Source of the DNA: Bacteroidales bacterium
GTDB lineage: Bacteria; Bacteroidota; Bacteroidia; Bacteroidales; UBA932
Direction: 5' to 3'
Length of the DNA stretch: 64,000 nucleotides
Assembly: GCA_017437755.1 (NCBI GenBank)
Contig: JAFRXI010000037.1
Coordinates: 62,001-126,000 of the forward strand
Shown here: piece after piece, positions 1 through 64,000 of the stretch
Layout: every line of letters begins with the position of its first letter
Numbering within the stretch: position 1 is the first letter of the stretch
Program-made: the position numbers and the translations under genes
Notes under the pieces: generated by a model
What the model saw: the letters and a program-made list of their open reading frames with translations, nothing else
The model's database searches: none
What the model was told of the DNA's origin: nothing

Positions 1-897
1 GAGGTGTCGGCCCTGAAGTATTTCATGGATACATCCAACAATGACGCCCTCGACGGAGGAATCGTCATTTTCGCTGCCGGAAATGACAGCAAGCCGCTTC
101 CCGGCTATCCCGGCGCTTACCGTGACAATATCTGCGTAACTGCCTTCGCTTCCGATTTCCTTCCGGCCCATTATACCAATTACGGTCCCGGAAGCAATGT
201 CGCAGCACCCGGAGGGGAATATTACACGGGCGGAAAGTTCTCCTCCAACGGGGCCATCCTTTCCACCCTTCCTCCGGAGATAGAAACTTCCGGCTACGGT
301 TACATGCAGGGGACCTCCATGGCCTGCCCTCATGCCACCGGAGTTGCCGCACTGGGTCTTTCCTATATGCTCCAGCGTAATCGCAAATACACCATCAGCG
401 AGTTCAAGGCAATGTTCCTGACCTCGGTGTCAGATATGGACAAATGGATTTACGGTACCAAGCAGACCATCGTGGGAAGTTCCATCGGTTCCCTCAACCT
501 GTCCCCCTACAAGGCCAACATGGGAACCGGCGCCATCGACGCCTACCGGTTTCTGCTTCAGGTGGAGGGGACCCCTTACCGTCAGGCCGTCGTGGGCGAG
601 GAGAATGCCCTGACCCTGGCCGACTACTTCGGGGCTTCCTTCAACCAGCTTACCTATCTTTCCGTTGAAATCTCCGACGAGGACAAGGCGGCCCTCGGAA
701 TCACCAGCTACCCGTTCATCCGTTCCGGAAGGCTTCTGATAACTCCCACCAAGGCGGGCTGCGGCAAGGTGACCATCCATGCCGTCGGCGGTGGAACCAC
801 GATAGGAACCGAGGACGTTGTGGGTGGCATGCACATCACCAAGACCGTCGCCATAATCGCCCGTGGAGCCTCCTCCTCCAACGGGGGCTGGCTGTAA
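1..897 (+). CDS. Subtilisin-like (S8) serine protease, 3' part
   Basis: The gene is cut by the window start; the frame is open from base 1. Seen: the C-terminal half of an S8 catalytic domain, with AAGNDS (the region of the oxyanion Asn) near the start, NVAAPGG, and the active-site block GTSMACPHATG about 105 residues in. After the protease domain come roughly 150 residues ending in a Gly/Ser-rich tail without a recognised sorting domain. The catalytic Asp and His would lie upstream of the window. Known for the family: secreted endopeptidase with an Asp-His-Ser triad. A lipoprotein gene follows 5 bases downstream, so the two are probably co-transcribed. The call as an S8 peptidase is secure; its substrate and anchoring cannot be read from this fragment. 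Confidence 0.9.
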   Translation, partial: EVSALKYFMDTSNNDALDGGIVIFAAGNDSKPLPGYPGAYRDNICVTAFASDFLPAHYTNYGPGSNVAAPGGEYYTGGKFSSNGAILSTLPPEIETSGYGYMQGTSMACPHATGVAALGLSYMLQRNRKYTISEFKAMFLTSVSDMDKWIYGTKQTIVGSSIGSLNLSPYKANMGTGAIDAYRFLLQVEGTPYRQAVVGEENALTLADYFGASFNQLTYLSVEISDEDKAALGITSYPFIRSGRLLITPTKAGCGKVTIHAVGGGTTIGTEDVVGGMHITKTVAIIARGASSSNGGWL

Positions 898-902
898 ACT
901 GA

Positions 903-1361
903 ATGATTATGAGAAGATTGTTTGTTTATTTCCTTGCCGCGCTGGTTATACTGGCTGCGGCAGGGTGCAAGGGAAACAAGAAGGTGAAGACCGACATCAC
1001 CGGAGTGTGGGAACTGGAAGAGTTTTCAGGACTCAGGGCATCTGACCAGAATGTCGTGGTGTATGTGGAATTCCTGAAAGACGGGAACTTCGACCTCTTC
1101 CAGAGGATCGGCGACGGCCGGTTTGAGCATTATACGGGTTCCTGGACCCTGACCGACGATGTCCTCTCCGGCAAATATTCAGATGGGAAGAAACTTGCCG
1201 ACATGTACGATGTGTCTCTCTCTTCAGACCGTAAAACCTTGACTCTCAAATCCCAGAAGAACTCGGAAGAGTCGGTTTACCGCAAATCCTCCATTCCTTC
1301 TTCCGTCCGTGACGAGGCCAGAACCAAGGCTTCTGGGCATGATAGCGCTCCTTTTTTGTAA
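903..1361 (+). CDS. Small lipocalin-like lipoprotein
   Basis: A protein of 152 residues with a short hydrophobic signal and a lipobox ending AAAGC, so a lipid-anchored envelope protein. The mature part begins TDITGVWELEEF, followed by alternating short beta-like segments (FLKDGNFDLFQ, GSWTLTDDVLSG, SDRKTLTLKS), the pattern of the lipocalin-like domains common in Bacteroidales lipoproteins. There is no catalytic signature. Two close starts exist (903 and 909); both keep the signal. It lies 5 bases after the protease gene. The function is unknown; the lipocalin-like fold is inferred from the pattern and not from a search. Confidence 0.75.
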   Translation: MIMRRLFVYFLAALVILAAAGCKGNKKVKTDITGVWELEEFSGLRASDQNVVVYVEFLKDGNFDLFQRIGDGRFEHYTGSWTLTDDVLSGKYSDGKKLADMYDVSLSSDRKTLTLKSQKNSEESVYRKSSIPSSVRDEARTKASGHDSAPFL

Positions 1362-1369
1362 AAAATCCC

Positions 1370-1377
1370 TATCTTTG
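1370..1377 (+). promoter_or_regulatory. Bacteroidota -7 element (TATCTTTG)
   Basis: TATCTTTG matches the Bacteroidota -7 consensus TAnnTTTG. It lies 20 bases before the ATG at 1397 and excludes a GTG start at 1379, which would fall on the transcription start. No convincing -33 box is seen at 19-21 bases upstream. Confidence 0.5.
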
Positions 1378-1396
1378 GGTGGAAAACCTTAATAAT

Positions 1397-3538
1397 ATGA
1401 GACTCTACGCCATGAAATGGGCGCGTCTGTCATCGGTTTTGATGCTTTCCGCCCTTCTCCTGACTTTCTGCAAGCAGCCCGAACAGCCTTCCGAGCCTAA
1501 TCCTCCCGAGGAGCAGACCACGCCCGGCGACAATCCCGGTGACAATCCCGGCGACGATCCCGGCACCAATCCCGGTGACTCCGGCGAGGTGCCCGGTGAA
1601 ACTCCCGTTGACCCGGAAACGCCTGAGGTCAAGCCTGTCAAGGTAAGCGATATAACCATCCTCCCGTCGGATGAACTTTCCCTCGAGATTGGCAAAACCG
1701 CACAGCTCAGTGTTGAGATTGCCCCTGAAAATGCTGAAGACAAAGGCGTTACCTGGAGCTCTGAATCCACTGACATCGCCACAGTGAGCGACAAGGGTCT
1801 TGTCACGGCGGTGGCGGTCGGGGAGACCAATATAGTCGTCAAGTCCAAGGACGGCGGAGCGCAGAGCGTAAAGCCGGTCTCGGTCTTCAAACCGCAGCCG
1901 CAGGCCTTTACCAGCATAAGCATAACCAATTTATCCGATATCCTGGATCATCACGTCGGCAGTAATTATGTCTTTACACCCGGTGAACAATTCAGGTTCA
2001 AGGCACGTGGAGTGCCGGAGGATGCCCCTGATGAGATTGAATTCGCCTGCGTCTCCGGCGGGGTTCCGGCCTTCACCATCGATTCATGGGGACGGTTCTA
2101 CGCACTTGCCGGAAATATGGGAGGGAATAGTTATATATATGCCAGGTCCAAGAAGAATCCCAATGTCAAGTCCGCTTATGTGAATATCCGCGTATCGGGA
2201 CCGTATGCCAATAGGGCAGTACTCGTTGAGGATACGTATGGTTATTTCATGCCCAATTTCTATCCCGTCAGCGCCCAGATGCTTCGGCATACTTCGTATA
2301 TCGGCAGGGGTGCTACCCAAAGATTTACAATCAAGGTTGAAACCAAGGACACCGACGGCAATCTGGGCTATTCCTATCCTTGCTTCATTGAAATCGTATC
2401 AAGCGACGGCCCTGTGGAATTTTCGTTGACGTCCAGTGGAGTCAACAGCATCCTGATCGCCAAGGCTCCTAGCTCTATCCCGTTTGTATCCTCTCCATCT
2501 AATATTGTTAAGAGCAACCTTACATTCCGGATAGGCTCATATACCAGGACGGTGGAGTTCATCGTATCGGAGCTTGATCCTTACACTCCCAAGGTAGGAG
2601 ACGGCCTTTATTACAAGGAAGACAAGTTTCTGGACGGCGGGAACAGGGGAAACGGAATTTTTGAGGAAAGCAAATATGGGACGTCAATGCCCTGTGACGC
2701 CATGATTGCCTGGGTGGGGGATACCCATCTGACCGAGGATCCGCTCTATGCCAGTTACTGCAAGGGAGGCATCACGTCGACGGACGGAAGAGTGGTTCAC
2801 GGCATAGTCATACCTGCCAAAACGGGGTATCTGTACCGCAAGAACCGCGACCAGGGAGAAGTCTTCGCCGACACGGGTGAGGATATCACCAAGTCCGACG
2901 CATTGCCTTCGTGGTTCAACACGGGACAGCTGCCTTGGAGGAACTATTACAAGATGACGGCGTTCTCCAACACGGCCGCGCTGGTGTACCGTAACGGCCG
3001 TAACGGTACGTCTCACGACGTGAAACCGATGAATTTCTTTGTGAGGAGCGAAATACTTGAACCAAGCAGCAAAGAGACCAAGAAGATAACCGTATCCAGT
3101 TTCTCATGGGAAAGCGATTTCTATGGAGACTATTATTCCGGAAACCTGAAGAGCAGTGACGATTATTTCTCGTCTACGGCCCGCTACTCATGGAACAGGA
3201 ATCTGGTCATTTCGCCCTGGCTGATGCCTTCAGTAAGCGACCTGTACATGATATTCGCCGACGAGAGGCCACCTCTTTCCAGTGTTACCTATGATTCCCC
3301 GGTCGCGCCTTTCAGTGTTACCATAACTCCAAAGGTTCAGGCTTTACGGACATGTGGCAAGAATATTTCCGGATCTACTCCGGGGTACGTCCATTCCTTC
3401 TGGACATGCCAGCAGAAAGGGGCTGAAATGGCTCCTGTGTTTACCATCGAACTGAAATATTCCAATTATTATGCTTCTGTTACCGAGAAATCCAAGACAG
3501 GCAGCAGGGCTTACGTACTTCCGATAGCTTATTTCTAG
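1397..3538 (+). CDS. Large surface lipoprotein with Pro/Gly/Asp linker and BIG2 domain
   Basis: About 713 residues from ATG 1397 (a second ATG is at 1412). A signal ending LLLTFC gives a lipidated Cys, followed by a flexible linker of NPGD-type repeats, typical of outer-membrane lipoproteins that hold domains away from the surface. Residues ~90-165 are a BIG2 Ig-like domain (VTWSSESTDIATVSDKGLVTAV). The remaining ~550 residues, rich in aromatic and Gly residues, resemble no family I can name. Its stop codon shares the palindrome CTAG (3535-3538) with the stop of the convergent lptG-fmt gene. Probably an adhesin or cell-surface structural protein; the function is unknown. Confidence 0.75.
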   Translation: MRLYAMKWARLSSVLMLSALLLTFCKQPEQPSEPNPPEEQTTPGDNPGDNPGDDPGTNPGDSGEVPGETPVDPETPEVKPVKVSDITILPSDELSLEIGKTAQLSVEIAPENAEDKGVTWSSESTDIATVSDKGLVTAVAVGETNIVVKSKDGGAQSVKPVSVFKPQPQAFTSISITNLSDILDHHVGSNYVFTPGEQFRFKARGVPEDAPDEIEFACVSGGVPAFTIDSWGRFYALAGNMGGNSYIYARSKKNPNVKSAYVNIRVSGPYANRAVLVEDTYGYFMPNFYPVSAQMLRHTSYIGRGATQRFTIKVETKDTDGNLGYSYPCFIEIVSSDGPVEFSLTSSGVNSILIAKAPSSIPFVSSPSNIVKSNLTFRIGSYTRTVEFIVSELDPYTPKVGDGLYYKEDKFLDGGNRGNGIFEESKYGTSMPCDAMIAWVGDTHLTEDPLYASYCKGGITSTDGRVVHGIVIPAKTGYLYRKNRDQGEVFADTGEDITKSDALPSWFNTGQLPWRNYYKMTAFSNTAALVYRNGRNGTSHDVKPMNFFVRSEILEPSSKETKKITVSSFSWESDFYGDYYSGNLKSSDDYFSSTARYSWNRNLVISPWLMPSVSDLYMIFADERPPLSSVTYDSPVAPFSVTITPKVQALRTCGKNISGSTPGYVHSFWTCQQKGAEMAPVFTIELKYSNYYASVTEKSKTGSRAYVLPIAYF

Positions 3539-5973
3539 TCTTCTACAGGTACGTTCTTCTCGATTTCAGCCCTGGATGTTCCCTGCGAAAGGGTATATGA
3601 TTCAGGATCGCGCCAGCCGGCAAGGAATGAGTGGATATCCATCCGTTTCTTGCCGGCAGCCTGTATGTCGGTAAGCGAGACGGAACCGTCGGCGGTTTCA
3701 ACCGCAAGGAAGGTCTTTCCGTCGGAATGGATGGTCCCGGGAGTCCCGGTCAGGCCGGGAATGGTATGTGCGGCGGCGCGGAAGACCTTGAGTTGCTGGA
3801 CCTTCCCGTCCTTGACAAGTTCGGTGAAGGCGGCGGGATAGGGGCTGAGGCCGCGTATGAGGTTGAGGATGTTCCTGGTTGAATCGTTCCAGTCGATGTG
3901 ACAGAGTTCGCGGGTGAGCTTGGGAGCCGGTTTAAGCAGCTCCGACCCCTGGATGAAGCTCTTCTGTACCCTGGTCTCCACGTTCCCTTCTATGAGTCCC
4001 TGGACGGTCTGTTCAACCAGGTCCGAGCCAATCTCCATAAGGGCGTCATGAACGTCTCCGGCGGTATCCTCAGGGGATATCCTGTACTCCTGCCGGAGGA
4101 TGACTCCGCCGGTATCTATCTTCTTGTCAATCATGAAGGTGGTGACGCCGGTCACCCTCTCGCCGTTGATTACGGCCCAGTTGATGGGAGCCGCTCCGCG
4201 GTACTGCGGAAGCAGGGCTGCATGCAGGTTGAAGGTTCCCAGCTTGGGCATTGACCATACGGCCTCCGGGAGCATCCTGAATCCGACAACCACAAAGATA
4301 TCGCCCTTGAGGGCCGAAAGTTCCTCCAGGAAGGCGGGATCCTTGAGCTTTTCAGGCTGCAGCACGGGAATCCCCTGTTCCACGGCGTATTTCTTCACGG
4401 GGCTCTCCAGTATCTTCAGGCCCCTTCCGGCCGGTTTGTCGGCCACGGTCACGACCCCCACCACCTTGTACTTCTTCTCAACCAGCCTGCGCAGCGACGC
4501 AACTGCGAACTCGGGCGTTCCCATGAACACGATCCTGGTCCGCCTGAACAGCGACACCACCTGGCTCTTGAGCCTTCTCCACAGGGCTCCGATATTGTCG
4601 CTGGAGAAGATTGTGGCGTCGTGGATGGCCCTCCAGCATAGGAAGAGTCCGGTGGGCAGCAGTACGAAGGCGGAGACAAAGGCTCCCACAAATGCGCTCA
4701 CGGCTCCGTCCCTGGCCAGTTTTGTACCGGTGATGTCAACCACCCAGTACAGTACGAAAAACAGCACCGACACTATGGCCGAAGTTCCCAGGCCGCCCTT
4801 CCTTATCAACGCCCCGAGGGGAGCACCTATGAAGAACAGGATGAGGCAGGCGAGGGCCTGTGCGAACTTCTTGAGGATCTCAAGGTCGGTCCTCCGGAGG
4901 ATCCATGTATACTCGTAAGTGTCCATGGAATAGTTTCTCAGGGTTGATTCCATCTGCTGTGCGGCCGATGAGGCGCTCTCATATGCCTTCTGCTGCTTGT
5001 CGATCCCATCCCAGTGGAGGAAGTCTTCCGATGAGAATTTTGGCTTTCCCTTCCAGTTTGAATCGATCTGGGAACGGTATGACAGGTGCGATGTCCGGAT
5101 AAATTCGTCGTACTGTTTGGCGAAGGTGCTGTCGGCGAGGTGGCGCAGCGAGTCCTGGCCGTGAAGCAACCGCTTGAGGTTCATGGACTTGACCTGGTCG
5201 CTGAACCGCACTTCGCCCGACTTCTTGAAGGCGTAGTTCTTAAGCGGGATGATCATTTCCTGATGCGAGAACCGGATCTTCTGCAGGGCCAGGGTCGTGT
5301 CGCGGTACTTCTTGGTGTTGGTCTCCTGATAGTTGCTGCCGCTGTAAAGCTGGAACGACAGGTAGTCCTTTGCCTTGGACATCTTCATAAGGCCGGAATC
5401 GGCCACGGTGAGGCTGGTGTTGCCCTTGTTGCCGGAGTGGTCGTAGACCATTACCTCGTACATCATTCCGGATTCCTCGTTCCTGTCGCCGATCCTCAGC
5501 ACGTAGCCCTCGATGCCGTCGTAGAACGTTCCCACCGGGATCTTGATCTCCTCCTTGGTGCGGCCGATGTCGTCGCGCATGGTGAAAATCTGGTTGGTGG
5601 CGTATGGCACCAGGTCATTTCCCACGAAGAAGGCTATCACGCTGATTACGGCGCTTACGCCCATGATTGGAGCGAGTATCCTGGCAAGGGAAATACCAGA
5701 GGCCTTGATGGCCGTGAGCTCGAAGTTCTCGCCCATCTGGCCCAGGGTCATCATCGAGGCGAGCAGGGTGGAGAGCGGAAGGGCCAGCGGAAGCACCGTG
5801 CAGGTACCCCATAGCATGAATTCCATTATCACCCTGAGCCCCAGGCCCTTACCCACCAGCTCGTCGATGTACAGCCACAGGAACTGCATCACCAGGACGA
5901 AAATAACCACAAGCAGGATCGCTATGAACGGTCCTATGAAAGCTTTCAATATGAACTTGTCGAGTCTTTTCAT
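3535..5973 (-). CDS. fmt: LptF/LptG-family permease fused to methionyl-tRNA formyltransferase
   Basis: One uninterrupted frame of 812 residues. Residues 1-~490 are a YjgP/YjgQ (LptF/LptG) permease: an N-terminal membrane segment starting MKRLDKFILKAFIGPF, two further early helices, a long periplasmic part and three C-terminal helices. These proteins extract lipopolysaccharide with LptB. Residues ~496-812 are methionyl-tRNA formyltransferase: RIVFMGTPEFAV at the start, GTFNLHAALLPQYRGAAPIN (catalytic Asn and His), and KKIDTGG with the catalytic Asp; it formylates initiator Met-tRNA. The usual Fmt start Met is replaced by Thr at the junction (FRRTRIVFMGT), although internal GTG and ATG codons lie just after it. 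The gene starts 17 bases downstream of alaS, so the two are probably one operon. Both halves look complete; whether the product stays fused is unknown. Confidence 0.9.
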   Translation of the reverse strand: MKRLDKFILKAFIGPFIAILLVVIFVLVMQFLWLYIDELVGKGLGLRVIMEFMLWGTCTVLPLALPLSTLLASMMTLGQMGENFELTAIKASGISLARILAPIMGVSAVISVIAFFVGNDLVPYATNQIFTMRDDIGRTKEEIKIPVGTFYDGIEGYVLRIGDRNEESGMMYEVMVYDHSGNKGNTSLTVADSGLMKMSKAKDYLSFQLYSGSNYQETNTKKYRDTTLALQKIRFSHQEMIIPLKNYAFKKSGEVRFSDQVKSMNLKRLLHGQDSLRHLADSTFAKQYDEFIRTSHLSYRSQIDSNWKGKPKFSSEDFLHWDGIDKQQKAYESASSAAQQMESTLRNYSMDTYEYTWILRRTDLEILKKFAQALACLILFFIGAPLGALIRKGGLGTSAIVSVLFFVLYWVVDITGTKLARDGAVSAFVGAFVSAFVLLPTGLFLCWRAIHDATIFSSDNIGALWRRLKSQVVSLFRRTRIVFMGTPEFAVASLRRLVEKKYKVVGVVTVADKPAGRGLKILESPVKKYAVEQGIPVLQPEKLKDPAFLEELSALKGDIFVVVGFRMLPEAVWSMPKLGTFNLHAALLPQYRGAAPINWAVINGERVTGVTTFMIDKKIDTGGVILRQEYRISPEDTAGDVHDALMEIGSDLVEQTVQGLIEGNVETRVQKSFIQGSELLKPAPKLTRELCHIDWNDSTRNILNLIRGLSPYPAAFTELVKDGKVQQLKVFRAAAHTIPGLTGTPGTIHSDGKTFLAVETADGSVSLTDIQAAGKKRMDIHSFLAGWRDPESYTLSQGTSRAEIEKNVPVED

Positions 5974-5990
5974 CCTGATTTCCAGCTTCT

Positions 5991-7349
5991 TTATGCTTTT
6001 GGCAATGCTGTAGCTGTTGATACCATGGCTTCCAGGGCGTCGTTGAGGCCTGCGGCGTTGCGGCCTCCGGCGGTAGCCAGCCCGGGTTGACCGCCTCCTC
6101 CTCCCTGGATGAACTTTGCGGCTTCCCTGATATCCTTTCCGGCATTGTGCCCGGCGGAGACCAGGTCCTGCGAGTACATCAGCAGCAGGTTGGGCTTGCC
6201 GTCAAACTCGAAAGCGAGGGCGACCACCAGGTTCCTGGCCTTTTTCTGCAGGGCGAGCGCAGCCATCCTGGCGAGGGCGGGGTCCACGCTCCTTGTGGAG
6301 GTTGCTACCTTTATGCCCCCGATCTCCGTGGCATGCTCCTCGAGGGCCCCGGCCAGGCGTTCGGCCTTTTCCTCCGCCACCTCTTCCAGCTGTTTCCTGA
6401 AGGAGGCGTTCTCGTCGATGGTCTTGTGGATGGCAGCAGCCAGGTCGGGAGCGTTGTTGAACAGGCTCCTTGCGGTCTTCATCATCTCTTCAAGCGCCGA
6501 TACTGCGTTCTCGGCAGCTTCTCCCGTAACGGCTTCAATCCTCCGCACGCCGGCTGCGATGGCTCCCTCGGAAAGTATCTTGAAGAAGCCGATCCGGCCG
6601 GTTGCGCTGGCGTGGGTTCCGCCGCAGAGCTCGGTTGAGGGGCCGAACCGGACCACCCGGACGGTGTCGCCGTACTTCTCGCCAAACAGGGCGATGGCAC
6701 CCATCCCCATGGCTTCCTCCATGGTGGCGTTGCGATTCTCTTCAAGAGGGAAGTTGCTGCGTATCAGTTCGTTGACTCTTCTTTCGGTGGCACGGATCTC
6801 TTCGTCCGACATCTTTGAGAAATGGGAGAAGTCAAAGCGGAAATAGTCGGGCCCCACAAACGATCCCTTCTGTTCCACATGGGTCCCGAGAATCTCGCGG
6901 AGGGCGGTGTCCAGCAGATGGGTTGCGGTATGGTTGGCTGCAATCCGCTCACGGCGTTTCCCGTCTACGTGAAGGGAGAACGGACCTTCGCAGTCCTCCG
7001 GTATCCTCTCGGCAAGATGGATGGTGAGGTTGTTCTCCTTTACGGTGTTCAGTATGGCGACCTTCTCGCCGGAAGCGGAAACGATATATCCGGTGTCACC
7101 CACCTGGCCGCCCATCTCGGCGTAGAAGGGGCTGCGGTCGAATACCAGCTGGAAGAGTACCTTGTTCTTGGATTTGACGGTCCTCTGCCTGATGAGGGTG
7201 GCTCCTTCAAGGTCGAGGGTGTCGTAGCCGATGAATTCGGCGTCGGTGTCGTCGGAATAACGGATCCAGTCGCCGAACTCGTTCGCCGTGGCGTTGCGGG
7301 CCCTTTCCTTCTGCTTGGAGAGTTCCGCATTGAATCCGTCCAGGTCCAC
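5991..7349 (-). CDS. alaS: Alanyl-tRNA synthetase, C-terminal part (after in-frame stop)
   Basis: This is the continuation, in the same frame, of the alaS reading frame that stops at 7379-7377. The frame is open from 7376; the first possible start codon is GTG at 7349. Seen: the editing domain with the zinc-type motifs HTATH and CGGTHASATG, a coiled linker, and the C-Ala domain with a GGGGGQP block near the end (FIQGGGGGQPGLATAGG). Together with the upstream part and the nine codons between them this makes about 875 codons, the normal AlaRS length, so nothing is missing except one sense codon. Alone, this piece could only edit mischarged tRNA. No convincing ribosome-binding site precedes the GTG. 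See the upstream entry for what the stop implies. Confidence 0.9.
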   Translation of the reverse strand: MDLDGFNAELSKQKERARNATANEFGDWIRYSDDTDAEFIGYDTLDLEGATLIRQRTVKSKNKVLFQLVFDRSPFYAEMGGQVGDTGYIVSASGEKVAILNTVKENNLTIHLAERIPEDCEGPFSLHVDGKRRERIAANHTATHLLDTALREILGTHVEQKGSFVGPDYFRFDFSHFSKMSDEEIRATERRVNELIRSNFPLEENRNATMEEAMGMGAIALFGEKYGDTVRVVRFGPSTELCGGTHASATGRIGFFKILSEGAIAAGVRRIEAVTGEAAENAVSALEEMMKTARSLFNNAPDLAAAIHKTIDENASFRKQLEEVAEEKAERLAGALEEHATEIGGIKVATSTRSVDPALARMAALALQKKARNLVVALAFEFDGKPNLLLMYSQDLVSAGHNAGKDIREAAKFIQGGGGGQPGLATAGGRNAAGLNDALEAMVSTATALPKA

Positions 7350-7376
7350 GGTGAAGCCGTTTTCCGAGGCGATGAG

Positions 7377-8618
7377 TTAGGTCAGGTCAACCGGGAATCC
7401 GTAGGTGTCGTAAAGGACAAAGGCGTCCACGCCCTTGATCACCTTGCTTCCGGCGCTTTTTGCCATGAGGTCGTCCATCATCCTTATGCCCCTGTCCAGG
7501 GTGCGGAGGAAGGCGTTCTCCTCTTCACGTATGACGCTCTCTATCAGTTTCTTCTGTGCTAAGAGCTCGGGGTATGCCTCGCCCATGTCCTGGCAAAGCC
7601 TGCTGATGAGACGGCACATGAAGGGCTCGGTGAAGCCCAGAAAGGTGTATCCGTAGCGGACTGCGCGGCGGAGGATGCGGCGGATAACGTAGCCGGCCTT
7701 CACGTTGGACGGCAGCTGCCCGTCGGCGATAGAGAACGCGATGGCCCTGATATGGTCGGCGATGACCCTCATGGCCACTTCCACATTCCCGCCTTCGGAA
7801 TACTTATGGCCCGACAGGCTTTCCACCTCTGAGATGAGGCCGCTGAAAACGTCGGTCTCGTAGTTGGATTTCTTGTTCTGGAGAATCATGCAGAGACGCT
7901 CGAATCCCATTCCGGTGTCCACGTTCTTGTTTGGGAGTAGCTCCAGGTGGCCGTCGGCCAGACGGTTGTACTGCATGAAGACGATGTTCCAGATCTCGAT
8001 CACGTCGTCGTTGTCGGTATTGACCAGTTCCCGGCCGGGGATGCGGGCTATCTCCTCGTCGCTGCGGAGGTCGATATGGATTTCGCTGCAGGGGCCGCAG
8101 GGGCCGGTGTCGCCCATCTCCCAGAAATTGTCGTGCTTGTTGCCAAGGAGGACGTGGTCCTCGGGCATATGCCTCAGCCAGGCGGTGCGTGCCTCCTCGT
8201 CGAGGGCGGTGCCGTCCTCTGCGCTGCCTTCAAATACGGTGGCGTAGAGTTTGGTCCTGTCTATCTTGTATACCTCGGTGAGGAGTTCCCAGGCCCAGTC
8301 GATAGCCTCGGTCTTGAAGTAGTCGCCAAAGCTCCAGTTGCCAAGCATCTCAAACATGGTGTGATGCCTGCCGTCGTGGCCGACGGCCTCCAGGTCGTTA
8401 TGCTTTCCGCTGACCCTGAGGCACTTCTGCGAGTCGGTTGCACGGTTGAACTTGGGTATGCTGTTGCCCAGGAAGATATCCTTGAACTGATTCATCCCGG
8501 CATTTGTAAACATCAGGGTGGGGTCGTTCTTCACCACCATCGGCGCCGACGGCACAACCGTGTGGCCCTTTGAAGCGAAGAAATCCAGATACTTCTGCCT
8601 AATTTCCTTTGCTGTCAT
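7377..8618 (-). CDS. alaS: Alanyl-tRNA synthetase, N-terminal part ending at an in-frame TAA
   Basis: 413 residues carrying the class II catalytic core (ATP and alanine binding): [37 protein letters not shown] and the tRNA-recognition helices. It ends [10 protein letters not shown] followed by TAA; in family members this motif continues with one residue, usually Glu, then LIA, and here the codons after TAA read LIASENGF. The stop therefore replaces a single codon, consistent with GAA to TAA. It falls inside the tRNA-recognition domain, not at a domain border. alaS is essential, so either the stop is a sequence error or strain-level mutation, it is suppressed, or the halves work as two chains. 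A -7 element lies at 8652-8659 upstream. Confidence 0.92.
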
Positions 8619-8651
8619 AAATGAACTATTCGTTTTAATACGTACAATTTA

Positions 8652-8659
8652 CAAAAATA
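8652..8659 (-). promoter_or_regulatory. Probable alaS promoter -7 element
   Basis: On the minus strand the bases read TATTTTTG, a full TAnnTTTG match, 33 bases before the alaS ATG. A -33 box is not clear. Confidence 0.55.
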
Positions 8660-8749
8660 CAACAAATTCCCGAGAAATAGCTATCCGTTCCTCTGAAATA
8701 GCTGCCTGGCTCATGTTTTCCCGTCCCGTTTGCTCCGTTCTGTTGTCAC

Positions 8750-8875
8750 CTTGCGGCGTTCCGTCACCCCCGGTCTCCGTTCCGTCGCCTCCGGTCTCCG
8801 TTCCGTCGCCCCCGGTCTCCGTTCCGTCGCCTCCGGTCTCCGTTTCGTCGTCCCCGGTCTCCGTTCCGTCGCCCC
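8750..8875. repeat. 21-bp tandem repeat array, about six units
   Basis: Five near-identical 21-base units begin at 8771, 8792, 8813, 8834 and 8855, preceded by a degenerate sixth. Each unit starts CGGTCTCCGTTCCGTCGCC; differences are single-base (for example TTTCGTCGTCC in the fourth). One strand is strongly pyrimidine-rich. The period is a multiple of three, which keeps frames open by chance. No surrounding coding signal is present. Confidence 0.9.
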
Positions 8876-8884
8876 CGGCGCCGG

Positions 8885-9008
8885 CCGGGGGTCCCTGTTA
8901 TTGCGCTCTCGGCCTTCGGCCTCGGACCCTCCCACCGTCGCTGTCGCTCCTGCGGGCCCCTCCCGCTGCATGCGCGGGTGCATACGGCTCCATACCAGGG
9001 ACTCCCGG
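8885..9008. repeat. Inverted-repeat-bounded element A
   Basis: The arms CCGGGGGTCCCTG (8885-8897) and CAGGGACTCCCGG (8996-9008) are complementary at 12 of 13 positions. The core between them contains GGCCTTCGGCCT, CCCTCCCA, GGGCCCCTCCC and GGGTGCA.ACGG in this order, the same blocks found in the core of the element at 14963-15084. The arms of the two elements are unrelated in sequence. A folded RNA or a dispersed palindromic repeat is possible. Confidence 0.7.
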
Positions 9009-9322
9009 TCAGTGTTGCCCTGCCGTGATGCTCTTGGACTCTTCCCGTCATGCCGGGCTTGGTCCGGGACCACCGTGCTTCCCGTCCATCTGGCAGGGAC
9101 GGGAAACACGGTACCAGTGTGCTAAAAGTCTTGCCCCGGCTCCGACCGGGAACTTTTTGCGGGCACGGCGGAGGTCAAAGGCTCCGGTCGCTGGTCCTCG
9201 GCTCTTGGCGGAATTCCCGGTTGGGCCGGGAATCTCGCCTCGGCCTGCGGAGGCTTCCTCCGCCTCCGCCTCCGCGTCTGCGTCCACCTCCGCGTCCGCT
9301 TTCGTCGTTGTCGGGAGGCGTT

Positions 9323-9428
9323 GATCCGCACAGTCGGGTCTGGAAACGCGGCAAATCGGGCCCGCCCGTGACATAGTTGACACGGACGGGCTCGATTATG
9401 GCCAAAATCGATGCCGACTGTGCGGATC
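9323..9428. repeat. Long inverted repeat with nested inner stem
   Basis: GATCCGCACAGTCGG (9323-9337) is the exact complement of CCGACTGTGCGGATC (9414-9428). Inside, GGGCCCGCCCGTG (about 9358-9370) and CACGGACGGGCTC (about 9381-9393) pair at 11 of 13 positions around a 10-base loop. This gives a two-tier hairpin or cruciform of about 106 bases with no coding content. Confidence 0.8.
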
Positions 9429-9531
9429 GGAGCCGGCGCATTAAATAATTCTGCCCTGCAGCATTATTTCCAAAACATTTGCTATATTCGTGTCGCTTGA
9501 GGACGCCTGCAGAGGGCGCAGACCTGCCGGC

Positions 9532-9640
9532 TGCAACCATCCGGCACCGCCATTGGGACGCTATCAGGCTACACCATCCTGCACCGCCATTGGGACGCTA
9601 TCAGGCTGCACCATCCGGCACCACCATTGGGACGCCGCCA
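9532..9640. repeat. Three 37-bp direct repeats
   Basis: The block CATTGGGACGC recurs at 9551, 9588 and 9625, a constant period of 37, with the flanking CACCATCCGGCACC and TATCAGGCT also repeated. The units are tandem, with no unique spacers, so this is not a CRISPR array. It lies about 100 bases before the kinase start, possibly in its leader. Confidence 0.9.
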
Positions 9641-9677
9641 TGCTGGCTGTCATGTGTGGACTGCCATGCGGGCTGAA

Positions 9678-9718
9678 ATGAGCGCGCCGCCTTGCCGTCT
9701 GTCATGAGCGCGCCGCCA
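9678..9718. repeat. Two-copy 26-bp period repeat
   Basis: ATGAGCGCGCCGCC occurs at 9678 and 9704, flanked by related TTGCCG/ATGCGG bases. It is the end of the repeat region and lies 31 bases before the next gene. Confidence 0.6.
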
Positions 9719-9748
9719 TGCGGGCACCGACCTTGAAATTGATGAGAT

Positions 9749-11470
9749 ATGGAAATAGAGAACATCAGGATTTTTTGCGTGAATGACGGAGTGTTTCACG
9801 AGGTTCCCATGAGGACTACCCTCAAGGAGCTTTCCGATGCCGTCTGCCCCTATGTGGAGTCTCCCGGAACGGGTAAGCGCCAGAGGGTGCTGGCCGCCCT
9901 TGTGGACCACAAGCTCAAAGGCCTTGACACCAGGATCGATGAGCCGCACGAGGTGGAATTCATAGGCTACAACCATCCCGACGGCCGCCGCACCTGGCTC
10001 CGCTCGCTGAGTTTCGTGCTCCAGAACGCCGTCAGGGACCTGTTCCCGGACCGGGTCCTGATAATCGACCATTCCCTCCCGAGCGGTTTCTACTGCGAGA
10101 CGGTGGAGCCCCGTCTTTCCGATGAGGGCCGAAGGGTAGCCCTGCCACTCTCGGACGAGGATTTCACCGCCATCCGACGGAAGATGCAGGAGATAGTGGA
10201 GGTCGACCTTCCATTCTCCCGTACCCATCTTCCCCTGGAGGAGGCTGCAAAGCTGTTTTTCTCCAACCGGCAGTATTTCAAGGCGGCCCTTCAGAAGTCG
10301 CTCGGCCGTTATTCCTGCAGCGTCTACTGGCTTGACGGGAGGCCCGATTCTTTCCACGGCCCCCTGGTCCCTTCCACCGGTTACCTGAAGGTGTTTGGAA
10401 TAGTGCCGTGCGGGAGGGGTTTCTGCCTGCAGTATCCCTCGCTGGGCGACCCCGAGAAAGGCATCCCCATGCAGAAGCAGTCGAAGGTGGCCAGGTCGCT
10501 GGCCGAGTATTCCACCTGGTGCGAAACCACCGGCGTCCTTGGCGTGGGGCAGCTCAACAAGGCCATCGGCAAGGGCAGGGCTATACAGCTCATCAACCTG
10601 TCCGAAGCCAGGCAGGAGCGTCAGTACGCCGCCATCGCCGACATGATCCATGCCCGGAAGGACAAGGTCAAGATAGTGTTCATTGCCGGTCCGTCGTCCA
10701 GCGGAAAGACGTCGTCGTCGCTCAGGATCGCACAGCAGTGCCGCGTCCTGGGAATGAACCCAAAGGTGATAGAACTGGATAACTTCTTTGTAGACAGGGA
10801 GTTCACACCCAAGGACAAGGACGGTAACTTTGACTTCGAGTGCCTGGAGGCCATGGACCTGAAACTCCTTGGCAACACCCTCAACACGCTTCTGTCGGGA
10901 GGTACGGCCGAGATTCCCCGCTACGATTTCAAGCAGGGACGGAAATTCTTCGAGGGCAACAGAATGAGGTTCGAGGACAAGGACATCCTCATTATGGAGG
11001 GTATCCACGCCCTGGACCCGGCGATGGTCCCCGATGTTGACAACTCCAGGATCTTCAGGGTGTACGCCTCTGCGCTGACATCGCTCAACCTCGACGAGAA
11101 CAACAACCTGTCCACTTCCGACAACCGCCTCATGAGGCGCATGGTCCGGGACTTCAACTATCGCGGCCATACCCCTGAGAAGACCATCCTTGGCTGGGAC
11201 AGCGTCCGACGCGGCGAGGTCAAGTACATCTTCCCCTTCCAGGAAAACGCCGACGCCCTGATGAACACGGCCCTGATCTACGAACTGCCGCTCCTGAAGT
11301 ACTATGCCGACCCGCTGCTGCGCAGGATACCTCCCACCTCCAAGGCTTATACCGAGGCGGTCCGGCTGCTGAAGTTCCTCGAGTACATAGTGGCCCTGAC
11401 GCCGCAGGAAATCGCCGCCATCCCTCCGACCTCCATAATGAGGGAATTCATCGGAGGCCAGACGTTGTAA
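9749..11470 (+). CDS. TGS/SAD-domain uridine kinase-like nucleoside kinase
   Basis: 573 residues. The N-terminal ~60 residues form a TGS-like domain, followed by a threonyl-tRNA-synthetase second-additional-domain-like section (FIGYNHPDGRRTWLRSLSFV). From about residue 280 comes a phosphoribulokinase/uridine-kinase P-loop domain: FIAGPSSSGKTSSS is the Walker A motif, ELDNFFVDRE and MEGIHAL are the substrate and Walker B regions. Proteins with this order are common in Bacteroidota and Firmicutes and are annotated as nucleoside kinases; the phosphate acceptor is not certain. ATG 9749 gives the full TGS domain. It converges on uvrA with a 23-base gap. The repeat cluster directly upstream may be part of its leader. 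Confidence 0.88.
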   Translation: MEIENIRIFCVNDGVFHEVPMRTTLKELSDAVCPYVESPGTGKRQRVLAALVDHKLKGLDTRIDEPHEVEFIGYNHPDGRRTWLRSLSFVLQNAVRDLFPDRVLIIDHSLPSGFYCETVEPRLSDEGRRVALPLSDEDFTAIRRKMQEIVEVDLPFSRTHLPLEEAAKLFFSNRQYFKAALQKSLGRYSCSVYWLDGRPDSFHGPLVPSTGYLKVFGIVPCGRGFCLQYPSLGDPEKGIPMQKQSKVARSLAEYSTWCETTGVLGVGQLNKAIGKGRAIQLINLSEARQERQYAAIADMIHARKDKVKIVFIAGPSSSGKTSSSLRIAQQCRVLGMNPKVIELDNFFVDREFTPKDKDGNFDFECLEAMDLKLLGNTLNTLLSGGTAEIPRYDFKQGRKFFEGNRMRFEDKDILIMEGIHALDPAMVPDVDNSRIFRVYASALTSLNLDENNNLSTSDNRLMRRMVRDFNYRGHTPEKTILGWDSVRRGEVKYIFPFQENADALMNTALIYELPLLKYYADPLLRRIPPTSKAYTEAVRLLKFLEYIVALTPQEIAAIPPTSIMREFIGGQTL

Positions 11471-11493
11471 GCTTCAAGAATGAGAGAACGGTC

Positions 11494-14283
11494 CTAAAGG
11501 ACCTCCTTTAGATACGGCCCTGTGACCGATTTCCGGTCCAGGGCTATTTCTTCGGGGGTGCCGGTTGCCACTATCATACCGCCACGGCGGCCGCCTTCCG
11601 GTCCCATGTCGATTATGTAGTCCACGCTCTTGAGGATGTCGAGGTTGTGTTCGATAATTATTACCGTGTTTCCCTTGTCCACGATGGCCTGGAGCACACC
11701 CAGGAGCACTTTTATGTCCTCGAAGTGGAGGCCGGTGGTGGGCTCGTCAAGAATGTACAGGGTGTTCCCGGTACCGGGTCTGGCGAGTTCGGCCGCAAGC
11801 TTCATCCTTTGCGACTCGCCGCCCGACAGGGTTACCGCGCTCTGTCCCAGGTGGATGTATCCGAGCCCCACGTCCAGGAGGGCCTTCAGCTTGACGGCTA
11901 TCCTGGGGATGCTCCTGAAGAACTCATAGGCCTCCGAGACGCTCATTTCCAGCACGTCGTTGATGTTCTTTCCCTTGTATTTGACGGCGAGGGTCTCTTC
12001 CTTGTACCGGCGTCCCCTGCACTGCTCGCAGACCACGTTCACCGACGGGAGGAAATTCATCTCTATAACCTTGATCCCCGCGCCCTTGCATTCCTCACAG
12101 CGGCCTCCCGGCACGTTGAACGAGAACGTCCCGGCCTTGAATCCGCGCACCTTGGCGTCACGCGTGTTTTCAAACAGCAGGCGTATGTCGCCGAACACCC
12201 CGGTAAAGGTGGCGGGGTTGCTCCTCGGGGTCCGGCCGATGGGGGACTGGTCGATCTCTATCAGTTTGTCGATGTTGCCGTCACCCACTATCTCCTTGTA
12301 AGGCAATGGCTTGGCACTGCTCCGGTAGAATTTCCGCCGCAGGACCGGCATGAGGGTTTCGTTCACAAGCGACGACTTTCCGCTGCCGCTGAGGCCGCTT
12401 ACCCCTATGAAGCATCCCAGGGGGAAATCCACGTCGACTCCCTTGAGGTTGTTCCCCGTGGCGCCCCTGAGGCCCAGGGTGAGGCCGTTTCCCTTCCGTC
12501 TCCTGGGCGGGACGGGTATCGACCTGAGTCCCTTCAGGTAGTCGAGGGTTATGCTTTCACCGGTGATGCAGTGGGGTGCGGTTTCCGGGTCGGGCCGTTT
12601 GCCTTCAACCAGAACGTCCAGGGGGGCGTTCAGGCATATCCTGCCGCCGTTTTCCCCGGCTCCGGGACCCACGTCCACCAGCCAGTCGGCGCTGGTCATG
12701 GTCTGCTGGTCATGCTCCACCACCATTACGGAGTTACCCTCGTCGCGTAGTTTCTTGAGGGAAGAAATCAGCTTGATATTGTCCTTCTGGTGCAGCCCGA
12801 TAGAAGGCTCGTCCAGTATGTAGAGCACGTTTACCAACTTGGAGCCTATCTGGGTGGCCAGCCGGATGCGCTGGGATTCGCCTCCGGAAAGCGATGCCGT
12901 GGCCCTGTCGAGGGTGAGGTAGTCCAGGCCCACGTCCAGCATGAACTGGACCCTCTCGCGGAGTTCCTTGAGGATGTCCCGTGCGATAGCCTTCTCCCTG
13001 GAGGAAAAATCGTTCTCGATGGTGTCCAGCCAGCGTCTCAGCTCCGACATTTCCATGGCCGAAACCTCGGGTATGGTCCTGCCGTCGATCTTGAAACACA
13101 GTGCGTTGGAATTCAGCCGGTTACCGTTGCATACGGGACACACCACCCGGTCCTCGACGTCGTCTACCACGCCGCCGAAGGACTCCATTTCCGACAGGGT
13201 CCCGTCGCCCACGCGGAACAGTTCGTCGGAACCGTAGATGATGAGGGATACGGCTTCGTCCGGGATGGCCGCGATGGGGTCGTACAGCGAGAAGTTGTAT
13301 TTCCGGGCTATGGAGCGGATTATGTCGAACTTCCGGTTCTCCCTGACCTTTCCAAGCGGAACGATTCCGCCGTCGGCGATGGATTTGCTGCGGTCGGGGA
13401 TGATGGTGTCGGGATTGACGTCCACAATCATTCCGAGTCCCTTGCAATGGGGGCAATAGCCTTCCGGGGAATTGAACGAGAAACTGTGCGGCTGGGGTTC
13501 CTGCAGCGAGAGTCCGGTTTCGGGGTCCACCAGGTGCTTGGAAAAATGGCGGATTTCACCCGAGGAGAGGTCGTACATCGCGATGGAACCGTGACCTACG
13601 CCGAGGGCGGTCACGACGGATTCGCGGATCCGGCCCTGGTCGCCCTCGCCGGGGACCAGCCGGTCCACCACAAGTTCGATGAAGTGCACCTTGTAGCGGT
13701 CCAGGGCGTCGGTTTCGGCCAGGGGACGGATTTCCCCGTCAACCCTTACGTCGGTGTAGCCGCGGCGGCGGAGCTGCTCGAAAAGATCCTTGTAGTGTCC
13801 CTTGCGGCCCCTCACCAGCGGTGCCAGCAGGTAACACTTCCGGCCCTTGTAGCCCTCCATGATCAGGTCCACTATCTGGGCGTCGGTGTAACGGACCATC
13901 TCCGCCCCGCTGACGGGGGAGAAGGCCCTGGACCCTTTTGCATACAGAAGTCTCAGGAAATCATATATTTCCGTGATTGTCCCTACTGTAGACCGGGGGT
14001 TGTTGCCGGTGGTTTTCTGCTCTATTGCGATTATTGGGCTCAGCCCCTCTATCTCTTCCACCTCTGGCTTTTCCAGTATGCCCATGAAATGCTTGGCGTA
14101 GGTGGAAAGGGTGTCCATGTAGCGCCTTTGTCCCTCGGCGTAGACGGTGTCGAAGGCCAGCGACGACTTGCCGCTTCCGCTGAGGCCGGTAACCACCACG
14201 AACGAGTCCCTGGGAATGTCCACGTCCACGTTCCTGAGGTTGTTGGCCCTGGCGCCCCGGATCCTTATGAATTCCTTGCTCAT
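11494..14283 (-). CDS. uvrA: Excinuclease ABC subunit A
   Basis: 929 residues, the usual UvrA length. It is a DNA-damage-sensing ATPase of nucleotide excision repair that loads UvrB. Seen: two ABC modules, with Walker [15 protein letters not shown] near residue 35 and [13 protein letters not shown] near 630, ABC signatures [13 protein letters not shown] and [13 protein letters not shown], and zinc-binding Cys pairs [17 protein letters not shown] and [16 protein letters not shown]. Nothing is missing. Its ATG overlaps the stop of the upstream hydrolase gene by four bases (ATGA), so the two are translationally coupled. Near its 3' end, short competing palindromes (11490-11511) lie between it and the convergent kinase gene but carry no T-run. 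Confidence 0.98.
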
Positions 14284-14951
14284 TCTGTCTCCTCGGGTTC
14301 GTTGAAAGGTTCCAGGAAAGGGTTGTACAGGGCCTCGCGGCCGATGGTGGTGTCGGGGCCGTGGCCGGGAATCACCATTATGGCGGGATCCAGGGTGAGC
14401 AGTTTCCCAAAGATGCTCTCCATCAGGGCGTCGTAGTCTCCTCCCGGAAGGTCTGTCCGGCCGATGCTGCCGGCAAACAGGGTGTCGCCGCCAAACATGG
14501 TCTTGCTCTCCATGTGAAGGAAGCAGACACTTCCGGGGGTATGCCCGGGAACATGTATGACCTTGAATTCCAGATTGTTCCCTATTTTGACCAGGTCCCC
14601 GTCGGCAATGTCTTCAGTAGGGAAGCGGCCGTTGTATCCGTCCATGCCGAACACTCCGGAAAAGAGTTCCCCCTTTTCCAGGACCTTCCTGTCGGCGGGA
14701 TGCATCAGGACCTTTATCCCCAGCCTGGCGGCGATTGCTGCGGCGCCGAAGCTGTGGTCGAAATGCCCGTGGGTAAGCAGTATCTTCTCCGGTACCAGTC
14801 CCTCGGCCTCCAGGAATCCCAGAAGCCCGTCCGTCTCGCCGGGGGAGCAGCAGCCCGGATCGATTATCGCGCAGGCCTTTTCTGCGTCGTCATGCACCAC
14901 GGCGCAGCAAGTCTCCAGCGGATTGAAATGAAAAGTCTTTATCTTGATCAT
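14280..14951 (-). CDS. Metallo-beta-lactamase-fold hydrolase (glyoxalase II-like)
   Basis: 223 residues. The metal-binding motif THGHFDHS sits near residue 62, with [13 protein letters not shown] and [19 protein letters not shown] downstream and [12 protein letters not shown] near the C-terminus, the full set of dinuclear zinc ligands of the family. Length and motifs match the short hydroxyacylglutathione-hydrolase-like enzymes widespread in anaerobes; glutathione itself is unlikely in this host, so the thioester substrate is open. It overlaps uvrA by four bases. A strong inverted-repeat element (14963-15084) lies immediately upstream of its ATG, in the leader or at the end of the kinase gene before it. 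Confidence 0.92.
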
Positions 14952-14962
14952 TATCAGATGTT

Positions 14963-15084
14963 TAAAACAGACTGTCCAGTCAGATGACTACGGCCTTCGG
15001 CCTATCCCTCCCAGCCTTCGGCCGGGCCCCTCCCACTTACGCTGCGTGGGTGCAGACGGTCATCTGACTGGACAGTCTGTTTTA
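14963..15084. repeat. Inverted-repeat-bounded element B (26-bp perfect arms)
   Basis: The arms at 14963-14988 and 15059-15084 are perfectly complementary over 26 bases (left arm begins TAAAACAGACTGTCCAG). The 70-base core holds the hairpin GGCCTTCGGCC, a second GCCTTCGGC, and CCCAC/GTGGG around CTTACGCTGC. Core blocks match element A at 8885-9008. It lies between two minus-strand genes and could act as a strong RNA fold, a terminator-like structure or a small mobile palindrome. No clear target-site duplication is seen. Confidence 0.9.
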
Positions 15085-15094
15085 TGATACTATT

Positions 15095-15706
15095 CTAAAA
15101 CAGGCCATATAGTTCGGCGTCGATCTTGTCGGTTATGAAGGAAAAGTCTTCCGGGCGGTTCTTGAAGTCGAGGCTGTCGCCGTCGAGGATGAGGAGGCGC
15201 CCCCTATAGTCCGAAATCCATTTCTCATAACGCTCGTTGAGGCCGGTAAGGTATTCTATGCTGATGGACTGTTCGTAGTCCCGGCCCCTTTTCTGGATCT
15301 GCGACACAAGGTGGGGGATTGAACTCCGGAGATAGATCAGCAGGTCCGGCTCCTTGACCAGCGACATCATCAGCGAGAACAGGTCCATGTAGGTATTGTA
15401 GTCCCTCTCGGTGAGGTTCCCCATGGCGTAGTTGTTGGCCACGAAGATGTGGACACCCTCGAACAGCGTCCGGTCCTGGATGATTACGTCGGACGACCTG
15501 GCAATCTCCAGCACATCCTTGAAACGCTGCGTAAGGAAGTATACCTCCAGGTTGAACGACCATCGGGGTATGTCCTTGTAATAGTCCTCCAGGTAGGGGT
15601 TGTAAGTGACCGACTCGAACTTTGGGGTCCAGCCGTAATGCTCTGAGAGCATGGTAGTGAGAGTAGTCTTCCCACAGCCGATATTGCCTGCTATACCAAT
15701 GTGCAT
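15095..15706 (-). CDS. Deoxynucleoside kinase (dNK/dGK family)
   Basis: 203 residues. Walker A GNIGCGKTTLT at the N-terminus, the substrate motif IIQDRTLFEG, the arginine-rich lid region SQIQKRGRDYE and a C-terminal FITDKIDAELYGLF define the deoxynucleoside kinase family, which phosphorylates deoxynucleosides for dNTP salvage. It is divergent from a closely similar kinase (15787-16407); the two share long blocks such as HYGWTPKFES and RPEDF. The base specificities (dGuo, dAdo or dCyd) cannot be read reliably. It has its own -7 element, TAACTTTG, at 15722-15729. Confidence 0.93.
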   Translation of the reverse strand: MHIGIAGNIGCGKTTLTTMLSEHYGWTPKFESVTYNPYLEDYYKDIPRWSFNLEVYFLTQRFKDVLEIARSSDVIIQDRTLFEGVHIFVANNYAMGNLTERDYNTYMDLFSLMMSLVKEPDLLIYLRSSIPHLVSQIQKRGRDYEQSISIEYLTGLNERYEKWISDYRGRLLILDGDSLDFKNRPEDFSFITDKIDAELYGLF

Positions 15707-15721
15707 GGAGATTCTGTTTTC

Positions 15722-15729
15722 ACAAAGTT
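15722..15729 (-). promoter_or_regulatory. -7 element for the minus-strand kinase
   Basis: The minus strand reads TAACTTTG (TAnnTTTG), 15 bases before the ATG at 15706. It is back to back with the plus-strand promoter 22 bases away. Confidence 0.6.
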
Positions 15730-15751
15730 AGCAAATATTCAGGATTATTGC

Positions 15752-15759
15752 TACATTTG
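15752..15759 (+). promoter_or_regulatory. -7 element for the plus-strand kinase operon
   Basis: TACATTTG fits TAnnTTTG and lies 27 bases before ATG 15787. It rules out a start at TTG 15748, which would precede the transcript. Confidence 0.6.
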
Positions 15760-15786
15760 TGGGAATATGAAAAAATATCGCCCGTT

Positions 15787-16407
15787 ATGCATATAGCTAT
15801 CGCCGGAAACATAGGCAGCGGCAAAACCACGCTTACCAAGATGCTGGCCGCCCATTATGGATGGACCCCCAAGTTCGAGTCCGTGGATTTTAATCCCTAT
15901 CTCGCTGATTTCTACGAGGATATGGAGAGGTGGTCGTTCAATCTCCAGATCTATTTCCTCAACAAGCGCTTCAAGGATGTGGTTGAAATCTCCAAGGAGA
16001 AGGACGTCATCATCCAGGACCGGACCATCTATGAGGACGCGCGGATCTTTGCGCCCAACCTGCACGCGATGGGCCTGATGTCCAGCCGCGACTTTGAGAA
16101 TTACAGCGACCTGTTTGACCTTATGATGTCGCTTGTGAAGGCTCCGGACCTCATGATATACCTGCGCTCCAGCATCCCCAACCTCATCGCCCAGATACAG
16201 AAAAGGGGCCGCGAGTACGAGAGGAGCATCCGCATCGACTATATCACCGGACTCAACCAGAGGTACGAGGACTGGATCAAGGATTACAAGGGCAGGCTCC
16301 TGATAGTTGACGTGGACAATATCAAGTTCGAGAACCGCCCCGAGGATTTCCAGTACATAACGGATAAGATCGACGCCGAACTCTTCGGCCTTTTCCCGAC
16401 GGAATAA
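15787..16407 (+). CDS. Deoxynucleoside kinase (second, divergent copy)
   Basis: 206 residues from ATG 15787. Walker A GNIGSGKTTLT, then IIQDRTIYEDARIF, the lid segment AQIQKRGREYERS and the ending YITDKIDAELFGLF. Clearly paralogous to the gene at 15095-15706, with differences in the substrate region (RTIYED against RTLFEG), as expected for two enzymes with different nucleoside preference or for subunits of a heterodimer, an arrangement known from lactobacilli. The acyl-CoA synthetase gene follows after 21 bases and a secreted-protein gene after that, so it heads a three-gene operon. Confidence 0.93.
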   Translation: MHIAIAGNIGSGKTTLTKMLAAHYGWTPKFESVDFNPYLADFYEDMERWSFNLQIYFLNKRFKDVVEISKEKDVIIQDRTIYEDARIFAPNLHAMGLMSSRDFENYSDLFDLMMSLVKAPDLMIYLRSSIPNLIAQIQKRGREYERSIRIDYITGLNQRYEDWIKDYKGRLLIVDVDNIKFENRPEDFQYITDKIDAELFGLFPTE

Positions 16408-16428
16408 ATTAAAAATCATAATTTTATA

Positions 16429-18348
16429 ATGGAAAACAGAACCACAATCATCGATTTTGTTGAGAAGTACACAAGGCAGTTTGCAGACCATACATACCTT
16501 CGTGAGAAGGTGGACGGGGTATGGAAGGAGATATCCATGACCGAGACCCGTGAGACGGCCTACCGCATCGGCGCCGGCCTCATGGCCCTGGGACTGGAAA
16601 AAGGCGACAAGATAGCCCTCCTTTCGGAAAGCCGCGCAATGTGGATCCTGGCCGAATTGGGAGCCATGTACGCCGGAGCCACCGACGTGCCCCTTTCCGT
16701 CAACCTCGGCGCAGGGGAAGACCTCATCTTCCGTATCAACCACTCCGAGTCCAAGTGGGTGCTGGTTTCAGGCAACCACCTCCCCAAGATCAGGGCCATC
16801 CTTTCCAAGTGCCCCCAGGTGGAAAAGGTGATAGTATTTGACGACACCGCCTTTGACTATGAAACCCTGGAGCCCGGTGAAATGAGGATAACGGACATCA
16901 TGAAGATGGGTGACGAGTTCCTTGCCGCCCACAGGGATGAGTTCGTATCGCGCTATAAATCAATCACTCCCGACGATTACGCAAATATCAGCTATACCTC
17001 CGGTACCACGGCCGACCCCAAGGGAATCCTCCTTACCCACGGCAACTACACCTGTAACGTGAAGCAGGGCAATTCCGTGATTGAAATGGGCGAGTATTCG
17101 GTGATGCTCATCATCCTTCCGCTGGACCACTGCTTCGCCCACGTGGCCGGAATGTACACCATGATGTTCTACGGCGGTTCCATCGCCTTCGTCCCCATCG
17201 GAAAGAACGCCCTGGCAACGCTCCGCAACGTTCCCACCGCCATCAAGGAGGTCCGTCCGCACGTGATGCTGTCGGTCCCTGCCCTGGCCCGCAACTTTAA
17301 GAAGAACATAGAGACTTCCATAAAGAAGAAGGGCCCCAGGGTGGAGAAACTCTTCAACTTTGCCGTCAAGAACGCAATTGCCTACAACAAGGAGTATTAC
17401 AACCGCGGAGGCTTCCTCAACTGGTGGAGAAAGCCCCTTATGCTCCTGTTTGACAAGCTCATCTTCAAGCAGGTGAGGGAAGGATTCGGCGGCAGGATGA
17501 AGTTCTTCGTGGGCGGCGGCGCCCTGCTGGACATCGAACTCCAGAGGTTCTTCTGCGCAGTCGGAATGCCCATGTTCCAGGGCTACGGCCTTACCGAGGC
17601 CACCCCGATCATCTGCGCCAACTCCACCGGACACGCCATCTTCGGCTCATCCGGCCGTACCGTAAAGCCCATGGACATAAAGATATGCGACACTGACGGC
17701 AACGAAGTTCCCATTGGCCAGAAGGGCGAAATCGTCATCCGCGGCGGAAACGTCATGGCCGGATACTGGAAGAATCCCAAGGCCACGGCCGAGACCGTGG
17801 TGGACGGCTGGCTCCATACCGGCGATATGGGCTACATCTGCCCGTTCGACACCGACTTCCTCTATGTCACTGGCCGTTTCAAGAGCCTCCTCATCTCGTC
17901 CGACGGAGAGAAATACTCGCCCGAGGCCTTTGAGGACAGCCTTCCCGAGGTTTCCAAGTATGTCTCGCAGGTGGTGCTCCACAACAACCAGAATCCGTAT
18001 ACCATCGTGATGATAGTCCCCGAGAAGGAGGCGCTGAAGGAGTATGTACAGGGCAAGGGGCTCGACCCCGAGACCCGCGAGGGCAAGATTGCGATGCTGG
18101 AAAAGATCCAGGCCGAGATAGATACGTATAAGACTGGAGGTCCCAACGAGGCGCTGTTCCCCGACCGCTGGCTGCCCGCAGCCGTCGTTATCTGCGACGA
18201 GCCGTTCACCATCGCCAACCAGATGATGAACTCTACCATGAAGATAGTCCGCCGCAAAGTCGAGGAGCACTATGCCGACCGCATGGAGTACGCCTACACT
18301 CCTGAAGGCAAGAACCTCTTGAACGAGAAGAACATAGCTTCAATATGA
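16429..18348 (+). CDS. Long-chain fatty acid CoA ligase (AMP-binding)
   Basis: 639 residues of the ANL superfamily. The ATP-binding motif YTSGTTADPKGILLTHG is near residue 190, GYGLTEATPIICAN near 385 and the hinge motif GWLHTGDMGY near 460; the length and the insertion around VKNAIAYNKEYYNRGG fit bacterial long-chain acyl-CoA synthetases (FadD15-like). It activates fatty acids to acyl-CoA through an acyl-AMP intermediate, probably to reuse exogenous or turnover fatty acids for lipid synthesis. It sits between a deoxynucleoside kinase and a secreted propeller-like protein, overlapping the latter by four bases (ATGA). Confidence 0.95.
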   Translation: MENRTTIIDFVEKYTRQFADHTYLREKVDGVWKEISMTETRETAYRIGAGLMALGLEKGDKIALLSESRAMWILAELGAMYAGATDVPLSVNLGAGEDLIFRINHSESKWVLVSGNHLPKIRAILSKCPQVEKVIVFDDTAFDYETLEPGEMRITDIMKMGDEFLAAHRDEFVSRYKSITPDDYANISYTSGTTADPKGILLTHGNYTCNVKQGNSVIEMGEYSVMLIILPLDHCFAHVAGMYTMMFYGGSIAFVPIGKNALATLRNVPTAIKEVRPHVMLSVPALARNFKKNIETSIKKKGPRVEKLFNFAVKNAIAYNKEYYNRGGFLNWWRKPLMLLFDKLIFKQVREGFGGRMKFFVGGGALLDIELQRFFCAVGMPMFQGYGLTEATPIICANSTGHAIFGSSGRTVKPMDIKICDTDGNEVPIGQKGEIVIRGGNVMAGYWKNPKATAETVVDGWLHTGDMGYICPFDTDFLYVTGRFKSLLISSDGEKYSPEAFEDSLPEVSKYVSQVVLHNNQNPYTIVMIVPEKEALKEYVQGKGLDPETREGKIAMLEKIQAEIDTYKTGGPNEALFPDRWLPAAVVICDEPFTIANQMMNSTMKIVRRKVEEHYADRMEYAYTPEGKNLLNEKNIASI

Positions 18349-19205
18349 GAATATGTCACCTTATGCTGACGGCCGCAATGGCCGTCAGTTTTTCTATGGC
18401 CGCTTCTCCGCTTGCCTCGGCAAGGAAGGCGCCCCGTATCGTCAAGACCCAGCTGGTCGGCCGCCTCGGCGAATGGAAAGACTCCGCGATGGTTTTCAAG
18501 GGAGCGCCCCAGGGCTTTGCGGTGCACGGGAAGAATGCCGTCCTGGTGCGTGACCGGGGACAGGTCAACATACTGGACCTCAAGCAGAAGAAGGTGGTTG
18601 CCGTCTATTCCACCGCCTTGAAGAAGGCGCATTGCAACAATGCCGGCTTTGGACCGGCCAAATATTCCCGTGACTCTTTCCTCCCCCTTCTTTATGTAAC
18701 CGAATGCTACGGTGACAGAAGGTGCTTTGTACTGGATATAGACCGGGATTCGGCAAGGGTAGTTCAGGAGATATACTATCAGGATCCTGCCCAGAAAGGT
18801 CCCATGGACTGGTGCATCGACCCCCGGGGAGGCTTTATCTATGCCTACGGCGGACCACCCTCGGGCCGCTACCTGAAGAAATTCCCTATACCGGACCCCA
18901 AGGTTCCCGAGGTCCGCTATACTCCTGACGATGTCCTGGAAGTCGTGACTTTCACCGATGTGAGAATACCCCAGGGAAGCATGGTCAGGAAGGGTTATGC
19001 CTTCATCCCCGACGGCTGCCCTCCCTATCCCACCATCATGCATGTGGTGGATATGGGGACCGGAGAGAAGGTCCTGATGGAGGAACTGAAGGACCTTGAC
19101 GCCGAACCGGAAGGCATAGACATGAAGGGAAAATGGATTTATATGGCCTTTTTCTCCAAGTCAAAGGACATAAATACAAATATTTACCGTCTGAAAATCC
19201 GATAA
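18345..19205 (+). CDS. Secreted protein, beta-propeller-like, unassigned
   Basis: 286 residues with an N-terminal signal (LTAAMAVSFSMAASPLASA) and no lipobox. The body has repeated short beta-strand stretches with aromatic and Gly turns (LVRDRGQVNILDLKQKKVV, LYVTECYGDRRCFVLDID, WCIDPRGGFIYAYGG), a pattern of NHL/YncE-like six-bladed propellers of Bacteroidales, but no single family is clear to me. It overlaps the acyl-CoA synthetase gene by four bases and ends 26 bases before the promoter of the SusC operon. The propeller fold is inferred; the function is unknown. Confidence 0.7.
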   Translation: MRICHLMLTAAMAVSFSMAASPLASARKAPRIVKTQLVGRLGEWKDSAMVFKGAPQGFAVHGKNAVLVRDRGQVNILDLKQKKVVAVYSTALKKAHCNNAGFGPAKYSRDSFLPLLYVTECYGDRRCFVLDIDRDSARVVQEIYYQDPAQKGPMDWCIDPRGGFIYAYGGPPSGRYLKKFPIPDPKVPEVRYTPDDVLEVVTFTDVRIPQGSMVRKGYAFIPDGCPPYPTIMHVVDMGTGEKVLMEELKDLDAEPEGIDMKGKWIYMAFFSKSKDINTNIYRLKIR

Positions 19206-19231
19206 CCGCCGCGGGTTATTAAATTTTTTTA

Positions 19232-19239
19232 TATATTTG
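19232..19239 (+). promoter_or_regulatory. -7 element of the first SusC operon
   Basis: TATATTTG is a full TAnnTTTG match, 51 bases before the SusC ATG at 19291. The inferred transcript begins at the foot of the hairpin at 19241-19263. It supports ATG 19291 as the start and excludes the TTG at 19237. Confidence 0.65.
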
Positions 19240-19240
19240 A

Positions 19241-19267
19241 GGTCGTGGATTCTTTCCGCGACCTTTT
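19241..19267 (+). terminator. Hairpin with short T-run between promoter and SusC
   Basis: GGTCGTGGA (19241-19249) pairs with TCCGCGACC (19255-19263) over nine positions, one a G-T wobble, with a five-base loop, followed by TTTT. It could end the upstream operon. Because it starts one base after a good -7 box, it could also stand at the very 5' end of the SusC mRNA as a protective or attenuating stem. Confidence 0.6.
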
Positions 19268-19290
19268 ATGTATCAATTAATGTTTGTGTT

Positions 19291-22200
19291 ATGAGAAGAT
19301 GTGCTATTCTCGCACTGATCGGCATGCTCTTCGCCTTGCCCGTAATCCGGGCCCAGGAAACTGACAAGACCGTATCCGGTAAAGTCGTTGACGACAAGGG
19401 CGTGGAACTCGTGGGGGTGAACGTGATGGTCAAGGGAACCAACATCGGTGTCGCCACTGATGTCAATGGCCGTTATGTCCTGAAAATCAGGTCCTCCGTT
19501 GCCGATCCGGTGATTGTATTCTCGTTCCTGGGAATGCAGACGCAGGAGATCAAGCCTGCTGCGGCTACTGTTGACGTAGTCCTCAAGGAGGACCCTAACA
19601 GTATTGAGAATGCGGTTGTTACCGGTTATGCCACCATCCGGAAGGAGAGTTTTACCGGAACCGCCACCACGGTGAGCCGGGAGGAACTGCTCAAGGTCTC
19701 TCCCAACAATGTGATGAAATCCCTCAGCGTGTTTGACCCTTCCCTCAGGCTGGCGGTCAACAACGAGATGGGTTCCGACCCCAACACCATGCCGGAGTAC
19801 TATATCCGCGGCCGAAGCGGCGTGTCGGATATTACCCAGCTTGACCAGGTTACGGGGGCAGTGGACGAGTTTACGCTGAAGAACAACCCCAGTGCGCCGG
19901 TATTCATACTGGATGGTTTCGAGACCGACATCCAGACCATAGTGGACCTGGATCCCAACCGGATCGAGAGTGTCACCATCCTCAAGGATGCCGCCGCGAC
20001 GGCAATCTACGGTACGCGTGCAGCAAACGGGATCATCGTTATCGAGACAACGACTCCGGCCCCGGGCGCAATAAGGGTGAGCTACTCCGGAAACTATTCC
20101 CTCACTGCTCCGGACGTAAGCTCATACGACCTTATGAATTCTGCGGAAATACTTGAGGCTGAATATCTTGCCGGCCTGTTCTCGAGGGACCCCGAGTCCA
20201 GCAACTGGAATGCCCAGTACAACGCTGCCGGATATACCAACTTCCTGGATTACCAGAATGCCGTTGTGGCCGGCAGGAATACCGACTGGATTTCCAAGCC
20301 GCTGCGCAACGCCTTCAACCACAAGCACAACCTTTCAGTGGAAGGTGGAACCAACGAGCTCCGCTGGGGTGCCGAAGTCAACTATAACGACAACAGCGGT
20401 GTTATGAAGGGTTCGGACCGTACCACCTGGGGCGCCGCCCTCAAGATAGACTTCAACTACAAGGGCCTCCGCATTACCAACCGGTTCAGCTTCAGCCACA
20501 ATGACTCCCAGGATTCCCCTTACGGCGATTTCGAGGACTACTACACCATGAAGCCCTACCTCGACCCGGTGGACCATGAGACCGGAAAGTTCGAGAAGAT
20601 CTTCCGTGTGGTACGTTTCCAGCGCAAGTCTTCGGGAAGTATCGGAACCAACATCCAGAATCCCCTGTATGAGGCCACCCTGCGGTCTTTCAGCCGTTCC
20701 AAGTACACCTCGTTCAAGGATAACCTGGGACTCAACTGGAACATCACCCCGTTCCTGACCGCAAGGGCTTCCGTTTCGGCCGAATACAAGATTTCCGATA
20801 TCGACCGCTTTGTGGATCCGATGTCGGGAGCATTCGTGTCCCAGACCGACGCTTCCCTGCGTGGTACCTACCGTGACAACGACATACGCCAGATTTCATG
20901 GAACGCCAATGCCCAGTTATCGTATTTCCGTTCCTTTGGCGGGCACAACATCAACGCCACTGCCGGCTTCGAGGCCGCCCAGACCAATTCCACCTCGTTC
21001 GTGGCAAACTATACAGGTTTCCTGGACGGCGTGAGCCCTTCTCCCCAGAATGCCATCAGGATGGCTTCCAACCCTACCTATACCGACAGCCGGGCCCGCC
21101 GTGCCGGTCTGTTCGCACAGCTCAACTATTCCTATAAGGATATCTACCTGGTTGACCTGTCGGACCGTTACGAGGGATCTTCGGCCTTCGGCGCAAACAA
21201 CAGGATGGGTAACTTCTACTCTGCCGGACTCGGACTGAACATACATAACTACAAGGCGGTGAAGCAGCTCGGCTGGTTTGACATGCTCAAGCTGAAGGCC
21301 ACATACGGACAGACCGGTAAGGCCAACTTCAGCCCCTATCAGGCGCGTACCACTTATAACGTGATGTACGACATGGCTTATGTAGACCTCTACGGTATGA
21401 CGCTCAAGGCCCTTGGAAACGAGGACCTGAGGTGGGAAAAGGTCAACAAGATGGACGTGGGCTTCGAGCTTTCGGCATTCAGGAACCTCATCCACATTAC
21501 CTTTGATTTCTACAACGAGCTCACCGTAGACCAGGTCCAGTCCCTTGCCATCCCGCTCTCTGCCGGTTTTACCTCCTACAAGAGCAACATGGGTAAGATC
21601 CGCAACCGTGGAATCGATTTCAGGGTGAATCTGAGGGCTTACAGTTCAAAGGATTGGGATGTGTATCTCTTTGCCAACGGCAACCATAATACCAACCGCA
21701 TCGTGGAACTTGGCAGGGCACTTGAAGCCTACAACGCCAGGATCGACGCCCTGTTCAACAGCGAGAGAGACCCCATCAACACCAACGCCCAGGCAAAGGC
21801 CTTCGCAACTGCATTCACCAAGTATGAGGTGGGGAATTCGCTCACGGCCATCTACGGAATGAAGTCGCTCGGGATCGATCCCAATACCGGTAAGGAATTA
21901 TTCGAGAACAGGGACGGTACACTTACTTACGAATGGAACACGTTGCAGCAGCAGTGCCTCGGCGATACCGAACCCCTGCTGAACGGCTCGCTCGGCTTCA
22001 ATGTCCGCTGGAAGAGGCTCTCGATGTTCACGTCGTTCACTTACCGTTTCGGAGGCCAGGCCTACAACAACACCCTGCGCTACATAGAGAACGTCAACCT
22101 GGACCTTCACAGCGGCGACCGCCGTGTCCTTACCGACAGGTGGACCAAGCCGGGCGATGTGGCGGCCCTCAAGAGCATCGCCGACATGTCCCATATAACC

Positions 22201-22425
22201 CGCTCCACCTCAAGGTTTGTCCAGAACGACAATACCTTTACTTTCAACAGTATACAGATCCAGTATACCTTTGATCCCAAGCTTGTGAAGAAGGCCGGCC
22301 TCAGCGGGGCCAGGATAGCGGCCAGCACCTCCGACCTTCTCTATCTTTCCACCATCAGGCGCGAAAGGGGAACTTCCTATCCCTATTCCAGGACCTTCAA
22401 CCTCAGCGTCAACCTTACATTCTAA
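19291..22425 (+). CDS. SusC/RagA-family TonB-dependent outer-membrane transporter
   Basis: 1044 residues from ATG 19291. A signal peptide ending IRAQE is followed by a carboxypeptidase-regulatory-like domain (KTVSGKVVDDKG...GVATDVNGRYVL), a plug with the SusC-type VTILKDAAATAIYGTRAANGIIVIET motif split over ~residues 245-270, and a long beta-barrel ending in aromatic Phe (NLSVNLTF). It imports an oligomeric nutrient captured by its SusD partner, powered by TonB. SusD, DUF4843 and PKD-like genes follow in the same operon. That company, without glycoside hydrolases, hints at a peptide or host glycoprotein rather than a plant polysaccharide; this is inference. Confidence 0.97.
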   Translation: MRRCAILALIGMLFALPVIRAQETDKTVSGKVVDDKGVELVGVNVMVKGTNIGVATDVNGRYVLKIRSSVADPVIVFSFLGMQTQEIKPAAATVDVVLKEDPNSIENAVVTGYATIRKESFTGTATTVSREELLKVSPNNVMKSLSVFDPSLRLAVNNEMGSDPNTMPEYYIRGRSGVSDITQLDQVTGAVDEFTLKNNPSAPVFILDGFETDIQTIVDLDPNRIESVTILKDAAATAIYGTRAANGIIVIETTTPAPGAIRVSYSGNYSLTAPDVSSYDLMNSAEILEAEYLAGLFSRDPESSNWNAQYNAAGYTNFLDYQNAVVAGRNTDWISKPLRNAFNHKHNLSVEGGTNELRWGAEVNYNDNSGVMKGSDRTTWGAALKIDFNYKGLRITNRFSFSHNDSQDSPYGDFEDYYTMKPYLDPVDHETGKFEKIFRVVRFQRKSSGSIGTNIQNPLYEATLRSFSRSKYTSFKDNLGLNWNITPFLTARASVSAEYKISDIDRFVDPMSGAFVSQTDASLRGTYRDNDIRQISWNANAQLSYFRSFGGHNINATAGFEAAQTNSTSFVANYTGFLDGVSPSPQNAIRMASNPTYTDSRARRAGLFAQLNYSYKDIYLVDLSDRYEGSSAFGANNRMGNFYSAGLGLNIHNYKAVKQLGWFDMLKLKATYGQTGKANFSPYQARTTYNVMYDMAYVDLYGMTLKALGNEDLRWEKVNKMDVGFELSAFRNLIHITFDFYNELTVDQVQSLAIPLSAGFTSYKSNMGKIRNRGIDFRVNLRAYSSKDWDVYLFANGNHNTNRIVELGRALEAYNARIDALFNSERDPINTNAQAKAFATAFTKYEVGNSLTAIYGMKSLGIDPNTGKELFENRDGTLTYEWNTLQQQCLGDTEPLLNGSLGFNVRWKRLSMFTSFTYRFGGQAYNNTLRYIENVNLDLHSGDRRVLTDRWTKPGDVAALKSIADMSHITRSTSRFVQNDNTFTFNSIQIQYTFDPKLVKKAGLSGARIAASTSDLLYLSTIRRERGTSYPYSRTFNLSVNLTF

Positions 22426-22440
22426 AAAGGAGGAGAGATC

Positions 22441-23994
22441 ATGAAAAAGTACAATTACATATCAGTTATCGCGATACTTGTCCTGTTGACGGGCTCGGTG
22501 TCCTGCAGCAAGTGGCTCGATGTCCGTTCCAGCGACGAGATTATCGAGAGCGAGGCATTCAAGGAAACCGAGGGCTTCAGGACAGCCCTTATAGGCATTT
22601 ACCGGCAGGTCGCTTCTCCAGACCTTTGGGGAAGGGAACTTTCCTGGGGACTTACCAGCAACCTGGCCAACAATTTTGTCTATGCAAGTTCTGATCCGGC
22701 TTACCGTCCGGCGCTGAACGCCACGGCCGATCCGTATGTCAACTCTACCATCAGGGTCCATATCGATGCCGTCTGGGCAAAGGCATACAATACCATCGCC
22801 AATATCAACGAACTTCTGGACAAGATCGAGTCCAGGGACCCTTCGGAGTTCGAAGTCTCATTCGAGAAGGACGTCATCATGGGAGAAGCCAGGGGCTTGA
22901 GGGGCCTGCTGCATTTTACGCTGCTCAGCCTTTATCGCCCTGCGCCCGTGACCGGTTATAATGGCGAGGCTCTTCCTTATGTTACGACATATCCTGACTA
23001 TCAGCCTGTTACAAAGCAGTGGAACGAGTATGTGAAGCTGATGCTGGATGACATCAAGGAATCGGAGAAACTCCTTTACCATTATGACGTTGAAGAGGGC
23101 CGCAACGGTGCCGTTTTCCAGTTTGGTGCAAACAACATGCAGAACATGGATTACTACCTCTACCAGAATGCCGGAGCCTGGCGCAACGACGGGGCCGTCC
23201 GCGACAATGCGCACGACGCCTTCGGGTTCTTCGCCACCAGGGGATACCGTTACAACTGGTGGAGTGCCAACGCCCTTCTGGCAAGGGTCTACTCCTATCT
23301 GCGGGACTTTGACAATGCGGAGAAATATGCCGACGTCATCCTGGACAACTGGGTGAATGCCAATAACTTCTTCCTCGATACCTCCACCGCCGACCCTGCC
23401 GGCAATCCCAACTTGCTGGATGCCAAGCGCCGTCCCGAGCAACTGCTGGCCTTTTATAATAAGAATGTTTCGGCCAACTGGAAATCAGCTGCCTTGACAT
23501 CGTATTACAAGACCCAGAACCCTGCCACCCTTTATGACGACAAGAATGACTACCGTCTTACGCGCCTTCTTACGGCAGTTTCGGGAACCAATGTGTTTTC
23601 AAGGGTTTGGGAGCCTACGGCGGCCGGTTATTCCACCAATACCAACGTGGAGAAGCATTCCCGCAATCTCATTCCCGTGATCGAACTCCCCGAGATGTAC
23701 TTCATCAAGGCTGAATGCCTGGCCCAGAAGGGTAATATTGAAGATGCCCTCAAGGAGGTGAAGAAAGTACGCGACGCCCGCCAGTGCCTGGTGGTGAAGA
23801 CGGCTGCCGACCTGACCTCGTTCACAGACCAGCTTGTGCTTGAGGCAGAGAGGGAATTCTTTGCCAGGGGAACCGCTTTCCAGTTCCTCAAGAAACTCAA
23901 TTATCCCACCGTGTATAACGGGGCGGCCGTGCGCAAAACCCTGATCGATGGATGGTACGTGCTGCCGATTCCTGACGCCGAGACTAACTTTTAA
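22441..23994 (+). CDS. SusD/RagB-family nutrient-binding lipoprotein
   Basis: 517 residues, starting 15 bases after SusC. The signal ends TGSVSC, giving a lipidated Cys for anchoring on the outer face of the outer membrane. SusD features: KWLDVRSSDEIIESEAF at the mature N-terminus, TPR-like helices (LLHFTLLSLYRP, EMYFIKAECLAQKGN) and a C-terminal LVLEAEREFFARG motif. It forms the lid of the SusC barrel and binds the substrate. The pair is unambiguous; ligand identity cannot be inferred. Confidence 0.96.
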   Translation: MKKYNYISVIAILVLLTGSVSCSKWLDVRSSDEIIESEAFKETEGFRTALIGIYRQVASPDLWGRELSWGLTSNLANNFVYASSDPAYRPALNATADPYVNSTIRVHIDAVWAKAYNTIANINELLDKIESRDPSEFEVSFEKDVIMGEARGLRGLLHFTLLSLYRPAPVTGYNGEALPYVTTYPDYQPVTKQWNEYVKLMLDDIKESEKLLYHYDVEEGRNGAVFQFGANNMQNMDYYLYQNAGAWRNDGAVRDNAHDAFGFFATRGYRYNWWSANALLARVYSYLRDFDNAEKYADVILDNWVNANNFFLDTSTADPAGNPNLLDAKRRPEQLLAFYNKNVSANWKSAALTSYYKTQNPATLYDDKNDYRLTRLLTAVSGTNVFSRVWEPTAAGYSTNTNVEKHSRNLIPVIELPEMYFIKAECLAQKGNIEDALKEVKKVRDARQCLVVKTAADLTSFTDQLVLEAEREFFARGTAFQFLKKLNYPTVYNGAAVRKTLIDGWYVLPIPDAETNF

Positions 23995-24006
23995 AGATTA
24001 TTAGGC

Positions 24007-24753
24007 ATGAAAACACGATATATAATACTGATGGCATTGGCTGCAGCCATGGTTTTACCGTCCTGCCACAAGGAGGGGACCAAGGTGTATGACGGTGCGA
24101 TGACTGTGTATTTTTACAGCCCCAGCGTGAATTTTACCAACCTTAATTTCGGGAAGTATAATTCGTACGATGATTCCCTTGAGACTTCCTTCTTCCTCTT
24201 CCCCGGAATGCAGGAGGTGGATCTGGAAATGACGGTGGCGCGGACCGGTTTCTCCTCCGAGGATACCAGGTTCAAGGTATCGGTCGTCCCCGGGGAGACC
24301 ACGGCGGCCGCTTCCGACTATGCCCTTGCGGGAGAATTCGTTTTCCCCGGCGGAGCACAGACCGCCACTTTCCCGGTGACCATAAAATACTCTCCCAAGC
24401 TTGACTCCGAGGCCTTGCGGCTTGTCCTCCGCCTTGAGGAAAGTTCTGATTATCAGGTAATGTCGGCGGAAAGGAGCATGAAGGTGATCATATTCCACAA
24501 CGATGTCCTCAAACCCGCCTGGTGGACCGGAGTGGCATACGTTTCCAATGGATTCGGTGTATTTTCCAAAAAGAAATACGAACTCCTGATGATGATATCC
24601 GACAATTATCCTTTCGACGCCAGCACCCCTGCTGCGGTCATCCGGAACTACGCCCTCCTTTTCAGGCAGTACCTCAGGGAGCAGAAACTTGCCGGAAATA
24701 CCGTTTATGAGGATGATGGAAAGGAAATGGTAATCCCTGCGGGAGGTAACTGA
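24007..24753 (+). CDS. DUF4843-type lipoprotein
   Basis: 248 residues. The lipobox VLPSC precedes a mature protein of beta-rich segments (YDGAMTVYFYSPSVNF, FKVSVVPGETTAA, YVFPGG-like turns) typical of DUF4843, a family found almost only after SusC/SusD genes with a PKD-like neighbour. Probably a surface-exposed accessory binding protein of the uptake complex. A counterpart occurs at 58416-59297 in the second locus and shares the same position, though not obvious sequence identity. Twelve bases separate it from SusD and 16 from the next gene. Confidence 0.8.
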   Translation: MKTRYIILMALAAAMVLPSCHKEGTKVYDGAMTVYFYSPSVNFTNLNFGKYNSYDDSLETSFFLFPGMQEVDLEMTVARTGFSSEDTRFKVSVVPGETTAAASDYALAGEFVFPGGAQTATFPVTIKYSPKLDSEALRLVLRLEESSDYQVMSAERSMKVIIFHNDVLKPAWWTGVAYVSNGFGVFSKKKYELLMMISDNYPFDASTPAAVIRNYALLFRQYLREQKLAGNTVYEDDGKEMVIPAGGN

Positions 24754-24769
24754 TTAAATCTTGAACGAC

Positions 24770-26368
24770 ATGAAAAAGATATCCATACTGATAGCTTTGG
24801 CTGCCTTTGCCACAGCCGGGTGCATCAAGGACGGGTCCACGGAAGGAACGCCGCTTGCCCCCATCAAGATACAGGCCATGGACGGTTATACGTTCGTGAT
24901 CGGTGAGCCCTCCACTTTCACTCCGGAAATCGAGTGGAACGGGGAGAAGGAATCGGATTACACCTTCAGCTGGAGGCTCAACGGACTCGACGAGATAAGC
25001 ACCGAAAAGGTCCTCAATTACACCTTCCCCGAGGCCGGAACCCAGTATCTGAACCTGACCATAACGAACAAGGGCAACGGGATTACCTACAACCAGGATT
25101 ACGAGATTTCGGTGAACTCGCCTTTCGCCCTGGGTTGGGCCATACTGTCCAAGGGGGCCGGGAATGTGTCGCAGCTCAGTTTTGTCCATATGGAGTCATT
25201 CAAGCTCTATCCGGACATCTACGCTTCAATGCATTCTGACAAACCCCTCGGAAAGGGCCCCGTGGCCATTGCAAGCCATTCCGTCGCCAAGGCCGACGAG
25301 ATATGCGTCATGCAGGATGAGGGAGGCTGGGTTGAACTGGACGGCTCCAACTTTGCCATAGTGAGTTCCGTTGAAAAGGAGTTCATAGACGGCAGGTATC
25401 CCGATGAGGATGGCGGATTCGCTCCCGCCTCGGTCCATTTCACCCAGAGGGGGGCCGAGTTCGTAATCTCCCGCAGCGGCAAGGTTTATGACAGGGTAAC
25501 CGCCAATCCCACAACAGCTTCCACCCTCATGAACGCCTACTATTATGCCAGCGTGCCATGGTTCTACAAGGGCTATGCAGAGCCCACCAAGTTCACCTAT
25601 TCCACGCTGTGGCCCGGACAGTATTGCATACCCCTGTTCGACGATGCCAACAAGCGCTGGGTGCCTTTCGGGGTCACTTACAGCTCCCCCAGGAATATCC
25701 AGGGCATGGTATGGGGAGGGACAAAACCTTCGGCCGACTTTGATTACATTGCAGGCATGGCCTCCGACGTGAATATCGTGTATGCCGAGACCACGGGTGA
25801 TACCGGTGCCAAGTTCACGCTCTTCTCCATCTTTGAAAAGGATGGCAAGCTGTATGCCGACAAGGCCCTGTGGACTTCGCCCACAAGCGCTGGAAATGTA
25901 TCGCTTTCCGGTTATGAGCAGAAGGAACTCCCGGAAGGTTACGAGCTTTCCGCCTCCACTCCTTTCTGGTTGATGAGGACATATTCAACAGGGGAATACA
26001 GCACCGATCCGTTCCTGCTCTTCGGCCAGGGAAGCAAGCTCTACTTCTATCATTTCCCCACCGGGGCCGTGTCGCTTGTGAGGGATTTCAGCAAGGGCAA
26101 GACTGCATGCGGAGGTAATGTGGTTTCCTTCCAGCAGAACGGCAATGCCAAGCAGGTGGGCGTGCTCACCTCCGACGGTCACTTCTACGTGCTGTCATTC
26201 TCCAAGAATGACGCCATGGGCCTGATCCAGAACAATATAGATCCCGAGGATCCCGACAACAACAAGCTTGAGCTTGCCCATGTGTCCGGAATCCCCGGTG
26301 ATCCTGTCCAGGTTATCTTCAAGTACGGGAAGGCCGCCAACTGGCAGCAGTCCAAGATCGACTACTAG
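24770..26368 (+). CDS. PKD-like surface lipoprotein
   Basis: 532 residues from ATG 24770 (an upstream TTG at 24761 would add three residues before a normal signal). The lipobox ATAGC gives a lipoprotein. An N-terminal PKD-like Ig fold (YTFSWRLNGLDEI...YTFPEAGTQYLNLTIT) is followed by NSPFALGWAILSKGAGN and a ~380-residue propeller-like region. The paralog at 56932-58419 has the same plan ([29 protein letters not shown]). It is the last gene of the operon; its TAG shares CTAG with the stop of the convergent trpB2. Probably an extracellular ligand-binding accessory protein. Confidence 0.82.
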   Translation: MKKISILIALAAFATAGCIKDGSTEGTPLAPIKIQAMDGYTFVIGEPSTFTPEIEWNGEKESDYTFSWRLNGLDEISTEKVLNYTFPEAGTQYLNLTITNKGNGITYNQDYEISVNSPFALGWAILSKGAGNVSQLSFVHMESFKLYPDIYASMHSDKPLGKGPVAIASHSVAKADEICVMQDEGGWVELDGSNFAIVSSVEKEFIDGRYPDEDGGFAPASVHFTQRGAEFVISRSGKVYDRVTANPTTASTLMNAYYYASVPWFYKGYAEPTKFTYSTLWPGQYCIPLFDDANKRWVPFGVTYSSPRNIQGMVWGGTKPSADFDYIAGMASDVNIVYAETTGDTGAKFTLFSIFEKDGKLYADKALWTSPTSAGNVSLSGYEQKELPEGYELSASTPFWLMRTYSTGEYSTDPFLLFGQGSKLYFYHFPTGAVSLVRDFSKGKTACGGNVVSFQQNGNAKQVGVLTSDGHFYVLSFSKNDAMGLIQNNIDPEDPDNNKLELAHVSGIPGDPVQVIFKYGKAANWQQSKIDY

Positions 26369-27726
26369 TTGAGTGCGTCTGCGTCCTTGATGAACCGGGC
26401 GATATCCTCGTCGGACACAGTGTAGTCCTGGAGGTTGCCCTCAAGATACTGGTCGTAGGCGCTCATATCCACGAATCCGTGACCGGAGAGGTTGAAGAGA
26501 ATGGTCTTCGCCTCTCCGGTTTCCTTGCACCTGAGGGCCTCGCGGACGGTGGCAGCGATGGCGTGGCAGGATTCCGGAGCGGGGATTATGCCCTCGGTGC
26601 GGGCAAACAGGACGCCCGCCTTGAAGCTCTCATTCTGCTGGATGTCAACTGCTTCCATGAATCCGTCCTTGAGAAGCTGTGACATGATCACGCCAGCCCC
26701 GTGATAGCGGAGGCCTCCGGCGTGGATGTTTGCGGGTTTGAAGCCGTGACCCAGGGTGTACATGGGGAGGAGCGGAGTGAGTCCTGCCTCGTCGCCAAAG
26801 TCGTATTCGAATTTTCCCCTGGTGAGCTTGGGGCAGGCCGAGGGTTCGGCGGCTATGAAGCGGGTCTTCTTCCCCTCCTGGATATTGTGCCTCATGAAGG
26901 GATAGGCGATGCCGCTGAAGTTGGAACCTCCTCCGAAACAGGCGATTACGATGTCGGGATATTCGCCGGCGAGTTCCATCTGTTTTTCGGCTTCAAGGCC
27001 GATGACTGTCTGGTGGAGACACACGTGGTTGAGAACCGAGCCCAGGGTGTAACGGCATCCCGGTGTGGTGACCGCAAGTTCGATGGCCTCCGAGATGGCG
27101 CAGCCCAGGGAGCCGTTGTCGTTGGGGTTGGCGGTGATTATATCCTTGCCGGCCCTTGTGGACATGGAAGGGGAGGGGGTGATGGCGGCACCGAAGGTCT
27201 GCATTATGGAGCGCCGGTAGGGCTTCTGGTTGTAGCTTATCTTCACCATGTAAACGGCGCACTCCAGGCCGAACTTCTTTGCGGCGTAGGAGAGGGCACC
27301 GCCCCACTGGCCGGCTCCGGTCTCGGTGGTTATGTTGGTGATTCCCTGCTGCTTGGCATAGTAGGCCTGGGCCAGGGCGGAATTCAGTTTATGGCTGCCG
27401 GCAGGGCTTACGCTCTCGTTCTTGAAGTAGATGTGGGCGGGGGTGCCAAGGGCTTCCTCCAGTTCATAGGCCCTCACCAGCGGGGTGCAGCGATAGTAGG
27501 AATACTGCTCCCTCACCGGCTCCGGTATGGGGATCCATTCATGCTCCCTGTCGAGTTCCTGGTTGGCGCACTCCTCGCAGAAGACCGGATAGAGGTCCTT
27601 GGGGGCGAGCGGTTCACGGGTGGCCGGATTCAGGATGGGAAGCGGCTTGTTGGGCATGATGGCCTGGATGTTGAACCATGCCGTGGGAATTTCGCTCTCT
27701 GGGAGCATGAATTTTTTCTGTCTCAT
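26365..27726 (-). CDS. trpB: Tryptophan synthase beta-like enzyme (TrpB2)
   Basis: 453 residues from ATG 27726. Fold-type II PLP enzyme: the PLP lysine lies in GSHKLNSALAQAYYA, the phosphate cup is CFGGGSNFSG, and TETGAGQWGGALSYAA matches the TrpB COMM region. The long N-terminal part (IPTAWFNIQAIMPNKPLP...LYPVFCEECANQE) and the length above 430 identify the TrpB2 subfamily, which works without a TrpA partner. No other trp gene is near, so it probably makes tryptophan from serine and free indole. A Trp-rich leader peptide and a terminator precede it, so its expression is likely controlled by tryptophan supply. Confidence 0.93.
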   Translation of the reverse strand: MRQKKFMLPESEIPTAWFNIQAIMPNKPLPILNPATREPLAPKDLYPVFCEECANQELDREHEWIPIPEPVREQYSYYRCTPLVRAYELEEALGTPAHIYFKNESVSPAGSHKLNSALAQAYYAKQQGITNITTETGAGQWGGALSYAAKKFGLECAVYMVKISYNQKPYRRSIMQTFGAAITPSPSMSTRAGKDIITANPNDNGSLGCAISEAIELAVTTPGCRYTLGSVLNHVCLHQTVIGLEAEKQMELAGEYPDIVIACFGGGSNFSGIAYPFMRHNIQEGKKTRFIAAEPSACPKLTRGKFEYDFGDEAGLTPLLPMYTLGHGFKPANIHAGGLRYHGAGVIMSQLLKDGFMEAVDIQQNESFKAGVLFARTEGIIPAPESCHAIAATVREALRCKETGEAKTILFNLSGHGFVDMSAYDQYLEGNLQDYTVSDEDIARFIKDADALN

Positions 27727-27749
27727 AATATTGATTGTTAGGTGATTAC

Positions 27750-27785
27750 AAAAAAAACTGCGCGAAGGGTAAGTCTTCGCGCAGC
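27750..27785 (-). terminator. Intrinsic terminator in the trpB2 leader (attenuator)
   Basis: On the minus strand CTGCGCGAAG (27784-27775) pairs perfectly with CTTCGCGCAG (27767-27758) around a seven-base loop and is followed by eight Ts (27757-27750). It lies 24 bases before the trpB2 ATG and 29 bases after the leader-peptide stop, so it would stop transcripts before the gene. GCTGCGC of its 5' arm (27785-27779) can instead pair with GCGCAGC (27838-27832) overlapping the Trp codons. Confidence 0.9.
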
Positions 27786-27813
27786 GTATCGGATGCATAT
27801 ACGGCGGGGCGGC

Positions 27814-27867
27814 TTACCACTTTGAGTGAAAGCTGCGCCACCAGAATATGTTCACGTTCATTGTCAT
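27814..27867 (-). CDS. Trp-rich leader peptide of trpB2
   Basis: A 17-residue ORF, MTMNVNIFWWRSFHSKW, with a second possible ATG at 27861. Three of its residues are Trp: two tandem UGG codons in the middle and one directly before the UAA stop. Rare Trp at this density, placed between a promoter and a terminator ahead of a tryptophan synthase gene, is the hallmark of a ribosome-mediated attenuator. The UGG just before the stop also resembles tryptophan-sensing arrest peptides. The exact switching scheme is not resolved: a ribosome waiting at the tandem Trp codons would cover the only obvious antiterminator segment, whereas one waiting at the last Trp would leave most of it free. Confidence 0.85.
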   Translation of the reverse strand: MTMNVNIFWWRSFHSKW

Positions 27868-27875
27868 GTCTTTTG

Positions 27876-27906
27876 CAAAAGTAGTGAAATAATTTTTACT
27901 TGCAAG
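27876..27906 (-). promoter_or_regulatory. Promoter of the trpB2 leader transcript
   Basis: On the minus strand CTTG (27906-27903), a 19-base spacer and TACTTTTG (27883-27876) fit the -33/-7 pattern. The start would lie near 27870, only a few bases before the leader-peptide ATG. Confidence 0.65.
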
Positions 27907-27926
27907 AGATTTTTGAAAAAATTTTA

Positions 27927-29621
27927 TTATTCTGTCAAATCGCGGGTAATCCGGTCGCAGGTGTAGGTCCTGGTCTCGGTGCTGCCGGGGAACCTGGCCT
28001 TGGCAACCACTCTCCAGGAGGTGAGTTCGGAGGCCGGCTTGTCGAGTTTGATGTACCACCAGTTCTCCGACCTGTCCCAGTGGTACGTCCAGCTGGTCCT
28101 TATTCCGCTGACCTTGGTGAGGTGGCAGTTGGCGCAGTAGTCATAGATCCTCTTGTTGGCGAAGGTCATCTTTTCCGATTTGCCGTCGTGCTCCAGGGTT
28201 ACCTCCCAGTCTTCGTCGCCGTTGTATATATGGGCCAGGAGGAAGTTCCCGCCGGCAAACAGGCTTTCCTTGCTCCAGGCGTACTGGTGCGACCAGTCGG
28301 AATCCTTGTCGTAGACGTCGTTGGAGTCGTATACCCTCATCTTTTCCCCGCCGTCGTGAAGCGGACGGTATTCCCAGCTGGAGAAGTCGCTGCCCTTTAC
28401 GTTATATACGTAGAATCCGGCCGGGGCGCCGTCGGGGCTGTATCGGGAATACCAGAAATTGCCCATGGGAACCCCGTGGATGCGCTCTATTACGGGACGG
28501 CCGTTTTTGGCGTTGACCTTGTATTTGTAGCTCTCGCAGATGTGGGCGTGGCCGGAGAAGATATAGGCGCTGCCAAAGGCCGAAAGCTGCTCCAGCATGT
28601 CTTCGCGGTGGGGGATGCCGTCAAAGCCTCGGACGTGGCAGTGCTGGAGGATGACCACCATCTTGGAGGACTTGTAGGTGACATGGCCGAGGTCGTGCAC
28701 CAGCCAGTCGTAAACCTCGTCGGTGAGGCCGTTCTGACCCTCGGAGGGAAGGGCGGTGCCGCTGCTGGAAGGGCCCTTACGGGCTATGAAGTTGTCCAGG
28801 GACACAAAATGGACGTTACCCACGTTGAATGAATAGCAGGTGGGACCGAACGCGGCGGAGTAATACAGTTCGGTGCCGCGGTCGAATCCGTCGGAGCCCG
28901 CCATCCGGGAGTTCCCGGTACGGCCGTCGTGGTCGTGATTCCCGATAACGGTGTACATCGGGAGATACTTCCCGGCCCCGTATTCGGCGCTTCCAAGGGC
29001 GCCTTTTGCCTGGGTGTAGGTCTCCAGGTCCTTGGCATTGTTGATGATGTCGCCGAGGGCCACCCCGAAAACTGGGCCTGCCGGGGCGTTCTCCCGGAAG
29101 TACCTGCCGATTTCCTGCATGGCCGAGGTCTTGAACTTGTTTGCGGTTGCCGCATCCCGGATGTGGATGTCGCCCAGGACGGCAAAGGAAAAGGCGTCGC
29201 TGTCGCCAGACAGCCTTGTCAGGGTAAAGTCTTTACGGTTTGTTTCCTTCGGGTCGATCTTCTGGTAGAATGACGGAAGGTGCGAGCCGCTGTCCTGGCC
29301 GATAGCATAGCCTGAAGGCAGGCTGTACCATACGAACTTGCTTTCCGCGTTGGCCTTCATCTGGTACACGCCGTTGGCGTCGGTGGCGGTGAACCGGAAT
29401 CCGTCGGTAACGGGAACGGCCTTTACCGGGGCCCCGGTTGTGTCCTTGATGATTCCAAAGAGGTTGTTGCCGTCCAGAATGCGGGTTCCGTTTATGGTGT
29501 CGTCGGCGGGGGTGTCGGGGACATCCGGTGTATCGGGACCGGAATCCGGCTCAACCGCTTTCTTTGAAGCGCAGGCCCCAAGCAGGCCGGCCAGCAGATA
29601 TAGGAAAAATCTTCTTGTCAT
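27927..29621 (-). CDS. Calcineurin-like metallophosphoesterase lipoprotein
   Basis: 564 residues from ATG 29621. Signal with lipobox LLGAC, then an Asp/Pro-rich linker and a carboxypeptidase-regulatory-like N-domain (GIIKDTTGAPVKAVPVTDG...ATDANGVYQM). The phosphoesterase core has the dimetal motifs GDIHIRD, GVALGDIIN, IGNHDHDG and FSGHAHICE. The last ~190 residues match the C-terminal domain that accompanies this family in Bacteroides. It is probably an envelope phosphodiesterase or phosphatase; the substrate is unknown. It is transcribed away from the gene at 29719 from a promoter whose -33 box abuts that of the divergent gene. Confidence 0.88.
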   Translation of the reverse strand: MTRRFFLYLLAGLLGACASKKAVEPDSGPDTPDVPDTPADDTINGTRILDGNNLFGIIKDTTGAPVKAVPVTDGFRFTATDANGVYQMKANAESKFVWYSLPSGYAIGQDSGSHLPSFYQKIDPKETNRKDFTLTRLSGDSDAFSFAVLGDIHIRDAATANKFKTSAMQEIGRYFRENAPAGPVFGVALGDIINNAKDLETYTQAKGALGSAEYGAGKYLPMYTVIGNHDHDGRTGNSRMAGSDGFDRGTELYYSAAFGPTCYSFNVGNVHFVSLDNFIARKGPSSSGTALPSEGQNGLTDEVYDWLVHDLGHVTYKSSKMVVILQHCHVRGFDGIPHREDMLEQLSAFGSAYIFSGHAHICESYKYKVNAKNGRPVIERIHGVPMGNFWYSRYSPDGAPAGFYVYNVKGSDFSSWEYRPLHDGGEKMRVYDSNDVYDKDSDWSHQYAWSKESLFAGGNFLLAHIYNGDEDWEVTLEHDGKSEKMTFANKRIYDYCANCHLTKVSGIRTSWTYHWDRSENWWYIKLDKPASELTSWRVVAKARFPGSTETRTYTCDRITRDLTE

Positions 29622-29646
29622 GGTTCTGCAATGCGCATTTTGTCTA

Positions 29647-29676
29647 CAAAAATACAAAAAATGCTTAGTTTGCAAA
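29647..29676 (-). promoter_or_regulatory. Promoter of the metallophosphoesterase gene
   Basis: Minus strand TTTG (29676-29673), 18-base spacer, TATTTTTG (29654-29647). The start falls near 29643, about 20 bases before ATG 29621. The -33 box forms one half of the palindrome TTTGCAAA (29669-29676). Confidence 0.65.
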
Positions 29677-29700
29677 AGTTGGGAATTAATCCTAACTTGC
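29669..29700 (+). promoter_or_regulatory. Promoter of the divergent lipoprotein gene
   Basis: TTTG (29669-29672), a 20-base spacer and TAACTTGC (29693-29700), one mismatch from TAnnTTTG. The -33 box is the other half of the palindrome TTTGCAAA, so the two divergent promoters stand back to back. Confidence 0.6.
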
Positions 29701-29718
29701 AGGAAATTTCTTGAATCC

Positions 29719-30435
29719 ATGAAAAAGTTGCTTGCCCTTTTCCTGTCGGCCGCAGCGGTCTGCTGCTGCACCGGGGTATCACCCGGGGTGGAAAATCCTG
29801 ATAACGGTCAAGTTACAACCGATGACCCTTCCGGACCACCCGATGATCCCGATTACGACCTTTCCGGCGGCTGCCCTGCGATAGACCTGGGACTGTCGGT
29901 GAAGTGGGCTGCATGGAACATAGGGGCCAAGGACGAAAAGTCGCTCGGAACCTATTTCGCCTGGGGCGAGACGGCCGGCAAGAGCGATTATTCCTGGGGC
30001 GGGTACGCATTCGGGAACTATAACAATGTGAGTCCGGACTGGGGGCTTACCCATCCGGTGGATTCCAGGGGACGGCTCCTCCCGGAGAACGATCCCGCCA
30101 CAAAACTTTGGGGCAAGCGCTGGCGCACTCCCACCAGGGCCGAGATGGAGGAACTTTGCAACACCGGCAAGGTGCCCTGGATAATTGAGACTGACAGGAA
30201 TGACAATTTCCTGGGCGTCACGGTGTGCAGGTATATAACCGTAATCAACAGTCTGCCGGTTCCGGATGTCAAGGCGACCTCAAACCGGGATGAGATTTTC
30301 CTGCCCGTCACCGGTTACAGGGACAATTCCTCGCTTGAATCGTCCGGTTACTATGGCTTATACTGGACATCTTCACTTGCATCGCAAAAGCACAGCGCTT
30401 CCTCGCTGATGTTTTCTGAAACAGATGACGCCTAG
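29719..30435 (+). CDS. Fibrobacter-paralogous-domain lipoprotein, cut by an in-frame TAG
   Basis: 238 residues from ATG 29719: signal MKKLLALFLSAAAVCCC, an Asp/Pro-rich linker, then the Fibrobacter succinogenes major paralogous domain pattern (IDLGLSVKWAAWNIGA, TYFAWGETAGKSDYSWGGY, KLWGKRWRTPTRAEMEEL, YYGLYWTSSLASQ). The frame stops at TAG 30433-30435, but the next codons in the same frame read AVVDMYRNLGMQIRAVTDD before TGA at 30493-30495; NLGMQIRAV is just how these domains end (compare GLSVRPV). The TAG thus replaces one codon, possibly GAG. It removes the last beta strand, so the product may be misfolded unless the codon is read through or the base is wrong. Confidence 0.8.
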   Translation: MKKLLALFLSAAAVCCCTGVSPGVENPDNGQVTTDDPSGPPDDPDYDLSGGCPAIDLGLSVKWAAWNIGAKDEKSLGTYFAWGETAGKSDYSWGGYAFGNYNNVSPDWGLTHPVDSRGRLLPENDPATKLWGKRWRTPTRAEMEELCNTGKVPWIIETDRNDNFLGVTVCRYITVINSLPVPDVKATSNRDEIFLPVTGYRDNSSLESSGYYGLYWTSSLASQKHSASSLMFSETDDA

Positions 30436-30525
30436 GCGGTTGTGGATATGTATCGCAATCTGGGCATGCAGATCAGGGCCGTCACTGATGATTGAGGCCC
30501 GGGCTAAAAAAACTGATTACTAACC

Positions 30526-31941
30526 ATGTATAATCCTTTATCGGCGAATGCCGGGGAATTCATCTGCCATGATGAGATAACGGAATCGCTTTCCGAGGCC
30601 GCCCGGGAGGGCGGAAACCGGAGCCGCGTGTTGGAGATACTTGAAAAGGCGTCCCGCCTGAAGGGGCTGACCCACAGGGAGGCCGCCATACTGATGGCCT
30701 GCTCCGACCCCTCCCTCGAAGAGATGGTTTTCTCCCTGGCAAAAGAGATAAAACACCGCTTCTACGGCAACAGGATAGTGCTTTTTGCACCGCTCTACCT
30801 TTCAAATTACTGCATAAACGGCTGCGTCTACTGCCCCTACCATGCCAAGAACCGGACGATTCCCCGGAAGAAACTGTCGCAGGAGGAGATCGAAGCCGAG
30901 GTCCGCGCCCTTATCCGGCTCGGTCACAAGCGGCTGGCCCTTGAAACGGGGGAGGATCCGGTGCACAGCCCCCTGGAGTATGTGCTGGAGTCCATCCGGA
31001 CCATATATTCGGTGAAGGAAGGCGGGAACAGCATCCGCAGGGTAAACGTGAATATAGCAGCCACCGACGTGGAGTCGTACCGCAGGTTGAAGGCTGCCGG
31101 CATCGGAACCTATATCCTTTTCCAGGAGACCTACAACCGGGAAAGGTATCTCAAGCTGCATCCCACGGGGCCAAAGGGCAATTATGAGTGGCATACCGAG
31201 GCCATGGACCGCGCCCAGGAAGGCGGCTGCGACGATGTGGGAATAGGCGTGCTCTTCGGCCTTGACAACTATATGTATGAACTCGTGGGCCTGCTGATGC
31301 ATGCCGAGCATCTGGAGGCGCGCTTCGGCGTTGGGCCGCATACCATAAGCGTCCCGAGGATCTGCCCGGCCGGCGGCATCTCCACGGCCGATTTTCCCGA
31401 CGCCCTTCCGGATTCCATCTTCCGCAAGCTTGTGGCGGTGCTCCGCGTGGCCGTCCCGTACACCGGGATGATAATCTCCACCAGGGAGTCGCAGCGGATG
31501 AGGGAGCAGCTGCTGGACTGCGGCATTTCCCAGATCAGCGGCGGTTCCCGCACCAGCGTCGGCGGCTATACCAGCGTCGAGCGGCACGACGAGACTTCCC
31601 AGTTCGACGTTTCCGACCGGCGTTCCCTGGACGAGGTGGTGGGCTGGCTTCTGGACAACGGACATATCCCCAGTTTCTGCACCGCCTGCTACCGCGAAGG
31701 CCGCACCGGCGACCGGTTCATGTCCCTCTGCAAGAGCGGTAAAATCAGCCTCTGCTGCACTCCCAATGCGCTTATGACCCTCAAGGAATACCTCATGGAC
31801 TATGCTTCGCCCTCCACACGCGGGAAAGGGGAGGCCCTTATCGCCCGCAGCCTTGCCGACATACCGGAGGGCCGCGTCCGCGACATGACGGTGGAGCGCC
31901 TCGGCCTGATAGAGCAGGGCCGCAGGGACTTCAGGTTCTGA
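30526..31941 (+). CDS. hydG: [FeFe]-hydrogenase maturase HydG (radical SAM tyrosine lyase)
   Basis: 471 residues. The radical-SAM cluster motif CINGCVYC (CX3CX2C) is near residue 95, and the C-terminal auxiliary cluster is formed by CTAC and a Cys 23 positions later (CX2CX22C). It cleaves tyrosine to give the CO and CN ligands of the H-cluster. Length, LETGEDPVHSPLEY and the GGSRTSVGGYT segment separate it from ThiH. It is followed after 7 bases by hydF and converges on the hydrogenase structural genes. hydE is not in the window. Confidence 0.96.
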   Translation: MYNPLSANAGEFICHDEITESLSEAAREGGNRSRVLEILEKASRLKGLTHREAAILMACSDPSLEEMVFSLAKEIKHRFYGNRIVLFAPLYLSNYCINGCVYCPYHAKNRTIPRKKLSQEEIEAEVRALIRLGHKRLALETGEDPVHSPLEYVLESIRTIYSVKEGGNSIRRVNVNIAATDVESYRRLKAAGIGTYILFQETYNRERYLKLHPTGPKGNYEWHTEAMDRAQEGGCDDVGIGVLFGLDNYMYELVGLLMHAEHLEARFGVGPHTISVPRICPAGGISTADFPDALPDSIFRKLVAVLRVAVPYTGMIISTRESQRMREQLLDCGISQISGGSRTSVGGYTSVERHDETSQFDVSDRRSLDEVVGWLLDNGHIPSFCTACYREGRTGDRFMSLCKSGKISLCCTPNALMTLKEYLMDYASPSTRGKGEALIARSLADIPEGRVRDMTVERLGLIEQGRRDFRF

Positions 31942-31948
31942 AAATACT

Positions 31949-33025
31949 ATGGAACGGGTGCAAATAGCTTTTTTCGGGAGGACCAACAGCGGGAAGTCGA
32001 CGCTGGTGAATGCGATATGCGGGCAGCAGGTGTCGCTGGTGAGTGACGTCCCGGGGACCACTACGGATCCGGTGCGGAAGCTGGTGGAACTGCCTTATGG
32101 GATTGGCCCGGCCGTGCTTGTGGATACTGCGGGTTATGGCGACGAAGGGGAACTCGGTGCCCAACGTGAACGTCTTACGAGTCAGGTGATCGACGGCACC
32201 GACGTTGCCGTGCTCCTCCGCACCGGGCATCCTGCCGACGACCGTTGGGAACGGTTGCTCAGGGATGCCGGCGTGCCGGTAGTCTTTCCCGGACCGGACC
32301 GGGAATCCATTCTGAAAAGCATCGCCGAGGCACTTCCACCGAGGGAGAAGCGCTTCCTTACCGGGAGGCTGGTGCAAAAGGGCAGCCGTGTGCTGCTGGT
32401 GATGCCGCAGGACAGCGAGGCGCCCGAGGGGAGGATCATACTGCCGCAGGTCCAGGTGATAAGGGAACTGCTTGACAGGGGCTGCACTGCAGTCTGCTGC
32501 ACTCCGGAGTCGCTGTATGGTTCGCTGAAGGCCCTTGGCGCGGCCCCGGACCTTGTAATAACTGATTCCCAGGTATTTACCGAGGTGGACAGGGCCATTC
32601 CAAGGGAGACTCCTCTGACCTCGTTCTCGGTGCTTCTGGCCGGCGCCAAGGGGGATGTCCGCGTTCTCGTGGAAGGCGCCGCCGCCATAGACCGTTTGAA
32701 GCCCGGGGACAGGGTGCTCATCGCGGAAGCCTGCTCACACGTACCTGCGTCCGAGGATATCGGCCGGGTGAAGATTCCGGCCCTGCTGATGAAAAAGATG
32801 GCCGGTCAGGCCGGCGGGCTGAAGGTCGACATCGCCGCCGGGAACGACTTCCCGGAGGACCTCAGGCCCTACAGTCTGATTATCCACTGCGGTGCCTGCG
32901 TGGCCACAGGGACGCTGGTGATGTCCAGGATAAAAAAGGCACTCCGCGCGGGAGTGCCAATTACGAATTACGGTATTGCCCTGGCAAAGCTCAAGGGTAT
33001 AATTGACCGTATATCAATTCCTTAG
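31949..33025 (+). CDS. hydF: [FeFe]-hydrogenase maturation GTPase HydF, shortened G domain
   Basis: 358 residues, about 40 shorter than usual. Present: P-loop GRTNSGKST, the switch segment DVPGTTTDPV, DTAG (G3), the central dimerisation domain (ILPQVQVIRELLDRG), and the cluster-binding CSH plus HCGAC with EDIGRVKIP between. Missing: after GVPVVF, where HydF has NKxD (G4) and about 30 residues later the G5 loop, the sequence passes at once to PGPDRESILKSIAEALPP. Guanine recognition should therefore be impaired, while the scaffold part that carries the diiron precursor to HydA is intact. The frame is continuous across the gap. Its TAG overlaps the TAA of convergent hydC (TTAG, 33022-33025). Confidence 0.93.
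   Translation: MERVQIAFFGRTNSGKSTLVNAICGQQVSLVSDVPGTTTDPVRKLVELPYGIGPAVLVDTAGYGDEGELGAQRERLTSQVIDGTDVAVLLRTGHPADDRWERLLRDAGVPVVFPGPDRESILKSIAEALPPREKRFLTGRLVQKGSRVLLVMPQDSEAPEGRIILPQVQVIRELLDRGCTAVCCTPESLYGSLKALGAAPDLVITDSQVFTEVDRAIPRETPLTSFSVLLAGAKGDVRVLVEGAAAIDRLKPGDRVLIAEACSHVPASEDIGRVKIPALLMKKMAGQAGGLKVDIAAGNDFPEDLRPYSLIIHCGACVATGTLVMSRIKKALRAGVPITNYGIALAKLKGIIDRISIP
32931..32958 (-). terminator. Intrinsic terminator for the hydBAC operon, inside hydF
   Basis: Reading the minus strand, GGCACTCC (32958-32951), a five-base loop and GGAGTGCC (32945-32938) form a perfect eight-base stem followed by six Ts (32937-32932). It lies 64 bases beyond the hydC stop, in the strand opposite the hydF codons for KKALRAGVP. 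It would end the hydrogenase transcript after a short antisense overlap with hydF. The matching purine run on plus gives no termination signal for hydF itself. Confidence 0.85.
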
Positions 33026-33501
33026 TCGTCGAATTCGGCAACTATCTTCTTGATGTCGGAAGGGTTGAGACGGCCGTAGACCTTCTCGCCGATGGTGGCT
33101 ACCGGGGCAAGGCCGCAGGCACCCACGCAGCGGAGGCAGTCTAGCGAGAATCTGCCGTCGGGCGTGGTTTCGCCCACCTCTATGCCAAGGACCCTCTTGA
33201 ACTCTTCCAGGACCTTGTCGGAACCGCGGACATAGCAGGCTGTTCCAAGGCATACTGAAACCGGATATTTTCCCTTGGGGACCATGGAGAAGAACGAATA
33301 GAACGTTACCACTCCGTAGACCTTCTGTGCCGAGATGCGCAGTTGCCTGGCGATTACGCGCTGGACCGCTTCGGGCAGGTAACCCAGGGTGTTCTGAGTC
33401 TCGTGAAGGATGCTGATCAGTTCTCCGGGGTCGTTATTGAAATTGCGGCAGATCTCCTCGGTCTTGCGGAGAGCTTCGCATGATACTTTGATCTCACTCA
33501 T
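33022..33501 (-). CDS. hydC: [FeFe]-hydrogenase subunit HydC (NuoE-like)
   Basis: 159 residues. A helical N-terminus is followed by a thioredoxin-like [2Fe-2S] domain with ligands in CLGTACYVRG and CLRCVGACG, the NuoE/HndA pattern. In trimeric NAD-linked hydrogenases this subunit joins the flavin subunit to the hydrogenase. It is the last gene of hydB-hydA-hydC, two bases after hydA. No part is missing. Confidence 0.95.
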   Translation of the reverse strand: MSEIKVSCEALRKTEEICRNFNNDPGELISILHETQNTLGYLPEAVQRVIARQLRISAQKVYGVVTFYSFFSMVPKGKYPVSVCLGTACYVRGSDKVLEEFKRVLGIEVGETTPDGRFSLDCLRCVGACGLAPVATIGEKVYGRLNPSDIKKIVAEFDD

Positions 33502-33503
33502 GG

Positions 33504-35264
33504 CTACTTGACGGTTTTATCAAAATAACGGGTGTGAAGGAGGTGGTGCGAGCGTTCGCCCAGCGGCTCCCCGAGGAATTCCCTGTAGAGTTTCTGGATG
33601 TCGGGATTCTCGTGGCTCTTGCGGATGGGCTTGCCCTCGTCCTCGCGGTAGATTGCACGGGCACGGGCCTTGATGACCTCCACGTCGCCGTGATGATATG
33701 GCTGTCCGGCACCGTCGATGCAGCCTCCGGGGCAGGCCATTACCTCCACCACGTGATAATCGAGTTCTCCGCTGCGGAGTTTGTCCATGAGGTAGCGGGC
33801 GTTGCCCAGGGTGTGGGCCACGCAGACCTTGAGCGGGAATCCGGCCAGGTCGATGGTCGCCTCCTTGATGCCGTCCAGGCCGCGGACTTCCTGGAATTCG
33901 ATCCTGGGAAGGGTCTTGCCGGTGTACACCTCGTAAACGGTGCGGAGGGCGGCTTCCATGACCCCGCCGGTGGCTCCGAAGATGGCGGCCGCACCTGAGC
34001 TTTCGCCCAGCGGCTTGTCAAAGTCGGTGTCTTCCAGCGAGCGGAAGTCGATGTTGGAACGCTTGATGAGGCGGGCGAGTTCGCGGGTGGAGATGCTGTA
34101 GTCCACGTCGGGATTGCCGTCAACCTTGAATTCGTCCCTTTCGCACTCGTATTTCTTTGCAAGGCATGGCATTATGGAAACCACCACCAGTTTCTCGCGG
34201 GGGATTCCCATCTTCTGGGCCCAGTAGGTCTTTGCAATTGCGCCGAACATCTGGGCGGGCGACTTTGCCGATGAAGGGTATTCCAGGAGGTCGGGATAGT
34301 TGTGCTCGTAGAAGTTGACCCATGCGGGGCAGCAGGAAGTCATTATGGGGAGTTTCACGTCCTTGTCCCCGCCGAGGAAGGCCTTGAGGCGGGAGAGTAT
34401 CTCCGCACCTTCCTCCATGATGGTAAGGTCTGCCCCGAAGTCGGTGTCAAACACGTAGTCAAAGCCGAGGCGGCGCAGTGAAGTGGCCAGTTTTCCGGTG
34501 ACTATGGTGCCGGGTTCGTATCCGAATTCCTCGCCGAGGGCCACCCTCACGGCCGGGGCGGGCTGGGCCACCACGACCTTGTCGGGGTTGCAGATGTCGT
34601 CGAGGAGACGGTCGGTATTGTCCCTCTCGGTAAGGGCGCCGGTGGGGCACACCGCGACGCACTGTCCGCAGTAGGTGCAGTCGGTTTCGGAGAACATCCG
34701 GTCGAAGGTGGGGGCGATGGTGGTGTCAAAGCCACGGCGTACCGCGCCGAGGACACCCACAGTCTGGACATTGTTGCAAACGCTCTCGCAACGGCGGCAG
34801 AGGATGCACTTGTCCATGTTGCGGGTGATTGCGGCGGTGATTTCCTTCTTGCGGGACGACTGTTCGCCCTTGTATTGCATTTCCCTGATATTGAAGCGGG
34901 TGACAAGCTCCTGGAGCTCGCAGTCACCGCATTTGGGGCAGGTGAGGCAGTCGTTGGGATGGTCGGAAAGTATGAGTTCGGCCACTGTCTTGCGGGCACG
35001 TACCACGCGGGCGGAGTTGGTGAGGACAACCATTCCCTCCGTAACCGTGGTCGCGCATGCAGGGGCGAGGTTGCGCCTTCCGGCCACCTCCACCACGCAG
35101 ATGCGGCATGATGCCGGAGAACTCTTTACGCATGTTCCCTTCAGGTCGATGTGGCAGAGGGCGGGAATCTTGATGCCCACGGTCTCGGCCGCGTCAAGCA
35201 GGGTTGTGCCCTTGGGCACGCAGACGGCCCTGTTGTCTATGGTAAGGTTTATCATGTTTTCCAT
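33504..35264 (-). CDS. hydA: [FeFe]-hydrogenase catalytic subunit HydA (group A3 type)
   Basis: 586 residues. Order: N-terminal [2Fe-2S] ferredoxin domain (CHIDLKGTC, CRICVVEV), the His-ligated cluster (HPNDCLTCPKCGDCELQ), two [4Fe-4S] clusters (CILCRRCESVCNN, CTYCGQCVAVCPTGAL), then the H-cluster domain with TSCCPAW, MPCLAKKYE and MACPGGCIDGAGQP (usually GGGQP). A C-terminal tail to HTRYFDKTVK completes the domain. It reduces protons or oxidises hydrogen. With HydB and HydC it forms the cytosolic trimer that couples NADH and ferredoxin to hydrogen. An alternative start is the ATG at 35255. Confidence 0.97.
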   Translation of the reverse strand: MENMINLTIDNRAVCVPKGTTLLDAAETVGIKIPALCHIDLKGTCVKSSPASCRICVVEVAGRRNLAPACATTVTEGMVVLTNSARVVRARKTVAELILSDHPNDCLTCPKCGDCELQELVTRFNIREMQYKGEQSSRKKEITAAITRNMDKCILCRRCESVCNNVQTVGVLGAVRRGFDTTIAPTFDRMFSETDCTYCGQCVAVCPTGALTERDNTDRLLDDICNPDKVVVAQPAPAVRVALGEEFGYEPGTIVTGKLATSLRRLGFDYVFDTDFGADLTIMEEGAEILSRLKAFLGGDKDVKLPIMTSCCPAWVNFYEHNYPDLLEYPSSAKSPAQMFGAIAKTYWAQKMGIPREKLVVVSIMPCLAKKYECERDEFKVDGNPDVDYSISTRELARLIKRSNIDFRSLEDTDFDKPLGESSGAAAIFGATGGVMEAALRTVYEVYTGKTLPRIEFQEVRGLDGIKEATIDLAGFPLKVCVAHTLGNARYLMDKLRSGELDYHVVEVMACPGGCIDGAGQPYHHGDVEVIKARARAIYREDEGKPIRKSHENPDIQKLYREFLGEPLGERSHHLLHTRYFDKTVK

Positions 35265-35273
35265 TGGACGCTC

Positions 35274-37178
35274 TTAAATGACTTTTATTGCACCGAACTT
35301 GCAGCGGGAGATGCACATGCCGCAGCGGATGCACTTTTCCGGATTGATGACAAAAGGCTTGCGGACCTCGCCGGCGATGGCATCGGCAGGGCAGCCGCGT
35401 GCGCAGGCGCTGCAGCCGCGGCAGAGTACCGGGTCGATGCTGTAGGTCAGGAGGGCCTTGCACTTGCGGGCCCGGCAGATGTGGTCCCTTACATGCTCCT
35501 CGTATTCGTCGCGGAAGTTGGCCATGGTGCTCAGGACCGGGTTGGGCGAAGTCTGCCCGAGGCCGCAGAGGGCCGTGTCCTTGATGACCTTTGCAAGGTT
35601 CTCAAGCTTGTCCAGGTCTTCCATCGTGCCGCGTCCGTCGGTGATGCGGGTGAGGATTTCCAGCATCCTGCGGTTTCCGATACGGCAGGGGGTGCACTTT
35701 CCGCATGACTCGTCCACGGTGAATTCCAGGAAGAACTTGGCCACGGAGACCATGCAGTCGTCCTCGTCCATCACTATCATACCGCCGGATCCCATCATCG
35801 AGCCGGCTGCTGCAAGGCTCTCATAATCAATGGGAATGTCCAGGTGCTTCTCCGTAAGGCAACCTCCGGAGGGGCCTCCGGTCTGGACGGCCTTGAACTT
35901 CTTCCCGTTCTTTACGCCGCCGCCGATGTCGTAGATGATCTCACGCAGGGTGGTTCCCATGGGAACCTCGATGAGGCCCACGTTGTTGATCTTTCCGGCA
36001 AGGGCGAAAACCTTGGTACCCTTGGACTTTTCAGTTCCGATGGAGGAGAACCACTGAGGTCCCCTGGTGAGGATGACCGGCACGTTTGCAAGTGTTTCCA
36101 CATTGTTCACGTTGGTGGGCCTCCCCATGTAGCCGGCTTCGGCGGGGAACGGCGGCTTGAGCGTGGGCTCTCCGCGCTTTCCTTCCATGGAATGGATGAG
36201 GGCGGTCTCCTCTCCGCAGACGAAGGCGCCTGCGCCGTAGCGGATGGTGATGTCAAAGTCGAATCCGGTGCCGAGGATGTCCTTGCCCAGGAGCCCGAGT
36301 TCGCGGGCCTGGGAAATCGCCACCTGAAGGCGGTGGACAGCAAGGGGATACTCGGCCCTGATGTATATGAGTCCGTGATGTGCGTTGATGCAGTAGCCGC
36401 AGATCATCATGGCTTCGATCACCGAATTGGGGTCTCCCTCCATGATGGAACGGTCCATGAATGCTCCCGGGTCGCCCTCGTCGGCGTTGCACACGACGTA
36501 TTTGTCGGGGGCGTCGAACTTGCGGGCTATCTCCCACTTCACTCCGGTGGGAAAGCCTGCGCCTCCGCGGCCGCGGAGACCGGATGCCTTGATGTCGGAG
36601 AGCACGTCGAGGCTGTCGCGGCCGAGGCTGTCGGACAGGGCCTTGTAGCCGTCCCGGGCTATGTATTCCATGATGTTCTCGGGATCGATGAAGCCGCAGT
36701 TCCTCAGGGCTATCCTCATCTGCTTGCGGTAGAAGTTCATGTGCTTGGAGTCGCTGATGTGCACTCCCTTGCCGGGGTCGGTGTATAGCAGCCTCTCCAC
36801 CCTGTTCCCACCAATTATATGGGAGGTGACAATCTCTTCCACGTCGTCCGGGCGGACCGAAGTGTAGAAGGTGTTGTCGGGAACGATCTTCACGATGGGG
36901 CCTTTTTCACAGAACCCGAAGCAGCCGGGCACTATTACCTCCACCTTGTCGGCGATTCCGTGACTCTCAAGTGACGAGTGGAAATTTTCAACGATTCTAG
37001 CGCTTTCAGAGGCTTTGCAACCGGTTCCGCCGCAGCAGAGAACCTGCATGTGCGGCGTCCCTTTCCCGAGTCCGGCGGACTCTTCGGAAACTACACTGTC
37101 GCTCTCCTCCCTGACGGCAAGCTTCTTTATCGCTTTCCGTCTGATGCTTTCCAGGGCATCGGCTGAGGTGATTTTCAT
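35274..37178 (-). CDS. hydB: [FeFe]-hydrogenase flavin subunit HydB (NuoF-like)
   Basis: 634 residues, three parts. An N-terminal thioredoxin-like [2Fe-2S] domain (LCCGGTGCKAS, GCFGFCEKGP); a NuoF core with the NADH/FMN motif GRGGAGFPTGVKW, CNADEGDPGAFMDRS and the cluster motif ESCGKCTPCRIG; and a C-terminal pair of [4Fe-4S] clusters (CRGCSACARGCP, CIRCGMCISRCK). This composition, larger than NuoF of complex I, is that of the bifurcating hydrogenases first defined in Thermotoga. It leads the operon, nine bases before hydA, from the promoter at 37213-37243. Confidence 0.96.
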   Translation of the reverse strand: MKITSADALESIRRKAIKKLAVREESDSVVSEESAGLGKGTPHMQVLCCGGTGCKASESARIVENFHSSLESHGIADKVEVIVPGCFGFCEKGPIVKIVPDNTFYTSVRPDDVEEIVTSHIIGGNRVERLLYTDPGKGVHISDSKHMNFYRKQMRIALRNCGFIDPENIMEYIARDGYKALSDSLGRDSLDVLSDIKASGLRGRGGAGFPTGVKWEIARKFDAPDKYVVCNADEGDPGAFMDRSIMEGDPNSVIEAMMICGYCINAHHGLIYIRAEYPLAVHRLQVAISQARELGLLGKDILGTGFDFDITIRYGAGAFVCGEETALIHSMEGKRGEPTLKPPFPAEAGYMGRPTNVNNVETLANVPVILTRGPQWFSSIGTEKSKGTKVFALAGKINNVGLIEVPMGTTLREIIYDIGGGVKNGKKFKAVQTGGPSGGCLTEKHLDIPIDYESLAAAGSMMGSGGMIVMDEDDCMVSVAKFFLEFTVDESCGKCTPCRIGNRRMLEILTRITDGRGTMEDLDKLENLAKVIKDTALCGLGQTSPNPVLSTMANFRDEYEEHVRDHICRARKCKALLTYSIDPVLCRGCSACARGCPADAIAGEVRKPFVINPEKCIRCGMCISRCKFGAIKVI

Positions 37179-37212
37179 ATTTTGTTAAAAGATTGAAACA
37201 AGTTTTAGGGTG

Positions 37213-37243
37213 CGAAGTTACAATTTTTTAACATTATGTCAAA
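37213..37243 (-). promoter_or_regulatory. Promoter of the hydBAC operon
   Basis: Minus strand TTTG (37243-37240), 19-base spacer and TAACTTCG (37220-37213), one mismatch to TAnnTTTG. The start falls near 37209, giving a leader of about 30 bases before hydB. It lies just after the stop of the TolC-like gene. Confidence 0.65.
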
Positions 37244-37248
37244 TAATA

Positions 37249-38760
37249 CTATCTGTTATTTGGATTTTTTTCTTCGGCCTTGAGATCGGAAACATACCTT
37301 CCCTCGGCCTTCATCAGCTGCGAAGCGGCCCGCTGGAGCTCCACTCCGGCGTCGAGGTATCCGATGTGGGCCTGCAGCCAGCCGGTCTGGGCCATCAGCA
37401 CGGTGCCGGTCTCGATTACGCCGGCCTCGAAGCCGACCGTGGCCGCCCTGAGGTTCTCCTCGGCGCTTTCCATGCTGCTTTCCAGCATCCGGAGCTTCTC
37501 AAGGGCTTCGTCGTACAGCTTCCTCTGGCGTGTGACCTGCAGGTTGATCAGGTCGCGGGCGTCGTCATAGCGGTCCTGGTACAGGGAGGCCTCGGCCTTG
37601 GCCTTACGGGTTTTCTGCAGGGCCTCGAATCCGTGGAAAATAGGTATCTGGACCATTACCCCGACGGAGAAGTTGGATCCCCATTCCTTCTGGAATCCGT
37701 TGTAAGCGCTGGGGTTGGTGATGTAGAAATTGCCCATGAGGGCCACCCTGGGCATCATGTCGGCCCTGGCCATGTCGGCCTGCCTGAGATAGATCTGCGA
37801 TGCGAGGGCGAGGCTTCTGGTCTCGGGCCTGTCCTCCAGGATGCTGTCCATGTCCTTGTAGTCCATGGCGGCGGGAACGGGAATCACCTCCACGTCCTCG
37901 TCGGCGAGGGTTATCTGCGTCTGCAGGGGGAGTCCGGTCTTCTGGCAGAGAAGCATCTTGGAAAGGGCGAGCCCGTTGGTGGCCTGGGTAAGCAGAAGGT
38001 CGGCTTCGTTGGCCTTGACCTTGATCTGCAGGAGGTCGGACTTGGTCTTCACCCCCGCATCCATGCCCACGGCGGCGTCCTTCTCCAGCTTGTGAAGCAG
38101 GTCGGCGTAGGCCGAAGCCAGCCGTTTCTTCCCGGCGATGGCCACGATCTGCCAGTAGGCTTCGTCCACGTCGGTGACGGTCTGGGCGTACTGCATGTCG
38201 TATCCGGCCACCGAGAGTTCCTCGGCCAGGGCGGCCATCCGGTTGGCATTGACTATCTTGCCTCCCACGAACACCGGCTGCTTGAGGGTGACGGCACCTA
38301 TGAAAAGATTATGTATGTCGACCTCGAATGCGTCGTGGATTTCCTGGGCGATGTTCTGGATTGGACCGGATATGCTCACGTGGCCAATGGACGTTCCCGT
38401 CGCTTCCTCCAGGATGCTGATGAGCTGCTGGCCTTCGGCGCTCTCCAGGAAGGAATCGGCCAGTTTTCCCGCCGTCCATGCCCTGGTGACGATGTCTTCC
38501 GATATGAGCTGGGGATTCTTATATGTATACATGTATGCGCCGGTGGCGCTTATTTCAGGGAAGTAATTGGCCATGGCTATCTTCCTGTCATAGCCTGCCA
38601 TCTCCACTTTGGTGCGGGCCTGGTCCAGGTCGCGGCTGTTCCCGACGGCGAGCTGCCTGCATTCGTCGAGGGTGAGGATCCTGCTTTGGGGATCCTCTTC
38701 AGCGGCCGCTCCCCATGGCAGGATGAGTGCCAGTGCCAATATGGTGCAAATCTTTTTCAT
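37249..38760 (-). CDS. TolC-family outer-membrane efflux protein
   Basis: 503 residues from ATG 38760. Signal peptide ending GAAAEE; the rest is the long alpha-helical and barrel pattern of outer-membrane efflux factors (ILTLDECRQLAVGNSRDL at the start, then two similar halves with heptad-like helices, e.g. LLHKLEKDAAVGMDAGVKTKSDLLQIKVKANEADLL, split into shorter motifs). Family partners, an inner-membrane pump and a periplasmic adaptor, are not adjacent. It diverges from an AraC regulator, a plausible controller. A GTG at 38784 lies within the -7 box and can be excluded as start. Confidence 0.93.
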   Translation of the reverse strand: MKKICTILALALILPWGAAAEEDPQSRILTLDECRQLAVGNSRDLDQARTKVEMAGYDRKIAMANYFPEISATGAYMYTYKNPQLISEDIVTRAWTAGKLADSFLESAEGQQLISILEEATGTSIGHVSISGPIQNIAQEIHDAFEVDIHNLFIGAVTLKQPVFVGGKIVNANRMAALAEELSVAGYDMQYAQTVTDVDEAYWQIVAIAGKKRLASAYADLLHKLEKDAAVGMDAGVKTKSDLLQIKVKANEADLLLTQATNGLALSKMLLCQKTGLPLQTQITLADEDVEVIPVPAAMDYKDMDSILEDRPETRSLALASQIYLRQADMARADMMPRVALMGNFYITNPSAYNGFQKEWGSNFSVGVMVQIPIFHGFEALQKTRKAKAEASLYQDRYDDARDLINLQVTRQRKLYDEALEKLRMLESSMESAEENLRAATVGFEAGVIETGTVLMAQTGWLQAHIGYLDAGVELQRAASQLMKAEGRYVSDLKAEEKNPNNR

Positions 38761-38781
38761 GCCGTTTGCAAGACTGGGTGA

Positions 38782-38789
38782 CAAATATA
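38782..38789 (-). promoter_or_regulatory. -7 element of the TolC-like gene
   Basis: Minus strand TATATTTG, a full match, 21 bases before ATG 38760. Confidence 0.65.
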
Positions 38790-38838
38790 CTGCTTTATTG
38801 TCAAAAGGGGAAATATTCTTGAAATTGCAATAATTCAG

Positions 38839-38846
38839 TATATTTG
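38839..38846 (+). promoter_or_regulatory. -7 element of the AraC-family gene
   Basis: TATATTTG, a full match, 33 bases before ATG 38880. A TTG start at 38850 would coincide with the transcription start. The two divergent -7 boxes are 49 bases apart. Confidence 0.65.
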
Positions 38847-38879
38847 TAATTGACTTTTGGAGTAATTGACCACTTGACG

Positions 38880-39812
38880 ATGAACGCCGATTTCTTGACT
38901 ATAGATATCTCCAAACTTAAGTCCGCCGAGCCGGCTTTGGAGAACTACACCGTGGACGGTGACCTGATGGTAGTCGAACTCGGGGGGGATTCCATGGACG
39001 TCAGCAAACGGACGCTGAACCTGCTGGCCCATCCCCTGCGTTTTGACGGATATCTGATCTTTTTCTGCGTGACGGGCGGTTTCCGGCTGGAAATCAATCT
39101 CAAGACCTATGACTTGGGCCCGGGTTCAATGGTGGGGATCCTTCCGGGGAGCATCGTGAGGATGCCGGGGGGAGATGCGGCGGACCTGTTTTCCGGCAGG
39201 ACCGTGGTCTTTGGCGTATCCATTTCGTTTGCATCCAGCCTCCACATCGACCTTTCCAAGATATTCTCCGGCAAGCTGGGCGCGTTTACCTGCCCCTTCG
39301 TCAAACTTGACAGCGGGCACCTGAAACTGGGGAAAGAATTCCTGGAACTCGGCAACCACCCGATGTCGATGCCCCTTAAATACAAGAAGGAGGCGCTCGG
39401 ATCCCTGATTTCATCCATTGTTTATACAGCGGTGGACCTTTGGAAGGAGACCTCGCCCGCGGAGGGGACCGGGGGCGTGGCCCCGACCAGGCAATCAATG
39501 GTATTCGACCGGTTCATGGCCCTTGTCTCCGAGTACCATACCCGAGAAAGGGGGATGGCCTTCTATGCCGGCAAACTCAGCCTTACCCCAAAGTACCTTT
39601 CAAAGATAGTGAGGCAGGCTTCCGGAAGGAGCGCCCCCGACTGGATTGATTCATACGTAATACTTGAGGCCAAGCACATGCTCCGCTATTCCGACTCCAC
39701 CATAAAGGAGATAGTCTTCAGGCTGAATTTCCCCAACCAGAGCGTGTTCTACAAGTTTTTCAAGGCCCACACCGGGATAACTCCCAGCGAGTATCGCAGG
39801 AACAGGGTGTAA
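38880..39812 (+). CDS. AraC-family transcriptional regulator
   Basis: 310 residues from ATG 38880. The N-terminal ~190 residues look like an AraC/cupin-like ligand domain (GGFRLEINLKTYDLGPGSMVG). The C-terminal ~100 residues hold two helix-turn-helix units: MAFYAGKLSLTPKYLSKIVRQASG and IKEIVFRLNFPNQSVFYKFFKAHTGITPSEYR, shown here as motifs longer than one helix but continuous in the protein. It binds DNA as an activator or repressor. Neighbours suggest the divergent TolC-like gene or the downstream ompA-like gene as targets. Confidence 0.93.
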   Translation: MNADFLTIDISKLKSAEPALENYTVDGDLMVVELGGDSMDVSKRTLNLLAHPLRFDGYLIFFCVTGGFRLEINLKTYDLGPGSMVGILPGSIVRMPGGDAADLFSGRTVVFGVSISFASSLHIDLSKIFSGKLGAFTCPFVKLDSGHLKLGKEFLELGNHPMSMPLKYKKEALGSLISSIVYTAVDLWKETSPAEGTGGVAPTRQSMVFDRFMALVSEYHTRERGMAFYAGKLSLTPKYLSKIVRQASGRSAPDWIDSYVILEAKHMLRYSDSTIKEIVFRLNFPNQSVFYKFFKAHTGITPSEYRRNRV

Positions 39813-39820
39813 AAAGGTGG

Positions 39821-39832
39821 TTCTACGTAGAA
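39821..39832. promoter_or_regulatory. 12-bp palindrome upstream of the OmpA-family gene
   Basis: TTCTACGTAGAA is a perfect palindrome lying 8-19 bases before the putative -33 box and 9 bases after the AraC-gene stop. A possible operator; no protein can be assigned. Confidence 0.35.
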
Positions 39833-39839
39833 TTAACTA

Positions 39840-39870
39840 TTGTTTTGGTGAGAAAATTAGCATATTTTTG
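39840..39870 (+). promoter_or_regulatory. Promoter of the OmpA-family gene
   Basis: TATTTTTG (39863-39870) is a full -7 match, with TTG (39840-39842) 20 bases upstream as a -33 box. The start near 39875 gives a leader of about 22 bases. Confidence 0.6.
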
Positions 39871-39896
39871 CGATTAGGACTATTATTTATAAAGTT

Positions 39897-41477
39897 ATGT
39901 CAAAACATGCCTTGATTCTAACCGTCGCAGCCCTGTTCATCTCGGGCGCGGTCATGGCCCAGGAAAACAATTCCGGGAAAGTCGATTTCTATGAGGTTGT
40001 TCCAAGACACGAGTTCGTGATTGACGGATTCGGAGGGATTTCCACGTTCCTTTACAAGATAGACGGGACATGGCCTCAGATACTCTCTACCGACGCCCTT
40101 GGCGGCGGAGGCGGAATCAACTATATCTGGCACTTCCATCCCAACGTGGGTCTCATGCTCGGTGCTGACTTCGCCCTTTACCGCGGAGCATTCAAATCCG
40201 CCGAGGACCAGTGGATATGGACATGCGAGAAAGTGGAATTTGACGGGGCGGACCGTCTTTCCGTAGTCGGCGTCAGCGATTTCCTCGAGAAGCAGAGGTA
40301 CATGGCCGTACAGGTGCCCCTCATGTTCCAGTTCATGGCACCCATGGGCCGCGGCAACAACTTCTTCTATGCCGCGATAGGTGCCAGGGCCGGCTTCAAC
40401 GTGGGTGCAAAATGGAATGCAGAAGCCGTCCACATGCGCTCGTCATACGGTCCGTTTACCGGTTGGGCGTATGAACCCGGAGAGTGGTTCTTCCCCGGAA
40501 CGGAACCCGGCACTGATATCTGGATGGACTATTGCGATGATTACAGTCCCAATCTTGGCGGTAAGGCCGACGGTTCCGGAACCACCGGAACAGCCGATTT
40601 CAAGGGGAATTACAAGGCCGACGGCGACCTTGCCGTGAAGCTCCTGAACGTCATGGCTTCCGCCGAACTCGGTTTCCGCTGGAAACTCGGCAACGGCTGG
40701 GGCCTCTATACCGGCATCTATGCGGACTACGGCTTCCTTCCTTTCAACAAGTGCGGCAACAACGCCATAATATCTTCGGACGGTCCCACGCCCACCCAGA
40801 TGCCTGACGACAAGGCCCATTCCATAATGAATTCGCAGCAGGCTCCTCCCATTACGGGAACTACCAGTGAGGGTGACTGGAATATCAAGCTCGGAAACGT
40901 CCAGCCTCTCCGAGTTTCCACTGCAGGTGCCGGCCTCAAGCTGAAGCTCGCATTCGGAAAGGTCAACAAGCGTCCGGTCCCCGTCCCGGTCATCATCCCT
41001 CCCAAGCCCGACACCGTTGTGAAGACCGTGTATGTGCGTGACACCGTGGAGAAGGTAAAGACCGTGCGTGACACCGTGGAGAAGGTGGTCCGTGACACCG
41101 TGGTGGTTATCAAGGAAGTCCCGGTGGAGATCCAGGAGACCATGAGGGAGCTCTCCAACACCCTCTTCGAGTTTGACAAGTTCAACCTCTCCAAGGAGGC
41201 CCGCGCCGCCCTCGACAAGGTTGCCGACTGGCTCAAGGCCAATCCGGACCTCGACGTTGAGATTTCCGGCCATACCGACGGCAAGGGAAGCGTCGAGTAC
41301 AACCAGAAGCTTTCCGAGAACCGCGCCAAGAGCGTGTACGACTACTTCGTGGACCATGGCGTAAGCGCTTACCGACTGTCTTACAAGGGCTACGGCAAAC
41401 TGCAGCCGATCGCCACCAACGAGACCGACGAAGGCCGCCAGCTCAACCGCCGCGTGGAACTGAAGATTCTGCAGTAA
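39897..41477 (+). CDS. OmpA-family outer-membrane protein
   Basis: 526 residues. A signal ending GAVMAQE, then ~330 residues of an outer-membrane beta-barrel (alternating strands such as HPNVGLMLGADFALYRG and NGWGLYTGIYADYGF), a linker built of VRDTVEKV repeats (~residues 375-400), and a C-terminal peptidoglycan-binding OmpA domain with NTLFEFDKFNLSKEA and ISGHTDGKGS, ending LNRRVELKIL. It ties the outer membrane to the cell wall and is probably abundant. It is monocistronic: own promoter and a strong terminator at 41501-41530. Confidence 0.95.
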   Translation: MSKHALILTVAALFISGAVMAQENNSGKVDFYEVVPRHEFVIDGFGGISTFLYKIDGTWPQILSTDALGGGGGINYIWHFHPNVGLMLGADFALYRGAFKSAEDQWIWTCEKVEFDGADRLSVVGVSDFLEKQRYMAVQVPLMFQFMAPMGRGNNFFYAAIGARAGFNVGAKWNAEAVHMRSSYGPFTGWAYEPGEWFFPGTEPGTDIWMDYCDDYSPNLGGKADGSGTTGTADFKGNYKADGDLAVKLLNVMASAELGFRWKLGNGWGLYTGIYADYGFLPFNKCGNNAIISSDGPTPTQMPDDKAHSIMNSQQAPPITGTTSEGDWNIKLGNVQPLRVSTAGAGLKLKLAFGKVNKRPVPVPVIIPPKPDTVVKTVYVRDTVEKVKTVRDTVEKVVRDTVVVIKEVPVEIQETMRELSNTLFEFDKFNLSKEARAALDKVADWLKANPDLDVEISGHTDGKGSVEYNQKLSENRAKSVYDYFVDHGVSAYRLSYKGYGKLQPIATNETDEGRQLNRRVELKILQ

Positions 41478-41500
41478 GGTTTTCAGTCCTGTGAAAAATG

Positions 41501-41530
41501 AGGACCCGCCACACCGGCGGGTCCTTTTTT
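41501..41530 (+). terminator. Intrinsic terminator after the OmpA-family gene
   Basis: GGACCCGCC (41502-41510) and GGCGGGTCC (41516-41524) form a perfect nine-base stem with a five-base loop, closed further by an A-T pair, followed by TTTTTT. Confidence 0.95.
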
Positions 41531-41573
41531 GTATATTTTTTACGGACTTGGAAGGATTATCGGATTATTTTGC

Positions 41574-41581
41574 TAAATTTG
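41574..41581 (+). promoter_or_regulatory. -7 element of the sugar-uptake operon
   Basis: TAAATTTG, a full match, 48 bases before the MFS start. No clear -33 box at the standard spacing. Confidence 0.55.
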
Positions 41582-41629
41582 AAGATACGTTTTTGCCGAT
41601 AATAATTATTACTATAAACTCTAAACAAC

Positions 41630-42913
41630 ATGGCAAACAAAAAAAGCAACGTCCTGGCCATTGCAATCATGTTTTTCCTCTTTGCAATGATTTCATTCGT
41701 TACAGGACTCCAGAACCCCTTCGGCGTTATCGTAAAGAGCCAGTTCGGGGCCTCCAACTTCCTTTCCCAGCTTGGTAACGCGGCAAACTTCATCGCCTAT
41801 GCGGTGATGGGCCTTCCCGCCGGGTTCATCCTTTCCAAGAAGGGTTACAAGTTCACGGCCCTCGCAGCCGTTGCGGTAGGCTTCATCGGGGTGGGCATCA
41901 CCTTCCTCTCCGGCGTGGTTGAAAGCTTCGGGGTCTATCTTCTCGGCGCCTTCGTTTCCGGCTTCTCTATGTGCATGCTCAACACAGTGGTGAACCCCAT
42001 GCTCAACACCCTCGGCGGCGGCGGCAACAAGGGTAACCAGCTCATCCAGTGGGGCGGCTCCTGCAACTCGCTGGCAGCAACCATCTGCCCGGTATTCGTG
42101 GGCTACCTCATCGGCAATGCCGCCAACGCCCGCATTTCCGACGCCAACCCCGCCCTGTTCATCGCGATGGGCGTGTTTGCCCTGGCGTTCATAATCATCC
42201 TCCTCTCCAACATCCCCGAGCCTGAACTCGAGGCCGCCTCAAAGGCCATGGAGGAGAAGAAGGAGTCCACCGGCGAGACCATCAAGGGCGCCCTTTCCTA
42301 CAAGCATTTCGTATTCGGCATCATCGCCATTTTCCTCTATGTGGGCGTCGAGGTGGGTATTCCCAACTTCGTCAACCTCTATATGACCAGCCCCGCCGTG
42401 GGCATCAGCGCCGCAGTCGCCGGCACGATCGTGGGAATGTACTGGTTCCTGATGCTCTGCGGCCGTCTGATCGGCGGCTCCATCGGCGGAAAGGTTTCCA
42501 GCAAGGCCATGATGATCACCGTTTCCTCCGTGGCGGTGTGCCTGCTTATCCTGGGTATGATCTTCGGTGACAGCGCCATGGTCAAGTTCCCGGCCATCAC
42601 CTCCGACCTCCGCTTCTCGCTCGAGGCCATTCCCCTCGGTGTGATGTTCTTCGTCCTCTGCGGCCTCTGCACCTCCGTCATGTGGGGCGCAATCTTCAAC
42701 CTCGCCGTCGAAGGCCTCGGAAAATATACCTCAATCGCTTCCGGCCTCTTCATGGTGATGGTCTGCGGCGGCGGTATACTTCCGCTCATCCAGGGCGCGG
42801 TCGCCGACGCCACCACCTACCTCACCAGCTACATCGTGGTGATCGTGGCCGTCCTCTACATCCTGTGGTTCGCCATTTCCGGCTCCAAGGTAAAGGCAAA
42901 GAAGGAGGCATAG
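41630..42913 (+). CDS. Sugar MFS transporter (FucP/GluP-like)
   Basis: 427 residues with about twelve hydrophobic segments. FAMISFVTGLQNPFG in helix 1, NPMLNTLGGGGNKGNQLIQWGG near helix 4 and WGAIFNLAVEGLGKYTSIASG near helix 10 are typical of the fucose/glucose-galactose H+ symporters of Bacteroidota. First gene of an operon with a ROK kinase one base downstream, so it probably imports a hexose or amino sugar that this kinase phosphorylates. Confidence 0.9.
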   Translation: MANKKSNVLAIAIMFFLFAMISFVTGLQNPFGVIVKSQFGASNFLSQLGNAANFIAYAVMGLPAGFILSKKGYKFTALAAVAVGFIGVGITFLSGVVESFGVYLLGAFVSGFSMCMLNTVVNPMLNTLGGGGNKGNQLIQWGGSCNSLAATICPVFVGYLIGNAANARISDANPALFIAMGVFALAFIIILLSNIPEPELEAASKAMEEKKESTGETIKGALSYKHFVFGIIAIFLYVGVEVGIPNFVNLYMTSPAVGISAAVAGTIVGMYWFLMLCGRLIGGSIGGKVSSKAMMITVSSVAVCLLILGMIFGDSAMVKFPAITSDLRFSLEAIPLGVMFFVLCGLCTSVMWGAIFNLAVEGLGKYTSIASGLFMVMVCGGGILPLIQGAVADATTYLTSYIVVIVAVLYILWFAISGSKVKAKKEA

Positions 42914-42914
42914 C

Positions 42915-43874
42915 ATGGCAAAGGATCTTGTAATCGGAATCGACATAGGCGGCCAGACCACCAAGTGCGGTATCGTGGACGCCCGCGGAACCATCCTGTC
43001 CCAGACCGTTATCCGTTCCGACAACCACACCGAGGTGGAACCTTACGTTGCGGAACTGGCGGCAGCCCTCAACCATATCATCGCCGAGGCCGGCGCCGAG
43101 GACCGTATCCGCGGAATCGGAGTGGGAGCCCCCAACGGCAACTACTACACCGGGACCATAGAGTTCGCACCCAACCTCACCTGGGGCGGCCAGCAGAAGA
43201 TAGAGTTCGCCAAGATGCTGTCGGAGGCTGTTGGCGGAATCCCCGTCTCCCTTACCAACGACGCCAACGCCGCCGCCATGGGCGAAATGACCTACGGAGC
43301 GGCCAGGGGCATGAAGAACTTTATAATGATAACCCTCGGCACCGGTGTGGGAAGCGGCATCGTCATCAATGGCGAGGTGGTCTACGGACATGACGGCTTT
43401 GCCGGCGAACTGGGCCATACCTGCGCGGTGCGCCATAACGGAAGGTCCTGCAACTGCGGCAAGAACGGCTGCCTCGAGGCTTATGCATCGGCTATCGGGG
43501 TCGCCCGTACCGCCCGCGAATGGCTGGAGATGAGCGACGAACCCTCCGTCCTGAGGAGCCTCGACAGGATTTCGTCCAAGGACGTCTATGAGGCGGCAAG
43601 GGACGGTGACGCCCTTGCAAAGAGGGTTTTCGACTTCACCGGAAGGATCCTGGGTGAGAAATTCGCCGACTTCATAGAGTTCAGCGCCCCTGAGGCCATT
43701 GTGCTGTTCGGAGGACTGGCCCGGGCAAAGGAATTCCTCACCGAGCCCATCCTCAAGGCCATGAACGAGAACGTGCTTCCCCTGTGGAGAGGCAAGGTCC
43801 AGCTGGTGTATTCCCAGCTGAAGGAATCCGACGCAGCCATCCTCGGAGCATCCGCCCTGGCTTGGGAACTGTAA
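42915..43874 (+). CDS. ROK-family sugar kinase (glucokinase-like)
   Basis: 319 residues. ATP-binding GIDIGGQTTKCG at the start, TNDANAAAMGE containing the catalytic Asp, LGTGVGSGIV, the ExGH-type segment AGELGHTCAV and the zinc motif CNCGKNGCLE define a ROK kinase. Glucose or N-acetyl-hexosamines are likely substrates. The gene lies between two carriers, one base after the first and 15 before the second, which fits uptake followed by phosphorylation. Confidence 0.93.
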   Translation: MAKDLVIGIDIGGQTTKCGIVDARGTILSQTVIRSDNHTEVEPYVAELAAALNHIIAEAGAEDRIRGIGVGAPNGNYYTGTIEFAPNLTWGGQQKIEFAKMLSEAVGGIPVSLTNDANAAAMGEMTYGAARGMKNFIMITLGTGVGSGIVINGEVVYGHDGFAGELGHTCAVRHNGRSCNCGKNGCLEAYASAIGVARTAREWLEMSDEPSVLRSLDRISSKDVYEAARDGDALAKRVFDFTGRILGEKFADFIEFSAPEAIVLFGGLARAKEFLTEPILKAMNENVLPLWRGKVQLVYSQLKESDAAILGASALAWEL

Positions 43875-43889
43875 GGTAAACACTTTATT

Positions 43890-45272
43890 ATGAGCTTTTT
43901 AGACTTTTTCAAAGTGAGCGGGCCGTCTGCCCAGACGGTCCCTCCCGAAAAGCAGGACAAGGTCTATAAGAAGTTGAGGTTCCAGACCTTCCTGGCCGGG
44001 ACCTTCGGCTATGCCCTATATTATGTATGCCGCCTGTCGATGGGCGTCATGAAGCAGCCCCTCATCGATGCGGGACTGCTGAACGCCACCCAGCTGGGTA
44101 TAATCGGGGCGTGCCTGTACTGGGCATACGCCGTGGGCAAGTTCGTGAACGGGTTCCTATGCGACAGTTCCAACATCAAGCGGTTCATGGCCGCCGGCCT
44201 GGTGGTTTCGGTTGCCATGAACTTCATCATGGGCATCCTTGGCGTGAGCGCCTTGAACGGCGGAATCGCCAACTCGGTGCTCTTTGTGTGCTTTGCGATC
44301 TGCTGGGCCATAAACGGCTGGTCCCAGTCGATGGGTGCACCGCCGGCGATTATCGGACTGTCCCGGTGGTTCCCCCTAAGGATCAGGGGAACGTTCTACG
44401 GCTTCTTCAGTTCATCCCACAACATCGGTGAAGGCCTTTCCTTCATCTTCGTGGGAATGCTGGTGGCCGAGTTCGGCTGGAAGTGGGGCTTCTTCGGTGC
44501 GGCGCTTGCCGGAATCCTGGGCATCCTCATAATCCTGTTCTTCCTTCACGACAACACCGAGAGCAAGGGGCTTCCTCCCATCGAGGTGCTTGCCGGCGAG
44601 GCTTCGGACGAGAAGGTGCTTTCTCCCGAGGAGAAACGTGCCCAGACTTCCCGCATGCAGAAGGCCGTCATCAAGAATCCCGGCGTATGGATCCTGGCAC
44701 TGGCCAGCGCTTTCATGTACATGAGCCGCTATGCCATAAACGAGTGGGGCACCATCTTCCTTCAGGAAGCCAAAGGCTATGACCTGGCCGAGGCCGCCGC
44801 GGTAATCGGCATCAATCCCATCTTCGGAATTATCGGTACGGTGGTCTCCGGTTGGCTTTCCGACGTGGTCTTCCGCGGCGACCGGAAGTATCCGGCCTTC
44901 GTTTCCGGTATACTTGAGGCCATAGCCCTGGCGCTGTTCCTCTTTGGAGGTCCCGCCAAGTGGGTCAACATCCTTGCGATGGTGCTCTTTGGAATTGCCA
45001 TCGGCGTGCTGATCAGCTTCCTCGGCGGCCTCATGGCCGTGGATCTGGTCCCCCGCCAGGCAACCGGTGCAGCCCTGGGTATCGTTGGAATGGCATCCTA
45101 TGCGGCAGCCGGCCTGCAGAACGTGGTGACCGGTCTTCTTCTGGACAACAACATCACCGAGGCCGGTGTGCACGACTACACCTATGCCAGCTGGTTCTGG
45201 CTGGGTGCCGCCGTCATATCCTTCCTCCTTCCGGTCCTGAACTGGAAGCGCAAGCAGCAGGTGATAGAGTAG
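43890..45272 (+). CDS. OPA-type MFS transporter (GlpT/UhpT-like)
   Basis: 460 residues with about twelve membrane segments. FGYALYYVCRLSMGVMKQPLI at helix 1, GWSQSMGAPPAIIGLSRWF near helix 4-5 and RGTFYGFFSSSHNIGEGL near helix 5 are features of organophosphate:phosphate antiporters, which exchange sugar- or glycerol-phosphates for phosphate. Its place after a sugar symporter and kinase suggests a phosphorylated form of the same sugar can also be taken up. It converges on umuC with one base between the stops. Confidence 0.9.
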   Translation: MSFLDFFKVSGPSAQTVPPEKQDKVYKKLRFQTFLAGTFGYALYYVCRLSMGVMKQPLIDAGLLNATQLGIIGACLYWAYAVGKFVNGFLCDSSNIKRFMAAGLVVSVAMNFIMGILGVSALNGGIANSVLFVCFAICWAINGWSQSMGAPPAIIGLSRWFPLRIRGTFYGFFSSSHNIGEGLSFIFVGMLVAEFGWKWGFFGAALAGILGILIILFFLHDNTESKGLPPIEVLAGEASDEKVLSPEEKRAQTSRMQKAVIKNPGVWILALASAFMYMSRYAINEWGTIFLQEAKGYDLAEAAAVIGINPIFGIIGTVVSGWLSDVVFRGDRKYPAFVSGILEAIALALFLFGGPAKWVNILAMVLFGIAIGVLISFLGGLMAVDLVPRQATGAALGIVGMASYAAAGLQNVVTGLLLDNNITEAGVHDYTYASWFWLGAAVISFLLPVLNWKRKQQVIE

Positions 45273-45273
45273 A

Positions 45274-46536
45274 TTATTTGACGCTGACTCCGGGGATGTC
45301 GGACCACTGGGTGGTGTAATGTGGCGACTGGTGCTCCCGCGCCATCTTGATGCGGCCGTCGCCCTGCACCCCGAACCTGAGGGTCCCTTTCCCGAAGGTG
45401 GCGTTGATAGAATCGATCGCACCGGAAAGGCGGGCATCCCTGTCCTCCACGGCCGTATCGGAAAAAAGCGAGGCAGTCCTGCCCTCGGATGGCTCAAGCC
45501 GGAGTGCAACCACTCCGGCTTTCTTGTAGGCGTAACCCTGCCGGAACATTTCGCGGGTGGCCTTTACGGCGGCAACCACGAATGCCTTGTGGTCGTCGGT
45601 CCCGTCGGGGAAGGTCACAAGGCTGGAACCCCTGGTCTGGGGGGCGTTCTCCTTGAAGCGGTTGGTGAAGGCGAATACGGCCATCTCCATGCAGAGCGAC
45701 CTCTGCCTGCGGAGTTTTGACACCACCGACTCGGCAAAGTTCGCAATCTGGGTGCAAAGGTCTCCAAGTTCGGTGATTTCTTTTGCAAAACTTCTTGATA
45801 CACAGATGCTTTGCTTGGCATCAACGATATCCTCGAATTCTATGCACGGCTCTCCCCGGAGTTCTTTCCATGTCCTTAATCCGGGAAGGGCGAAGGCTGA
45901 GCGGACCGTTTCGGGATTCATCCGGGTAAACTGCCACGCCGTCCTTATCCCGGCGTCCATCAGCTTTGCGGCCGACCGCCGCCCGATTCCCCAGACGTCT
46001 TCCACGGGGTAGGTGCGGAGCACTTTTTCAATGTCTTCGCTCCGGTGCATGTAGCATCCGCCGCGGAGTTTAGGATACTTCTTGCAAAGCTTGGATGCTA
46101 TCTTTGCAAGTGTTTTGGTGGGGGCTACACCCACCGACACCGGGATCGAGGTGTATTTCCAGCACTTACGGGAAAGGGCCTTGGCATAGGCGTCAAAATC
46201 GATGTCCAGGCCCCTGAGGTCGAGGAAGGCCTCGTCTATGGAGTATACCTCCACCGACGGGGCCGATTCCCTGAGCACGGCCTGAACCCTCCTGGACATG
46301 TCGCCGTAAAGGTCGAAGTTGGATGAGAATACGGCCACGTCGTGCCTTTCCACTATGTCCTTTATCTGGAAGAGGGGAGCGCCCATCTTTATGCCCAGGG
46401 CCTTGGCCTCGTTGGACCGGGCCACGGCGCAGCCGTCGTTGTTGGACAGTACTATTACGGGTTTCCCGTTCAGGTCAGGACGGAAAACCCGTTCGCACGA
46501 GGCGAAGAAATTGTTGCAGTCGGCAAGGGCGAACAT
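45274..46536 (-). CDS. umuC: Y-family DNA polymerase subunit UmuC
   Basis: 420 residues. Catalytic motifs ADCNNFFASCER and SIDEAFLDLRG carry the palm carboxylates; GVAPTKTLAKIASKL and DVWGIGRRSAAKL (helix-hairpin-helix) follow, and a little-finger domain and UmuC-specific tail complete the usual length. It is the translesion polymerase of Pol V type. Its ATG overlaps the umuD stop by one base. No LexA-like box was recognised; transcription seems to come from upstream genes. Confidence 0.96.
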   Translation of the reverse strand: MFALADCNNFFASCERVFRPDLNGKPVIVLSNNDGCAVARSNEAKALGIKMGAPLFQIKDIVERHDVAVFSSNFDLYGDMSRRVQAVLRESAPSVEVYSIDEAFLDLRGLDIDFDAYAKALSRKCWKYTSIPVSVGVAPTKTLAKIASKLCKKYPKLRGGCYMHRSEDIEKVLRTYPVEDVWGIGRRSAAKLMDAGIRTAWQFTRMNPETVRSAFALPGLRTWKELRGEPCIEFEDIVDAKQSICVSRSFAKEITELGDLCTQIANFAESVVSKLRRQRSLCMEMAVFAFTNRFKENAPQTRGSSLVTFPDGTDDHKAFVVAAVKATREMFRQGYAYKKAGVVALRLEPSEGRTASLFSDTAVEDRDARLSGAIDSINATFGKGTLRFGVQGDGRIKMAREHQSPHYTTQWSDIPGVSVK

Positions 46537-46961
46537 CAGGCCTTCTTGATGATGTAGGTCACTACGCCCCAGATCATGAACTGGTTTTCAGGATGTACCT
46601 CGATGGGCCTGTATTTGGGATTGCTCCCGTTGGCGGGAAGGAGCCGGAGCGTGTCCGGCCCCATTTCCACCTGCTTGACGGTATATTCCCCGTCGATGTA
46701 GCATACGGCCTTGCATCCGTTGTATGGATCCACGGCACGGTCCACTATGAGGATGTCGCCTTCGTCCATTCCGGCGTCCACCATCGACACTCCGTCCACC
46801 CGGAAAAAGAAGGTGGCGGCCTTGTGGCGGACGAGGATCTTTACAAGGTCAAGCCTTTCCCCGAGGTCCTCGGCGGGCGATGGGAACCCTGCCTTGACAA
46901 GGCCCATCATCAGGCCTTCCATCGAAGGCTGGTCATCCAGGGGGAAAGGCTCAAAACCCAT
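46536..46961 (-). CDS. umuD: UmuD-like S24 peptidase
   Basis: 141 residues. VDGVSMVDAGMDEGDILIVD holds the catalytic Ser and GCKAVCYIDGEYTVKQ the catalytic Lys of the LexA/UmuD self-cleaving fold. The cleavage site would lie in the short N-terminal arm, where a Cys/Ala-Gly pair is not clear; AGFPSPAED offers an Ala-Gly. After RecA-stimulated cleavage UmuD' activates UmuC. Only 8 bases separate it from the upstream GLUG lipoprotein gene. Confidence 0.93.
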   Translation of the reverse strand: MGFEPFPLDDQPSMEGLMMGLVKAGFPSPAEDLGERLDLVKILVRHKAATFFFRVDGVSMVDAGMDEGDILIVDRAVDPYNGCKAVCYIDGEYTVKQVEMGPDTLRLLPANGSNPKYRPIEVHPENQFMIWGVVTYIIKKA

Positions 46962-46969
46962 GATTACGA

Positions 46970-49699
46970 TTATTCAGGGAGATTCTTGATTTTGGGAGTG
47001 CTGCCGGAAAGATCCCATACGGAAGTGCTCCAGCCAAGGTCGGTTGCCACCTGGGCGGCTGACTTGCCGGCTGCGGCAGCCTTTCCGTGGTAGTGCGTCT
47101 GAGCCCAGTTGCTGGCGCTTGCGTCGGACGAACCGTCGTAGAACTTAAGTGCAACGGACGCGGAAGTGTTCTCCTGGTCGTACAGTATCGGCCACCACTT
47201 GGAGGAATCATCATCCTCGTCCCAGGCCTGGTTGTAATCAAGGACCAAGTCCGGACGGCGGTAATTGTCGGTCAGGGTGTTGAACTTTCCGGAAGCACCG
47301 ATAACGGCACCGCCGCCCCACTGGGTGATGTTGCCTGTAGATGCTTTGATCGAAGGACACCAGACGACGCATTTTTCTACGGTGACATTGATCTGCTTGG
47401 CGAAGTTGGTCTCTGAGTTCCCTCCAGTCGCATGGCCGATGACGCCGCCAAGTCCAAGATTGGTGGTGGACACTGTGCAGTCTGCGAAGCAACGCCTGAT
47501 GGTTAAATTGCCGCCTCCTCCATTTCCGACGATTCCGCCCACACGCTGCCCGGTGGAGGTGATCGTACCTGAGACCATGCAGTCGTTTATGACGTCATTG
47601 CTGTTAGCCCTTCCCGCTACACCTCCGGCGCTGGTACCGCCCGCAGAGATACTTGCGTTAAAGAGGCATTTTTCAATGGTTACATAGCAGGGGTAGCCTG
47701 CAATGCCGCCGGTATACTGGCCGTGGCTGGTGATGCTTCCGTTGAAAACGCAGTTGGATATGAGCCTCTCGCCCCCATTGCCGTTGGTGTTGGTGATACC
47801 AATGATACCGCCCGTGCTTTCACCTCCTTCTATGGTCATGGAACAGACGCAGTCCTTTATCAGCAGGCCCTTTGTGTCGTCGGTTGTGGAAGCGAAGGAA
47901 CCGAAGATTCCGCCAACGCGTTTTGCGGTTTTTGCCGTAATCGTTCCTTTTGCGGTGCAGCCGGTGATCTCAACCCAATGATTGCAATATGGAGCTATAC
48001 CTCCGATATATCCATCTCCGTTTATAGTGCCGGTGATATTGCCGTTATAGGTGCAGTTTGTGATAGTGGCCCCGCCCACGTAGCCCACGATACCTCCGAT
48101 AACCTTGCCTTCGCATGTGATATCCATGGTAGAGGAGCAATCCTTGAACTGTATATCGGTGACTGAATTGTTCATTCCTCCAAGAATTCCGCCCACGGAA
48201 CTGGAAGTGTTTACCAGGGTACCGGAAGTGGTGCAGGATTCAAAAGTTACGGTTCCCACGTTGGGAACGGCTCCAACAAGTCCTCCGCAATAACGGTAGC
48301 TGCCGGCTTCAACTCCGGTAGAAGTCCTCTTGACGGTCCCGTCAAACGAGCAGTTCTTGAAGGTGGTTTCATTTGCGCTTCCCACAAGGCCTCCGACATT
48401 GTTGCCGGATACGCTGCTGGTAACTGAACACGAGGTCGCATGTACATTTTCAACGGTTGCCCCGAAGGAGGCGTTGCTCACACCTGCCCATCCGGCAAGT
48501 ATACCGGCAGGAGTGTTGATTCCGGTGGTCAGCGAGCAATTGTTGAGATTGAGGTTCTTGACAGTTCCGTTGAGGATACCGAATATGGATGTGTACTTAT
48601 AATCCTCGGCTCCGGTAAGTTCAAAGTTGCTGATGGTGTGGTTGTCGCCGTCGAAGTAAATTGCCTTGTCAAAGGAATTATAGTCGACCTCTTCATCAGT
48701 GGGCTTGGGCTCCACGTTTGAAGGCTGCCAGTCGGAGATGCCGGACATGTCAATGTCATCGATCAGCTTGAAGTATTTGGTTTCCCCGTGGGTGAGGTCC
48801 TCGTTCATGTGGATCATGTGTTCGCTGGTGGCGATGAGCCAGGGGTCGCCCTCGATGCCTGAACCTCCGGCATAGCGCGGTTCGGCCTCGGTCTCCCAGC
48901 CCTCTGCGTTGAGCTTTACCCTGTTGAGCATGCCGGCCTTGAAGGAAGAAGCCTGGGTAAGGACGATGTCCTTGGTCCACAAAACTCCGTCACCCGTGGT
49001 TACTGACACTCTCAGGGGAATGTTGGCCGGAAGGTCCAGCGAGCCTGCAGGGAAGGAAGCGTAGGCGGTGAGAAGATGGTCGTTTCCGATGGTGACATTC
49101 TGCATGGAAAGTTCCACCTGTGCGTATGAAACGCCGGGGACGCCTGCGGAAAGGGCTGATACCGAGGTGATTGCATCGGGAAGGGTAGCCTCGAACCTGA
49201 TGGCTCCATTCTCCTTGAAGCTGCCTCCGTGGGCAGTGGCCCACTCCTCGTTGAATTCAAATTCCTCGTAGTCGTCTACGTTCTTCAGCCTTGCGATGTA
49301 CTTGAGGTGGGCGGTGCTGCCGTTACCGTCCTGCACCTGGTCGTTGAAGTCGAGTGCGTCGAACTGGTCGCTGGTTGTGCAGGTTCCGGGATAAATGATG
49401 GTGAAGGACGTTCCGCCGACGGCGTTACCCTCGAATTCGGCCTCCTTTCCTGAGAAGGACTTAATGGTGAAGGTCTCGGTCGTATTGCCGATGACGGTGA
49501 GTTTGTCAGTGGATTCCCATGCCCACTCGAGGCCCTTTCCGCCGGAAGGGACGCTGGCTGCCACCCTGGTTTCTGGAAGGGTTACCTTGATGGTGATCTT
49601 TTTCCCTGCAGTTGATGGCTCGTCGGGATTCTTGGTGCAGGAGAAGATGCCTGCAAATGCAACCGCAAGAGCGGCGAATGCTAGAAAGTTCTTTTTCAT
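46970..49699 (-). CDS. GLUG-repeat surface lipoprotein with fimbrillin-like N-terminus
   Basis: 909 residues from ATG 49699. Lipobox IFSC; residues ~30-290 resemble fimbrillin/Mfa-like N-domains (TETFTIKSFSGKEAEFEG, FTIIYPGT, SSFKAGMLNRVKLN). Residues ~330-800 hold many GLUG-type units: GGLVGSANETTFKNCSF, GGLVGAVPNVGTV, GGIVGYVGGATITNCTY, GGIAGYPCYVTIEKCLF and others, which stack as a beta-helix. Probably an adhesin or structural surface fibre. It lies after a 42-residue ORF (13 bases) and ends 8 bases before umuD, forming an unexpected operon. Confidence 0.85.
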   Translation of the reverse strand: MKKNFLAFAALAVAFAGIFSCTKNPDEPSTAGKKITIKVTLPETRVAASVPSGGKGLEWAWESTDKLTVIGNTTETFTIKSFSGKEAEFEGNAVGGTSFTIIYPGTCTTSDQFDALDFNDQVQDGNGSTAHLKYIARLKNVDDYEEFEFNEEWATAHGGSFKENGAIRFEATLPDAITSVSALSAGVPGVSYAQVELSMQNVTIGNDHLLTAYASFPAGSLDLPANIPLRVSVTTGDGVLWTKDIVLTQASSFKAGMLNRVKLNAEGWETEAEPRYAGGSGIEGDPWLIATSEHMIHMNEDLTHGETKYFKLIDDIDMSGISDWQPSNVEPKPTDEEVDYNSFDKAIYFDGDNHTISNFELTGAEDYKYTSIFGILNGTVKNLNLNNCSLTTGINTPAGILAGWAGVSNASFGATVENVHATSCSVTSSVSGNNVGGLVGSANETTFKNCSFDGTVKRTSTGVEAGSYRYCGGLVGAVPNVGTVTFESCTTSGTLVNTSSSVGGILGGMNNSVTDIQFKDCSSTMDITCEGKVIGGIVGYVGGATITNCTYNGNITGTINGDGYIGGIAPYCNHWVEITGCTAKGTITAKTAKRVGGIFGSFASTTDDTKGLLIKDCVCSMTIEGGESTGGIIGITNTNGNGGERLISNCVFNGSITSHGQYTGGIAGYPCYVTIEKCLFNASISAGGTSAGGVAGRANSNDVINDCMVSGTITSTGQRVGGIVGNGGGGNLTIRRCFADCTVSTTNLGLGGVIGHATGGNSETNFAKQINVTVEKCVVWCPSIKASTGNITQWGGGAVIGASGKFNTLTDNYRRPDLVLDYNQAWDEDDDSSKWWPILYDQENTSASVALKFYDGSSDASASNWAQTHYHGKAAAAGKSAAQVATDLGWSTSVWDLSGSTPKIKNLPE

Positions 49700-49712
49700 G
49701 GCCCTTGTGGTA

Positions 49713-49841
49713 TTAATTGTTACCGTCCTCTTCGATGAAGAAGTCGTTCTCCTGGAAATCATGGAGCTGGCTCTTGCACAGGGAACCCTCCAGGCAGAGG
49801 TCCCTGGTCCGGCTTGCCGGAGAATAGTAAATTCGTTTCAT
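49713..49841 (-). CDS. Small ORF (42 residues) between two surface-protein genes
   Basis: Reads MKRIYYSPASRTRDLCLEGS at its start, then a hydrophilic acidic tail ending EEDGNN. It begins 3 bases after the endonuclease-like gene stop and ends 13 bases before the GLUG lipoprotein ATG. Bacteroidales often carry short proteins with an MKK-type start, early aromatic and Pro residues, and no signal, just ahead of fimbrial or surface lipoproteins; this one fits. Position and frame make translation likely, but no function can be assigned. Confidence 0.6.
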   Translation of the reverse strand: MKRIYYSPASRTRDLCLEGSLCKSQLHDFQENDFFIEEDGNN

Positions 49842-49844
49842 AGG

Positions 49845-50849
49845 CTATTTGAATTCGAAATTGACGATTATGGGCCGGTGGTCCGAAGGGTGCCAGAAGT
49901 TGGAAATCTTCTTTGCGTCCCTGACGGGATTGGTGTAGCTGTCGGTGACTATGCGGGCATCCTTGACGCACTTCATGAGCGGCTCGGTGGCGTATACGAA
50001 GTCTATCCTGGAACGGCCGCCTGTGGAAGTGAAGAACGCTCCCGGGTAGAGGTCGCCGATGATGTCGATGTAAGGGGTGTCGTTGAGGATGAAGTCGTGC
50101 ACCAGGAAGCGGCTGTCGCTCCCGGCAATCTGGTATATCCAGTTGTCCTTGCTGGAGATGGAGTTGAAATCACCCATCATCATCCAGTATTCCTTGCCGG
50201 CATCCCTGGAGGTGAGGACGGTATGCTTGCAGATATACTCCATTTCCATCCGGCGATAGTAGTCTCCGCCCCGTACGGCCTTGCTCTGCTCCCTCTCCTC
50301 GGGGGTCTTGGCCGTCATGGTATAAACCTGCGGCCAGGTATGGAGGGTGACTATGTTTATGGGGCGGTCGGCCACCTGGATCCTTGCCCATCCGGCACCG
50401 TGGGAAACTATGCTGTCGGGCTTGGCGCCGACTATCCTGTCAACGGATTCAATTGGAAGCGTGGAAGTTATGACCTGGGGGTAATTGTCGCGATGCCCGC
50501 CCAGGTAGACGTACTTGTGTCCGTAACGGGCCGCCATCTTCTCCCAGAATCCGATGAGCGGGGCGTCCTTGCGCCATTCGTTGATTTCGTCCAGCTTGTC
50601 GGCAGTGCCGCTTTTGTAGATGGGCTGGGCTTCGCACCATACGCAAACGTCCGGATGCTGCTCGCTGACCCATGCGGTGAAGCGGTCGAAATTGTCGTCC
50701 TGGCCGTCCCACATGCCGTTCTGGATGTTCCAATAGAGGAGCCTGAGGGTATTTGAGGCTTCTTTCTGCTTGCCGGCCTTGCGGGCCTCGCAGTCGGCGC
50801 CGCTGATAAGCATCATTGCCGCCGCAAAAAATAGGATTAATTTTTTCAT
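49845..50849 (-). CDS. Secreted endonuclease/exonuclease/phosphatase-family protein
   Basis: 334 residues from ATG 50849. Signal MKKLILFFAAAMMLISGADC; a Cys lies at the end, so it could be lipidated. Fold motifs: LRLLYWNIQNGMW (Asn, metal site), WCEAQP (Glu), MMGDFNSI, RSRIDFVYA and a C-terminal SDHRPIIVNF (Asp-His). The catalytic set is complete. Family members hydrolyse phosphodiesters in nucleic acids or inositol phosphates; a signal peptide argues for an extracytoplasmic substrate. First gene of the run that ends with umuC. Confidence 0.9.
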   Translation of the reverse strand: MKKLILFFAAAMMLISGADCEARKAGKQKEASNTLRLLYWNIQNGMWDGQDDNFDRFTAWVSEQHPDVCVWCEAQPIYKSGTADKLDEINEWRKDAPLIGFWEKMAARYGHKYVYLGGHRDNYPQVITSTLPIESVDRIVGAKPDSIVSHGAGWARIQVADRPINIVTLHTWPQVYTMTAKTPEEREQSKAVRGGDYYRRMEMEYICKHTVLTSRDAGKEYWMMMGDFNSISSKDNWIYQIAGSDSRFLVHDFILNDTPYIDIIGDLYPGAFFTSTGGRSRIDFVYATEPLMKCVKDARIVTDSYTNPVRDAKKISNFWHPSDHRPIIVNFEFK

Positions 50850-50873
50850 GCTTTCAATCATGTGTTCAACTTG

Positions 50874-50905
50874 TAAAAATAACATAAATGAATTGGATTC
50901 GCAAG
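50874..50905 (-). promoter_or_regulatory. Possible promoter of the endonuclease-GLUG-umuDC run
   Basis: Minus strand CTTG, 20-base spacer and TATTTTTA (50881-50874), two departures from the consensus. It lies 25 bases before ATG 50849. Confidence 0.4.
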
Positions 50906-50913
50906 CAAACCGG

Positions 50914-50945
50914 CTTGGTTCTTCGTGTGGATATTCCTATATTTG
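50914..50945 (+). promoter_or_regulatory. Promoter of the NagX-like gene
   Basis: CTTG (50914-50917), 20-base spacer and TATATTTG (50938-50945). The start would be about two bases before ATG 50951, so the mRNA may be nearly leaderless. Confidence 0.6.
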
Positions 50946-50950
50946 AAACC

Positions 50951-52036
50951 ATGAAAAGACTTGTTTCCATCGATGCCCTGCGGGGCTTTGACATGATGTT
51001 CATAATGGGGATGGCCGGAATCATTACCGCCATATGCGGGCTTTTCCCCGGGGGAGGCGACAGCTGGCTCAGTGTCCAGATGAGCCATGTGGCGTGGGAC
51101 GGCCTGCGCCATCACGACACCATCTTCCCCCTCTTCCTGTTCATCTCAGGGATGACCTTTCCATTCTCTTATGCAAATCGCAGGGAAAGAGGCGTTTCCA
51201 ATGCGAGGATTTTTTGGGTGACACTCCGCCGCGGAATGGTCCTGGTGGCCCTGGGGCTGGTTTACAATTACTTTTTCAGGCTTCAACTCTCAACATTAAG
51301 GATTCCCAGCGTGCTTGCCAGGATTGGTCTGGCGTGGATGTTCGCGGCGTGGTTATTCATCTGGTGCGGCTGGAAGGCCAGGGCCATCATTGTCGCCGTA
51401 ATTCTTGTGGGGTACGGACTTATCCTCACGATCGAGGCGCCCGATGCAGCCGGGGCGGGAGCCCTTACCCTGGAGGGCAACATCGTCGGTTACGTGGACA
51501 GGATGCTGATGCCGAACCATCTGCTCAAGAAGGGCGTATTCGACCCGGAAGGCCTGCTGAGCACCATCCCTGCCATAGCAACCGCCATGCTGGGACAGTT
51601 CACGGGGGAGTTCGTGAAGGATTCCAAGTGCAGGAGAAAGACGCTGTGGATGCTTGCGGCGGCGGTTCTTCTGCTTGGTGCCGGCCTTCTCTGGAGCTTG
51701 TGGCAGCCTGTGAACAAGAAGCTTTGGACCAGCAGTTTCGTCCTTGTCGTGGGAGCATATTCCGTTGCCATGTTCGCCCTGTTCTATTATATCATCGATG
51801 TCAGGGGATGGAAGAAATGGACGCCTTTTTTCACTGTAATAGGCATGAATTCCATAACCATCTACATGGCGCAGCGGATCGTCCCCTTCAAGCAGGTGTC
51901 GGAGTTCTTCCTGGGCGGCCTGGCCGGACTGATGTCCCCGCCCTGGGCGAAGCTGGTCCTGGCCATCGGCTATTTTGCTGTAAGCTGGCTGTTCCTGTGG
52001 TTCCTCCACAGGCATAAGGTATATCTGAAAGTTTAG
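50951..52036 (+). CDS. Membrane acyltransferase, NagX/HGSNAT-like (DUF5009 type)
   Basis: 361 residues from ATG 50951 with about ten hydrophobic segments. The N-terminus KRLVSIDALRGFDMMFIMG and the segment HDTIFPLFLFISGMTFPFSY are signatures of heparan-alpha-glucosaminide N-acetyltransferase-like proteins; the family His lies in SHVAWDGLRHHD. Bacterial members sit in the inner membrane and probably acetylate glycans across it. An upstream TTG/ATG that would add 21 residues overlaps the promoter and is rejected. Its TAG overlaps the TAA of the convergent gene (TTAG). Confidence 0.88.
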   Translation: MKRLVSIDALRGFDMMFIMGMAGIITAICGLFPGGGDSWLSVQMSHVAWDGLRHHDTIFPLFLFISGMTFPFSYANRRERGVSNARIFWVTLRRGMVLVALGLVYNYFFRLQLSTLRIPSVLARIGLAWMFAAWLFIWCGWKARAIIVAVILVGYGLILTIEAPDAAGAGALTLEGNIVGYVDRMLMPNHLLKKGVFDPEGLLSTIPAIATAMLGQFTGEFVKDSKCRRKTLWMLAAAVLLLGAGLLWSLWQPVNKKLWTSSFVLVVGAYSVAMFALFYYIIDVRGWKKWTPFFTVIGMNSITIYMAQRIVPFKQVSEFFLGGLAGLMSPPWAKLVLAIGYFAVSWLFLWFLHRHKVYLKV

Positions 52037-53856
52037 GGATTCCGTACACAGCGTACCATGGAGGCGCTCTGCCTCAGGGCGTTGGCGGAATTGCTGTAGT
52101 AGGTCCTGGGGTCGCACTCGTAATTGCAGCGCAGGCTGGTCAGCGAGGTTACCGCAAACACCTTGCAATCGACGGCCCCGATGCCGGTACTCTTCATTTC
52201 CGAACGCCATTCGCTGGAGGGGAAATAGATGCTTTCCGAGTAGGCCAGTTCCACTTTGTAATAGCCTTTCTTGTCCTCTGATTTGGGAGGGGAGTTGGAG
52301 TGGTCTATGGTGCTTGTGGTGGAGAGGATGACCTCGTTGCCGCTTTTGTCGGTGACCCCGATCATGTGGGGCTTGTTGTCCAGGGTATTGATGGTGGTTG
52401 AGCCGAGCGACCAGACCCTCCAGTTGCCGAGGTTCTCATTTATGACGTCGGCAAGGTTGAGCATCTCGGCTTCTGTGGGAAGACGCCAGGAATTCCCGTC
52501 TTTCACATGGCGGCAAGGGTCATGCCTGGCCGGATCGAAGGTCAGCCCCTCGGCGTATTGGGCATAGTCGAAATCTTCGTATGACGTGGGGGTGAACGGG
52601 ACGATATCCCCGGAGTCATCCTTTCGGTAAGCCACCATGTCAGTTGTGCCTTCCTCCCATGACGGCTTGTAATAGTCTGTATAAGAGATGTTTCCAGCCA
52701 TGTCATACTGCCAGCCGACAAACGGGCGGGAGTGGCCGAAATACTCCTCTGCGGGAGTGCTGGCAAATGGGTCGAAGCCCATCACCGAACCAATCTTGAA
52801 GAAAAGGCCCCTCTCCTCGGGCCCGGCAAAGCCGTAGCCCCTGGTGGAAGCGTCGTATTTCAGGTAACCTGGGCTCCATACAACCGAGAATCCCAGCCTG
52901 TCCTTTACCTCGGCGGTTGCCATGCTCAGGGCGAATCGGGTAATGCGGCCGGCCGTGAACTTGACCTTCCTGCTGTCCAGGTCGGTGAAACTCTTGGTAA
53001 TGATGTGCTTGTCGGTCGTGATCTGGACCGTAATCTCCTGGAGGATGGTTCCGCTGTCGTTCCCTTCCGGCTGTACGTAGCCGGGTGACAGGAAATAAGA
53101 TGTAAGCGAGGTGGAATACGACACGGGTTCCGCCGAGGTGAGTTCCAGATAGGCGGCGTATTCCCCGTCAAAGACATATTTGTCTGACATGTAGTCCTCG
53201 AGTTCCAATGAGAAGCCGTCCAGGCCCACCTTGTAGCAGTATGCGTCGCATGTGAGCTGGTTTGAGCGCGTTCCCCTGACGGCCTTGGTGAGGATGTGTA
53301 TGTTCCGGATCTTGTCTGTCCTGGAATTGGGAATGCGTAGGAATTCCACTTCCACCAAGGCGCCCAGCGGGGTCAGCGTGACGGAAGGAGTATCGGAAAC
53401 CAGGGGTATTATGCTGCTGGCCATGGGCATGGCGTTGCAGTTATGTCCCTCTGTATAAAGGCCTTGCTCAATTGGAGAGGCTGCCGTTACGGTACTGTCG
53501 GACCTGAATTCCGTGCCGCCGTAGGTAACCACCATGCTTATGTCCTTGCCGGTTGGATAGGGAAGGGGAAGGGTGGCAGTAAATCCGTCGCTGCTTATTG
53601 ACGACGGGGAAACCTCCACGAAGGAAGCGTCCGCCACGTTGTAAATCCGGAACTTGTCCGACATGTCCCATACCACGCTCTTTCCGTCCGGACCCGTCTG
53701 CAGCGACGACCGTGTCACCCCGTACGAGAGTTCCACGTTGATGCTGCCGTAGTATTTCCTGCCCTGATCCTCCTCCTGGAATTGCTCCTTGACCGAACAT
53801 CCGGCAACGGTGAATGCAGCAGCTGCTGCGCAGAAAGCCTTTCTAAAGAGTTCCAT
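52033..53856 (-). CDS. Fimbrillin-like/Fibrobacter-paralogous surface lipoprotein
   Basis: About 607 residues (ATG 53856; 53862 is an alternative). Lipobox TVAGC. The N-terminal half has a fimbrillin-like layout (YGVTRSSLQTGPDGKSVVWDMSDKFRIY, a repeated feature of Mfa-type subunits and of anchored surface lipoproteins). The C-terminal half carries the Fibrobacter succinogenes paralogous domain (SRPFVGWQYDMAG, GNSWRLPTEAEMLNLADV, and RQSASMVRCVRN at the end). It starts within the last codons of the preceding BIG2 gene, so is translationally coupled. Third gene of the collagen-like operon; probably an adhesin. Confidence 0.8.
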   Translation of the reverse strand: MELFRKAFCAAAAAFTVAGCSVKEQFQEEDQGRKYYGSINVELSYGVTRSSLQTGPDGKSVVWDMSDKFRIYNVADASFVEVSPSSISSDGFTATLPLPYPTGKDISMVVTYGGTEFRSDSTVTAASPIEQGLYTEGHNCNAMPMASSIIPLVSDTPSVTLTPLGALVEVEFLRIPNSRTDKIRNIHILTKAVRGTRSNQLTCDAYCYKVGLDGFSLELEDYMSDKYVFDGEYAAYLELTSAEPVSYSTSLTSYFLSPGYVQPEGNDSGTILQEITVQITTDKHIITKSFTDLDSRKVKFTAGRITRFALSMATAEVKDRLGFSVVWSPGYLKYDASTRGYGFAGPEERGLFFKIGSVMGFDPFASTPAEEYFGHSRPFVGWQYDMAGNISYTDYYKPSWEEGTTDMVAYRKDDSGDIVPFTPTSYEDFDYAQYAEGLTFDPARHDPCRHVKDGNSWRLPTEAEMLNLADVINENLGNWRVWSLGSTTINTLDNKPHMIGVTDKSGNEVILSTTSTIDHSNSPPKSEDKKGYYKVELAYSESIYFPSSEWRSEMKSTGIGAVDCKVFAVTSLTSLRCNYECDPRTYYSNSANALRQSASMVRCVRNP

Positions 53857-55075
53857 AGTCATCCTCCGGATAGGTTATCTTTCCACCGGACTGGAAGTCC
53901 GAGCAGACGTTTACGGGAAGGGTAATGCTGGCTCCGCCGATGGTGAAGGAAACCGTGGTGTCGCCGATTCCCACGGGGGTAACCTTGACTGCCGAACCGT
54001 CCGCAGCGGCGGTTGCTACGTGCTGGTCTGCGGTTGAGACCGAGCCTATCCTGCCTTCAGGAAGGGATGCCCATGAATTGGTGCCGCTTAGGTAGACCAG
54101 TCTTACCACGGCATCCTTGGCATCCTTTAGCGACAGCGTAACCGGCGGTGCTTCTGAAGGAACCACCGGTTCGGGATTGCCCGTGTTGATACGGACGTCG
54201 CTCCATATGACCGCCTCTGTGCGAACTTCTTCCACTATGGCCACGAGGGTGGCTGGCGAAGAGCTGAAGCCGGTTACGGAGACAGTCCCGTCGGAACTGA
54301 CCGATACAAAGTCGCCTCCCTCTACCGACCATGATGACGGCGTGGCGGTACGGCCGTCGGAGTAAAGGATCTCGGGCCGGAAACTGTCGCCGGGACAACG
54401 GTAGAAGACTTTTACGGTAAAGTCAGCATCCTTGGGAAGGACCTTTTCCTTGACCTCCACATTGCAGGTCCCAAAAACGGAACCATTTGAGGATGTGGCT
54501 TTTATGGTGGCATTCCCCGGAGACACGGCCTTTATGGTGGCCTTGAATCCATTTGGCGTGACGGTTACCACGGAAGCGGGCGATACGGTCCAGGTCACGG
54601 TCCTGTCGTCGGCATCCATGGGAAGGACCTCTGCCTCTAGGGTGGTTTCCTCTCCTTCTGTAAGTGAAACCGTTGAGGGCGAAACGGTTATGGTAGCAAC
54701 GGGAATGACTTTCCGGATGACAGTCACCTTGCAGACGGCTGATTTGCCCCCGGCGGCAGCGGTAATCCGGGTGGTCCCGGTGGCTACTCCGGTCACGACG
54801 CCGTCGCGAACCGTCGCAATCTGTGAATCATCGCTTTTCCATGTCAAGGAAACGTCCTCCGCGTTGGGAGGGTAGACGGTTGCCGTAAGGGTTTCACTGT
54901 CGCCTACCTGGATGGTAAGCGAAGTGTTGCTGAGGGTAACCGATGTTACTTTCACGGTTTCCCCTTCCGGATCCACCGGCCCCGGCTGGTTGTTTCCGCC
55001 ACTGTCGGGATTCTGGGGTGAACAGGCCACCGCCAGAATCCCGGCAAGAGCGAAAACCGTTCTCCTGAATGACAT
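53843..55075 (-). CDS. BIG2-domain lipoprotein
   Basis: 410 residues. Lipobox ILAVAC, short linker, then two bacterial Ig-like group 2 domains (~residues 42-120 and ~126-212): VSLTWKSDDSQIATVRDGVVTG and VTWTVSPASVVTVTPNGF mark them in turn. The remaining ~200 residues include two more weaker Ig-like stretches. Typical surface display protein. It starts 19 bases after the collagen-like gene and overlaps the next gene by up to 20 bases. Confidence 0.85.
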   Translation of the reverse strand: MSFRRTVFALAGILAVACSPQNPDSGGNNQPGPVDPEGETVKVTSVTLSNTSLTIQVGDSETLTATVYPPNAEDVSLTWKSDDSQIATVRDGVVTGVATGTTRITAAAGGKSAVCKVTVIRKVIPVATITVSPSTVSLTEGEETTLEAEVLPMDADDRTVTWTVSPASVVTVTPNGFKATIKAVSPGNATIKATSSNGSVFGTCNVEVKEKVLPKDADFTVKVFYRCPGDSFRPEILYSDGRTATPSSWSVEGGDFVSVSSDGTVSVTGFSSSPATLVAIVEEVRTEAVIWSDVRINTGNPEPVVPSEAPPVTLSLKDAKDAVVRLVYLSGTNSWASLPEGRIGSVSTADQHVATAAADGSAVKVTPVGIGDTTVSFTIGGASITLPVNVCSDFQSGGKITYPEDDYGTL

Positions 55076-55094
55076 GGAAATACTGGGGGATCAA

Positions 55095-56804
55095 TTAATC
55101 TCCGGCAGACGGCGCAGCTACGTCCTTGACGCAGCGTACGCAACCGCCGTTGATCGCCTTGAGTGAGTTGTTAATGTAGAGTCTGCCCAGTTTGTAGCTG
55201 CTTGTGAAGGTCGAAGCCATGGAGCAGTTATTTGCGGCCGCAGTTGCTGAGCTGAAATGCATGCTGGACGAAACGAAGTAGGTAATACCGGGTTTTCCGT
55301 TGTATTCCGCCACGTCGCTGTTTGAAATCAGGTTGGTGGAATAAGGGGCTGTGACCGAGGCGGTGCTGACACCGACGGCGCAGCCGACGGGTGCCCAGTT
55401 GAAGCCGAGTGTGTTGAGCTTGCCCGGAGTGGCATAACCCTTCTTGCTGTCGGCTGTGGGATCCCATGCAAGGGCGCTTTCATCGGTAAGGGCTGCGGCA
55501 TCTTCCCAGTAGGAGGATTTGGTTATATATCCGCAGAGGGCATAGTAGTCTTCGCGTGAAGGAACGTACCATCCGGGAGGGCAGATTCCCCGGGTACCCT
55601 TGAGCGCCTTGGCGTTTTCATACGTGATATTGTCGGTCTGAAGGGCGGCGTAGGCATTGTAGAACAGGCCCTTCTCGCGGATCATGTCCACATCGGAGGC
55701 TGTTGCAACAGTTATCGTGGCGATGGTTGCACCTTCCTCCAGCTTGGCCTCATACGGGTAGAATATGGAAGCGTCCTTTTTTTCGGACGAAAGATTGGCA
55801 TCGCTGCATACGGTGTAGCCGTAGGGAACATAGTGGAGGTTGGAGGCCATCCATTTCTTGTTGCCGATTACCACGGTATTGTACTTTTCACCGTCATAGA
55901 CAAAGTAGTCGTCAGCTTCCTCGAACGAAGGTACCGCGTTGATGCCCTTGACGTTGATTGCATTGGCGGCTACTCCGGTAAGGTTGTCATTCAGGGAAAC
56001 CAGGACGCTGGCGGTGCCGCCGTCAAAGAATTCCTTCTTGAAGAGGCTCCCGTCGATCTTTACGGTGAGGATACCCTTATCGGCATCTACCTTGAATTCT
56101 ATCTCGGCCTCGGTCATGTTGTCGGAAGCGGCACGGGTGGCGGTTGTGACGATGGCGGCCTTGGCAAAAACGGATTTGTTGCCATCGAGGCCGGCAGCTG
56201 CGCTCTTTGGAGTGATCAGGAATTCCACATCGGCGCTGGGCACAACTCCTTCCTCAAGTATGGCAAGATGGATTTCCCCGTCGGAATACTCGGGGAGGTA
56301 GGTAAGGCTCTTGATGTCACAGGCAGGGGAGGCACCCGCTGCGAGCGGAAGGGTGTAGACGGAATCGTCAATGAGGGTTATGACAAGATGGCCTTCCCCG
56401 TCAGGAACGACACTCTTGAAGAATGCGTCGCCAGGCTCGCCCTGGGGACCCCGGGGACCTTCCGGGCCCTGGGGACCTTCCGGACCCTGGGGACCTTCCG
56501 GACCTTGGGGACCTTCCGGACCTTGGGGTCCCTGAGGGCCTTCCGGACCTTGGGGACCGGTAACGGATGCTCCGTTTGTCAGGTCGAGAGTCTCGCTGTT
56601 GGTGAGGGTGAGGCGGTATCCGGTTTCCGTCTTCTGGACAACGGCGATGGCGTAGTTCTCCTTGATGGCCCTCTGCAGGATGTCAAGGTCGGATTTCAGC
56701 GTACTTACGTCAGATTCAAGGGCGGTTACCCTTTCTGTCAGTTCTTTTGTGCACGCAGTACAAATCAGCAAGGTGCAGGCAGCAAGATAGAAGAATCTTT
56801 TCAT
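55095..56804 (-). CDS. Collagen-like surface lipoprotein with coiled coil and Fibrobacter-paralogous domain
   Basis: 569 residues. Lipobox ICTAC; residues ~20-50 are a heptad coiled coil ([19 protein letters not shown]), which may nucleate trimers; residues 83-127 are fifteen Gly-X-Y triplets, mostly GPQ and GPE, a collagen triple-helix motif. Then beta-rich repeats (~130-300) and a C-terminal Fibrobacter paralogous domain ([46 protein letters not shown]). Probably a trimeric stalked adhesin. It has its own promoter (56878-56909), separating it from the SusCD genes upstream. Confidence 0.9.
56424..56558 (-). repeat. Gly-Pro-Gln/Glu coding repeat
   Basis: The DNA of the fifteen collagen triplets is itself repetitive, with units of 9 and 18 bases such as GGTCCGGAAGGTCCCCAG, expected to vary in copy number by slippage. 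Confidence 0.85.
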
Positions 56805-56877
56805 TTTTTTTGTTATTTGGTTAAAATTTGATAGCAGGGTAAGTCTAACATATGGGCAAAGGCAGCCGTAATACTCA

Positions 56878-56909
56878 CAAACATACGTATAATATCCTGA
56901 AATAACAAA
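56878..56909 (-). promoter_or_regulatory. Promoter of the collagen-like operon
   Basis: Minus strand TTTG (56909-56906), 20-base spacer and TATGTTTG (56885-56878): both boxes are perfect. The start near 56873 leaves a leader of about 70 bases. Confidence 0.8.
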
Positions 56910-56931
56910 TAATAATAGGGTATTGCCAATT

Positions 56932-58419
56932 CTATGAAATGCGGTATTTATAAAGCATTTTTACGGGTTTTCCTGTTACGCCTTCATAGGATTTGACCAG
57001 GGAGTCGGTTGCGATATCATATACGAACACACTTCCTTTCAGACCCTGACGTTCCGGATTGTAAGTGGCGATGTAAAGGAATGTTTCCGACCCGGAGACG
57101 ACCGAATTGGTGAAGTTGGTGGCCATGTCGCATATCTGTTCTCCGTCCGGGAGGGTTATGGCGGCGTTTCCGGCCGGAGCTCCGGTCATTCCCCACCGGT
57201 AAACCTTGCCGCCGAACGAATAGTAGGCGTCGTTGGAGTTCAGGGATGTGCAGAATACCGAGTTCCCGTCCATGTTGAGGGATGAGGCGGTGAATTCGGA
57301 AACATCCTGGAGCGAATTCAGCGAGCCGCTGGTGGACATGATCCGGTAGGACGAGGCGTCCGAGTCCGACCGCAGCAGCAGATATGTCTTGTTCGCGTCC
57401 CTGTCCGAGCAGATGTTCACTATCTTCCATCCGTCCGGCATCTTGCGGTATATGGTGGTTCCGTTGTTGTCGGGCTGGCAGATGAAGCCGTCCGTGTAGA
57501 AGAGTGATTTGCAGTAAGTCGTTCCGGCCGAGGTGGAATACAGGATGTCCTTTGACTTTTCAACCGCCCCGGCTGTCAGCATGACGTCGGTCCGTTCGGT
57601 TAGGAAGGCTGTGAAAAGGTCGTGGCGGAATACCCTTCCATCACCAGCACGGAGGAAGGTATAAGCCCCGGTTCCCGCGGTCTGGCGTCCTGAAAAATCG
57701 CAGCACCAGGTGCCGAACTGGTCTTTCATGGGGGTACCGGTGATTACGGTCATTGTCTTTGGCTCTATGTCGTAGATGGTTCCGTGGTCGTCGTCGGTGG
57801 AAAGGAGCAGATGGTTGTAGGATATCCCGCCAGTGGAGAAGGCGGAAAGGAACAGGGAGGTGCCCCGCTTCAGTTCATGGTCGGGATTGATCATCCCAAA
57901 GAGGTCTTCCCAGATTTCCCTGGCGTTTTCCGAAACCTCTTCATTGGTGCGTTTCTTTATGAAAGTGAGTTCCGACTTTCCGCCCTCGGCATCAGAGAGT
58001 ATCAGCAGGCCTTCGTCAAGGCCGGAATTCACGTTCAGGGTGAAATACTTGTAGGCGATGTCCTCCCCGTTGTCAACGCGGAGGCGGAGGATATAGGTTC
58101 CGAGTTTGGTGAACAGGTAGTTTATCCTGGGGTCGGTGGAAATGATCTCCATGCTGTCCATATCCCACTGCCCGGCCCCGGAGCTGGTTTTCTTTTTCCC
58201 GAATGCCCACTGGTAGGTAACGGGAAGGGCGCTTTTGACCTCGAGCCTGTCATATATGAGGACCTGCCCCAGGGACACGTTGATGACATCGGGAACCTCG
58301 GAGAAAGTGATGGGGGAGAGTTCCTTGAAGCGGGTCTCGTCTATTTTATGGCAGGAGACCGCAACAAGTGCCGAGGCGATGGCTGCGCCCAGGGTGAATA
58401 GTATGGTTCTTGTTCTCAT
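56932..58419 (-). CDS. PKD-like surface lipoprotein (second locus)
   Basis: 495 residues from ATG 58419, which overlaps the DUF4843 stop (ATGA). Signal ending LVAVSC, then ISP-like N-terminal strands, a PKD-like domain ([31 protein letters not shown]) and a propeller-like region starting [20 protein letters not shown]. Same plan as the protein at 24770-26368. Last gene of the second SusCD operon; a promoter for the next operon lies just past it. Confidence 0.82.
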
Positions 58420-59297
58420 CGCAGCAGTCTCATTGGATTGCCCCATGTCCTTGTGGTCAGGTCGCCGGTCTCGGCAAAAGTTTCGGCCTGCTCGGGATGG
58501 GAGGCGTAATAGTCAACGTAATAATCGTGCAGGGGAATCAGGACGTAAGTGGCCCAGACGGACTGGTCCTGCTTGCTCATGAAGTTCCGTTCCAGTCCGG
58601 GGGCATCTATGTTGAGGCCGTATTTTACCAGAAGTTCCTCATACAGGGGGGCGTTCTTTCCGGCGATGGCGTGGTAATACTCAAGCATCTTGCGGTATTT
58701 GGCCGGGGCGAATGTCCCGTAATAAGCTCCCCACTGGTAATCCACGCTGCCGTATTCGGTTTTCCACCATTCCGGACAGGAAGGTTCCCCGTCGGTGACG
58801 TACAATATGAATTCCGGGGTTATTATGGCTTTCATGCTGGAACTGTCCGGAACCATTGGCAGGAATTCGTCGTCGGGGACGATCCGGATGTCGATTTTCT
58901 TGTAAATACCCTTCATGGATCCGTTCCTGAAAAGTTTCAGCGAGAGCGTTCCCTTGACTGAGCCGGCCGGAACCACCAGTTCCCCGGCGGTATAATCCTT
59001 CCCGGAAACGGCCGTCATCACCGGGAAGGTGTCGCCGCCGGATTCGATTTCCTTCTCCGTGGCTTCCACTATCTGCACCGGACATACCCTGTCGTAGTCC
59101 TTGGGCGTTCCAAGAATGGTGACAGGGGCCTGGTATTCGGCCTCGTCGGTGTTCAGGAGGGCGAAGGAGAAGACGTTCACGGCGCCGTCAACCGTGAAAT
59201 ACAGGTGATCCCGCTGGGATGTGTCGTACATCAGCCAGGTCCCTTTGCAGGAAGCGGCCAGCAGGACGGTGAGTATCAGGATTGCAAGTCGTTTCAT
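58416..59297 (-). CDS. DUF4843-type lipoprotein (second locus)
   Basis: 293 residues. Lipobox LLAASC. MYDTSQRDHLYFTVDGA, a YTAGELVVPAGSVKGTL strand pair and a long C-terminal region with CPEWWKTEYGSVDYQWGAYY fit the DUF4843 family. It overlaps both neighbours by four bases, so SusD, this gene and the PKD-like gene are translationally linked. The role is inferred from the constant association with SusCD. Confidence 0.8.
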   Translation of the reverse strand: MKRLAILILTVLLAASCKGTWLMYDTSQRDHLYFTVDGAVNVFSFALLNTDEAEYQAPVTILGTPKDYDRVCPVQIVEATEKEIESGGDTFPVMTAVSGKDYTAGELVVPAGSVKGTLSLKLFRNGSMKGIYKKIDIRIVPDDEFLPMVPDSSSMKAIITPEFILYVTDGEPSCPEWWKTEYGSVDYQWGAYYGTFAPAKYRKMLEYYHAIAGKNAPLYEELLVKYGLNIDAPGLERNFMSKQDQSVWATYVLIPLHDYYVDYYASHPEQAETFAETGDLTTRTWGNPMRLLR

Positions 59298-60712
59298 CTT
59301 TCTTCGCGGTTAGATTCTTCCGATGTGGGAAGGGGTATCCTGTAAGTGTTGATGTCGGTCCCCGGCAGGATGGTGGTGGCATCGGCCTTGATATCCTTCC
59401 CGAGTCGTTTGCAGTCATGCCAGTGGAGCCCCTCGCCGTAGAATTCCTTCCTTCTTTCGGCAAAGAGGATGTCGGCGTTGAGGGTCTTGTCAAGGGAGGA
59501 AAGCTTGTCCAGGCCCCTGGAGGCGATTGCCTGGTCGTAAACCCCTGTGGCCTTGTCGGGGTCGGACGAGAGCAGTTGCTCGGCAAGGATGTAGTACATT
59601 TCCGATATCCTCAGGATATTGATTCCCAGGATGTTGGGACCGGAATAGCTGTTGGTTCCCTCGATGAAGGAATTGTTTACGAGGACTCTCAGGCGGGATC
59701 CGTCGAACCAGGCGCTTTCCCGGTAGTCCGAGCCGGTCAGGGCTGAGCCGTCGTTGTACAGGGCCTTCCAGTCTGAGGCGAGGATGAAACTGCTTCCGGA
59801 ACTGCTCAGGCCGTATTTCTTGGCGTTCTTCTCGTTGGACGAAGTGGAATAGACCCCGAAGATCGTCTCCTTCAGGTCCAGGGTACCGTTGTCGTACTGG
59901 ACGAATGCACTCTTGTCACGGAAGGTGAATTTTCCGCTTTCGATGACTTTGGAAGCATATCCGGCAGCAGTGTCCAGGTCCCCGCGCGACCACCAGACCC
60001 TTGCCAGGAGGGCCTGCACGGCGTAAAGGTTCATGTGGAGTATCCGGCAGGAGGTGAATCCCCCTCCGGAAGCGTTGTTCCTTTCTGCCTGAAGCAGCTG
60101 TCCGTCCTCCTCCAGGCAGAGTTCCGCTTGTTCCAGGTCCTTGATTATCTTGTCATAAGCCTCGTCCACGGAGCTGAAGGCGGTGATTGAGAACGAGTAT
60201 CGGTCCACGTAGGGGATAGCCCTGGCTTTGTCGGCGGAAGATGCCCACACCGGCGCCCCGAAGAGCCTCAGCATCTCAAAGTGGATCAGTGCCCTGAGTG
60301 CGAGGGCCTCGCCCTTGTAGAGCCGGCTGTGGGGAAACTGGTTTTCGCCCCCCTTTTCAAGGTGCCCTATGATGTTGTTGACATGGTTGATGGTGGAGTA
60401 GGCCGATTTCCAGACCGTGGTCCGGATGGAAGAGGCATTGAAAGCCGACCACTGGCCCATCGCCATGTACTGGAGTCCGTTGTCGGAGATGCTGACGTTT
60501 GCGGAAAGCGCCTCGGGAATCCAGTAGAGGTAGTCGCTGTACAGGCCGTTGACAGTGCCCAGTTCCGCGTAGATGCCGTAGAGGGCGTCCTCGTAGCCTT
60601 CTGCCGAGGTAAACATGTCATTGTCAAATACTTCGCCTTTGGGATTCACATCCAGGAAGGAGCATCCTCCCAGCATGATGGCCGCTATAAATATGGTAAT
60701 TGTCTTTTTCAT
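59294..60712 (-). CDS. SusD/RagB-family nutrient-binding lipoprotein (second locus)
   Basis: 472 residues from ATG 60712 (MKKTITIFIAAIMLGGC, lipobox LGGC); an ATG at 60724 overlaps the SusC stop and would add four residues. SusD features: FLDVNPKGEVFDNDMFTSAEG at the mature N-terminus (motif of two joined stretches), helical ALRALIHFEMLRLFGAPV, ILRISEMYYILAEQLL and a final LFAERRKEFYGEG motif. Partner of the SusC gene directly upstream. Confidence 0.95.
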   Translation of the reverse strand: MKKTITIFIAAIMLGGCSFLDVNPKGEVFDNDMFTSAEGYEDALYGIYAELGTVNGLYSDYLYWIPEALSANVSISDNGLQYMAMGQWSAFNASSIRTTVWKSAYSTINHVNNIIGHLEKGGENQFPHSRLYKGEALALRALIHFEMLRLFGAPVWASSADKARAIPYVDRYSFSITAFSSVDEAYDKIIKDLEQAELCLEEDGQLLQAERNNASGGGFTSCRILHMNLYAVQALLARVWWSRGDLDTAAGYASKVIESGKFTFRDKSAFVQYDNGTLDLKETIFGVYSTSSNEKNAKKYGLSSSGSSFILASDWKALYNDGSALTGSDYRESAWFDGSRLRVLVNNSFIEGTNSYSGPNILGINILRISEMYYILAEQLLSSDPDKATGVYDQAIASRGLDKLSSLDKTLNADILFAERRKEFYGEGLHWHDCKRLGKDIKADATTILPGTDINTYRIPLPTSEESNREER

Positions 60713-60723
60713 GGCATTGGTCA

Positions 60724-63700
60724 TCAGAAGGTTGGACGTACGATAAGGTTGACGCTGCGGCAGTAGGGATAGGATGTACCCCTTTCGTAGCGGACGGAGG
60801 AAAGGTAACCAAGGTCGGAAGTGCCTATCCCGAGGCAGAGCTTCTTCAGCCCCAGTTTCTTGAGCCAGGCTCCGGAGAAGTCATAGGATATCTGGATGTT
60901 GGAGAAGTACAGCTCGTTCTTCTTTTCCACGAACCTCTGGGAGTTGACGGTCTCGTTCCTGGAGGAAATGGCCAGGTACCTGACCAGGTCGCCGGGGTTC
61001 TTCCAGCGGTCGGTATACGCCCTGGCGTCGATATTCCTCCTTGGGTTCACGTCTTCCACCTTTCCCTGCAGGGTGGAGTTGTAGAAGTCGGAGCCGAAGG
61101 TGTAGGTTGTTGTGAGGGTGAAGGTGAAGCCCTTGATCCTCACGGTGTTCATTATGGAACCACGAAGGATCGGATTGGTGTTGCCTACCGCCACCCTGTC
61201 TTTTGGATCATAGGTGAAAGTATAGCTCCCGTCCTTCTTTATGAAGATTTCCTGTCCGGTGGCGGGGTCGATTCCGGCGGAGCGTACCGCGTAGATGTCG
61301 AACTGCGACCCGCCTTCCGTGAACAGCAGCTTGGGGGTGATGGTGTCCTCGGCAGATACGCCCACGGCATTGGTGCTGGTGCCGTTGAGCACTGAGGAAA
61401 TGTTGTTGATCCGGTCCATCACGTGGCCTCCGGTGACGGAGATGTTCCAGAAGAAATCCTTCTTCTTGATTATCTGTGCCGATGCCGCAAAGTCGAAGCC
61501 CCGGTTGTTGATCTGTCCGAAGTTGACGTACATGCTGGTCACGCCCACTGAAGGGGGAAGGTTGATGGGCATCAGAAGGTCGTAGGTGGTGTTGTTGTAG
61601 AAGTCGAACGACAGGTTGAAGCGGCTGTCCATGAAAGCGGCGGTGATTCCCACGTTGTTGTTGAACTTCTTCTGCCATTTGAGGTCGGGGTTACCCATGC
61701 TCTTGGGGATGGCGCCGATCCCGGTATAGTACTGATTGTCAGCCGTATATCCGTAGATTGTCTTGGCCTGGTAATAGTCGAACGAGACGCTTCCCGTATA
61801 GCCGGTGGAGTAACGGAGGGTGAGGGTTTCAAGCCAGTCCAGTTTCTTGAGCCACTTCTCGTTGTGCATATGCCATCCGATGCCAAGTGCCCAGAACGGG
61901 GCGAAGCTGTTGTCGGACCCGAACCGGGAGGAACCCGAGGACCGGTACGACCCGTCGGCGAAATACCGGTTCCGGAAACTGAAATTGGCGTTGGCGAAGA
62001 AGCCCATCTCCGTTGCTATCCTGTCGGTACCGGTGGGCCTTCCGCTGGGAGGGTAGCCCATGGCGAAGGAAATGTCGCTGAGGTTGTCCTTCAGGAAGCC
62101 TGTCCCCACGCCGCGGGATGTCTGGCTATGGCTGTACTTGATGTTGGCGCCGCCGCTTATCCGGAACATGGATCCCTTGACTCCCAGGGACTTGCCATAG
62201 TTCATGACGACCTTTCCGTCGTAGGACCGGCCCTTCCTGGACGAGAAGGTGTACTGCCCGCGCCGGGCAAGATCGGTGTTGCCCTCGTACTGGGCGGCGT
62301 CGGGGGAGATGTAATCGTCGTTGGATCCCCAGTTGAACGACATGTTGCCCTGGGCGGTCATGTACAGGGCCTTGGTGATGTTCCATCGTCCTTGCAGGGA
62401 GTTCGTCATGGACTGATTGGACGCCTTGGAGAAACTTGAAAGTGTGGCGTCGTAGAGGGGATTGGACATCTTGTCCGACGATGTGTTGAACGGGTCGAAG
62501 TAGTAGTTGCGGATATACTCGCCGTTCTCGTCATATACCGTTTCATAGGGATTCAGGGCCACGTAGTCCGAGAATACCCCGTAAGGGGAGGATTTGGACG
62601 AGTTTAGGCTTATGTTGGTGTGGAAAGTTACCGTCAGCTTGTCCCTGAGGTGGTATCCCACCTGGAATCCGACTCCGTATTTCCGGCGGTTGTCACCCTT
62701 CATCACGCCATAGGAGTCGGTAAGGCTCATGGTGGCACGGTAGTCGGTGTTGGTGCTGCGGGCGCTGAACGAGAGCGAGTGGCTGTGGCTGAGGGGAAGG
62801 CGCAGGGGGGCGTGGATCCAGTCTGTGTTCACGCCCCGGCGGACATTCTTGAGCTTGTGGTCATAGGCCCGGTCCATGGACCCGTCGGTGGTGTCGTACA
62901 GGCCTGCAAGCCGCTCGAATTCAAGCTTTTGGGCTGCATTGGCAAGGTTGTAGGAACTGAGGTCCGGAATGCTGAAGTTTGGGACGAAGTTGTAGCTCAG
63001 CCTTACCTTCGCGTCCTCCACGGCCTTGCGTTCCACGACGATGACGCCGTTCGCGCCCTTTTCACCGTACAGGATGGTGGCGGAGGCGTCCTTGAGGACA
63101 TCGATGCGCTCGATGTCGAAGATGTCCAGGTCGTAGAGTTCCTCCATGGTTATTTCCACGCCGTCCAGCACTATCAGGGGATTGTTGACCCCCTCCTCGC
63201 TCTCGTTGGTGACCAGCGAGTTGGCTCCCCTTATGAGGATGGACGGGATTGCGTTGGGGTTGGAACCCTGGGCGTTGTTCTCCACGATGACCATGCCCGG
63301 GGTCATGGCCGCTATTCCGGATATGAGGTTGGTGGGAGAGGCCGCAACCAGCTGCTCGCCGCTGATTACGGTGGCGACGCCGGTGAAAGACTCCTTTGGC
63401 TGGGAGTAGAAGCCGTTCACGATGACTTCGTCCAGGGTGGAATCCGATCTCAGGGAGACGTCCCTGGTGCATGAACCGGTGACGGTGACTTCCTTGCTTT
63501 CCATGCTTACGAAGCCATAGACCAGGACCCACTTCTTCTCACCCGCCTTGGGCTTGAATTCAAACTTGTAGACGCCGTCCGCATCGGACATCACGCCGGT
63601 TCCCGATCCTTTCAGCACCACGCTCGCCCCCGGGAGGGGTTCCCCCGAGGTGTCGGTGATTGTCCCGGAAACGGTTATCCTTCCGGGCGGCTGGGCATGG

Positions 63701-63756
63701 AGGACCATGCCATGCAGCAGCATGAATGCCGCCAGGACTATCAGTTTATTTTTCAT
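60724..63756 (-). CDS. SusC/RagA-family TonB-dependent transporter (second locus)
   Basis: 1010 residues. Signal ending VLHAQPP, carboxypeptidase-regulatory-like domain (ITVSGTITDTSGEPLPGAS...SDADGVYKFEF), plug with IDVLKDASATILYGEKGANGVIVV (family motif, joined from two parts) and a barrel ending in Phe (NLIVRPTF). It overlaps the upstream partial gene by 11 bases and the SusD start by one. The transported substrate is unknown, but the upstream probable protease suggests peptides. Confidence 0.97.
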   Translation of the reverse strand: MKNKLIVLAAFMLLHGMVLHAQPPGRITVSGTITDTSGEPLPGASVVLKGSGTGVMSDADGVYKFEFKPKAGEKKWVLVYGFVSMESKEVTVTGSCTRDVSLRSDSTLDEVIVNGFYSQPKESFTGVATVISGEQLVAASPTNLISGIAAMTPGMVIVENNAQGSNPNAIPSILIRGANSLVTNESEEGVNNPLIVLDGVEITMEELYDLDIFDIERIDVLKDASATILYGEKGANGVIVVERKAVEDAKVRLSYNFVPNFSIPDLSSYNLANAAQKLEFERLAGLYDTTDGSMDRAYDHKLKNVRRGVNTDWIHAPLRLPLSHSHSLSFSARSTNTDYRATMSLTDSYGVMKGDNRRKYGVGFQVGYHLRDKLTVTFHTNISLNSSKSSPYGVFSDYVALNPYETVYDENGEYIRNYYFDPFNTSSDKMSNPLYDATLSSFSKASNQSMTNSLQGRWNITKALYMTAQGNMSFNWGSNDDYISPDAAQYEGNTDLARRGQYTFSSRKGRSYDGKVVMNYGKSLGVKGSMFRISGGANIKYSHSQTSRGVGTGFLKDNLSDISFAMGYPPSGRPTGTDRIATEMGFFANANFSFRNRYFADGSYRSSGSSRFGSDNSFAPFWALGIGWHMHNEKWLKKLDWLETLTLRYSTGYTGSVSFDYYQAKTIYGYTADNQYYTGIGAIPKSMGNPDLKWQKKFNNNVGITAAFMDSRFNLSFDFYNNTTYDLLMPINLPPSVGVTSMYVNFGQINNRGFDFAASAQIIKKKDFFWNISVTGGHVMDRINNISSVLNGTSTNAVGVSAEDTITPKLLFTEGGSQFDIYAVRSAGIDPATGQEIFIKKDGSYTFTYDPKDRVAVGNTNPILRGSIMNTVRIKGFTFTLTTTYTFGSDFYNSTLQGKVEDVNPRRNIDARAYTDRWKNPGDLVRYLAISSRNETVNSQRFVEKKNELYFSNIQISYDFSGAWLKKLGLKKLCLGIGTSDLGYLSSVRYERGTSYPYCRSVNLIVRPTF

Positions 63757-64000
63757 TCAGGGCTGTTTGGATGTTGAAAAGGAGTGATTGGTAATGGACC
63801 TTGTCCGCACCTGAGGCGGCACCTTTGAGGAGCGACCTGATCCGGAGCAGTTCCCCGTAGAATACCTCCTTGGAATTGTCCACGGTACGCAGGTTGAGCT
63901 TATACTGCATGTTGTATCCGGCAGGACCGAAGGAGTCCAGCATCATGGATGCGGTGTATCCGTGCCCGTTATCGGAGTCGGCCTGGCGGAGGATGTCGGC
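63746..64000 (-). CDS. C-terminal end of a larger protein, probably a zinc metalloprotease
   Basis: The frame is open to the window end (ADILRQADSDNGHGYTASMM at the edge) and stops at 63746, 11 bases inside the SusC gene. The 84 visible residues are helical, with LLRIRSLLKGAASG and HYQSLLFNIQTALNEK at the end. That ending resembles DUF5117-type zinc-dependent metalloproteases of Bacteroidota, which often precede SusCD-DUF4843-PKD sets; no catalytic residue is visible, so the call rests on context and a remembered C-terminal pattern. Confidence 0.5.
   Translation of the reverse strand, partial: ADILRQADSDNGHGYTASMMLDSFGPAGYNMQYKLNLRTVDNSKEVFYGELLRIRSLLKGAASGADKVHYQSLLFNIQTALNEK

Follow-up and report, generated by a model that had tools for sequence, protein, structure and literature searches.

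The closest described systems include Trp_leader (RF00513), which we take to be the attenuator of the proteobacterial trp operon, and tnaC, the arrest peptide of the tryptophanase operon, in which a short Trp-containing leader peptide exerts a Trp-dependent control that is Rho-dependent and relies on arrest at the peptide end. A further family, Bacteroid-trp (RF01692), is listed in a table of Weinberg et al. 2010 (PMC2864571), the accessible text of which gave no mechanism for it. For Corynebacterium diphtheriae, a trp attenuator has been predicted upstream of trpB2A, according to the available excerpt of PMC1262725. Leader-peptide attenuation in the transcriptomes of Bacteroidetes is treated in general terms in PMC7366714 and PMC9723704, and leader genes are treated likewise in PMC4833913. 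Within the CC-licensed PMC literature searched, with subscription papers outside the scope, no attenuator before a stand-alone trpB2 was described.

Here we describe a probable arrangement of this kind in a window, by which we mean the whole stretch of 64,000 nucleotides that was analysed, from a gut bacterium of rumen type that belongs to the Bacteroidales. We estimate the probability that a classical-type, ribosome-mediated trp transcription attenuator controls the stand-alone trpB2 of the window at about 0.86. This reading is built on comparative sequence analysis, which identifies a predicted leader, its Trp codons, covarying 2:3 and 3:4 helices and WW leaders before the trp operons of the genus.

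All parts of the locus lie on the minus strand, in the order promoter, 8 nt, a 17-codon leader ORF, a hairpin followed by U8, 23 nt and trpB2. The leader ORF (27814..27867, ATG at 27867) encodes MTMNVNIFWWRSFHSKW and stops at TAA; it contains TGG TGG as codons 9 and 10 (27838..27843), the presumed sensor, and closes with TGG TAA (27819-27814). The predicted protector hairpin 1:2 (27796..27850), obtained by folding, holds the Trp codons within its 5´ arm. The core of strand 2, GGUAAG (27813..27818), covers the last codon and the stop codon and pairs with the core of strand 3, CUUACC (27768..27773), in the terminator loop, position 27818 to 27813 facing 27768 to 27773. The intrinsic terminator 3:4 with U8 (27750..27784) has a perfect 10-bp stem, CTGCGCGAAG/CTTCGCGCAG, with the 7-nt loop ACTTACC (27784-27758), and is followed by T8 at 27757-27750. 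trpB2 (26365..27726, ATG at 27726) was recognized by NCBIfam and encodes 453 residues. The predicted promoter (27876..27905), composed of TTG (27905-27903), a 19-nt spacer and TACTTTTG (27883-27876), resembles the Bacteroidetes -33 TTTG / -7 TAnnTTTG consensus given in the accessible part of PMC7366714. The original prediction had listed a promoter, a 17-residue peptide with WW and a final W, and a perfect terminator with T8 before trpB2, and all of these are read directly on the minus strand. The 132-nt leader RNA folds with -48.7 kcal/mol (z -4.85), which is equalled by 0 of 200 shuffles, and shuffling the 160 nt that precede trpB2 produced a short ORF containing WW in 2 of 2000 cases.

A co-oriented gene (27927-29771, minus strand), metallophosphatase-like by eye, ends just upstream of the leader promoter, and an NCBIfam search of part of it (27930-29633) gave no match; read-through from this gene would likewise meet the attenuator. 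Elsewhere in the window, a SusC/SusD-like pair was noted by eye at 19237-23994, and ORFs at 30526-35264 appear by eye to be HydG- and HydF-like, presumably for hydrogenase maturation, beside a NuoE-like protein and an iron hydrogenase.

The window gene is assigned to the TrpB2 kind by NCBIfam, scoring 595 bits against TIGR01415 (cut-off 518.85) and 695.8 bits against NF009057 (cut-off 366). Its product would convert indole and serine to tryptophan. As reported in the accessible part of PMC11535334, TrpB2 of Bacteroides thetaiotaomicron (BT_RS23500) aided an E. coli delta-trpA strain only beside wild-type cells, and this dependence on co-culture suggested to the authors the use of secreted indole by TrpB2. 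The host genome of the window (2.88 Mb in 76 contigs, 84.87% complete) was searched for other tryptophan genes. At this completeness of about 85%, trpA, trpE and trpC (indole-glycerol-phosphate synthase) are provisionally absent; so is trpB1, for which only trpB2 itself matched (146.7 bits versus a cut-off of 392.45). Tryptophanase was also provisionally absent with a narrow model that matches 4 of 14 control genomes.

The upstream regions of related trpB2 genes were compared, using the best 80 of 588 trpB2 from GTDB genomes, which are thus close kin, and 30 whole-genome loci including the window; a partial match (L028) and a region with its start cut off (L082) were excluded from the leader counts. 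A leader ORF with WW or WWW is present in 71 of the 108 usable regions (the window and four duplicates included, 67 distinct), compared with a mean of 0.58 in dinucleotide shuffles and 0 on the reverse strand, which indicates that the leader ORF is not due to chance. Its presence follows protein identity to the window: 61/66 at 82% or more, 8/35 between 74 and 82%, and 2/7 below. The genus sample adds 45 leaders, to give 116 in total and 97 distinct. The leaders were chosen for WW; 73 of the distinct ones have WW as their Trp cluster and 24 have WWW, with R directly after the cluster in 81/97. The original prediction, in which a Trp attenuator mediated by ribosomes precedes a stand-alone trpB2, was checked in these relatives for a loss of Trp-codon or stem conservation, and the check did not refute it: the Trp codons and the stems are both conserved.

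Other leader forms were noted during this comparison. A second type (L008, L010, L015, L069 and L078) has a peptide tail DISGQA or similar and an in-frame UUCCGGUCAGG-like stretch that can pair with the terminator, i.e. the same logic in another sequence, and the pairing in L008 is no better than in shuffles. WWW leaders also occur in a more distant trpB2 clade of ~55-57% identity (L261, L262 and L263, from genomes G030, G429 and G376), these genomes having been picked because the leader model matched them.

A promoter box NANNTTTG precedes the leader ATG by 4-10 nt in 70 of the 97 distinct leaders, compared with 2, 10, 6 and 15 of 97 at four other offsets, and the strict form TANNTTTG lies at this distance in 30/97. 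The 5´ UTR would be ~4-6 nt long, with transcription starting a few bases before the leader ATG, because the box is centred at -7 in the accessible text of PMC7366714. In B. thetaiotaomicron, ~3.7% of 5´ UTRs are shorter than 10 nt, according to the same excerpt. If the leaders truly start almost at the RNA 5´ end, the sensing ribosome would load by an unusual route.

To characterize the helices, 61 of the 62 leaders with a GTRAG element near the stop codon were aligned without using structure (L029 was left out); because GTRAG was the criterion of selection, strand 2 is anchored in the alignment by that selection. In the antiterminator 2:3, CUGUAAGUC at the stop codon pairs with GACUUACAG, which comprises the terminator loop and the top of the stem, and the pairing continues into the 5´ arm. 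Of the 845 cells of this helix in the 61 leaders, 93.4% are paired (88.5% in shuffles), and sliding the strands lowers pairing to 26-39%. Nine of its 14 pairs are changed on both sides, which 13 of 500 shuffles reach, and it has 39 doubly changed cells versus 8.2 in shuffles. The terminator helix 3:4 is 90.7% paired in the same leaders, with 9 of 11 pairs doubly changed and 124 doubly changed cells versus 38.9 in shuffles. The protector 1:2, whose 5´ arm contains the Trp and Arg codons, is paired in 83.6% of cells; its covariation is weak, as 5 pairs with double changes are reached by 297 of 500 shuffles.

An intrinsic terminator was detected by script in 65 of the 67 distinct leaders, and the strand 2/terminator duplex was searched in these 65 from 9 nt after the last Trp codon. 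The duplex begins 10-22 nt after the last Trp codon in all 65, with coordinates that may include an unpaired terminal base. Of the 65 leaders, 49 beat at least 95 of 100 shuffles, 34 beat at least 99 of 100, and 16 fall below the 95-of-100 level.

The choice of strand 2 differs from that originally proposed. The pairing of GCGCAGC with GCUGCGC had been taken as the antiterminator; it is formed in 56.0% of cells in the alignment versus 56.5% in shuffles, and this candidate was rejected for want of conservation. It also overlaps the Trp codons, so a stalled ribosome would cover the pairing, which would give the wrong sign of control. The standard E. coli scheme, which had been said not to fit directly, fits once the strand at the stop codon is taken as strand 2.

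The W next to the stop codon had suggested arrest at the peptide end. In one such reading, the peptide end would arrest the ribosome on free tryptophan, as in the tna leader. The window does have TGG immediately before TAA, but it is the 1 leader among the 97 distinct ones whose final residue is W, and the last residue is L in 50/97. Moreover, in 15 of the 62 GTRAG leaders the frame closes 6-11 nt before the element while the element is still present, which indicates that it is kept as RNA and not as peptide. Most aligned relatives end in CTG TAA GTC and the window ends in TGG TAA GCC, and correspondingly the window terminator loop ACTTACC replaces ACTTACAG of the relatives. The window alone has G-C at columns 29/102 in place of the usual U-A, with both sides changed. 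Because of this double change in 2:3, we read the terminal Trp codon as a probable by-product of the upkeep of the RNA helix. Arrest at the final W was accordingly rejected on its 1/97 occurrence and the early frame closure, and we consider it highly improbable.

Several observations were counted against the attenuator reading. The nearest full-length trpB2 genes by identity, L031 and L032 (94 and 93%) and L002 and G377 (92%), are all without a leader; the window 2:3 duplex is among the weaker ones (-14.6 kcal/mol, 6-bp core, reached by 6 of 100 shuffles); and the covariation of 1:2 is slight. The 16 leaders short of the 95-of-100 level weigh in the same direction, as do three results given below: 40 of 102 trpB2 upstream entries of the genus sample without a leader, 109/161 genus genomes without a match to the leader model, and the prevalence of the complete terminator at equilibrium. 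The leaderless nearest genes and the weak duplex, which beats just 94 of 100 shuffles and has mismatches at columns 28/103 and 35/96, would also fit a decaying leader, in which the terminator works and the antiterminator is too weak, which would leave trpB2 with a low constitutive expression or dependent on read-through from the upstream gene. However, the core of 2:3 contains the compensatory change from U-A to G-C, the window keeps its WW codons, open frame, promoter box and perfect terminator, and folding in the stalled state still yields antitermination (below), which makes a decaying leader unlikely.

Among the relatives without a leader upstream of trpB2 are L002, L016, L031, L032, L039 and L047. 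In all of these but L002, a terminator-like hairpin was seen by eye between an upstream MFQTIGW-type gene and trpB2; a terminator may thus have remained after the loss or replacement of leader and promoter.

Partial transcripts of three leaders (the window, L006 and L035) were folded with the ribosome at defined positions, using the known ribosome footprint; the positions at the first and the last W share one edge and are treated as a single state. When half of the terminator 3´ arm has been transcribed and the ribosome edge is 9 nt beyond the Trp codons, the antiterminator forms in the window and the terminator probability is 0.00, compared with 0.43 when the ribosome is at the stop codon. 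L006 and L035 behave likewise, with 0.00 in the stalled state versus 0.49 and 0.41 at the stop codon. Once the whole terminator is transcribed, it wins in every state (0.96 stalled and 0.95 at the stop codon in the window). Since the complete terminator wins at equilibrium even with a stalled ribosome, antitermination in this model would have to be kinetic, i.e. a matter of timing.

We propose the following course for the attenuator. Transcription would begin a few bases before the leader ATG, and ribosomes would translate the 17-codon peptide, in which two Trp codons adjoin. At low levels of charged tRNA-Trp, the ribosome would stall at codons 9-10 and open 1:2, leaving strand 2 (GGUAAG) free to pair with strand 3 (CUUACC) before the 3´ arm is complete, and RNA polymerase would continue into trpB2. 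With ample tryptophan, the ribosome would move on to the stop codon and cover strand 2, and the terminator would form. Without translation, 1:2 and 3:4 would both form and transcription would stop. The start of transcription, ribosome stalling, the response to Trp and kinetic antitermination are the steps that we infer.

The occurrence of the leader across the genus was surveyed with a covariance model built from trpB2 leaders alone. Under strict filters, this model matches 52 of 161 genus genomes and leaves 109/161 without a match; one match (G420:C157) showed no WW leader and was taken as chance, and at another (G448:C25) the leader is present and the gene behind it lies off the contig. The model also picks up the trp-operon leaders of G001, G016, G377, G433 and G449, which speaks for a common origin of the two kinds of leader. 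trpA exceeds its cut-off in 22/161 genomes. The start of the trp operon is readable in 18 of the trpA-bearing genomes, and all 18 have a WW or WWW leader; G366, G405, G418 and G448 ran off contigs, which made the start unreadable, and no trpB1 start motif was recognized in G384 and G433. In one genome, G018, trpB1 exceeds its cut-off, trpA is missing and no leader is seen. The genus trp operons (L212-L226 except L216, L115, L116, L259 and L264) start with trpB1 and have leaders such as MKTRMNAYWWWRLLQLPEVVRG, and a similar WWWR-LQL type of leader also precedes some trpB2 genes (L058, L067 and L079).

In the genus sample, a leader is present at 62 of 102 trpB2 upstream entries and absent from 40. 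trpA is present in 3/62 entries with a leader versus 12/40 without (Fisher p 0.0009), a count in which G360 enters twice, with one stretch of only 85 nt. The tree of trpB2 requires at least 12 changes in the state of the leader. Of the seven independent pairs on supported branches, an average of 2.5 show trpA running opposite to the leader and 0.2 show it running with the leader (median sign-test p 0.5), and pairs taken the other way round give 1.5 and 0.0 (median p 1). It is therefore only suggestive that the trpB2 leader goes with the absence of trpA, as an association beyond shared descent cannot be shown from these pairs. In G016 and G377, the two genomes nearest to the window on the tree, the situation of the window is reversed: a leader stands before the trp operon, and trpB2 is without one.

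In our best reading, the window would hold a trp attenuator of a new lineage that guards stand-alone indole salvage, with a predicted response to Trp. The mechanism is known, and the target gene and evolutionary setting are new. It is conceivable, although we would put it at somewhat below even odds, that the trp operon was lost within the genus, that a leader akin to that of the operon came to control trpB2 more than once, so that attenuation would track the last enzyme able to make tryptophan, and that apparent Trp auxotrophs run a neighbour-fed, Trp-regulated indole salvage from leaders that start almost at the RNA 5´ end. The TrpB2 family appears in NCBIfam as merely a 'TrpB-like pyridoxal phosphate-dependent enzyme', with one model a hypothetical equivalog, and an attenuator retained before trpB2 would independently indicate that the cell treats TrpB2 as a tryptophan source. 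If so, indole cross-feeding would be a regulated supply route. In a gut-genome reconstruction (PMC9026213), the tryptophan variants are delimited by TrpA, TrpB, TrpC and the other enzymes, and a genome with TrpB2 alone would probably be scored as an auxotroph there. The 97 distinct leaders, in turn, show attenuator logic that survives turnover of the pairing sequences.

No Rfam family matched the window at the gathering threshold, so that its leader belongs at this level neither to RF01692 nor to RF00513; among 18 related loci only a tRNA was matched, and the thresholds of the two families were not reached. This bears on whether a ligand-binding riboswitch, a T-box or another non-ribosomal sensor governs the terminator, for which the very stable fold of a leader that precedes one lone biosynthetic gene might speak. 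The E-value listing for the leader, however, holds Bacteroid-trp, a microRNA and a snoRNA and no T-box or riboswitch, and what is conserved is an open frame in which Trp codons adjoin; with no family at gathering in the window, we regard such a sensor as exceedingly improbable.

Below the threshold, the window and its relatives show matches to the two trp families. The window scores 24.1 bits against RF01692, with an E-value of 1.5 over all Rfam that is weak by itself (gathering 49), and it aligns over the full length of the model (1-131 of 131) with the WW codons in register. Among 20 relatives, RF00513 appears below threshold in nine (E 2.5e-4 to 7.6, six at 0.013 or less), the best reaching 35.4 bits (E 2.5e-4; gathering 41), and RF01692 in two (E 7.7 and 9.3). 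Among 16 trp-operon loci of the genus, RF01692 is found below threshold in seven (34-44 bits, E 0.06-3.7) and RF00513 in two. In the class, RF01692 was found in 14 of 295 genomes, above the cut-off in ten, and all 14 loci have a WW leader ORF. The gene behind them is trpE in nine, trpB1 in four, trpD in one and trpB2 in none; ten of the 14 were checked by NCBIfam, where the five trpE tested fall below the trpE cut-off, and the other four trpE were assigned by eye.

The window leader shares with Bacteroid-trp a hairpin over the Trp codons, which in the window is a predicted one. In contrast, RF01692 precedes trp-operon genes in 14/14 loci and the window leader precedes trpB2, a position that is new against that sample. 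Compared with tnaC, which acts with the opposite sign, leaders of the window type have no conserved Trp at the peptide end. The predicted attenuator of C. diphtheriae differs in that it belongs to an actinobacterium and to a gene that stands with trpA beside a second operon, trpB1EDGC, as the excerpt has it, and is not a lone salvage gene. With RF00513 the leaders have in common the scheme of adjacent Trp codons, a protector (here predicted), antiterminator and terminator, and 9/20 relatives align to it over the full length; the window itself, for which RF00513 is not listed, differs from it by a Bacteroidetes promoter, a very short predicted 5´ UTR and the control of trpB2 alone.
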